Assembly: GCA_027618655.1 (NCBI GenBank)
Contig: JAQCEL010000014.1
Coordinates: 1 to 36,575, forward strand
Origin: Pseudomonadota bacterium
GTDB taxonomy: Bacteria > Pseudomonadota > Gammaproteobacteria > Ga0077536
Length of the DNA: 36,575 nucleotides
Reading direction: 5' to 3'
The notes under the pieces were generated by a model. That model was not told the DNA's origin, did no database searches, and saw nothing but the letters and a program-made list of their open reading frames with translations. Every line of letters begins with the position of its first letter. Positions within the stretch are counted from its first letter, which is position 1. The position numbers and the translations under genes are program-made. This document shows, piece by piece, positions 1-36,575 of the stretch.

Positions 1-530
1 TCAGGATCGTTGACGATGAAGGCCTAGTGGTCGCTGATGGAGTGGAAGGTCGGTTGCAATCGCGCTGCGCAACGACATTTATCGGCTACTTGAAACGCCC
101 GGATGCTTACGCGGTCAATAGCGAATTTTGGCTTGAAACCGGTGATAACGCGCGCTTGGATGCACAAGGGTATATCCGCATTACGGGGCGTTCGAAGGAC
201 ATCATCATTCGGGGCGGCGAAAATGTACCGATCGTTGAAGTAGAAGAACTCCTATACAGACATCCCGCAGTGCTGGATGCGGCGATCGTGGCGATGCCAG
301 ACGAGCGACTCGGTGAGCGCGGTTGTGCCTTCGTATCCTTGCGCCCCGGAATGACATTCGATTTTGGTGAGATGATCGATTACTTAGTCGATGGCGGTCT
401 CATCAAACAATATTTACCAGAGCGTCTTGAACTGCTTGACGAATTTCCACGCACCCCGAGTGGAAAAATTCAAAAATTTAAATTGCGCGAGACTGCGCAA
501 ACCTTGCGACCTCGGACTAACAAACCTTAG
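1..530 (+). CDS. acyl-CoA synthetase (AMP-forming), C-terminal part
   Basis: This is the 3' end of an ATP-dependent acyl- or aryl-CoA ligase of the ANL superfamily; the reading frame is open to the left edge of the window, so the gene starts upstream. Visible landmarks are the TGDNARLD motif (the Asp contacts the AMP ribose), the hinge motif GRSKDIIIRGGENV, the EVEELL helix of the mobile C-terminal domain, and a PSGKIQK ending that carries the lysine needed for the adenylation half-reaction. It is followed 14 bp later by the DUF6285-like gene and the phosphotransferase, an arrangement typical of fatty or cyclic acid activation operons. Substrate cannot be told; cyclohexanecarboxylate-type ligases share this ending. 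Confidence 0.9.
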   Translation, partial: RIVDDEGLVVADGVEGRLQSRCATTFIGYLKRPDAYAVNSEFWLETGDNARLDAQGYIRITGRSKDIIIRGGENVPIVEVEELLYRHPAVLDAAIVAMPDERLGERGCAFVSLRPGMTFDFGEMIDYLVDGGLIKQYLPERLELLDEFPRTPSGKIQKFKLRETAQTLRPRTNKP

Positions 531-544
531 ATCGGAATAAACTT

Positions 545-958
545 ATGACCGAAGACGAACTGCTGCAACGGCTATCCGCAACCTTACGCACGGAAATTGG
601 CCCTGCGATTGAAGTTGAATACCCAAAAACGCAGGCGTTTATGGCCGCTGTAGTCACCCAAAAATTAGGTCGCCAGGTGGGACTCGCACGTGTGCACGAA
701 ACAGCCGAAGCGGCAGATTTCAATGCCTTAGTGACCGACTTGCAAGAACTGACCAAGTCTAGCCCTAAGCTTAAGAAATTAGACGACGCAATTGCCGCTT
801 TCGATGGTCAACGTTCGAAGGTCGAGCTTTGCCAAGTGATCGATGCTTTATACGGTGAGCGTGCGGAACTGGGTGAAGCGCAATTCGCGAGGTTGTTGGC
901 GCGGATCCGAGTTTGTTTACGATCAAGCATCGACAGACAGATGGAATACGCGGCATGA
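545..958 (+). CDS. DUF6285-like protein, partner of the phosphotransferase
   Basis: A 137-residue, mostly helical, soluble protein with no signal peptide. Length, an N-terminal helix of the ELLQRLSATL type, and its position directly before an ACAD10/11-like phosphotransferase fit the DUF6285 family; this is assigned from memory of the family and context, not from a search. Its stop overlaps the next gene's start by 4 bp (ATGA), so the two are translationally coupled and probably act together. No catalytic motif is visible, and its function is unknown. Confidence 0.7.
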   Translation: MTEDELLQRLSATLRTEIGPAIEVEYPKTQAFMAAVVTQKLGRQVGLARVHETAEAADFNALVTDLQELTKSSPKLKKLDDAIAAFDGQRSKVELCQVIDALYGERAELGEAQFARLLARIRVCLRSSIDRQMEYAA

Positions 959-1998
959 GTGATCTAGCCGTCGCCCCTATCTCGTCGGATGAGATCCGCG
1001 CTTACCTAGCTACGCAACTACCTGATGCGACGGATCTGGCGCTCCACGACGTGGCGCAGATCGCCGTCGGATGGTCGCATGAAACGTGGTTATTCGATTT
1101 ACATTATCGCGAAGGCGGTGAAAGTCATGTCCTCGGCTTATGTCTGCGCCGTGATCCTGGCAACGCCTTATTACGCCACTTGTCGGATCTCGGCGAGCAG
1201 TTCCGCGTTCTGAAATGCCTCGAGAAAACTAATCTACCAACCCCAAAAGCCTACTGGTATGAAAGCGACCCGGCTATTCTGGGTGCGCCGTTTTTGGTGA
1301 TGGAAAAAGTCGCTGGTAGCTGCCCGAGCCCGTGGGGCAGGGAAGGCCGCGCGTTTTATCAAGGGGCGGCTGAACGCGGCGTGTTACCGCGAGAATTCAC
1401 CGAGGCGCTCGCGACCTTGCATACGATCGATTGGCGCGCGGTTGAACTGGATTTTCTCGGCGTGCCTGCGAGCGGGCGTGGATTCGCTGAGAGAGAAATC
1501 GCGAAATGGCGCGAATTGATTGCGACAACCGCGCATCCGCCAGAGCCCATATTGACAGACCTGATTGGTTGGTTAGAAGCGAATATTCCGCCGACTGATC
1601 GTGTGACTTTAGTACACGGCGCTTATCGTACCGGTAATCTTCTGATCGATAGCGACCGCGTATCTGCAGTACTCGATTGGGAATTACAGGTACTCGGCGA
1701 TCCCATGTATGACGTGGCTTATGTGCTCAGCGATCTTAATCGAGAAGGTACGCACTTACTCTCGAATCTTGTCGAACGCGACGCATTTATGCGTGATTAC
1801 GAAGCGGCGACAGGATTTACGATTGATGAAGATGCGTGTCGTTATTACAACGCCTTATACGCCATGCGCTCCGTTGCCTTCTGGATGAGTGCTTCAGATC
1901 TGTACGCGAGTGGACGCAGTAACGATTTGCGTCTTGCACGTACTGCGTGGTCGGTGCCCGTGGTATTAGATCGAGCGGCGCGAGATTTGGGTTACTGA
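955..1998 (+). CDS. phosphotransferase family protein (APH fold), catalytic Asp replaced
   Basis: A 347-residue aminoglycoside-phosphotransferase/choline-kinase fold protein related to the ACAD10/ACAD11 kinase domain. The ATG at 955 is chosen because it overlaps the preceding stop as ATGA; an upstream in-frame start at 913 would lie deep in the previous gene. The catalytic loop reads H221-G-A223-Y-R-T-G-N228 where the family normally has HGDYRxGN, so the general-base Asp is Ala (codon gct at 1621). The metal-binding Asp of the LDWE motif is kept (D241). It is therefore either a non-catalytic pseudokinase or a variant subfamily. In human ACAD10/11 and bacterial relatives this domain phosphorylates 4-hydroxyacyl-CoAs for beta-oxidation; whether this copy can is doubtful. 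Confidence 0.85.
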   Translation: MSDLAVAPISSDEIRAYLATQLPDATDLALHDVAQIAVGWSHETWLFDLHYREGGESHVLGLCLRRDPGNALLRHLSDLGEQFRVLKCLEKTNLPTPKAYWYESDPAILGAPFLVMEKVAGSCPSPWGREGRAFYQGAAERGVLPREFTEALATLHTIDWRAVELDFLGVPASGRGFAEREIAKWRELIATTAHPPEPILTDLIGWLEANIPPTDRVTLVHGAYRTGNLLIDSDRVSAVLDWELQVLGDPMYDVAYVLSDLNREGTHLLSNLVERDAFMRDYEAATGFTIDEDACRYYNALYAMRSVAFWMSASDLYASGRSNDLRLARTAWSVPVVLDRAARDLGY

Positions 1999-2004
1999 GC
2001 AGCG

Positions 2005-2229
2005 ATGCGAATCGTCGAGGTGGCTCGAGTACCACTCGAGCTTTTCAAGATCCTCAAGTTCGAAGGACTGGTCGCGAGTGGTGGCGAAGCTAAATTTGCA
2101 ATTGCTGATGGAAAAGTCACAGTAAACGGCGAGGTCGAAACCCGTAAACGAAGAAAAATCGTCTCAGGCGACGTAATCGGCTTCGCGAACGAAGAGTTTC
2201 AGATCGAGCTTGGATCCGTCCCAGTTTAA
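2005..2229 (+). CDS. ybcJ: S4-domain RNA-binding protein, YbcJ-like
   Basis: A 74-residue stand-alone S4 domain. The conserved core is easy to see: LFKILKFEGLVASGGEAK, then GKVTVNGEVETRKRRKI and a hydrophobic FQIEL end, which closely follows E. coli YbcJ in length and motif order. S4 domains bind structured RNA; the precise target of YbcJ is not settled. The gene starts 6 bp after the phosphotransferase stop, so it may be co-transcribed with it. An unusual perfect 8-bp hairpin followed by four T lies within codons 7-14. Confidence 0.85.
   Translation: MRIVEVARVPLELFKILKFEGLVASGGEAKFAIADGKVTVNGEVETRKRRKIVSGDVIGFANEEFQIELGSVPV
2023..2045 (+). terminator. terminator-like hairpin inside the start of the S4 gene
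   Basis: Arms GCTCGAGT (2023-2030) and ACTCGAGC (2034-2041) are perfectly complementary with a 3-base loop and are followed by TTTT. It could attenuate transcription coming from the acyl-CoA ligase operon, even though it lies in coding sequence. The short U-tract makes strong termination uncertain. Confidence 0.4.
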
Positions 2230-2449
2230 CGAGTCTCAGCGTTACCCTGACCGGAATTTGACGTACCAGATTTATCCGCCGGGTCATGCGGTTCAGGTCA
2301 CCCGCTAACCCGTACTTTCATTTCGGCGACACACGACACGGCCATTCGTGTATCGTTGCCTAAGTCCAACAGGCCCCCAATGTTTCGTGACCGTTCTGGC
2401 GCGAGCGTCAAAAACAGCGATTCGATCGGAATAAGCCCATCGACTAAGG

Positions 2450-3844
2450 ATGATTTGCGTGACGGAAACTGATTTTTCGAATCTGGGCTTGCCAACGAGC
2501 CTCCTAGCTAATCTTTCATCACTTGGTTATGAGGTGATGACACCGATTCAAGAACAGAGTTTGCCCAGTATTTTGGCCGGCCGCGATATGCTTGGACAAG
2601 CGAAAACCGGATCAGGGAAAACGGTTGCGTTCGGATTAGGATTACTTAACAGCCTAGATGCCACGCGCTTTCAAGTACAAGCTTTAGTGTTGTGTCCGAC
2701 CCGCGAACTTGCCGAACAAGTCGCGACTGAAATTAGGCGACTCGCACGCTCAACGCCGAACATTAAAATTCTCGCATTGTGCGGCGGCACGCCGTTTAGG
2801 CCGCAGGCTGAATCGCTGAAACACGGGGCTCACATCGTTGTCGGTACGCCGGGTCGGATCGGCGATCACTTAGAAAGACAAACGCTCACATTGTCAAACG
2901 TTGCGACCTTAGTTCTCGATGAAGCTGATCGGATGCTGGAGATGGGCTTCGAAGAAGCCATTAATGCGATCGTCGATACGTTGCCAAGTGAGCGGCAAAC
3001 CTTGCTTTTCAGCGCGACTTATCCCACGCAAATACGTGCAATCGCGAAGAAATTTCTACGCGATCCGGCAACCGTGAAACTTGAGTCCACACATGACAAC
3101 GCCACAATCGAACAGCATTTTTATTCCGTACGCGACAACTCGCATCGCTTTAAGGCGTTGCGCTTATTGCTGCATTTTCACAAACCCGCATCGACACTGG
3201 TGTTCTGCAATACAAAACGTGAGACGCAAGCCATCGCTGACCAATTGGCGCGACTCGGATTTAGTGCCATGGCGTTGCACGGCGATCTTGAACAGAAAGA
3301 TCGCGATGTTGCACTCGTGCAGTTTTCCAACCACAGCGTATCAATCTTAGTCGCAACGGATGTCGCTGCGCGAGGCCTGGATATACTCAGCTTAGACGCT
3401 GTCATTAATTACGAAATCGCACAAGATGAAGAAATTCATGTGCATCGCATTGGACGAACTGGGCGTGCTGGGGCTAAGGGCATCGCACATTCTCTCTACG
3501 GGGATAGTGAACGCCACAAAGTGGCGCTCTTCGCGTCCGATACTGATCCGATCACCGATCCGAGCGCGTTGCCGCCAGACAGTTGCTTAGACATGCCAAT
3601 TTCCGCACCCATGATGACGACCTTATGCATTGATAGCGGGAAAAAGCAGAAAATCAGGCCTGGCGATATCCTTGGCGTGCTCACGCAATCTGGGGAGCTC
3701 GCTGGTAGCGATGTTGGAAAGATCAATGTCGCCGACAATTGGACCTATGTTGCAATCAAACGTAGCGCGGCTGAACGTGCGCTGAAAGGCCTAGCTAACG
3801 GGAAATTGAAAGGTCGCTCGATCCGGGCGCGACGGGTCCAATAA
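2450..3844 (+). CDS. dbpA: ATP-dependent RNA helicase DbpA
   Basis: A 464-residue DEAD-box helicase (E. coli DbpA has 457). Helicase motifs in order: Q motif near residues 30-36 (MTPIQEQ), motif I AKTGSGKT (51-58), [17 protein letters not shown] within [15 protein letters not shown], motif [19 protein letters not shown] and [10 protein letters not shown]. The roughly 75-residue C-terminal domain, with [13 protein letters not shown] and IRARRV, matches the RNA-recognition domain by which DbpA binds hairpin 92 of 23S rRNA during late large-subunit assembly. A GTG at 2459 is an alternative start. It is a stand-alone gene, about 155 bp upstream of the ABC-F gene. Confidence 0.93.
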
Positions 3845-3999
3845 AAGTCGATCGTTTCCAAATAATTTACGAATTTCTGCTACACTGCGCGGTCCGCGGT
3901 CCCCGGGTTCACCCGCTCCATCCGCCGATTCACACTTTGCCTACAGACGATGGACCCCAGCGGTCTATCTCACGGGCGAACACAATCCTGGTACACGCC

Positions 4000-5610
4000 A
4001 TGATCTCTGCAGCAAATCTAACTATTCAGTTCGGCGCTAAGCCGCTTTTCGAAAACGTGTCCGTCGGGTTCGGCAATGGCAACCGCTACGGCCTGATCGG
4101 CGCGAACGGCTCCGGCAAATCGACCTTCATGAAAATCCTTGCGGGTGAATTGGAACCTTCCGCAGGCAACGTGTCGATCGATCCGAATGAGCGCGTGGGC
4201 CAACTCCGCCAGGATCAATTCGCCTTCGAAGCGTGCCGCGTATTGGATACGGTCATCATGGGTCACCAACGATTGTGGGAAGTAACCCAGGAACGTGAGC
4301 GCCTGTATTCGTTGGACGAGATGAGCGATGAAGAAGGCATCTTGGTGGCCGACTTGGAGGCGGAATATGCCGAACTCGACGGATATTCTGCTGAGTCACG
4401 CGCCGGGACATTACCAGGATGAATCGGTATTTCGGTAGATTTACACGGCGGGTTGATGAGCGCCGTGGCGCCGGGTTGGAAACTGCGAGTGTTGTTAGCG
4501 CAAGCCTTATTTTCTGAACCAGACATTCTGTTACTCGACGAGCCGACGAACAACCTGGATATCAATACGGTGCGCTGGTTGGAAGATTACTTAGTCGCCA
4601 GCAAATCGACGATGGTGATCATCTCGCACGATCGGCATTTCTTAAACAGCGTGTGTACGCACATGGCCGATTTAGATTACGGAAAGATTCAGCTGTTCCC
4701 AGGCAACTACGACGAATACATGATCGCCGCGACCCAAGCGCGCGAGAAAATGTATTCGAACAACGCAAAGAAAAAGGCAAAAATGGCCGAATTGCAAGCG
4801 TTCGTGAGTCGCTTCTCTGCTAATGCGTCAAAAGCTCGCCAAGCGACCTCACGCGCTCGCCAAATCGAAAAAATAGTCCTCGAAGACGTCAAACCATCGA
4901 GCCGCGTGAGCCCATTTATTCGCTTCGAGCAGAAGAAGCCCCTACGTCGCTTCGTTCTGGAGGCAACTGGCCTGACCAAAGGTTTTGACGAAGGTCCGTT
5001 ATTTAAAGGTTTAGATATCAGTATTGAAGCCGGCTCTAGAGTCGCGATCATTGGACCGAATGGCATTGGGAAAACGACACTTGCTCGAACACTGCTGCAA
5101 GATCTGGCGCCTGACAGTGGCAATGTTAAATGGTCTGAAAACGTCGAGTTTGGCTATTTCTCGCAAGACCACGCCGGTGATTTTGATCTAGACATGACGC
5201 TCTACGATTGGATCGGCCAATGGCAGCCAAAGGATGCGGACGAGCAGTTAATCCGCGGTACGTTAGGTCGCATGTTATTTTCGAAGGAAGACAGCGAAAA
5301 ATCCGTAAAAGTCGTATCGGGTGGGGAAGAAGGGCGCTTGTTGTTTGGCAAACTCATTTTGCAACAGCCGAACGTCATGATCATGGACGAACCGACGAAT
5401 CACCTTGATATGGAATCGATTGAGGCTCTGAACCTGGCGCTGGAAAATTATCCGGGTACCTTGATTTTTATTAGTCACGATCGCGAATTCGTGTCGTCAC
5501 TTGCGACGCGGATCATTGAATTAACACCCGATGGCGTCATTGATTACAGCGGCACTTACGACGAGTATCTCGATACGCAAGCTGGGAGAGGTAACACTCG
5601 GGTTGCCTGA
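4000..5610 (+). pseudogene. ybiT: ABC-F ATPase, YbiT type, split by an in-frame TGA
   Basis: Read through, the frame gives 536 codons, essentially the length of E. coli YbiT (530), a cytosolic ABC-F ribosome-associated ATPase. Landmarks: Walker A GANGSGKS at residues 34-41, the degenerate YbiT-type first signature ([10 protein letters not shown]), Walker [12 protein letters not shown], the [19 protein letters not shown] linker, second Walker [17 protein letters not shown] and [13 protein letters not shown] at 4420-4422 (codon 141) interrupts it. There is no length change around the stop, so this is a single nonsense change (Gly expected) or a base error, not a frameshift. The leading 140-codon piece ends at 4422; a downstream piece could restart at 4453 or 4456. 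TGA is a normal stop in neighbouring genes, so recoding is unlikely here. Confidence 0.85.
4456..5610 (+). CDS. possible separately translated C-terminal ABC-F fragment
   Basis: This is the open part of the YbiT-like gene after the in-frame TGA, about 384 codons from ATG 4456 (TTG at 4453 also possible), preceded by GGCGGG that could act as a weak ribosome site. It retains Walker B of the first ABC module, the linker, and the complete second ABC module, but lacks the first Walker A. Such a fragment could not form the normal two-site ATPase, so it is reported only as a possible product of the broken gene. Confidence 0.4.
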
Positions 5611-5638
5611 CGCGCATTAAGCCGCGCGTCGAACCCAG

Positions 5639-5660
5639 CTCCGCCTGCAACCAGGCGGAG
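5639..5660. terminator. hairpin between convergent genes
   Basis: Arms CTCCGCCTG (5639-5647) and CAGGCGGAG (5652-5660) form a perfect 9-bp GC-rich stem with a CAAC loop between the convergent ybiT-like and oxygenase genes. A shared transcription end is plausible. There is no T-run on either side, so it is not a textbook intrinsic terminator. Confidence 0.5.
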
Positions 5661-5665
5661 ACGAA

Positions 5666-6532
5666 CTACGCGTCCTCTGGAAAGATCACAACCGTTCGAA
5701 GTTCAATACTTTCGCGCGGCTTGAATTCTGCCGGACAATTCGGGTTTAGAAACCCTGTGTGCCCAGTGAAAATCGCCCGACCATCCGTCGCTGTATCAAA
5801 ACACTTAAGGAAAATGACCTCATCGGGCTGCATGTCTGAGACCGCAAACCATTGGTGATCTTGACTATGCTTGAACGAATAGATTTCGCCTACGAGCGAC
5901 GGTTCTTCCAGATTGCCTTCCATGAAATGCTGAATTTCGGTCGGGATGAAATCGTCTAATTTTGTCGAGCCGGCGTGACAAATTGCGAGCGGGTGGTCTT
6001 GCACTGGCCCGACGATAGGTCGCCACAAATTGACTAGCGCCGCGCGGTGTTTGATTAAATGCGAGGCATTGTTGTCCGCTAGTACTTCGCGGATGCGACG
6101 CGGACCGGAACTCATCGTGTAATCGTTGTGTGCGCCGTCAACTGGCAGGCGTACGCCTTGCACGCCGGCGTCCGAGCGCGGCTTATTGCGCACGTTATGG
6201 TCAAAAATGTAGACCGCCACGGCGCCTAAAGATTCCTTAAGTAGGGCGGCCGCTTCCGGGTAGTAATCTCGTTCGACGAGATCGGCATTGTAGAAATCGT
6301 TGAACGCCGAACGATGCGAGACCAATTGAAAGCCGGCGTCGTCCATCGTCAATTGATCCGCTATAGGCCGGCAATCGTACACTTGCACTGTCACCCGCTC
6401 GCGAGGCGGGTTTTCCGTTTCGCGGCCGCTAGAGGGGGGAAACACGCGAATTTTTGCCGGCCCGTCTAAGGGTCTGGTGTAAGCCATTGATGTTTCGATT
6501 TTAGGCAAGGCCGCAATATTGATGGAATCCAT
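5666..6532 (-). CDS. CmcJ/NvfI-like 2-oxoglutarate/Fe(II) oxygenase
   Basis: A 288-residue cytosolic protein matching the CmcJ/NvfI/GA4-desaturase-like oxidoreductase family. The family pattern is visible in order: a central HNDYT motif (His and Asp of the 2-His-1-carboxylate iron site), VNLWRPI with DHPLAICHA, KCFDTATDGRAIFTGHTGFLNP carrying the distal His, and RESIELRTVV with the Arg expected to bind 2-oxoglutarate. The start at 6532 is supported by GGAGA 9 bases upstream. It is monocistronic, convergent with the ABC-F gene. Family members hydroxylate or desaturate diverse small molecules; the substrate here is unknown. Confidence 0.8.
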   Translation of the reverse strand: MDSINIAALPKIETSMAYTRPLDGPAKIRVFPPSSGRETENPPRERVTVQVYDCRPIADQLTMDDAGFQLVSHRSAFNDFYNADLVERDYYPEAAALLKESLGAVAVYIFDHNVRNKPRSDAGVQGVRLPVDGAHNDYTMSSGPRRIREVLADNNASHLIKHRAALVNLWRPIVGPVQDHPLAICHAGSTKLDDFIPTEIQHFMEGNLEEPSLVGEIYSFKHSQDHQWFAVSDMQPDEVIFLKCFDTATDGRAIFTGHTGFLNPNCPAEFKPRESIELRTVVIFPEDA

Positions 6533-7044
6533 AGCGTGTTCTCCGGCAAGTTCGCGATTGATGTTGGCGATTTAATGATCTCAGCTGTCGAAATGCAAGT
6601 GCGTGTGGCTACGCATTCGTGGCAAACGCCACATCCAGACGCAAATCAGCGACGTTGCGGCGAGCTGCATGCGTCGGGCCGCCGAATTGGACTGGAATCG
6701 CCGATAGACGGTACCCAAGCTGTGTCGATCGATGTTGAGGATCAATCACCCTATTCGCGTTGGCACTAAGTGATTAACTACGCAGCGGACTTAGCGAGTG
6801 GTCGCCGAAAAGGATTGAGAATCGCTTGGATATTTTCATCTGATGGCAATTTCCGTCGGCAGTAGGCATAGCGCGACGTGGTTTAGAGTGCCCCGATCAA
6901 CAGGCCCTAGTAAGTCGCGTTCATAACTATTTCTTGCACCGCACTGCATTGGCGAGTGCGAGTCGTTTATGATGTTTGCGCTTCAGCGCGGGCGCTTGTC
7001 CGCGCCCGGCTCAATACCTACTGAAGACCATAACCAGTGCATCC
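6533..7044. other. 512-bp gap with no convincing gene
   Basis: This is the space between the divergent oxygenase and MFS genes. A 77-codon open frame at 6536-6769 has no recognisable motif, no clear ribosome site and unusual composition. It probably holds promoters for both neighbours, but no clear -35/-10 pair stood out. Confidence 0.5.
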
Positions 7045-8346
7045 ATGCAAGCAAACCGATTAGCGCAGTTTTTCGATTTCGCGCGGCGTGCGGCTCCGCT
7101 CGCGATTATTGCGACGACCTTAGGACTCGCTTATGGAATTTGGTATTCCTATGGCGTTTTTCTCGTTGCACTGTTGGCCGAATTCGGTTGGAGTCGTTCG
7201 CTACTGGCTGGTGCTTTCAGTGTGTTCGCGATCGTCCATGGCTCTACGAATCCCTTAGTCGGATTCTTGTGCGATAGAGTACGGCCGCCTTTGTTAGTGG
7301 GTGCCGGCGGTCTCGGTCTCGGTGTGTCATTGTGGGCGAACAGTTATATGTCGCAGCCCTGGCATTTGTATGTGGCGTTTGGCTTGATGACGGCGATCTC
7401 CGTCGCGATGTGCGGCTGGTTACCCGCACTCATTATGGCTCAACGCCGCTACCAGCACCGTATTGGCCTCGCGATGGGGATTGTTAGTTCCGGGATCGGC
7501 GTTGGGATGTTAACGGTCGTGCCGCTCTGCCAGGTTTTGATTGATGCCCATGGTTGGCGGACCGCATTGCGCGTTCTAGGCTGCGTTTGCACGTTCTGGA
7601 TTATCCCGGCCGCCATCTACTTATGGATAACGAATCCAAAATCCTCACCACACATAGCCGTGGCGTTGGACGACGAGGAGTTCGTCCACGACCTTGGCGA
7701 ATCGGTTGCAAGCGACAAATCACCCCCTCACGTTACGTCATCAATAACGCTTGCCAAGGCGCTGCGCAGCGCGCCATTTTGGTTAATGGTTGGCGCGTTC
7801 TTTTTCGGCAGTATCTGTTCCCAAACCTTGCACGTTCATCAAGTCGCCTATCTGGTTGATCATGGGGTCTCGGCGCTCGTCGCCGCGTCCGTTGTCGGTG
7901 TTGTTGGGCTCGCCAGTGTGTTCGGCAAAACCGGCGGTGGTTGGTTGTCCGACCGAGTGGAGCGCGAACTCGTGTTTGTGTGCGGTATCTCGATATTAGT
8001 CGCGAGCGTTGGCGCGCTCGCCTGGGTCGGCTCGGCACCGTCCGCGATCCTGGCCTATATTTACGCAATCATGCTCGGTATCGGGTATTCAGCTACTGCG
8101 TCGCTCGTGCCAGCCATGATGAGCGACCGATTTAGCGGTGTGCATTTCGGATCGATAATCGGCATTGGTTTGTTCGGCAGCGCGGTGGGTAGCGCCATTG
8201 GGCCGTGGATGGCTGGCTATTTGTTTGATCACTTTGGCAATTACCATGTCGCGTTTGCGATTGCGGCGATTTCAGGGACGCTGTCTGGTACGGCGGGATG
8301 GATCGCACGGTCTTTGCGATTGCGCGAACAAGTGGTCCAACATTAA
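7045..8346 (+). CDS. MFS transporter, monocarboxylate/oxalate-formate antiporter-like
   Basis: A 433-residue, 12-helix major facilitator. The ATG at 7045 is preferred to the open frame from 6976 because the preceding residues are not hydrophobic and do not look like family sequence. Helix 1 begins with LAIIATTLGLAYGIWYSYGVF, and the loop between helices 2 and 3 has the MFS-type GFLCDRVRPP; the second half repeats it as GGWLSDRVERE. The GVFLVALLAEFGWSRS pattern is typical of the MCT/OFA branch that moves organic acids. A poorly conserved loop around residues 205-235 separates the halves. Its gene precedes a hydrolase and a beta-oxidation enzyme, consistent with carboxylate uptake. Confidence 0.85.
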   Translation: MQANRLAQFFDFARRAAPLAIIATTLGLAYGIWYSYGVFLVALLAEFGWSRSLLAGAFSVFAIVHGSTNPLVGFLCDRVRPPLLVGAGGLGLGVSLWANSYMSQPWHLYVAFGLMTAISVAMCGWLPALIMAQRRYQHRIGLAMGIVSSGIGVGMLTVVPLCQVLIDAHGWRTALRVLGCVCTFWIIPAAIYLWITNPKSSPHIAVALDDEEFVHDLGESVASDKSPPHVTSSITLAKALRSAPFWLMVGAFFFGSICSQTLHVHQVAYLVDHGVSALVAASVVGVVGLASVFGKTGGGWLSDRVERELVFVCGISILVASVGALAWVGSAPSAILAYIYAIMLGIGYSATASLVPAMMSDRFSGVHFGSIIGIGLFGSAVGSAIGPWMAGYLFDHFGNYHVAFAIAAISGTLSGTAGWIARSLRLREQVVQH

Positions 8347-8490
8347 TGCTTGATATATGGATCCCGGGCTGCGCAATGATCTTAGCGACAAGCTTCGCGA
8401 GGGCTTCGCGTTTAGTATTGGCGTGCGTTGTTAATGCATGAGTGAATTGCGCATTGTGAACCGAATTTTCGATTGTGTGAGGAGAGACTG

Positions 8491-9351
8491 ATGGAAATGC
8501 AGGAAATCGTTTTCTCAAATGACGGTGTTGATTTGCGCGGCTGGCTCGCTAAACCAGGGAATGAAGCGAATTGCCCGTTAATTATTCTAACTCATGGCCT
8601 AAGCGGCATCGTCGATCTCAACTTGGCGTCTTACGCGGAAATATTTTGCGCTGCGGGCTTTGCGTGTTTGGCGTACGACCATCGTAATTGGGGACGCAGT
8701 GGCGGATCGTCGCGCGGCGAGACGGATCCTTGGCAACAAGTTGCCGATATGCGTGAAGCAGTTTCTTTTGCGCGGACCTTGCCAGGTATCGATGCTGAAC
8801 GAATTGGATTGTGGGGCACGAGTTATGCAGGCGGACATGTACTGACTGTCACGGCGCTAGACCGAAGAGTTCGTTGCGCGGTGTCGCAAGTGCCATTAAT
8901 CAGTGGCTCAAAAACCTTCGAAGCCTGGGTTCCAGCGGACAAGCGTGACAAATTCCTAGCCAGGCTCGATGCGGATCGAGACAAACGCTATCGCGGTGAA
9001 GAACCCGCCTCGATCCCGGCCGCGTTGCCGGATTCCGAAACCGAAGAATGGATTAAACACAGCGACACAAAAGGGACCTACAGCAACTCTTTAACGGTTC
9101 GATCATTCGATTTGTTGCGGACTTACGAGCCAATTTCCTTCGTCGAACGTATCGCACCAACGCCGCTATTGATGATCGTGGCCTCACAAGACGTACAAAC
9201 GCCGAGCGCATGGCAACTTGAGGCCTACGAGAAAATGGGGGGTGTGAACAAACAATTACTCGAGATCGACTGTCGACATTACGATGTGTATATGACGCAG
9301 CTCGGAGAAGCCGCAGCCGGCGCCTTGGCTTGGTATCAAAAACACCTCTAA
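8491..9351 (+). CDS. alpha/beta hydrolase, dienelactone hydrolase/S15-like
   Basis: A 286-residue soluble serine hydrolase. The ATG at 8491 is chosen because GAGGAGAG lies a few bases upstream; the in-frame GTG at 8473 lacks this. The oxyanion loop is THGLSG, the nucleophile elbow GTSYAGG places Ser at residue 111, the acid is probably the Asp of ASQDVQTP, and the His is in CRHYDVY near the end. The layout resembles YcjY/dienelactone-hydrolase-like proteins. It lies between the MFS gene and the fadB-like gene on the same strand. Ester, lactone or acyl-thioester hydrolysis is likely; the substrate is unknown. Confidence 0.85.
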   Translation: MEMQEIVFSNDGVDLRGWLAKPGNEANCPLIILTHGLSGIVDLNLASYAEIFCAAGFACLAYDHRNWGRSGGSSRGETDPWQQVADMREAVSFARTLPGIDAERIGLWGTSYAGGHVLTVTALDRRVRCAVSQVPLISGSKTFEAWVPADKRDKFLARLDADRDKRYRGEEPASIPAALPDSETEEWIKHSDTKGTYSNSLTVRSFDLLRTYEPISFVERIAPTPLLMIVASQDVQTPSAWQLEAYEKMGGVNKQLLEIDCRHYDVYMTQLGEAAAGALAWYQKHL

Positions 9352-9452
9352 GTAATCGTATCAACGGGGAAGTTCGCAAGCGGCATGCGGTGCTCGGTTT
9401 GACGTAGAATAATCGTCTACTCCTTAATTCATATTGTAGAAAAGGTGCGCCC

Positions 9453-11543
9453 ATGAGTCATTCAGTTTCCTACACCAAAGACGGCGATATCGGCATTATC
9501 ACCGTCAACAATCCGCCCGTTAACGCGCTATCGCAGCACGTTCGCGCAGGACTGTCAGAAAGTTTCATTGCAGCAAATAGCGACCCGACCGTTGCGACGA
9601 TTTTGATCTGCGATGGCCGAACGTTCATCGCCGGGGCCGATATTACAGAGTTTGGTAGACCGATGGAGACACCAAACTTTCTCGAGACCTTATTGACCAT
9701 GGAAAATATGTCTAAGCCTGTCATTGCGGCGATTCATGGAACGGCGCTGGGTGGCGGTTTAGAAACGGCGCTGTGTTGTCACTATCGAGTGGCTGTTCCG
9801 TCAGCACGGGTCGGCTTACCTGAAGTCCACCTCGGGTTGCTGCCAGGCGCAGGCGGTACCCAACGCTTGCCGCGATTGATCGGCGCGCAGGCTGCCGTGG
9901 ATGCCATCGCTAATGGCGTTCAGATAAACGCGAAAGCCGCGCACGCGGCTGGTGTCATTGACGAGCTTGTCGAGGAAGGCAAATTGCTCGAAGGCGCGAA
10001 GGCTTTCGCGAGGAAAATTGTGGCCAACGGCGCGCCGTTGAAGAAAGTGCGCGACATGAACGAGAAGGTAACCGGTGTTGACCCGGCTATTTTCGAGAAA
10101 GCGCGTGCCACTGCGATGCAGACTCGCCGCGGGTTTAAAGCGCCATTGAGCTGTATTGCCTGTGTCGAGGCGGCTTGCACCTTACCGTTTGAAGAAGGCA
10201 TGGCGCGCGAGCGTGAATTATTCCAAGAACTGCACGACGGTATGCAGTCGGCTGCGCAACGGCATATCTTTTTCTCTGAGCGGGCTGCAAGCAAAGTCGA
10301 CGACATGCCGAAAGACGTCAAGCTTTTAGACGTCAAAACGGTTGGCGTGATTGGCGCCGGCACCATGGGTGGCGGCATCGCCATGAATTTCGCCAACGTC
10401 GGTATCCCCGTCTTTCTATTGGAGACCAAACAAGAATTTTTAGACAAGGGCCTCGCGGTCGTGCGCGGTAACTACGAGCGTACGGCGAAGAAAGGCCGTT
10501 TAACGACTGAACAAGTCGAGCAACGGATGGGCTTGATTACTCCCACGCTCGATTATGCGGACCTAGGATCAGTCGACATGATCATTGAGGCTGTGTTTGA
10601 AAACATGCCAATTAAGAAAGAGGTATTTGCGAAACTCGATGAGATCGCGAAACCCGGTTGCATATTGGCAACCAATACCTCGACTTTAGACGTTGACGAA
10701 ATCGCTGCGGTAACGAAGCGACCGGAATTCGTGATCGGCACACACTTTTTTAGTCCGGCGAACGTGATGCAGTTACTTGAAATCGTACGTGGCGCGAAAA
10801 CCAGTTTCGAGGTTCTCGCCACGACGTTGGCGGTAGCTAAAACGATTAAAAAAATCGGCGTGGTGGTTGGTGTGTGTGACGGTTTTGTCGGCAACCGCAT
10901 GATTCACCAATACCTCGCCCAGGGCCAATATCTACTCGAGGAAGGCTGCCTACCTGATGCAGTGGATGCGCCAGTCTACGATCTTGGGTTTGCGATGGGT
11001 CCGCTCACCATGTCCGATCTCGCGGGTCTCGATGTTGGCTGGCGTATCCGCCAAGGCAAGGGCTTGCCTGCGAGTTTGCCGGCCGGCCAACGTTATTGCG
11101 AAATCGGCGATCGAATTTGCGAGCAAGGTCGGTTTGGCCAGAAAACGGGTGGCGGATTTTACAACTACGATCCCAGTACGCGGAGCAAACAAACGGCACC
11201 AGAAATAGAGAAGCTGATTGTCGATTACTCGAAGGAAAAAGGTATCAAACGTCGCAAAATTGACTCTGAGGAAGTGCTCGAACGACTGATGTACGCATTG
11301 ATAAACGAAGGTGCATGGATTTTGGAGGAGGGCATTGCCCAGCGAGCCAGCGACATCGACGTTATCTATGTCTATGGGTACGGCGTACCGGCCTATTTAG
11401 GTGGCCCGATGTTTTATGCTGACCAAATTGGACTCGATAAAGTCTATAAGCGCGTGTGCGAATTCGCCGAGCAAGATCCGGCGTCTTGGAAGCCCGCTCC
11501 GTTACTTAAAAAACTTGCGGAGCAAGGCGCGACGTTTAACTAA
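9453..11543 (+). CDS. bifunctional enoyl-CoA hydratase / 3-hydroxyacyl-CoA dehydrogenase
   Basis: A 696-residue two-function beta-oxidation enzyme of the FadB/MFE-1 type. Residues 1 to about 190 are a crotonase domain with both catalytic glutamates (GGGLE and [15 protein letters not shown]). A Rossmann domain begins near residue 296 with [13 protein letters not shown], followed by the HAD signature region with [16 protein letters not shown] and [11 protein letters not shown], and a second C-terminal HAD repeat ending at [13 protein letters not shown]. It hydrates trans-2-enoyl-CoA and oxidises the 3-hydroxyacyl-CoA with NAD. The start has AAAGGTG upstream. No thiolase gene follows, so this is not a fadBA pair. 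Confidence 0.93.
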
Positions 11544-11563
11544 GCTGATAGCTGATAGCTGAT
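11543..11563. repeat. three tandem copies of AGCTGAT
   Basis: Three exact 7-base units in a row begin on the last base of the fadB-like stop codon. No function is apparent; it may be a slippage product. Confidence 0.6.
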
Positions 11564-11634
11564 TGATCATTATCGCCGCATTCGTGGCGGTAGTGAGCGC
11601 GGCGCATTTTTTAGGTTAACGATGGAGTTTAGCC

Positions 11635-12102
11635 ATGGCGAATGATCACCGGGAGATCGAGCAAACTTTGGCAAGATACTGTCACCGTGTCGATCGTGGC
11701 ACAGCGAAAGAAGTCGCGGCATTGTTTGCCCAGGACGCAATACTCAGTCCGTACTACGACGGACCGTACGAAGTTTACGGTCGCGAAGGGATCCGTGGAT
11801 GGTATGCGTTTTACCACCAGACACTCGGGGCGAACGTCACGAATTTAAAGCATTTGATTAATTCGATGATGATCGATGTTGATGGCGACGTGGCGACATC
11901 TGTTTGCTACCTCACGGCCTATTTCACCTCGAAAGAGGACAAGACAGCTTATCAAACACAAGGAACTTACTATGACACCTTAGTCCGCGAAGGTGACACA
12001 TGGTTGTTCCAAACGCGTCGCATTGAGGTCGAATTTATAACCTCGCTCGGTACAGTAATTGATCAAATGAAACCGATGGGATTTCCGGGATCGTCTGGTT
12101 GA
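11635..12102 (+). CDS. NTF2-like (SnoaL-type) protein
   Basis: A 155-residue cone-shaped NTF2-fold protein, recognised from the N-terminal helix with YCHRVDRG, the ALFAQDAILSP strand, the GREGIRGWYAFY helix and a run of beta strands ending in WLFQTRRIEVEF. GGAG lies about 9 bases before ATG. Members of this fold act as small isomerases, cyclases, dehydratases or dioxygenase beta-type subunits; His/Asp residues line the first helix but no class can be assigned. It is followed by an ABM-like gene and an MFS gene on the same strand, which may form a small catabolic unit. Confidence 0.8.
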   Translation: MANDHREIEQTLARYCHRVDRGTAKEVAALFAQDAILSPYYDGPYEVYGREGIRGWYAFYHQTLGANVTNLKHLINSMMIDVDGDVATSVCYLTAYFTSKEDKTAYQTQGTYYDTLVREGDTWLFQTRRIEVEFITSLGTVIDQMKPMGFPGSSG

Positions 12103-12187
12103 GTGATTGTCACGATCGTAACAACGAGAACACTAACAAAGCTTAACTGGTGCTTTTCAATCGACCAAATTAATCAAGGACTCAACG

Positions 12188-12481
12188 ATGAGTGTAACCG
12201 TAATTCTCGAAGTGACCGCGAAACCAGAATGTATCGATGAGCTTGTTGCGTGGTTCACTGGGAATTTTAAACAAACGCGCGTCCACGAAGGATGTGTCGA
12301 CGTTCATATGAATCGATCTCACGAAGACCCGAATCATTTGGCACTCGTAATGCGTTGGGTGGAACGTAAAAACTACGAGGACTACCTGCAGTGGCGCAGG
12401 GTTACTGGGGCAGTAGACAAACTCACGGCGATGGCGGCGAGTGCGCCGACCATTCGCTACTTCGATCGACTCGACGCTTAA
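12188..12481 (+). CDS. antibiotic-biosynthesis-monooxygenase (ABM) domain protein
   Basis: A 97-residue single ABM/ferredoxin-like dimeric barrel: VTVILEVTAKPECIDELVAWF, then a middle strand with HEGCVDVHM and a closing LALVMRWVERKNYEDYLQWR. AAGGA lies just upstream of the ATG. Relatives include cofactor-free quinol monooxygenases (YgiN, ActVA-Orf6) and uncharacterised enzymes. With the adjacent NTF2-like gene, action on an aromatic or quinol intermediate is plausible but unproven. Confidence 0.8.
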   Translation: MSVTVILEVTAKPECIDELVAWFTGNFKQTRVHEGCVDVHMNRSHEDPNHLALVMRWVERKNYEDYLQWRRVTGAVDKLTAMAASAPTIRYFDRLDA

Positions 12482-12577
12482 GCGTCATTCCAAGCGTTGG
12501 TTATTTGGGCGCGAGGTTCTTTCGTACCTCGCGCAACAATGATCGTTGCGCAACCGCATCGGACTGTAGATTAAACG

Positions 12578-13801
12578 TTGACTGACACAGACCGATCGTC
12601 GAAAACCGTCGCTCACGCCTTATTTGCCACAACGGCTGTTCAAGCAATCGTGACGATGGCGTCGCTGACTGTGTCGATCTACGCACCTCAGGCTGCACGT
12701 GAGCTCGGTATCCCGGCCGGGAGTATCGGCATCTATGCGTCTTTAACCTACGTTGGCGCAATGATCGGATCGTTGCTGGCAGGCGGATTTATTTTGCGCT
12801 ACGGCGCGATCAGGTTCAGCCAAGCTATGATGCTACTCTGTGCGTTTGGACTGGCGCTTTGCGTCGGGGCGCAGTGGTGGTGGTTTATGATCTCCGCGCT
12901 GGTGTTAGGCCTAGGCTATGGTCCGACGACGCCAGCGAGTAGTTATATTCTGTCGCGTCACACCCCGGCCCGAACATTGTCGTTAGTCTTTTCAATTAAA
13001 CAAACTGGTGTACCCCTCGGCGGTGTGTTGGCAGGTCTTATCGTGCCGCTGTTGCTCGTTTATTTTGATTGGAAAATGGTGACCTTAATCGTCGCCGGGG
13101 CGGTTACGTTCGGCGTATTGTGTCTGCAAGGGTCGCGCCGGCGCTTCGATATTGATCTCGTCGCAACCCAACCCTTGTTTCGCGGCAACGTGCTCGGCCC
13201 GCTCAAGATCATATTCTCGCGGCCGAGCTTGAGAGCGCTTGCGTTGGGATCATTTTTCTTTTCTGCCACGCAACAATGCTACATCTACTTTTTGGTGACT
13301 TATTTGGAAGTCGCAGTCGGCTGGACCACCCAGCACGCAGGATTCGCACTTTCGGTTCTCGGCATCTCAGCGGTTTTTGGCAGGATGTTATGGGGTGCGC
13401 TCGCTGACCGAACGGGTCAAAGCCGACGTATCCTCGGCTTACTCGCGCTCGGCATGACCATCACCACCGTGTTATCCGCAGGATTCACATCGAGTTGGCC
13501 AACGTGGGCGATATTGAGTGTATGTGCTGCATTTGGCGCCACGGGGGCGGCGTGGAATGGCGTCTATCTCGCGGAGATCACCCGGGGTGTGGCGCCTGCG
13601 GAAGTCGGCCATGCCACGGGTGGCGGATTATTCGTCACGTTCGCTGGGGTGATGGTGACTCCGCCGCTGTTCGGCCTCGCACACAGCTTAACGGGTGGGT
13701 TCACGCTTGGTTACACGGTTCTTGCGGGTGCGGGCGCAATCGTCAGCGTTCTATTTTTATTCGGACGAACCAGGCTGTCTCCTATTACCCTAAGGTCGTA
13801 A
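12578..13801 (+). CDS. MFS transporter
   Basis: A 407-residue major facilitator with 12 predicted helices and no large central loop. The frame opens with TTG at 12578; the next ATG is 12656, inside helix 1, so the TTG start is preferred although no strong ribosome site is visible. Landmarks are the amphipathic GGFILRYGAIR loop after helix 2, GLGYGPTTPASSYILSRHTP in helix 4, FSIKQTGVPLGGVLAGL in helix 5, and the second-half loop WGALADRTGQSRR. It resembles the CynX/NimT-type anion transporters, but the ligand is unknown. Confidence 0.82.
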   Translation: MTDTDRSSKTVAHALFATTAVQAIVTMASLTVSIYAPQAARELGIPAGSIGIYASLTYVGAMIGSLLAGGFILRYGAIRFSQAMMLLCAFGLALCVGAQWWWFMISALVLGLGYGPTTPASSYILSRHTPARTLSLVFSIKQTGVPLGGVLAGLIVPLLLVYFDWKMVTLIVAGAVTFGVLCLQGSRRRFDIDLVATQPLFRGNVLGPLKIIFSRPSLRALALGSFFFSATQQCYIYFLVTYLEVAVGWTTQHAGFALSVLGISAVFGRMLWGALADRTGQSRRILGLLALGMTITTVLSAGFTSSWPTWAILSVCAAFGATGAAWNGVYLAEITRGVAPAEVGHATGGGLFVTFAGVMVTPPLFGLAHSLTGGFTLGYTVLAGAGAIVSVLFLFGRTRLSPITLRS

Positions 13802-14043
13802 CGTTCGAGCGGCGGCTGTGCGATCTATTGGTAGCTGGTGAAACCGCTCGACAACGAACGATATCCGGTGATTTTTAACAAGCAAGAATAAGTCGCTGCA
13901 AGGCACTGGCTAAGCATCGATGCTGCATCGCACTAAAAAAAATAGAAACAGACTCAACGAATAATTTTTTCGCCGAAGCCCCGAACGTCTTCGCTTTCCC
14001 TCCAGATCCGTGTAGGTTGACCCCTGTGGCGAAACAATAAAAA

Positions 14044-14071
14044 GATGGATTCAGATCCATCGATAGTTTTT
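14044..14071 (+). promoter_or_regulatory. leader hairpin with T-tract before the PQQ dehydrogenase
   Basis: Arms GATGGAT (14044-14050) and ATCCATC (14055-14061) pair perfectly around TCAG, followed by five T at 14067-14071, just ahead of the GGAGGG ribosome site. It could be an attenuator, a regulator-binding palindrome, or chance. The rest of 13802-14085 shows no gene. Confidence 0.4.
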
Positions 14072-14085
14072 CTTGGAGGGTTTCA

Positions 14086-16164
14086 ATGTCTCGATCGAGT
14101 TGGGGTTACTTATTGTCGTTTGCGATGGTTGCGATGCCTGCGGTGCACGCAGAAACGATGGTGAACGACACGTCACTTGCTGACGAATCGAACACCACAA
14201 ATTGGTTATCGTATGGTCGCACCTATAGCGAGCAGCGCTACAGTCCACTGAAAGACATCGATACAACATCGGTTAAAAGACTCGGTGTTGATTGGGTCAT
14301 GGAACTACCGAAAGACCGCTCATTAATCGGTACGCCGCTAGTAGTAGACGGCGTGATGTATTTCACCGGTAGCTATAGTGTGACACGCGCCGTGGACGCA
14401 AAAACTGGCAAGTTACTCTGGGAGTACGATCCGAAATCGATCGAACACGCCGGTGATCGCTTAGTCAATATGTGGGACTCCAGTCGTGGACTCTCGTTTT
14501 GGAACGGCAAGGTCATTATTGCCACGATTGATGGACGCTTGGTCGCGATCGACGCGAAAAAGGGCACCCAGGTTTGGGAAACCATGACCATCGATCCGCG
14601 TAAAGCGTTTTACATTACTGGCGCGCCGAAAGTTTTTCGCGGCAAAGTGATCATTGGTAACGGCGGAACAGAACACGAAGCAGCGCGTGGCTATGTCACC
14701 GCGTACGACGCGGATACTGGCGAGCTTGCCTGGCGATTTTATATCGTCCCAGGTAACCCGGCTGACGGATTTGAAAACGATGCGATGGCGATGGCCGCGA
14801 AAACGTGGACCGGCGAATGGTGGAAAGTTGGCGGTGGCGGTAACGTTTGGAACGGTATTACTTACGACCCAGACTTCAACACCGTCTTGATCGGCACGGG
14901 TAACGGTTCACCTTGGAATCGTAAAATCCGCAGCCCCGGTGGCGGTGATAACTTGTTCCTATGTTCGATATTGGCGCTCGATGCGGATACCGGCGAATAC
15001 AAGTGGCATTACCAAACGGTGCCCGGCGAAACCTGGGATTACAACTCCAACATGGATATCGTGCTCGCGGATTTAAAATATGGCGAGCAAACGATCAAGG
15101 CCTTGATGCACGCGCCAAAGAATGGATTTTTCTACGTGATTAATCGCAAAAACGGCGAGCTCTTGTCGGCTGAAAAGATTGGCAAGGTCACTTGGGCGAG
15201 TCACATCGATTTGAAAACCGGTCGTCCGGTTGAGATCGCGGGCTCGCGCTATGAAGACGGTGAAGAAACCGTTTGGCCAAGTACGTTCGGCACGCACAAT
15301 TGGCATGCCATGTCCTACAACCCGAATACGGGTTTAGCTTATATCCCGAGTATCGAATTGCCAGCGACATTCACTGATACGAAAGTGGACCTCACGGCGT
15401 GGAAATCACCTCATGGTCATGTCAGTGTCGGGGTTGAGTTTGGTACTGAGGATTCTCCCGCCGACATTGGCGCAGCGTCCTTGCAGGCCTGGGATCCGCT
15501 AACGCAAAAGCAGGTCTGGCAAGTACCGTTGCCGAACAACTGGAACCCCGGCACGTTAACGACGGCAGGTAATCTTGTTTTCCAAGGTCGGGCGGATGGC
15601 GAATTCGTTGCATACCAAGCCCAAACGGGTGAACAGCTATGGTCGGTAAATTTGGGCTCCGGTATCTCCGCACCGCCGATCACTTACTCGGTGGACGGTA
15701 AACAATATGTCTCATTACTCGTCGGCTGGGGCGGCGGCGGGCTCATCGCTGGGTCGCTGTCAGCGCAGCACGGCTGGTCTTATAAGACTCACCCAAGACG
15801 GCTTTATACGTTTGCTTTGGACTCGACCGTACCTGTGCCAGCGTCGCCACCACCGCATTTCCCGCAAGCACTGGACGATCCAAACTTCGTGATCGATCCG
15901 ACGCTTGCAGAACACGGTAAGGAGGTCTACTCACAGTCGTGTTTCTTGTGCCACGGCGGCGGCGCTGTCTCTGGCGGGCTTGCGCCCGATCTGCGTGCTT
16001 CGCCGATTGGCTTGGCACGTGAGGCCTTTGCCGACGTGCTTATCAAAGGCGCGAAACTAGCTAACGGTATGCCGCGTTTTCCAAAATTTACCGATCGCGA
16101 AGTCGATGGCTTGATGCACTACGTGCGAACAGAAGCGCGCAAAGCGGTGGCTGCTAGTAAATAA
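14086..16164 (+). CDS. PQQ-dependent alcohol dehydrogenase with fused cytochrome c (quinohemoprotein)
   Basis: A 692-residue periplasmic enzyme. A signal peptide ends near VHA-E at residues 22-23. The body is an eight-bladed PQQ propeller with several tryptophan-docking repeats such as AVDAKTGKLLWEYDP and AYDADTGELAWRF. The catalytic Asp is D318 in WDYN. The residue two positions later is N320, not the Asp that lanthanide-dependent enzymes use, so calcium is predicted. The vicinal Cys-Cys pair typical of methanol dehydrogenase is absent (the aligned stretch is VNMWDSSRG). Heme c binds CFLCH at 619-623, with Met of NGMPRFP a likely sixth ligand. TTGGAGGG supports the start. It oxidises an alcohol or aldehyde and passes electrons to heme. 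No pqq genes are in the window. Confidence 0.93.
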   Translation: MSRSSWGYLLSFAMVAMPAVHAETMVNDTSLADESNTTNWLSYGRTYSEQRYSPLKDIDTTSVKRLGVDWVMELPKDRSLIGTPLVVDGVMYFTGSYSVTRAVDAKTGKLLWEYDPKSIEHAGDRLVNMWDSSRGLSFWNGKVIIATIDGRLVAIDAKKGTQVWETMTIDPRKAFYITGAPKVFRGKVIIGNGGTEHEAARGYVTAYDADTGELAWRFYIVPGNPADGFENDAMAMAAKTWTGEWWKVGGGGNVWNGITYDPDFNTVLIGTGNGSPWNRKIRSPGGGDNLFLCSILALDADTGEYKWHYQTVPGETWDYNSNMDIVLADLKYGEQTIKALMHAPKNGFFYVINRKNGELLSAEKIGKVTWASHIDLKTGRPVEIAGSRYEDGEETVWPSTFGTHNWHAMSYNPNTGLAYIPSIELPATFTDTKVDLTAWKSPHGHVSVGVEFGTEDSPADIGAASLQAWDPLTQKQVWQVPLPNNWNPGTLTTAGNLVFQGRADGEFVAYQAQTGEQLWSVNLGSGISAPPITYSVDGKQYVSLLVGWGGGGLIAGSLSAQHGWSYKTHPRRLYTFALDSTVPVPASPPPHFPQALDDPNFVIDPTLAEHGKEVYSQSCFLCHGGGAVSGGLAPDLRASPIGLAREAFADVLIKGAKLANGMPRFPKFTDREVDGLMHYVRTEARKAVAASK

Positions 16165-16176
16165 TGAGGGCCAGAG

Positions 16177-16210
16177 ACTAGGGGGCAGTGACGTTGCGCC
16201 CCCTAGTTTT
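16177..16210 (+). terminator. intrinsic terminator of the PQQ dehydrogenase gene
   Basis: A perfect 10-bp stem, ACTAGGGGGC (16177-16186) with GCCCCCTAGT (16198-16207), has an 11-base loop and continues as T (16207-16210). It lies 13 bp after the dehydrogenase stop and before oppositely oriented gene relics. Confidence 0.85.
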
Positions 16211-16226
16211 GGCTCCGAGGTAAGCA

Positions 16227-16390
16227 CTAGCTTGGTTTGCGACGCCGAGCGAACGCGAATAAACCGCCGATCGCGCTAATCGCAAGCGGCAGCGTGGCTG
16301 GCAATGGCACGGGTGCCGGCACAACGCTGATCGTGATCGTCGCAATACCATTCGCGTAGGTCGCGAAGTCGTTGAAGTTTAATGCGGTAT
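16227..16390 (-). pseudogene. C-terminal relic of a VPLPA-CTERM surface protein
   Basis: On the minus strand this stretch reads NFNDFATYANGIATITISV, then PVPLPATLPLAISAIGGLFAF, then ARRRKPS and a stop at 16227-16229. That is a VPLPA-type variant of the PEP-CTERM sorting tail: motif, hydrophobic helix, basic end. No start or longer body is present; upstream the frame runs into sequence that reads better in another frame. It is the detached end of an exported protein gene. Confidence 0.6.
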
Positions 16391-16701
16391 ACGGTCGAGC
16401 ATGTGCGCGCCGTCGATCATGGCTTCCACAGGGTCGCTCTCATAATGTCGCGAGCGATCTAGCATGGTGTTTTCGCAACGGCTTCCCCTTCATTACGTGC
16501 CAGCCGGTGCGATTTCCTTACGATTTCGATGGTCTTATGCCCAATGATCGTAAACAGCCAGGGACGGAACGGTCTCGTCGGATCGTAAGTGTGGCACCTC
16601 AACGCTGCGAGGGCATCTAAGGAAGGATAATTCCTAGCGAACAGAAGCGATGTATATGCGGGTGGGGACAGAAGGATATTGGCGATCCTTATTGTCCGCA
16701 T
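16379..16701 (-). pseudogene. relic of an ECF-type sigma factor
   Basis: The minus-strand frame ending at 16459 contains TYDPTRPFRPWLFTI, then a helix IEIVRKSHRLARNE, the hallmark of sigma region 2 in ECF factors. The preceding helix is degenerate and lacks a clean start. After the stop, a different frame (16379-16465) gives ESDPVEAMIDGAHMLDRI, which fits the linker leading to region 4, implying a frameshift near 16460. Region 4 is missing. The relic abuts the VPLPA-CTERM tail. Assigned from motif only. Confidence 0.5.
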
Positions 16702-16712
16702 TTATCTAAGCA

Positions 16713-17207
16713 TTACCAACGCTCCGTCAATATGAGTAATCCAGGTATCCAGCAAGTGAACACGCCGACGGCGATTACCGTATAAGGTAAGGACTTGCCA
16801 AAATCAGTTTTTCGCACATTGGCTAGATAAAACATAAACCACATCAGACCCCAGATGATCCAAAACACGCCGAATCGCGGATCGTTATTTTGGAAACTCA
16901 TGAGCGAGTAGGGGATGGTGGTGAACGCAACGAAAAAGCAAAACCAACCAAAACCGCGCATGTCGAGATCGAGCCAGATGCAGATCGCGACATATAAGTA
17001 GGTAAAGGTAAATAGCAACAAGGCGGCGACCGCAAAGAAATCGGCTGGTGAGTCGGCACGCACGAGTTGCAGCAAGCTGGCCACAAGACCCAGTCCGCCC
17101 ACCATGAAATTTAAAACCGCCATGGACTTAGCTTCGACCTTATCCAAACCGCCCAGACCATTGACGAGTAGTAGGCAACCGACAAATAGCAGCATCACTC
17201 CGATCAT
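16713..17207 (-). CDS. AmiS/UreI family amide/urea channel
   Basis: A 164-residue integral membrane protein with six predicted helices. The family order is clear: helix 1 MLLFVGCLLLVNGLGGL, the KVEAKSMAVLNFMVGGLG segment, TFTYLYVAICIWLDLDMRGFGWFC in the middle, and the final helix with YTVIAVGVFTCWIPGLLIL. AmiS and UreI form hexameric channels for short amides and urea in the inner membrane. GGGAGAG precedes the ATG. No amidase or urease gene is adjacent, so its substrate and partner are not visible here. Confidence 0.88.
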   Translation of the reverse strand: MIGVMLLFVGCLLLVNGLGGLDKVEAKSMAVLNFMVGGLGLVASLLQLVRADSPADFFAVAALLLFTFTYLYVAICIWLDLDMRGFGWFCFFVAFTTIPYSLMSFQNNDPRFGVFWIIWGLMWFMFYLANVRKTDFGKSLPYTVIAVGVFTCWIPGLLILTERW

Positions 17208-17506
17208 TACACTCTCCCTGCGTTGCGATCGTTAACCGATTCTAAAGATTCAATTATTGCTAAGCCCGACAACGACTCGATCGCTATACGTTTTAAGGAT
17301 CATCGGCGGTTGCGATCGAAAGGACTAGCGCGGCTTATCTTAGCAGTGATTCAACGATGTAGACCTATTAAGATAGGATCGTCTGCCAGTGTTGGTGGCA
17401 CACGGGGCCCGCTTCTCGTTAGGCCTCAGTTTAGAGGCTTCAATTTAATCTGAATAAACTCGTGGACAATATGAACAGCGTCCCATCAGTCGAACGGAGA
17501 TCAAAA

Positions 17507-17962
17507 ATGACGCAAGAAGAAATGGTGGAAGAACTTTGGAATCGCGAAATGATTCGCGAACTTACATACGAGTACGGTCTATCCATTGAAGCCCAGGACG
17601 CCGATCGCTTGATGAGTCTATTCATTGAGACCGGATCAGTCGATTTCACGTCCGTCGGTGGCAAGGTGATCACCGGGCATCAAGCGATGAAGGCGTTCTA
17701 TGAGACGACTTGGCCGCTGAAGGTAAAGCCGTTTTTTACGAATCACATGATCCGGATCGCCGGTGATCGCGCCCACGGTTTTTGTTCGCTCGAGAATCGC
17801 GCGACCCGTGACGGCCAGAGTCTGATCGGCGCGGGTCGTCTGCACGACACGTATGAAAAGATCGCCGGTGCTTGGAAGTTTGCGACCCGGCGAGTTGAAA
17901 TGTTCTATTTAGTGCCACTGTCCGAAGGCTGGGCTAACGCCGACGGACCCGGGCATTTATAG
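17507..17962 (+). CDS. NTF2-like (SnoaL-type) protein
   Basis: A 151-residue NTF2-fold protein. The frame is open from GTG 17462, but ATG 17507 is preferred because GGAG sits 7 bases upstream. Features: N-terminal helices with REMIRELTYEYGLSIEAQDADRL, the LFIETGSVDFTS strand, GHQAMKAFYETTW, TNHMIRIAGDRAHGF and the closing WKFATRRVEMFYLVP. It resembles the bile-acid/steroid-type SnoaL_4 proteins often found among catabolic genes. It is convergent with the cupin gene, only 4 bp from its end. No specific reaction can be assigned. The upstream gap 17208-17506 shows nothing else. Confidence 0.82.
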   Translation: MTQEEMVEELWNREMIRELTYEYGLSIEAQDADRLMSLFIETGSVDFTSVGGKVITGHQAMKAFYETTWPLKVKPFFTNHMIRIAGDRAHGFCSLENRATRDGQSLIGAGRLHDTYEKIAGAWKFATRRVEMFYLVPLSEGWANADGPGHL

Positions 17963-17966
17963 GGAT

Positions 17967-18503
17967 CTAGACAGGTTTGGCGCCGCTCAACACAAACATG
18001 ACCTGACACGGCTTTTCCGTGCGGTTCGACCAAGCGTGATTCGTGCCGCGCTGAATAAGCGCATCGCCAGCTTTCATTAAGCGTTCGTCAGTGTCCATCA
18101 CTGCCCATATTTCGCCGTTCAGAACCAATGCGTAGTCGACGGAATCCGTCTTGTGCATACCTGGATCATCGCTTGATGCATCAGCCGCATGACTCGCCTG
18201 CATGGCGGCAAACGCTTCTGCACCATTCGCGCTGTCTTTCCACACGGAATCCGGTGGAAAATCGACGACCCTGAAGATCGAACCCGTAGCGCGAGGTTCT
18301 AAATGAACTGGACGATCGGCGTTGTCTTTGTCGCCGGAATTGTCCGCTGGTGATTCGAAGGTTTCCCACAAGTCGGTCGATGTTAAACCGCCCATTGCTT
18401 CGATGACGAGCACGGTCGGTGCGTCCCCGTCCATAATGAATTTAGACTTGCCGTTTGCGTCATGTCCGGTGACTAATCTTCGTACTTTTCGTACCGCCAT
18501 CAT
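17967..18503 (-). CDS. cupin-domain protein
   Basis: A 178-residue protein whose last 65 residues are a single cupin barrel: HKTDSVDYALVLNGEIWAVMD carries His and Glu metal ligands, and RGTNHAWSNRTEKPCQVMFVL carries the third His. The N-terminal part (VTGHDANGKSKFI onward) matches a common family of cupin proteins near catabolic genes. Two adjacent ATG codons follow AGGAGAAA; the second (18500) is better spaced. Its metal-bound function, enzyme or sensor, is unknown. Confidence 0.85.
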   Translation of the reverse strand: MMAVRKVRRLVTGHDANGKSKFIMDGDAPTVLVIEAMGGLTSTDLWETFESPADNSGDKDNADRPVHLEPRATGSIFRVVDFPPDSVWKDSANGAEAFAAMQASHAADASSDDPGMHKTDSVDYALVLNGEIWAVMDTDERLMKAGDALIQRGTNHAWSNRTEKPCQVMFVLSGAKPV

Positions 18504-18591
18504 TTTCTCCTTTTGTTATCAGCTAGATCGGATCCGATCCCCACTTCGTAGCCCGAAGTATGCCGTAATAAAACTACCCAGCGCGAGCTAA

Positions 18592-18735
18592 TTACTGGTC
18601 GCCTTTGCGCTCCGGTTGGTCCAGTTGTGCGGTGCAGCGAAAGCCTAAATCGGGGTCGACATCCTCGACTTCAGGTCCGACACTAGCGGCATGCGAATTC
18701 CGAATGGCGAGTAGGGCGCACACTGAGGATGCGAA
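18592..18735 (-). pseudogene. possible C-terminal relic of a formylglycine-generating-enzyme-like protein
   Basis: Within the 382-bp gap 18504-18885 the minus strand encodes a short open piece containing LAIRNSHAASVGPEVED followed by DPDLGFRC and a stop at 18592-18594. The arginine-asparagine plus terminal GFRC pattern is how FGE-sulfatase (SUMF1-like) domains end. The frame is closed by TAA about 16 residues upstream, so only a fragment remains. Short length limits certainty. A plus-strand 96-codon frame at 18605-18895 is not credible. Confidence 0.3.
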
Positions 18736-18885
18736 AAATTATATCGAGTCGCGCGGGTCGCAGGCGGATTCAAGCAAAGCAACTTATTCGCACGATACCG
18801 GGCACATCCTCCGTCGCACTCGCGGCTGGGTTTCCAATAACTTGACAACATTGATAAAAATGATAGCGACTAACGAGGACGGATC

Positions 18886-19761
18886 ATGGACGTAAAAACA
18901 GAAAGTACCTATATCTTGTATGAAACACCCGAAGATGGAATCGCCCGAATTGTGCTTAACCGGCCTGAAACTGCCAATGCGCAAGACACAAAATTCTTAT
19001 ACGAATTGAATGCCGCGTTCGATCGCGCGGCGCACGATGATGACATCCGAGTCATTATCCTTGCCGCCAATGGCAAGCATTTTTCGTCTGGACACGATCT
19101 AGCGGAAAAGGATCCGCATCAGCATATGCACGACTACGACACAGTGGGCACGATGTGCGGATTTACGTGTGCAGGCGCGGAAGCGCAGATGAGTCGCGAA
19201 GAAGAAATCTACGTAGGATTTAGCGAACGATGGCGCAACATTGCGAAACCAACCATCGCTGCCGTGCAAGGTAAATGTATTGCCGGCGGCTTGATGTTGG
19301 TGTGGCCGTGCGATCTGATTATCGCAACTGACGACGCATCGTTTACAGATCCGACGGTGAGTTTTGGCGTCGGTGGGGTGGAGTACTTTATGCACCTATG
19401 GGAAGTTGGCGCGCGCAAGGCCAAGGAGATGTTATTCACTTCCGATTCCCTAAGTGCACAAGACGCGTTGACGCTCGGCATGGTGAATAAAGTCGTCTCG
19501 CGCGACGAACTGCAGGAAGCCTCGATGGTGATGGCGCGCAAGATCGCGGCAAAATCGCGCTTCGCATTGAAGCTAACGAAAAAGGCCATCAACGCGAGCC
19601 AAGATGCGCAAGGTCGAGGTCTCGCGATGCAAAACGCGTTTCACTTGCATCAGCTCGCGCACACGCACTGGTTAAAACTCTACGATCTGTTGCTCGACCC
19701 AACGGGATTACCTGAAGCGACACAAAAAGCCTTAGGGATGAAACCGGCAGCCACTAAATGA
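18886..19761 (+). CDS. enoyl-CoA hydratase/isomerase family protein lacking both catalytic Glu
   Basis: A 291-residue crotonase-fold protein. The oxyanion-hole segments are intact (GKHFSSGHDLAEKDP and GKCIAGGLMLVWPCD). However, the two positions that hold glutamates in true hydratases are M137 (GGLM instead of GGGxE) and T157 (DPT instead of PE). A subfamily with GKCIAGGLML is known and uncharacterised, so it is probably an isomerase, a thioesterase-like enzyme or a hydratase with other residues. It starts a three-gene run with two acyl-CoA dehydrogenases (gaps 25 and 13 bp), so it should act on the same CoA thioester. Confidence 0.85.
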   Translation: MDVKTESTYILYETPEDGIARIVLNRPETANAQDTKFLYELNAAFDRAAHDDDIRVIILAANGKHFSSGHDLAEKDPHQHMHDYDTVGTMCGFTCAGAEAQMSREEEIYVGFSERWRNIAKPTIAAVQGKCIAGGLMLVWPCDLIIATDDASFTDPTVSFGVGGVEYFMHLWEVGARKAKEMLFTSDSLSAQDALTLGMVNKVVSRDELQEASMVMARKIAAKSRFALKLTKKAINASQDAQGRGLAMQNAFHLHQLAHTHWLKLYDLLLDPTGLPEATQKALGMKPAATK

Positions 19762-19786
19762 TGTCGGTTAGTTCACGCAGATTACG

Positions 19787-20974
19787 ATGAGACAAATTGA
19801 GGCAAGCTTAACGAGCGCCGATCGCGCATTTCTCGAAGAGGTGCGCGAATTTCTCGACGAAAATCTTTCTCCAAGTTTAGTCGCGGCCGATGACGAGCAA
19901 CGCATGTTCTTTGGCGATTACCATCGCTCAAATGCGTGGTTAGAGAAGTTACGTCCACGCAGATGGCATGTTGCGGATTGGCCAGAACAATACGGTGGTT
20001 GCGGATTGTCCGCGATGCAAAATTACCTCTTACTCTATGAGCAAGGTTTGCATGGCGCACCGTTCGTAAGGCCGATGGGGATTAAATATGTCGGGCTCAC
20101 GGTGATGCACTTTGGCAGTGAGGCGCAAAAGCAGGAGATTCTGCCGCGCCTGATCAACGGCGATGATCATTGGTGTCAGGGATTCTCTGAACCCGGCGCG
20201 GGTTCGGATCTCGGTAACGTTAAGACGTTTGCCGAGCGACGCGGCGATGTGTATGTCGTCAATGGATCGAAAATATGGACAACGGACGCGCACTTCGCGA
20301 ATAGGATTTTTTGTTTAGTGCGCACGCGCCACGACGATTCTAAAGAAGCGCTGAGCTTTGCGCTGATTGATATGAACGCACCTGGCGTATCTGTTCAGCC
20401 GATCCGGATGCTCGGTGGCGATCACGAGTTAAATCAGGTGTTCTTCGACGACGTTGAAGTATTTCCGGAACAACTGCTCGGACCGGAAGGCGCTGGCTGG
20501 GCGGTCGCTAAGTATTTACTTGAAATCGAACGCGGTGCATTCGTACTCGGCGGCCGTCTAAGGCGACGAATGCAAGGGGTTATTGAGCGCGCGCGCGTCA
20601 GCCGCGCGAGCGCTCGGATCTGGGATCGCATCGCCGAGACTGAGATCGATCTGATGGCCTACGAGGCGACCGAGTTGCGACTTGGCCATCTGGCCGGGGA
20701 GGGTGCGGACGTACTCGGGGCGGCAAACATTATTAAAATTGAGTGGACTGAATTGGTTCAACGTATCGACGAGTTGGCGGTAATGAACGCTGGCAGCGAA
20801 AGTCTTTATTGCGCTACTCAGCCGCGTGATTACGTTTATGCCGATAATGGTGATATCGAAATGTTCGGATGGCTGGCGAGTTATTTTAATAACCGGGCGA
20901 CAAGCATTTACGGCGGTAGTAACGAAATTCAACGCAATTTGGTCTACCGCACGATGAAACGACGATGGGCCTAA
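19787..20974 (+). CDS. acyl-CoA dehydrogenase, large-type subunit
   Basis: A 395-residue FAD flavoprotein. The acyl-CoA dehydrogenase signature QGFSEPGAGSDLGNVKT is in the middle domain, WTTDAHFANRIFCLVRT follows, and the C-terminal helix ends with IYGGSNEIQRNLVYRTMKRRW. It introduces the alpha-beta double bond of an acyl-CoA and passes electrons to ETF. The paired, non-identical dehydrogenase gene downstream (13 bp away) suggests a heteromeric enzyme like those acting on steroid side chains or branched substrates. The substrate is not known. Confidence 0.9.
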   Translation: MRQIEASLTSADRAFLEEVREFLDENLSPSLVAADDEQRMFFGDYHRSNAWLEKLRPRRWHVADWPEQYGGCGLSAMQNYLLLYEQGLHGAPFVRPMGIKYVGLTVMHFGSEAQKQEILPRLINGDDHWCQGFSEPGAGSDLGNVKTFAERRGDVYVVNGSKIWTTDAHFANRIFCLVRTRHDDSKEALSFALIDMNAPGVSVQPIRMLGGDHELNQVFFDDVEVFPEQLLGPEGAGWAVAKYLLEIERGAFVLGGRLRRRMQGVIERARVSRASARIWDRIAETEIDLMAYEATELRLGHLAGEGADVLGAANIIKIEWTELVQRIDELAVMNAGSESLYCATQPRDYVYADNGDIEMFGWLASYFNNRATSIYGGSNEIQRNLVYRTMKRRWA

Positions 20975-20987
20975 GGGGTGCTTTGCA

Positions 20988-22124
20988 ATGATGCCGGCCG
21001 AGTCCCCGGAGCGTAGCGCATTGCTGGACAGCGCGCGGCGCTTCGTCGCCGAACGCTATCCTGTGTCATCACACCTTGCGCGTCTGCAACGCGCCGAACA
21101 CTACGACCGCGAGCACTGGCGCGCGATCGCAGACCTTGGTTGGTTGGCGTGCGCTGTCGATGAATCGAACGGCGGACTCGGGCTCGGCTACGGCTTGCAG
21201 AGTGAATTGGTAGAGGCATTGGCAACCGGATTGCCACGCGAACCGTTTTCCAGCCAAACCAGCCTGGTCGGCTTCTTGCTGAATCAGGTAACACCGTGTA
21301 ATACGCGCAACGACATATTGCAACGGTGGCTTGGCGGTTCTTCGATCGTCGCATTCGCTCATCAAGAAGATCGAGCAGGCGACTATTTTGATAGCGAGGT
21401 TAATGCAACGTACAGTAGGCGCGGCTCGTCGTTTATATTAAAGAGTCACAAGTGTGCGGTGATCGATGGCGGCATTGCTGATCATTTAATCGTGTCTTGT
21501 CGTTCCCTCGATGCGCCATCGTCGCTTAATCTGTTCCTCGTGCCGAGCAATTGCACTGGGGTCAGTGTCGCGCGTTATCGAACTTTCGATGGTCGTGATA
21601 TTGCCGACATCGAACTAAACGAAGTTGAGATCTCAAGCGCTTGCTGTCTGCAGTTCAAAGCGGATCCAGCAGTGCTTATCCAATCTGCACAGTTATTGTT
21701 CACGTTGTTCATCGCCTCAGAGACGCTCGGGATCACCCAAACGGTGTTGCGCCAGACGCACGCCTACTTAAACGAAAGAGAACAGTTCGGCACTCAAATC
21801 GTAAATTTTCAGGCGTTGCAACATCGCTTGGTCAACATGTTGCTCGCCGTGATCCGCGCTGAATCGGCGCTCGCCATTGCGCGTCAGACGGTCGATGATG
21901 ATGGGCTCCTAACTGCCAGCGAGTATATCTCGGCGGCAAAGGTTCGAAGCACCACCGTGGGGATGTTTGTCGCACAAGAGGCGGTCCAACTGCACGGCGC
22001 GATTGGCATGACCGACGAATATATCGTCGGCCACTATCTAAAACGTATAACAGCCAACGGATTATTGGCGGGCACTTCTGACGAGCACTTGAGTCGATTC
22101 GCAAAGCACCGCGGATTCACTTAG
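20988..22124 (+). CDS. acyl-CoA dehydrogenase, small-type subunit
   Basis: A 378-residue acyl-CoA dehydrogenase fold protein more divergent than its neighbour. The N-terminal helical domain (IADLGWLACAVDESNGGLGLGYG) and the C-terminal REQFGTQIVNFQALQHRLVNM and QLHGAIGMTDEYIVGHYLKRI segments are typical, but the middle-domain FAD signature is weak. This matches the small partner of alpha2beta2 acyl-CoA dehydrogenases, where active-site residues are shared between subunits. It ends the three-gene operon. Confidence 0.87.
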   Translation: MMPAESPERSALLDSARRFVAERYPVSSHLARLQRAEHYDREHWRAIADLGWLACAVDESNGGLGLGYGLQSELVEALATGLPREPFSSQTSLVGFLLNQVTPCNTRNDILQRWLGGSSIVAFAHQEDRAGDYFDSEVNATYSRRGSSFILKSHKCAVIDGGIADHLIVSCRSLDAPSSLNLFLVPSNCTGVSVARYRTFDGRDIADIELNEVEISSACCLQFKADPAVLIQSAQLLFTLFIASETLGITQTVLRQTHAYLNEREQFGTQIVNFQALQHRLVNMLLAVIRAESALAIARQTVDDDGLLTASEYISAAKVRSTTVGMFVAQEAVQLHGAIGMTDEYIVGHYLKRITANGLLAGTSDEHLSRFAKHRGFT

Positions 22125-22193
22125 CGCCGAATCAAGCGCCGCGAGTGCGAACTGTTTTCTATCTGCGTCGAGCACAAGTGTGCCGAACGACAA

Positions 22194-22829
22194 CTAGATC
22201 CGTACGCGCGAATTTCGCTTAAAGCGGAATCCGAAAGTAACCAAGCCCAAGGTCATAAGGAAAACAGTACTCGGCTCCGGGATGTTAAACCTACCGGAAC
22301 CGGCTAGTCCTTGATCGAAGTTGACTATCCCAGGACCTTGTAGAGAGGGATTGCTTAGATCCCAATCGCCATTGCCATAGGACCGGAATATCCAAGAACC
22401 GAGCGTGCCGCCGACACCACCAGTGCTGGTGGTCTGGTCTGCGAGAAACTCAATTTCAACCGACTGCAACGCCGGCGTATTGGCGTAAGTAGAAATTTGG
22501 CCAACGGCGCTCACGATGCGCGTCGCGAATAAGTGATACAAACCCGATTCGTACTCGAAACTCTGCAGGTTCACGAATCGAGTTAGATAGGCATTGCCTA
22601 AGTCGACACCTTCGACCGAGCCAATGTTAGTACTCCTACCGTCGTCGATATTGCCGACGTGCACGACGCCAAGCGTTGCGGTTGCGAGTGAATTCACTTC
22701 ATCGCAATCCGTACAAATGCCCGCCCAAGTAATCGGAGTGGTTTCGACGAGCAAAATTGCATTAGCGTTTCCAGCCGCGATTGCAACCAGCGCAATGAAC
22801 AAAACAAGGGTGGCTGATTTATGATTCAT
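22194..22829 (-). CDS. PEP-CTERM sorting-domain protein
   Basis: A 211-residue exported protein. A signal peptide (ATLVLFIALVAIAAGNANA) is followed by a secreted body that has only the cysteine pair CTDC, then the C-terminal sorting tail: NIPEPSTVFLM, a hydrophobic helix and RFKRNSRVRI. ATG 22829 is preferred to GTG 22835 for its spacing to AAAGG. PEP-CTERM proteins are processed by exosortase and delivered to the surface or matrix; exosortase itself is not in this window. The body is not recognised beyond being Gly/Ser/Asn rich and beta-like. Confidence 0.85.
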   Translation of the reverse strand: MNHKSATLVLFIALVAIAAGNANAILLVETTPITWAGICTDCDEVNSLATATLGVVHVGNIDDGRSTNIGSVEGVDLGNAYLTRFVNLQSFEYESGLYHLFATRIVSAVGQISTYANTPALQSVEIEFLADQTTSTGGVGGTLGSWIFRSYGNGDWDLSNPSLQGPGIVNFDQGLAGSGRFNIPEPSTVFLMTLGLVTFGFRFKRNSRVRI

Positions 22830-23272
22830 GTTCACATACCTTTGTATTCTGAAATTGCCAGTCGAACGATCAGCTGCGACATGCGCTGCGTTTAACGGCG
22901 TTACTTAATTGGTACGGAGCAATATTCGGGCCAAGCGGCGCAAGACTATGAAAACACACGCGTTGACATTGTTTTACAGGGGCGTTGAGGGCGATTTGTA
23001 AAGAAACTAGACGGACCAATTGCCAATCGAATCACACTCGAACCTTCCCGGATGTACAGGAAACCGGGGTTTCATTTTACGAAACAGTCGCTTAGGACTG
23101 CCTTTCTAGTGTAAAGATTATTGACAGGGCATGCTGCGATCCTAATTTCGATCGAGATCTACACGCCGATCAGCAGGGTGGATGGCGCACAACGCGCGCG
23201 CGCTTGTCGCCTGATCCACGCGCTATGCTGCGTCGGACCCAAGTGCTGGCCAGGCAATTCAGTTGCGCGAAA
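22830..23272. other. 443-bp intergenic region without a gene
   Basis: It lies upstream of the PEP-CTERM gene and downstream of the selenoprotein gene, both on the minus strand. A short GAAACC/GGTTTC palindrome occurs near 23060 but faces no gene end clearly. Small open frames here lack family features. It probably holds the PEP-CTERM promoter and the end of the catabolic operon. Confidence 0.5.
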
Positions 23273-24121
23273 CTAAACGCGGGCCGTTGCTTGTTCCGCG
23301 CGACGCCGATCACCAGCGGCGAGTAGGGCCGCGCGATTGTCGTCGCCGACGTACATAAAGTCGGTCTTCCATTGTCCGTGTTCGTCGAAGGCAAGCGGGG
23401 TCTGAACGGTCGTGCCAGGGATCGTTGTTTCTTCCAACATTTTTAAGGCCGCGGTCATGATTAATTGTTGCGAGGCAAGGTCGTCGGGTCGGCCGCAAGG
23501 ATTGCCGAGTGGGAAATCCGTGAAGACAAATCGTGCCACGCCGCAGTGCTCAACAATGTCTTTGGCCGATCCAATAACAACGGTTGCGATACCGTTTTCT
23601 TCGAGCGTTCGTGCAACCAGACTCACGGTCTGGTGGCAGACGGGTCACAATGGCATGAGCAATGCGATATCGACCCCATCGCGCTGACAAGCGTCGAGCA
23701 CAGCCGGTGCGTCGTGCATGAGCGTTGCGCGATGCGAATAATTCGTCGGCACCCCATAGTAGTGCGTCGCCAGTGAGCCTAAGGTTCCTTTCGCAACGCG
23801 CTCGCTAAGTTGTCGTGCTGGGAAGTAGGAATTGATGTCGTTCGTATGCGTTGCTTGTTTATCCCAAAACAAGTCGTCAGTGAACATGCGTTCGGGTGGC
23901 TTGTGCAAATCGCCAACATGAAAACGCCGCTGTTTCTTCACATAACTCGCATCCGGCATGCTCGTGGTAACAATAGTCACTTTCGATTCTGCAAGTGGTT
24001 TCTTAAGCGGTGAGAAAGGAATAGTGTCGAAATGAGCCCATTCGTAGGGTTTGGTGTAACCGTGCGCTGCGTAGTATTCGCGTGAACGCTGCATGTAGTT
24101 CACTGGGGCAGACTGCGTCAT
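23273..24121 (-). CDS. GrdB-family selenoprotein (TGA-encoded Sec at residue 159)
   Basis: Read through TGA at 23645-23647, the frame gives 282 residues of the glycine/sarcosine/betaine reductase selenoprotein B-like family. Before the TGA it reads GVDIALLMPL; after it PVCHQTVSLVARTLEENGI and then VEHCGVARFVFTDFPLGNPCG. Conserved sequence thus continues in the same frame, and the TGA falls where a UxxC (or CxxC) redox motif is expected. A SECIS-like hairpin begins 6 nt after the TGA. ATG 24121 is chosen because GGAGA precedes it; 24139 is an alternative. In true glycine reductase the B subunit activates the substrate on Sec; this short family is uncharacterised. It is the last gene of the molybdenum-hydroxylase operon. 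Confidence 0.82.
23612..23638 (-). promoter_or_regulatory. bacterial SECIS-like hairpin
   Basis: On the minus strand, ACCAGAC (23634-23628) pairs perfectly with GTCTGGT (23622-23616), extended by TGC/GCA across one C-U mismatch. The apical loop is CGTGA, with G at position 2 and a GU step. The loop begins 17 nt after the TGA, within the spacing expected for bacterial SECIS elements read by SelB. Confidence 0.7.
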
Positions 24122-24179
24122 CTCAACTCTCCAGGTCATTGTGAGCCAGATCCAAGGGTAAGCGCGCGGCGCACGAAAT

Positions 24180-24635
24180 TCAATTAAGCTCTGACGCTAT
24201 TCCCGCGCGTAATGCTGCAATAAATTTATCGTTCATCTTTTCCGCCATTTTGTGCATCACGCCAATGCTAAATTTACCTAAGCGACCCGCGATTTTGATG
24301 TCCGAACTGTAGCTCACAGTTGTCCGATTTTCCTCTAGCGCCGCAATGCTGAGCGAACTCGTTGCGTTCAAGCGGCTCGCACGGCCACCTTCATCCCCTT
24401 GGGTAACATAGGTCGAGAACTCCGGCGGCCGTTCCTCGGTCGTCGTGACGGTGACATGAAAAGTCGTTTTAATTGGACCCGCTTGTAGTTTGATAGCCGC
24501 GCGGTATTTGCCAGGTCCAACAACATCCACGTCTTCACATCCTGGAATGCATGGGCCGACTTTTGCGGGTGTCGTGATGAAATTCCACACTGCCTGCTGG
24601 GGCGCATCGACCGTAAATTCATTTTCAAATTTCAT
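24180..24635 (-). CDS. CoxG-like SRPBCC protein
   Basis: A 151-residue START-like (SRPBCC) protein of the carbon monoxide dehydrogenase subunit G family: ENEFTVDAPQQAVWNFI, then CIPGCEDVD, then a middle sheet and a long C-terminal helix with FSIGVMHKMAEKMNDKF. CoxG in CO-oxidising bacteria helps recruit CO dehydrogenase to the membrane and can bind quinones. Its start overlaps the end of the molybdopterin subunit gene by 11 bp, so the two are coupled. It may tether or assemble the hydroxylase encoded upstream. Confidence 0.88.
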   Translation of the reverse strand: MKFENEFTVDAPQQAVWNFITTPAKVGPCIPGCEDVDVVGPGKYRAAIKLQAGPIKTTFHVTVTTTEERPPEFSTYVTQGDEGGRASRLNATSSLSIAALEENRTTVSYSSDIKIAGRLGKFSIGVMHKMAEKMNDKFIAALRAGIASELN

Positions 24636-26934
24636 GTTTAATAAGTTCGTTCAATACGCGTTCTGGGGTGAGCGGTAAGCGTCTGAGGCGCACGCCGGTC
24701 GCGTTCGCGAGTGCATTGGCGAGCGCCGGTGCCGCGCCAATAATACAAGGTTCAGCCATCCCACGCGCTCCCCACGGCGAATCCGGATCAGGATGTTCGA
24801 ACAAAATTCCGTGCACGACGGGTGGTGCGTCTAACGAACCGGCAATTTTTTAATCCATTAAACTCGGGTTCACTAACTGCCCTTGGTCCCAAACGAGTTC
24901 TTCGAATAATGCGCCACTAATGCCTTGCACCACGCCGCCATAGAGTTGCCCAAGCGCGCCGTCTGGATTGATTACTTTACCGAGATCGGCCGCGTGCCAC
25001 GCTTGCAGCACTTCAACTTGTCCCGTTTGTTCGTCTACTTCAACTTGGATGCCCGTCGCGGCGAAGCCGTAGAACACGCCCCCACCCATTCGAAAACCCA
25101 GCGCTCGCGTTGCTTGTGGGTCGATCATTTGTTCCTGCATGTACCAAGCGTGTTGTCCGATAATGGGTCCGCCGCCCGCATAGAGACCGCGTTGCGCCAC
25201 ATCGGCAAAGCTCAATTCAACTTCTGGAACGCCGCGTAGTCCGACTTTTCCCCCAGGGCGTACTTCGACATCTGCCGTGGCGCATTCGAGCATTTCTGCA
25301 GTGAGTTCAACGATGCGATCTTTGACTACTAAGGCCGCCCGATGAACCGACTCCGATACGCCGTGCGCACCGCGATCGGCAGCTGTGCCATAGTCGTAAG
25401 CCGCGCCGTCTGTGTCTGGGGCAACGATATTTATAGACTCTAGATCAACGCCCAAGGTGGCCGCCGCTACTTGAGCGAGCGCGGTGTCGCTGCCTGTGCC
25501 TAAATCGATGTAGCCCGTACAAACGGTCAATGTTCCGTCTTCAACTAAGCGCACGTTCGCGCTCGAGGAAAATAAGCCACTTTGTTGAACGATTGATGAC
25601 ACGCCAACGCCACGGCGCTTGCCGGGCACCCCGTGGTCGGATTTCGCGCGAATAAATTCCGGGTGATCACGAATACTTGCCAGGCAATCGCCGACCCGAC
25701 ACACCGGTAAGTAGTGGCTACCCATATTCTTGTCACCTGATTGTTTGGCATTTTTAATGCGCAATTCAATTGGATCGAGATTGAGTCGCTCGGCGATTTC
25801 GTCGATCTGACTTTCGCCTGCGAAGGTTGGTTGCATGACGCCAAAGCCGCGCATCGCGCCCGCACGCAATCGATTCGTATAAGCCGCACGACCCACATTT
25901 CTGACATGCGGAATTCGATAAGGGCCGGCTGCTAACAGCACGCTTGCTTCGAGCACGACCGGCGAGAAATCGGCATAAGCGCCGCCATTTAAGATGATCT
26001 CGGTGGAGCGCGCCACGAATGTCCCATCGGCCATAGCGCCAGTTTTCATGATGATTTTGGCGGCGTGGCGCGAGCGCATCGATATCATGTCTTCATCGCG
26101 CGGCAAGATCAGTTTAACGGGACGGCGTGTTTTAAACGCGAGCGCTGCGGTGATCGGTTCGATCGTAATGAACTTCGCGCCGAATCCGCCGCCGACAGCC
26201 GGCGCGATGCAACGCACTTTTGACATCGGCAGATCGAGCGCCAGGGCAACAGCCATCTGGGTACCGAATATCTGCTGCGTTGAGGACCAGATAGTGACTT
26301 TTCCGCTGCCGTCGACTTCAGCAAGCGCGCCGCAGGTTTCCATGTAGACATGTTGAATGGCCGGGACTTCGTACACGCCTTCTACGACCACCTCGCAGAG
26401 ATCCCATGCCGTATCAACGTTGCCTGTTTCAAGTTCAATGTGGGCAACCATGTTACCGCCCGATGGCGAGCTGACGACTCGTGCGTAGTGGTCGAGATCG
26501 TCATGCAAGATCGGTGCGCCATCAGCCAAAGCTTCTTCGGCATCGAATACGGCCGGCAGTTCTTCAAACTCGACTTCGACAAGACGGATCGCGGCGCGCG
26601 CGATTTCCAAACTCTCAGCGGCGACCGCAACCACTGGCTCGCCCATATAACGCACTTTGCCGCGCGCCAGAATCGGTTCATCGCGAAATGTATGGCCGAT
26701 CAAATTCGCTGGCAAATCCTCCGCCGTGATGACGGCTTTAACGCCGCGTAGAGCACGCGCCGCGGTGGTATCGTAAGAGATGATGCGCGCATGCGGATAA
26801 GGACTGCCGAGCAGCGCGGCGTGCAACAGTCGGGGACGATAAATATCCTCCGTGTAGACGGCGCTACCCGTGAGCTTTGCTCGCGCTTCTAATTTCGGAG
26901 CGGATTGGCCGATCAGGTCGTCCAAATCGTTCAC
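24625..26934 (-). pseudogene. xanthine dehydrogenase-family molybdopterin subunit, interrupted by TAA
   Basis: The large catalytic subunit of a three-subunit molybdenum hydroxylase, 769 codons if read through. Landmarks are IGQSAPKLEARAKLTGSAVYTEDI at the start, VGGGFGAKF, and the RGFG loop at GAMRGFGVMQ. That loop is like xanthine dehydrogenase and unlike the AYXCSFR loop of CO dehydrogenase. A TAA at 24850-24852 (codon 695, Tyr expected) truncates it. The lost 74 residues keep perfect family sequence in the same frame, including PWGARGMAEP with the catalytic Glu (728), so the mutation is recent or a base error. The intact end overlaps coxG by 11 bp. A truncated product would be inactive. 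Confidence 0.88.
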
Positions 26935-27404
26935 GATGTGCGCTCGCTTGCCAACTCAATGGCCTCGATGATTTTGATGTACCCGGTGCAGCGACACAGA
27001 TTGCCGCTCAAGGCTTCGCGGATCTGGTCGCGGCTCGGGTGCGGTGTACTGTCCAGAAACGTTTTCGCCACGAGCACCATGCCCGACATGCAAAATCCGC
27101 ATTGCGGCGCGGACACGTCGATAAACGCTTGTTGCACGGGGTGGACTTCACCAGGTTCGCAGAGCCCTTCAATGGTGGTTATTTGAAAGTCGCTGCAATC
27201 GACGGCCAAGCTCAAGCAGGCACTGGTCGGTACCCCATCTCTCAATACGGTGCAGGCGCCGCATACGCCCTGGTTGCAACCGCGTTTGGTACCCGTTAGA
27301 AACAATTGGTCGCGCAGGATTTCGAGTAAGGTGTGTCCTATTTGCACGGCGACTTCAAATCGCTCGCCGTTGATATTGAGCGTCATTAATTCAGCATTCG
27401 ACAT
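26931..27404 (-). CDS. (2Fe-2S) subunit of the molybdenum hydroxylase
   Basis: A 157-residue iron-sulfur protein with the two usual clusters: an N-terminal ferredoxin-like site (CNQGVCGACTV plus a distal Cys in SACL) and a C-terminal helical site (CGFCMSG and LCRCTGY). It passes electrons from the molybdenum site to the FAD subunit. Its stop overlaps the start of the molybdopterin subunit by 4 bp, and the FAD subunit gene ends 7 bp before its start. Confidence 0.94.
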   Translation of the reverse strand: MSNAELMTLNINGERFEVAVQIGHTLLEILRDQLFLTGTKRGCNQGVCGACTVLRDGVPTSACLSLAVDCSDFQITTIEGLCEPGEVHPVQQAFIDVSAPQCGFCMSGMVLVAKTFLDSTPHPSRDQIREALSGNLCRCTGYIKIIEAIELASERTS

Positions 27405-27411
27405 GGGTCGC

Positions 27412-28260
27412 TCAATCCTTTTTCATCGCCTTGGCTTTTTCGAGCGCCGGACCCAACAATCGCGTCACGAGTAAGCGCCGATACGCTGCCGACCCACGTA
27501 CGTCATCAATGGGATCGCAAGCAAGCGCGAGCGCATCGGCAGCGTTCGCAATTTCCGCGCTGCCAATTTGTGTGCCAACTAGCATTTGATCAACTAAAGG
27601 CACGTGAACGGGGGTCGACCCACATCCACCAACGACGATCCGTGCACGGGTGCAAGTGTCGCCTTCGAAACTGCCACAAAAAGCTAAAGAGACAGTGGCG
27701 AAGTCACCATCGCTACGCGCCACTTTGGTATAAGAAGAAACTTCAATTTCAGGATCTCTTTTCAGGGATATCGCGCACACTATTTCGCCTGGCTGCAGTG
27801 CGGTGGTGAAATAGTCTTCGAAGAATTGGTCGGCCGGCACGGTGCGCTGACCCGTAGCGCTGCATATCTCGATGTCAGCGTCAGCTGCAACTAAGGCCGT
27901 CGGATAATCGGCCGCCGGGTCCGCATGGGCAACCGAGCCACCGATCGTACCGATCGCCCGGATCGCCGGGTGCCCGATTTCTTGTGCGGCTAAGCGTACC
28001 ACTGCAAGCCCTCCATTTATCATTGCCGATGACGCGACGACGTGGTGCCGGGTCATGGCGCCGATCCGAAAACCCGCTGCCGTGCGCGCGATCCCGTTCA
28101 GTTCGTTGATATTGCGCAAACTAACTAACGTCGATGGCGTCATCAATTGGGCATTCAACATCGCCATCAATGTCGCCCCACCGGCCAAGCATCTTGCGTC
28201 CTCATCGTTACCAAGGATCTCGAGCGCTTCTTTTAACGTGCTTGGGCAGGCGTAGTGCAT
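27412..28260 (-). CDS. FAD-binding subunit of the molybdenum hydroxylase
   Basis: A 282-residue flavoprotein of the CoxM/XdhB type. MHYACPSTLKEALEIL is the typical beginning, so ATG 28260 is used and the longer frame to 28389, which overlaps the previous gene, is rejected. FAD contacts are AGGATLMAMLN and TIGGSVAHADPAADYP. The C-terminal CO_deh_flav_C-like domain follows with CARARIVVGGCG-type sequence (here CTRARIVVGGCG). It accepts electrons from the 2Fe-2S subunit and hands them on, usually to quinone or another acceptor. Confidence 0.92.
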   Translation of the reverse strand: MHYACPSTLKEALEILGNDEDARCLAGGATLMAMLNAQLMTPSTLVSLRNINELNGIARTAAGFRIGAMTRHHVVASSAMINGGLAVVRLAAQEIGHPAIRAIGTIGGSVAHADPAADYPTALVAADADIEICSATGQRTVPADQFFEDYFTTALQPGEIVCAISLKRDPEIEVSSYTKVARSDGDFATVSLAFCGSFEGDTCTRARIVVGGCGSTPVHVPLVDQMLVGTQIGSAEIANAADALALACDPIDDVRGSAAYRRLLVTRLLGPALEKAKAMKKD

Positions 28261-28294
28261 CTCTTTACTGAAGGTCGTTAAATTTGAACTTACG

Positions 28295-29146
28295 CTACGA
28301 CGAGCGCTGGCGTTTTGACGGAAGTTCAGCGAACCGACCTTCACGACGTTGCTTGCTCGCAAGCATCGCTTCGCGAATTTCGTCGACACTCAGCATGCTC
28401 GCGTTCCACGCCGCGATGTAGTCGAGCCCGTCCGCGGTATTGTGATCTCGCGCGTAGGTGATCATGCGCTTGCAGCCGTGGATCGCGAGCGGTGCTTTAC
28501 TCGCGATCTCGCGCGCGATTTCCATCACGCCAGCGAGCATGCTCGCGTGATCCGGATACACACGATTCACTAAGCCAACCGCCTGTGCCTCGCTCGCCGT
28601 CACTTGACGACCCGTGTAGGCCATCTCGCGTACGAAACCTTCCGGGACGAGTTTAACCAAGCGTGGAAACGTACCGACGTCGGCGGTCATGCCGATATTA
28701 GTTTCAAAGATCGTGAGAAATGCATCTTCAGTTGCGTAGCGCATGTCACAGGCGGTTACTAAATCGACACCGCCACCGATACAGCCGCCTTGAATCGCAA
28801 CGAGCACTGGGATCCGGCAACTTTCCATGCAGGAAAAACTATTCTGTAGACGCGTTACCGTGTCATAGAAACGCGCGCCGTGCTGACGTTTTGCGAGATC
28901 GTCATCGGAACCTACTGCGAGCATTTCATCGTTCTGACCGAATACGCTGACGTCGATCCCGGCAGTGAAATGTGGACCGGTAGATGAAATCACAATCACG
29001 CGCGCTTTCGAATTCGCATCTATGTCTTCGATAATCGCTGGCAGCTCGTCCCAGAACTGCAGATTCATGCTGTTACGTTTATCTGGTCGATTCAAAACGA
29101 CGTGCGCGATGCGATCGGCAATTTCAACTTTAAAGCATTCATGCAT
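28295..29146 (-). CDS. delta3,5-delta2,4-dienoyl-CoA isomerase-like crotonase
   Basis: A 283-residue crotonase-fold enzyme. The three acidic residues of dienoyl-CoA isomerase are present with exact family spacing: Asp in CIGGGVDLV, Glu 20 residues later in FETNIG, and Asp 8 further in TADVGTF. The oxyanion segment is HFTAGIDVSVFG. GAGGAC lies before the ATG. It shifts conjugated double bonds in dienoyl-CoA esters, as needed when unsaturated or ring-derived acids are degraded. It sits between the KynB-like gene (45 bp) and the FAD subunit gene (34 bp) in the same operon. Confidence 0.87.
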   Translation of the reverse strand: MHECFKVEIADRIAHVVLNRPDKRNSMNLQFWDELPAIIEDIDANSKARVIVISSTGPHFTAGIDVSVFGQNDEMLAVGSDDDLAKRQHGARFYDTVTRLQNSFSCMESCRIPVLVAIQGGCIGGGVDLVTACDMRYATEDAFLTIFETNIGMTADVGTFPRLVKLVPEGFVREMAYTGRQVTASEAQAVGLVNRVYPDHASMLAGVMEIAREIASKAPLAIHGCKRMITYARDHNTADGLDYIAAWNASMLSVDEIREAMLASKQRREGRFAELPSKRQRSS

Positions 29147-29191
29147 GGTTTTCTGTCCTCGACATTAATTCGGGCAATCGGTGTTACGACA

Positions 29192-30046
29192 TTAAGTCAT
29201 CATGGCAACGACCCGATCGCACAAAGCGCTGGTCGGATCGATGAGATCGTTGAGGACGTTGAAATGATTAGTGCCGACTTGTTCAACATACGTCCCATCA
29301 AGCCCTGCCGCTTTCCAAGCCGTGATGAAATCGGCGGACTGGCGGCGAAATTCACTTGATTCATTCGCTCCCACTTCGGCAATGAGCGGTGCGGCCGCTG
29401 TCGGGATGTTCAATAAGGGACTCTCCCTTTGAATCACATCTTCCGTGAGTTGCAGCGCCGGTTGGGCAAACCCGAAACGCAGCGGTCGAAGATCATACAC
29501 CCCGCTAAATGCGTATGCGGCCCGCACCGTGTCGGCAGGTAAGCCATAATCTGTTTGCCAGTGTGTACACAAAGTTCGGGTTGCAAGATGTCCACCTGCC
29601 GAATGACCCGCAACGTAAATCCGATTTCTATCGCCATTGAATTGACAATCAGTCGTTTTAGCCCACGCGACTGCCGCGCGGGATTGACGCGTAATTTCGG
29701 GGATCGTGACTTTCGGACACAACGCATAGTTTGGCACGATGACGGTGATTCCGCGTGCGACCAGGCCGCGAGCCACGAAACTGAATTCCTTCGAGCTCAA
29801 TCGTTTCCAGTAACCGCCGTGGATGAAAAACAGAATCGGGGCGGCCGGATCCTGGGCCGGAAAGATATCGAGATTCTCTTCGATGGTTGGGCCGAAGCGC
29901 ACGTCGAGCAGACCTGCGAGGTCGCGGCGTGCAGCGGCGCTTTCTTTTATATAGAACTCGAAATAGACACTTGGATCGCCAATGACTTCGGCCAAATTGT
30001 ATTGCGCATCTAGCGACTCTTGGGTGGCGAAATCTCGATAAAGCAT
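29192..30046 (-). CDS. alpha/beta hydrolase, KynB/arylformamidase-like
   Basis: A 284-residue serine hydrolase starting at ATG 30046 (an upstream TTG at 30067 is less likely). The HGGYWKRL oxyanion motif with its Trp is characteristic of kynurenine formamidase-like enzymes; the nucleophile lies in AGHSAGGHLA, and the His in GTNHFNVLNDL close to the end. These enzymes cleave N-formyl or aryl amides and esters. As the first gene of the operon with a molybdenum hydroxylase, opening an amide or formyl intermediate of an N-heterocycle is a reasonable guess, not shown by sequence alone. Confidence 0.85.
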   Translation of the reverse strand: MLYRDFATQESLDAQYNLAEVIGDPSVYFEFYIKESAAARRDLAGLLDVRFGPTIEENLDIFPAQDPAAPILFFIHGGYWKRLSSKEFSFVARGLVARGITVIVPNYALCPKVTIPEITRQSRAAVAWAKTTDCQFNGDRNRIYVAGHSAGGHLATRTLCTHWQTDYGLPADTVRAAYAFSGVYDLRPLRFGFAQPALQLTEDVIQRESPLLNIPTAAAPLIAEVGANESSEFRRQSADFITAWKAAGLDGTYVEQVGTNHFNVLNDLIDPTSALCDRVVAMMT

Positions 30047-30245
30047 AGTGGGTTTCCCGGGGAGCAACGAAAAATTCGATTCGGCCTGGTAGAAGAATAA
30101 CCTTCGACTGCGACATAAACCACTGATCGTCTAATCTCCAGCTAAGGGACGGATTTAGCCGCTAGAATTGGATGCCGAGCATCGCCAACATAGGGTGCGA
30201 AATCTTGTAAACTGGCCCGCATCGTGAAAATTCCGGAGCTTAACA

Positions 30246-31217
30246 ATGGCGACTCATCAAGCAGAATTTTTCCATCCGCGCCGGCTCGGCCATGTTAATT
30301 TATGGGTCGAAGATTTGGCCCGATCGGAACGATTTTACAACGAGCAATGCGGCCTCACTGTTGAGTTTACCGAGCCCGATTTAATCGCGACGTTTCTGGG
30401 TACTGGTCAAACCCCGCACGATCTCGGCATGATTCAAACGACCAATGGGATTGACCGTTTCGGCCGCGACGGGATCTTGCAACTGCCCGGATCAATTGGG
30501 CAGCAGGTGGGTTTAAACCATCTGGCCTGGGAACTCGAAAACGAAGCAGATCTCGTCGCCGGGTTCAAACGCTTGCAAGACCACGCGATCGAAACCGACA
30601 TGACGGTCGATCACCAGGTTGCCCACAGCGTCTACCTGTTTGACCCAGATGGTAACTACAACGAGTTCTATTGCGACACGGTGCAAAACTGGCGCGAGGT
30701 GCTGCACGGTGAAATGGATCTTATTACTAGCCATTGGGATCCCCTAAGTGCAGAACCGTTTGTCGAAGGACGCTACGAGCGACATCCGCAACTGCGCATA
30801 GTGGACGCGGCGCCCCTACATCCACAGAGAGTGACGCACGCGGTGATCCAAAGCGCTAACGTCGATCGATTAGTCGACTTTTACACGCGCATCGCCGGGC
30901 TCACCGTAGTTGCTCGCGACTGCGAGGTTGTTTATTTCTCCGGTTCCCATGCATCTTACAACTACAACTTGGTAATCGTTCCAGCGCCAAGCGCTGCCTA
31001 TGGACACGCGGCATTCCAGATTGCCGACGAGTCCGCACTGGATAGCGCGATTGAAAAACTTAGCGACAACAGTGTCTTCGATGTGATCGAATTGCCGTGG
31101 AAGCGATCGCTGTTCTTGACTGATCCTGACGGCCTGACAAGCGAATGGTATGTGAGCCGAGCCGCGCCGCGCGAGTTGCGTAAGCGCGGTGACGTTGCGC
31201 TACTGCTGGCGTCCTAA
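30246..31217 (+). CDS. two-domain VOC protein, extradiol dioxygenase-like
   Basis: A 323-residue protein with two vicinal-oxygen-chelate repeats. The first holds a full potential metal triad: His in RLGHVNLWV, His in LNHLAWEL and Glu in YNEFYCD. The second begins at VTHAVIQSANVDRLVDFY and ends at DPDGLTSEWYV; its metal residues are also partly kept. This is the layout of type I extradiol catechol dioxygenases, where one domain is catalytic, so ring cleavage is plausible but another VOC reaction is possible. GGAG precedes the ATG. It is followed 43 bp later by an FAD monooxygenase. Confidence 0.83.
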   Translation: MATHQAEFFHPRRLGHVNLWVEDLARSERFYNEQCGLTVEFTEPDLIATFLGTGQTPHDLGMIQTTNGIDRFGRDGILQLPGSIGQQVGLNHLAWELENEADLVAGFKRLQDHAIETDMTVDHQVAHSVYLFDPDGNYNEFYCDTVQNWREVLHGEMDLITSHWDPLSAEPFVEGRYERHPQLRIVDAAPLHPQRVTHAVIQSANVDRLVDFYTRIAGLTVVARDCEVVYFSGSHASYNYNLVIVPAPSAAYGHAAFQIADESALDSAIEKLSDNSVFDVIELPWKRSLFLTDPDGLTSEWYVSRAAPRELRKRGDVALLLAS

Positions 31218-31260
31218 TCGGCTCAATTTCTATTTGCCGTTTAGAAAATGAGATCACATC

Positions 31261-32409
31261 ATGAATAAACTAACTGCGATCATCGCGGGTGGCGGAATCG
31301 GCGGCTTAGCTTGTGCCGCGGCGCTAGCGCAACGCGGTTGGGCGGTAACGGTTTACGAACGCCAAGAGGAGCTCCGCGCCGTCGGTGCTGGAATATATAT
31401 TTGGGAAAATGGCTTGCGCGTGCTTGAAGCGCTGGGCGCATTTGACGCAGCAACCAAGAATGCATTTCACGGCACTCACTTTGAACAGCGTGATAACCAC
31501 GGAGACATTATCGACTCTGCACCGATCGCGGGTGGCAACCGACTCCTCACGGTGCCGCGCAGCCAACTACTCGCCGCCTTAGCAAGCGTCTGCAAGAAAG
31601 CGGGTGTCGAGATCGTCACGAACGCCGAAGTGACTGGCGCAAGTTCACGCGGCGAATTATTTTTTGCAGGTGGCGGTTCGCATCAAGCCGATCTTGCGGT
31701 CGGCGTGGATGGCGTGTGGTCGAAAGTTCGCGAATCACTCGGTCTCGAACGATCGCACGAGCAAACGGTGGAAGGCGCGTTGCGCACGATGGTATCTGCA
31801 GCAGCTGGCGATTTCCGTGCGAACGACGTCGGTAAGTACATCGAGTGCTGGAACGGCCCGCGCCGCTTTTTAGTTACTCCGGTTAATCAAGAACAAACCT
31901 ACCTCGCATTGACTTGCCCGGACTCTGATCGCGATGCCTGTGTCGTGCCAGTAAACAAAAGGGTTTGGAGCGAGTCGTTTCCGCAATGGACACATTTAAT
32001 TGAACGCATCGGCGAGTTCCCGATCAACTGGGGCGTCTATAGCGTGACGCGTTGCCATGCCTGGTCTGCTGGACGCACCGCGATCGTCGGCGATGCGGCT
32101 CATGCACAAACCCCAAATTTAGGGCAGGGCGGCGGCATGGCGATGCAAAACGGTCTGGCGATGGCAGTGGCTCTGGAAAGCGTGAACAATCGAAGAGACA
32201 TTCCGGACGCGCTAGAAGCGTGGGAAAAAGGTGAGCGCGACATCGTTGAGCATTGTCAACGCTGGGCGTCACTCTACGGCGAAGTCACCTATCTACCAGA
32301 CGATGTTCGCACCCGAACGATCCGCGGCGCGATGTCGGATCCCTGGGTGGCCGGACAAGTCTTTCGCGCAGCCAACCATGCGCCGGTAGGGACAGTGCCG
32401 CCGGGCTAA
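31261..32409 (+). CDS. FAD-dependent monooxygenase, salicylate hydroxylase-like
   Basis: A 382-residue group A flavin monooxygenase. GGGIGGLACAAALAQRGWAVTVYER binds FAD at the N-terminus, the DG-type motif is in DLAVGVDGVWSKVRE, and AIVGDAAHAQTPNLGQGGGMAMQNG closes the FAD site. Such enzymes hydroxylate aromatic acids or phenols with NAD(P)H and oxygen. Its gene follows the VOC dioxygenase-like gene, so a hydroxylation then ring-cleavage pair is suggested. The exact aromatic substrate is unknown. Confidence 0.9.
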   Translation: MNKLTAIIAGGGIGGLACAAALAQRGWAVTVYERQEELRAVGAGIYIWENGLRVLEALGAFDAATKNAFHGTHFEQRDNHGDIIDSAPIAGGNRLLTVPRSQLLAALASVCKKAGVEIVTNAEVTGASSRGELFFAGGGSHQADLAVGVDGVWSKVRESLGLERSHEQTVEGALRTMVSAAAGDFRANDVGKYIECWNGPRRFLVTPVNQEQTYLALTCPDSDRDACVVPVNKRVWSESFPQWTHLIERIGEFPINWGVYSVTRCHAWSAGRTAIVGDAAHAQTPNLGQGGGMAMQNGLAMAVALESVNNRRDIPDALEAWEKGERDIVEHCQRWASLYGEVTYLPDDVRTRTIRGAMSDPWVAGQVFRAANHAPVGTVPPG

Positions 32410-32836
32410 GCGTGTCCGGCGCGAAGCAGCGACCACCGATCACTGTTTTATAAAGACTTAGGTGCTCCAGCGTGTCATTAAGCTTCAGTGCAATTGGTTA
32501 TCCACCATTATTCGAAAAGGCAAAACGCAAGATCTGCCGCAATTTACGCTCGGGCCGGTATCGAGGGGTTTAGAAGGCTAGGCTCAGAAGCGAATACGCC
32601 GCGATGCTCGCACAGGTGCCGTAATCCGTGAGTCGAAGCGTCTCCTCTAAGCGGGCATTCATAGAAGGGACGTGCTTGTCCTGGATTATGATATGCAGCC
32701 CGGTACTCAGTAAGATTGCCAGATGCGGGTCAAAAGCATACAAAATGTGGATCCATAGATCCGAAAACCTTCTACCTAATCCTTTTAGGGTAGATTCTAT
32801 GTTTTCCTGCAAACATAGATTCTGTCTATAAAACTG
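32410..32836. other. boundary region before the cassette array, no supported gene
   Basis: An 80-codon minus-strand frame (32570-32812, TTG start) contains FDPHLAILLSTGLHIIIQDKHV, which I do not recognise; it could be a gene fragment. Two hairpins lie near the end: CTACCTAA with TTAGGGTAG near 32773-32794 and a perfect CTATGTTT/AAACATAG stem at 32797-32818. No integrase gene and no certain attI site were found here. Confidence 0.5.
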
Positions 32837-32888
32837 TTAGCTGTCTGAGTCTGAAGACAAAAGGCACACGTCGTGCTAGCCTTGAGCC

Positions 32889-33179
32889 ATGAAGGTATTC
32901 AGTTGGGATCCGGAGAAGAACCTCTTGCTCCAGGAGACTCGGGGCATTTCCTTCGAAGCCGTCGTGCTGAATATCGAACTCGGAAACGAAGTCGATATTT
33001 TCGAGCACCCGAATCAATCGAAGTATCCGAGGCAGAGAATATCCGTCGTTGTAATAGAAGATTACGCTTATCTCGTACCATTCATCGAGTCGGACGAAGA
33101 GATATTTCTGAAAACGATCATTCCTAGCCGAAAGGCGACTAAGCAGTACGTCGGTGAGTCAAATGGCAAAGTTGAATAA
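32889..33179 (+). CDS. brnT: BrnT-like toxin
   Basis: A 96-residue protein with the BrnT-type plan: an N-terminal FSWDPEKN, then GISFEAVV, and a C-terminal TIIPSRKATKQY in place of the usual RIISARKAT. BrnT toxins are RelE-fold ribonucleases. Its end overlaps the antitoxin gene by 17 bp. A short GCAC/GTGC palindrome at 32864-32876, between cassette start and ATG, could be an operator. It is the first gene of cassette 1. Confidence 0.75.
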   Translation: MKVFSWDPEKNLLLQETRGISFEAVVLNIELGNEVDIFEHPNQSKYPRQRISVVVIEDYAYLVPFIESDEEIFLKTIIPSRKATKQYVGESNGKVE

Positions 33180-33462
33180 AGAAGAGAAAGATATTTTCGA
33201 TGCTTTCGATGCCGGAGAACTGAAGCGAGTCCGCGGAAGCGCGAGAGAGATCGCACGTCATAAGGAATATGCCGAAGCTAGCTATAGAAAAGATGCTCGG
33301 ATCAATATCCGCCTATCATCCAGAGACCTTCGAGCACTTCAAGCGAAAGCAATGCAGGAAGGCATTCCTTACCAAACCCTGGTGGCCAGCGTGCTTCACA
33401 AATACGTAGACGGACAGCTACAAGAAGCGACAGCTAACAAAATGCTGGAGTCCGACGCTTGA
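33163..33462 (+). CDS. CopG/BrnA-like antitoxin
   Basis: A 99-residue protein from ATG 33163, which GGTGAG precedes; GTG 33154 is an alternative. The C-terminal half is a ribbon-helix-helix: RINIRLSSRDLRALQAKAMQEGIPYQTLVASVLHKY, split over strand, helix and helix. It should neutralise the upstream toxin and repress the pair. Its last codons, ANKMLESDA, and its stop lie inside the cassette's attC site, so the coding sequence and recombination site overlap. Confidence 0.85.
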   Translation: MAKLNKEEKDIFDAFDAGELKRVRGSAREIARHKEYAEASYRKDARINIRLSSRDLRALQAKAMQEGIPYQTLVASVLHKYVDGQLQEATANKMLESDA

Positions 33463-33526
33463 CCGCTCCTCCTTTCGCTGCCGCTCAAGTCGTCGCCGTC
33501 AAGCGCGGCTCAGCATTGCGTTAGGC
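33432..33526 (+). other. attC site of cassette 1
   Basis: The left core AGCTAAC (33432-33438) and right core GTTAGGC (33520-33526) bracket imperfect inverted repeats: AATGCTG pairs with CAGCATT and CGCTTGACCG with CCGTCAAGCG near-perfectly. Length is 95 bp. It overlaps the antitoxin's 3' end. Confidence 0.8.
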
Positions 33527-33537
33527 AGCTTGAGTAG

Positions 33538-33565
33538 TTGTAACGTGTAACGCCATACGTTACAA
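33538..33565. promoter_or_regulatory. likely HigA operator
   Basis: TTGTAACGT (33538-33546) and ACGTTACAA (33557-33565) are perfect inverted repeats around a 10-base spacer that itself starts with GTAACG, giving a second inner palindrome. It ends 8 bp before the toxin start, suiting autorepression by the antitoxin. Confidence 0.6.
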
Positions 33566-33573
33566 TCCATGTC

Positions 33574-33852
33574 GTGATACGAAGTTTCAAACATCGTGGC
33601 TTGGAACGCTATTTCGAACGCGGCACGAAAGCTGGAATTCCCGGGCAATTCGTATCGAGGATCCGTCTAATCCTCGGCAGGTTAAATGCGTCACTTTCTC
33701 CGCGTGATATGAACCTACCGGGCCTGCATCTTCACGAGCTCCAAGGTCGTCGTCGGAATACATGGTCTGTGCGAGTTTCAGGAAACTGGCGTATCACCTT
33801 TAAACTTCAAGGCGAAGACGTAATTGATGTCGATTTGGAAGACTATCACTAA
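33574..33852 (+). CDS. higB: HigB toxin (RelE/ParE superfamily)
   Basis: A 92-residue mRNA interferase, GTG start. The family pattern is clear: [17 protein letters not shown] at the start, an alpha-helical middle, then [29 protein letters not shown] with the basic catalytic residues, ending VDLEDYH. HigB cuts mRNA on the ribosome. It precedes its antitoxin by 11 bp, the usual reversed HigBA order, in cassette 2. Confidence 0.93.
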
Positions 33853-33863
33853 GGCAAAATACG

Positions 33864-34151
33864 ATGAAAATGCACAATCCTCCCCATCCGGGAGAAATAC
33901 TGAAAGAGTTGTGTCTCGAGCCGCTCGGAGTCTCAGTAACTCGAGCCGCGGAAGCACTAGGGGTAAGTCGTAAGACACTGTCCTCTATTCTAAACGGGCG
34001 TGCCGGAATTAGCCCTGAAATGGCGATACGGCTGTCGAAAGCGTTCGGAACATCGCCCGAAAGCTGGCTCAATCAACAAATGCAATACGATTTATGGGTC
34101 ACGGAGCAGAGCGTTGGAAAGCTCAAAGTCGAAAAACTATCAGCTGCCTAA
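33864..34151 (+). CDS. higA: HigA antitoxin (XRE-type HTH)
   Basis: A 95-residue antitoxin. [18 protein letters not shown] begins the family domain, the helix-turn-helix is [26 protein letters not shown], and [20 protein letters not shown] closes it. It binds HigB and represses the operon from the palindrome upstream. Its TAA stop lies within the GCCTAAC core of attC2, so cassette end and gene end coincide. Confidence 0.94.
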
Positions 34152-34255
34152 CCAGTTGCTGAACCTGACCGCTTACAGTCAGTTTTTTCTAAGCTGCTTC
34201 GCATTTTCGCTTAGAAAAACCAGTCTGCAAACGGCAGGTTAGCAAAACGTTATGT
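34146..34255 (+). other. attC site of cassette 2
   Basis: The left core GCCTAAC (34146-34152) and right core GTTATGT (34249-34255) bracket paired arms: AACCTGACCG with CGGCAGGTT, and TTTTTCTAAG with CTTAGAAAAA. The latter is a perfect 10-bp stem topped by the loop CTGCTTCGCATTTTCG. Length is 110 bp. Confidence 0.85.
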
Positions 34256-34271
34256 GGATTGAGACTACGTC

Positions 34272-34817
34272 GTGAATATTGAGGCAATCGGAATATTCGC
34301 CGAAGTAATTGGTGCCGCAGCCGTGGTGCTATCGGTAATATATTTAGCGTCTCAGATCCGACAGGGCTACACGCAACTAGATCAAAACAACGCCATCGCA
34401 AAAGCAAACGCCCAGACAGATCTGCATTTTAGGTATCAGGAATTAATACGGGTAATGCTCGATAAGCCGGGATTGAGGGAAATCGTAATCCGCGGATTGA
34501 ATGGATACGATTTACTAAACAACGAACACAAAGCTCATTTCATTGCGTATATAACGCCGTTGGTAGTGCATTTCGACATCGTGCTTCGACTTCACGAAAG
34601 CAAACTCGTCGATAACGATTTTCTCGAAGAATTCCGCTTAATGACGTTAGGGTTCGTGTCTACTCACGGCGGCAGACAATGGTGGGCGGAAAATAAATAC
34701 TTTTGGATCAAGACCGTCCGAGAATATCTGGACGCGGAACTGGCGAATACGACAACACTTCCCAATCCAATAACGAAAATGGCCATGTATCAGCTCGATG
34801 AACAAGCATCCACCTAA
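34272..34817 (+). CDS. small membrane-anchored protein of unknown function
   Basis: A 181-residue protein, GTG start at 34272. One N-terminal transmembrane helix (IGAAAVVLSVIYLASQI) is followed by a charged, helical cytosolic region with HFRYQELIRVML, IAYITPLVVHFDIVLRLH and WWAENKYFWIKTVREYLD. The IGAAAVVLSVIYLASQIRQ pattern recurs in uncharacterised proteins of marine bacteria, but no function is known. It is the only gene of cassette 3, and its TAA stop is inside the attC3 core, so it is carried as a cassette gene. Confidence 0.72.
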   Translation: MNIEAIGIFAEVIGAAAVVLSVIYLASQIRQGYTQLDQNNAIAKANAQTDLHFRYQELIRVMLDKPGLREIVIRGLNGYDLLNNEHKAHFIAYITPLVVHFDIVLRLHESKLVDNDFLEEFRLMTLGFVSTHGGRQWWAENKYFWIKTVREYLDAELANTTTLPNPITKMAMYQLDEQAST

Positions 34818-34922
34818 CCAGGGGATCAACATGGGCCCGTTACAGCACGCTTTTTATATGCTGCTGCGCATTTTCGCATATAAAAAGCGCGCCATAATGG
34901 GCCAGTTATCCCAGCGTTAGGT
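34812..34922 (+). other. attC site of cassette 3
   Basis: Cores ACCTAAC (34812-34818) and GTTAGGT (34916-34922) flank GATCAACATGGGCCCG and its imperfect complement, with a perfect 12-bp inner stem GCTTTTTATATG/CATATAAAAAGC. Its loop region is almost the same as in attC2. Length is 111 bp. Confidence 0.85.
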
Positions 34923-34975
34923 TTCACTTGAACCTCGGTTTATAATTTTGACTTGAGCAATTTGGAATTAGCCAA

Positions 34976-35197
34976 ATGACGGAAACCGCAGAGAAATTAT
35001 TTCGAGAAGCGCTGGACCTCACGCCGAACGAACGCGTCGGACTTGTTGAGGAATTGCTTAAAAGTCTCGATATGCCGGATCCAAAATTTGACGCCCAGTG
35101 GGCGGAAGAATCCGAGCAGCGCCTGCGGGCATTCCGAGCAGGCGAGATCGAATCACATTCCTCGGAAGACGTATTCGCAGAACTCAGCCGCGGTTGA
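34976..35197 (+). CDS. addiction-module antitoxin (TIGR02574-type)
   Basis: A 73-residue acidic protein: LFREALDLTPNERVGLVEELLKSL, then DAQWAEESEQRLRAFRAGEIE and a short tail with EDVFAEL. This is the usual partner of ParE/RelE toxins and binds the toxin with its C-terminus. A TATAAT lies at 34941-34946, 29 bp before the ATG. The stop overlaps the toxin start (TTGA). It is the first gene of cassette 4. Confidence 0.9.
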   Translation: MTETAEKLFREALDLTPNERVGLVEELLKSLDMPDPKFDAQWAEESEQRLRAFRAGEIESHSSEDVFAELSRG

Positions 35198-35487
35198 AAG
35201 TTCGGTTCCTAACGCCAGCGCGTGAAGAACTTCGAAGGGCTGTATCAGCCCTGAACGATCAAAGGGAAGGGCTAGGCACAGAGTTTCTCCAGGAGGTTCG
35301 ATCAGCAACGCTTCGGATCGAGCAGCTCCCGCATCCGTGGCCACGCCTCAGCGAGAATACTCGCCGCTGTCGAACCCATCGCTTCGAATACGGCCTAATT
35401 TATGAGGTAATTGGGGAGGAAATTATCATCGTCGCCGTTGCCCACCTCCATCGTCAACCAGACTACTGGCGCAGCCGCACGAAGTGA
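35194..35487 (+). CDS. ParE/RelE-family toxin
   Basis: A 97-residue toxin from the TTG at 35194, which overlaps the antitoxin stop; the longer open frame upstream is a shadow of the antitoxin. Features: VRFLTPAREELRRAVS, GLGTEFLQEVRSAT, RRCRTHRFEYGLIYEVIGEEIIIVAVAHLHRQPDYW. The last segment is diagnostic of ParE-type proteins, which poison gyrase or cut mRNA. Its stop lies just before the attC4 core. Confidence 0.88.
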   Translation: MKVRFLTPAREELRRAVSALNDQREGLGTEFLQEVRSATLRIEQLPHPWPRLSENTRRCRTHRFEYGLIYEVIGEEIIIVAVAHLHRQPDYWRSRTK

Positions 35488-35488
35488 A

Positions 35489-35850
35489 ACCTAACAAGCG
35501 ACTGTGATTGAAAGTCAATCAATTAAGCGATGTTTTCATCCCATCTAGTTTGATTTTTAACCATCGTATTGAGGATGATGATCATCTTTCTCATGCATGC
35601 GGTCATCGTGACTTTTTCGAGTTTGCCGTTGGTGAGTAAGCGCTGGTTAACGGTCTCAGCATACGCTGGCGCCTTAGTTCAATTGGGCTACTGAATTGGT
35701 AACCTGCTGTTACAGGTTACGGGCCCACCTTATTAGTTGCGGGCTTGGGTATGAATCATACAAGTGGATCAACCTGACCGATGACTGCGTCCTCGTTGCG
35801 CTGCAGCTCCACTGTGGTGCGGTCAACGGCAGGTTAGCAAGACGTTATAT
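35489..35850 (+). other. attC site of cassette 4, interrupted by an insertion
   Basis: The left core ACCTAAC (35489-35495) and right core GTTATAT (35844-35850) are 362 bp apart because 35499-35764 is inserted DNA. Without the insert, the left piece joins GGATCAACCTGACCG, which pairs with the CGGTCAACGGCAGGTT stretch at 35818-35835. The five bases ACAAG occur at both junctions (35494-35498 and 35760-35764). Confidence 0.75.
35499..35764 (-). mobile_element. IS110-family remnant inserted in attC4
   Basis: The minus strand at 35523-35678 encodes the last 51 residues of an IS110-type transposase, including RLLTNGKLEKVTMTACMRK, LNTMVKN and WDEN before the stop. The rest of the transposase is missing, so this is an internal-deletion derivative. 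A perfect GTAACCTG/CAGGTTAC hairpin sits at 35699-35720 in the remaining part. No gene lies in 35488-35899 apart from this remnant. Confidence 0.78.
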
Positions 35851-35865
35851 GCCTTGAGATCAAGC

Positions 35866-35893
35866 TTGACATGGTACTAATATTTAGTACTAT
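35866..35893 (+). promoter_or_regulatory. hicAB promoter with overlapping operator
   Basis: TTGACA (35866-35871) and TACTAT (35888-35893) are 16 bp apart. Between them GTACTAA (35874-35880) and TTAGTAC (35884-35890) form a perfect inverted repeat, the likely site of autorepression by HicB. The toxin ATG is 7 bp beyond the -10. Confidence 0.7.
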
Positions 35894-35899
35894 TCCAAA

Positions 35900-36154
35900 A
35901 TGAAGCGAAAGCACCAGAAGACCCTGGAGCAAATATATTCACGCCCTACTAGCGCAAACATCGCGTGGTCGGAAATTGAATCACTGTTCAAGGCACTGGG
36001 GGCTGACGTGTCGGAGCGAAGTGGATCGCGCGTCGCAATAGTCCTTTTCGGTGAAGTCCGAGTATTTCACAGACCGCATCCCTCTCCGAATACCGATAAA
36101 GGCGCCATTGTGAGTATTCGCAAATGGCTGGAGCTGTATGAGGTGACACCATGA
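35900..36154 (+). CDS. hicA: HicA toxin
   Basis: An 84-residue mRNA interferase of the double-stranded-RNA-binding fold. KHQKTLEQIYSRPTSANIAWSEIESLFKALGA begins it, SERSGSRVAIVL follows, and the conserved catalytic-region VFHRPHPSPNTDKGAI carries the His expected at the active site. It is in cassette 5, and its stop overlaps the HicB ATG by 4 bp. The -10 box is only 7 bp before the start, so the mRNA may be nearly leaderless. Confidence 0.93.
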   Translation: MKRKHQKTLEQIYSRPTSANIAWSEIESLFKALGADVSERSGSRVAIVLFGEVRVFHRPHPSPNTDKGAIVSIRKWLELYEVTP

Positions 36155-36483
36155 ACATAATGGAAGTAGACGGTTACAAAGCGAAGATTGAATACGATCC
36201 AGAGCTTGATCAATTTAGAGGAGAAATACTCGGGTTGAATGGAACTGCAGATTTTTGTGGCACCAACCCGAATAGTCTTAGAAAAGAATTCAGAACCTCC
36301 TTGAAGGTGTATCTGGAGGTTTGTGAAGAAAAGAACATTAGTCCGACCAAAGAATTTTCAGGTAAGTTTAATCTTAGAATTCCACCACAATTACATTTTG
36401 AAATATCAGCGAAAGCGACAGCAGCGGATAAAAGTATTAACCAGTGGGTGTCCGAGGTTCTCCGACGCTCCGTAAATGAATAA
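36151..36483 (+). CDS. hicB: HicB antitoxin
   Basis: A 110-residue antitoxin with a degraded RNase H-like N-terminal half (VDGYKAKIEYDPELDQFRGEILGL, DFCGTNPNSLRKEFRTSL) and a C-terminal ribbon-helix-helix (LRIPPQLHFEISAKATAADKSINQWVSEVLRR). It binds HicA and DNA. The gene ends 4 bp before the GGCATATAAC arm of the cassette. Confidence 0.93.
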   Translation: MNIMEVDGYKAKIEYDPELDQFRGEILGLNGTADFCGTNPNSLRKEFRTSLKVYLEVCEEKNISPTKEFSGKFNLRIPPQLHFEISAKATAADKSINQWVSEVLRRSVNE

Positions 36484-36489
36484 AGCGGC

Positions 36490-36499
36490 ATATAACAAG
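36490..36499 (+). other. left core of attC5, interrupted
   Basis: ATATAAC (36490-36496) within GGCATATAAC, the exact complement of this cassette's start, is followed by ACAAG and then foreign sequence like that in attC4. The right half of the site is beyond the window. Confidence 0.7.
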
Positions 36500-36575
36500 T
36501 GACTATGGTTCGCTGTCAATAATTCAGACAAGATTTTCATCCCACATCGTACCGTTTTTAACCATCGTATTTAGG
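36500..36575 (-). mobile_element. IS110-family element end, running off the window
   Basis: The minus strand ends a transposase frame with LNTMVKNGTMWDENLV and a stop at 36524-36526, the same C-terminus type as the copy in attC4 but clearly diverged. The outer end shares the pattern GACTRTGRTT with that copy. Whether the transposase is intact beyond 36575 cannot be seen. Confidence 0.72.

Follow-up and report, generated by a model that had tools for sequence, protein, structure and literature searches.

A PrdB-like gene with an in-frame TGA and a predicted SECIS hairpin: a probable selenoprotein of a gammaproteobacterium

Described relatives and the gene in the window

Marine metagenomes have yielded PrdB-like selenoproteins with a UxxC motif from 2005 onward. 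They constitute the third most abundant selenoprotein family of the Sargasso Sea set, with 42 genes (PMC1088965), and 235 Sec genes of PrdB with UxxC are counted in the GOS metagenomes (PMC2398784). Both reports share with the gene described here the label "proline reductase PrdB", the UxxC motif, the occurrence of Sec as well as Cys forms and a bacterial SECIS element, but they come without organism-level context. Our gene is another member of this known kind and, going by the motif and gene numbers given in these reports, most likely belongs to the very same group; the find is therefore less surprising than the initial annotation had rated it. A 2006 survey encountered a single selenoprotein family in most Gammaproteobacteria (PMC1794560, Table 2), so that the presence of several PrdB-like Sec groups in one bacterial family is unusual. 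Although these proteins are among the commonest marine selenoproteins, they are labelled D-proline reductase, and the organism studied here lacks a detectable PrdA partner.

Within the window, i.e., the whole stretch of 36,575 nucleotides that was analyzed, the minus strand carries a single 282-codon gene whose sole in-frame interruption is a TGA (Table 1). As had been noticed initially, two adjacent open reading frames (23273..23626 and 23645..24139) share a common frame and are split by this TGA alone. With TGA read as selenocysteine, the product comprises 282 amino acyl residues, U159 opens the motif UPVCHQT, and the next in-frame stop is TAG. Family sequence is conserved on both sides of the TGA, as in selenoproteins, and amino acid identity to a relative locus (L033) amounts to 68% after the TGA versus 61% before it, third codon positions being the most variable on either side. 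The source assembly is a metagenome-assembled genome (MAG) of 4.36 Mb in 327 contigs, 94.5% complete. Rfam at gathering thresholds gives no match in the window, and searches against sequences of solved structures give only chance matches for the protein. We consider it probable, at roughly 0.88, that the gene encodes a selenoenzyme which belongs to the PrdB/GrdB superfamily, works on its own and has Sec inserted at UGA159.

Table 1. Features of the predicted selenoprotein locus and its upstream neighbors (window coordinates).
Feature	Position	Strand	Basis
PrdB-like selenoprotein gene, 282 codons + TAG	23273..24121	-	Frame, homology; start of homologue L025 matches 24121
Predicted bacterial SECIS hairpin	23612..23638	-	Stem covariation, synonymous-codon null, folding
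TGA, predicted Sec159, residue 1 of UPVCHQT	23645..23647	-	TGA/Cys column, aligned with PrdB Sec
GGAGAG, possible ribosome-binding site, 5 nt upstream of ATG 24121	24127..24132	-	Seen in sequence
Alternative in-frame ATG	24137-24139	-	Sequence
CoxG-like gene, directly upstream; not conserved beside orthologs	24180..24635	-	Gene context
Molybdenum hydroxylase, three genes (Mo, 2Fe-2S, FAD subunits)	24850..28389	-	Gene context

Standard gene calling terminates the gene at its TGA and, in relatives, may report a long antisense ORF in its place; a selenoprotein family is therefore likely mis-annotated in one gammaproteobacterial family. In the comparison of ortholog contexts, one large neighbor cluster is made up of antisense shadow ORFs that overlie the TGA gene.

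Decoding of the TGA codon

Homologues occur in 30 of 58 relative genomes, mostly with one internal TGA, whereas only 8 of 369 genomes sampled across the class have a match; Sec orthologs are also present in Alphaproteobacteria and in one Myxococcota MAG. In the translated alignment the TGA column is identical in every Sec member reaching that site, and all homologues reaching the Sec159 column have either TGA or a Cys codon, as the proposed redox U/Cys position would predict. The Sec members comprise the window type (UPVCHQT), two further groups termed P0002 (UPVCHQT) and P0003 (UPLDHQT), and those with UPDCCRS or UPxCTRA; most genomes in the family of the source organism carry the P0002-type paralogue. 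Within that same family, genes with CPVCHQS or CPLDHQT have Cys in the Sec column, as do copies in genomes of two other families and copies in Roseomonas and Haematobacter. The Roseomonas and Haematobacter proteins, annotated in RefSeq as "Glycine/sarcosine/betaine reductase selenoprotein B family protein", are 43-46% identical to the window protein over 90% of its length, differ from it by Cys in place of Sec and form 4 of the 7 stem pairs where the SECIS would lie. A quick tree, in which long inner branches are flagged, requires at least four Sec/Cys changes and places the window gene with Sec copies from its own genus and family. No relatives of the protein are found in phages or viral contigs. 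In a Rhodospirillaceae MAG (L029), Sec genes of the window type (UPVCHQT) and of the UPLDHQT type lie about 3.6 kb apart.

The selenocysteine machinery, whose absence had initially been named as grounds for refutation, was searched for as recommended and is complete in the source genome: contig 161 carries selA, selB and then a tRNA-Sec gene (selC) with anticodon TCA in one cluster, and contig 324 carries a fusion of selD with a pyridine-nucleotide oxidoreductase domain. Among genomes with TGA copies, selA is detected in 28 of 31; since the remaining three are only 81-87% complete, the gene is probably located on missing contigs. None of the three genomes with Cys copies only (G086, G220, and G318) has a detected selA. 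In another family of the same class, a UPACTRA-type Sec gene is situated about 1.3-2.8 kb from selA (L135, G290 contig 42; L136, G378 contig 123), an adjacency that would fit a transfer of the Sec trait together with a selenoprotein.

Just downstream of the TGA, ACCAGAC (23634-23628) pairs with GTCTGGT (23622-23616) in a 7-bp stem that encloses the small loop CGTGA (23627-23623) and is extended by an outer stem of 3 bp (TGC/GCA). The spacing from TGA to loop is 17 nt, and the second loop base is G, which places G among the first two loop bases as in bacterial SECIS elements; the hairpin proposed in the initial annotation is thereby confirmed in all its parts. Its minimum free energy is -16.5 kcal/mol (z = -2.3 versus dinucleotide shuffles), and the window sequence alone forms 7 of 7 pairs with P = 0.038 against a null in which the protein is kept and synonymous codons are redrawn. 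The strong evidence that the predicted hairpin exceeds chance is comparative and does not come from this single-sequence test. When 34 distinct Sec sequences are compared, 96.6% of the pair cells are kept versus 90.0% in shuffles, a control that is not a probability because the sequences are related; sliding the partner strand leaves at most 34.5%, and compensatory two-sided changes occur in 3 of the 7 stem pairs. When synonymous codons are redrawn for 46 Sec genes of the UPVCHQT type, 6.74 of 7 pairs are observed versus 4.80 expected, while 11 Cys homologues show 4.73 versus 4.27 and all seven pairs in none of the 11, the Sec and Cys nulls having different codon weights. Paralogues with UPDCC build the same hairpin from different letters, and those of the UPxCTR type form just 5 of 7 pairs in a fixed register. 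Folding the entire 51 nt past the TGA separates Sec from Cys genes poorly; the pair count of the fixed 7-bp stem performs better.

Could the TGA simply be a true stop, arising from a nonsense mutation, a pseudogene or a sequencing error, and yield a truncated protein? Translation with Table 11 alone does give two ORFs, and decay of the family does occur in this very genome, where an ISL3-family transposase gene (PF01610) interrupts a UPFCTRA Sec paralogue on contig 299 (L101 10956-13686). However, dozens of homologues, drawn from many genomes and spread over three phyla or classes, have this TGA as well, the part downstream of it is the better conserved one, and the hairpin covaries, all of which makes a true stop exceedingly improbable. 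The selenoprotein reading is supported by the Sec machinery, the TGA/Cys column and the conservation of the hairpin. SelB together with Sec-tRNA would bind the hairpin, causing the ribosome to read UGA159 as selenocysteine; without action of SelB and hairpin, a product of 158 residues would result. On the strength of the comparative evidence, we regard this decoding as almost certain.

Relation to D-proline and glycine reductases

Designation of the protein as "GrdB-like" is loose, as the nearest characterized family is the related PrdB (85.7 bits versus 18-23 bits for GrdB-type models). PrdB of D-proline reductase is about 28-30% identical, carries a TGA-encoded Sec that aligns with Sec159, and continues its UxxC motif with H in the same manner; it reads UGTCHRT where the window protein has UPVCHQT, and a longer N-terminus is among the further differences. 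GrdB, GrdF, and GrdH share a Sec redox motif and a remote homology confined to the C-terminal half of their models, but the window protein is shorter and its scores do not reach the cut-offs of 65-800 bits. A search with PF09338 for the partner GrdE yields no match in the source genome and none in any control genome either.

These resemblances might suggest a working D-proline reductase PrdB, or a glycine/betaine reductase GrdB, engaged in Stickland-type fermentation, given that PrdB (TIGR04483) is the top NCBIfam match (E = 3.1e-24) and that the Sec residues align. The score of 85.7 bits, however, lies far below the equivalog cut-off of 300, whereas true PrdBs employed as controls obtain 310 and 400 bits, and UPVC replaces the UGTC of PrdB. 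PrdA is found neither in the source genome, at its 94.5% completeness, nor in nine relatives, although a control plasmid (W01) is matched with 1.1e-292, and since this pyruvoyl partner is lacking, the protein is not a D-proline reductase. Furthermore, the source genome encodes a heme-copper oxidase and the window a PQQ/cytochrome dehydrogenase, so that an aerobic, respiratory life of the organism is likely. Taken together, these findings make the Stickland-type role very unlikely.

As a stand-alone selenoenzyme of the superfamily, the protein would do without PrdA, the pyruvoyl partner. Judging by its homology to D-proline reductase and glycine reductase, the selenolate of the Sec residue is probably the catalytic nucleophile or the redox group, and Cys162 is likely to act as the resolving thiol. 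One paralogue group (UPLDHQT) has Asp in place of the second Cys of UxxC, and this Cys is therefore not essential across the family. As to the reaction, thiol-dependent reduction of a small, possibly amine-containing metabolite is the likeliest role, to which we would give even odds.

Paralogues in methylamine dehydrogenase clusters and genomic context

In at least five relative genomes (L125 5842-9627, L126, L127, L128, and L129), the P0002-type Sec paralogue directly follows mauD, mauA (PF02975, 1e-50) and a small cytochrome-like gene that has no Pfam match. Two of these clusters have a confirmed heavy chain of methylamine dehydrogenase (PF06433) and one has a confirmed MauE, the order being mauB-E-D-A, the cytochrome-like gene and the Sec gene last. 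No mau-type genes are found in 16 kb around the P0002-type paralogue of the source genome. A selenoprotein in a cluster for a TTQ amine dehydrogenase looks undescribed in the literature searched and, together with the absence of PrdA, offers a tangible clue to what these proteins actually do.

The light chain of methylamine dehydrogenase needs disulfides. The predicted selenoprotein might be concerned mainly with thiol-disulfide work, handling protein disulfides or reducing peroxide rather than a small metabolite; a Sec paralogue group adjoins MauD and this Cys-rich subunit, UxxC resembles thioredoxin-type motifs, and a weak Thioredoxin_3 match (E = 0.052) is obtained below its cut-off. However, the significant homology is to PrdB/GrdB and not to thioredoxins, the UxxD paralogues have no partner Cys, and the mau link belongs to a paralogue and not to the window gene, so that such work is conceivable but rather unlikely as the principal function. 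More speculatively, and with still smaller likelihood, aerobic PrdB-like selenoproteins might form a distinct class of Sec enzymes that need no pyruvoyl partner to act on amine metabolites; in mau clusters, the quinone cofactor could replace the pyruvoyl carbonyl, or the selenoprotein could help to mature the Cys-rich light chain.

Ahead of the predicted selenoprotein gene of the window, the CoxG-like gene, the three-subunit molybdenum hydroxylase, an enoyl-CoA hydratase and an esterase are encoded on the same strand. This association is weak, because same-genus orthologs sit elsewhere, adjoining an M20 peptidase gene, and orthologs outside the genus have no conserved gene partner. A PEP-CTERM sorting motif in the product of the next gene downstream (22194-22835, minus strand) hints that the organism may have an exosortase system.
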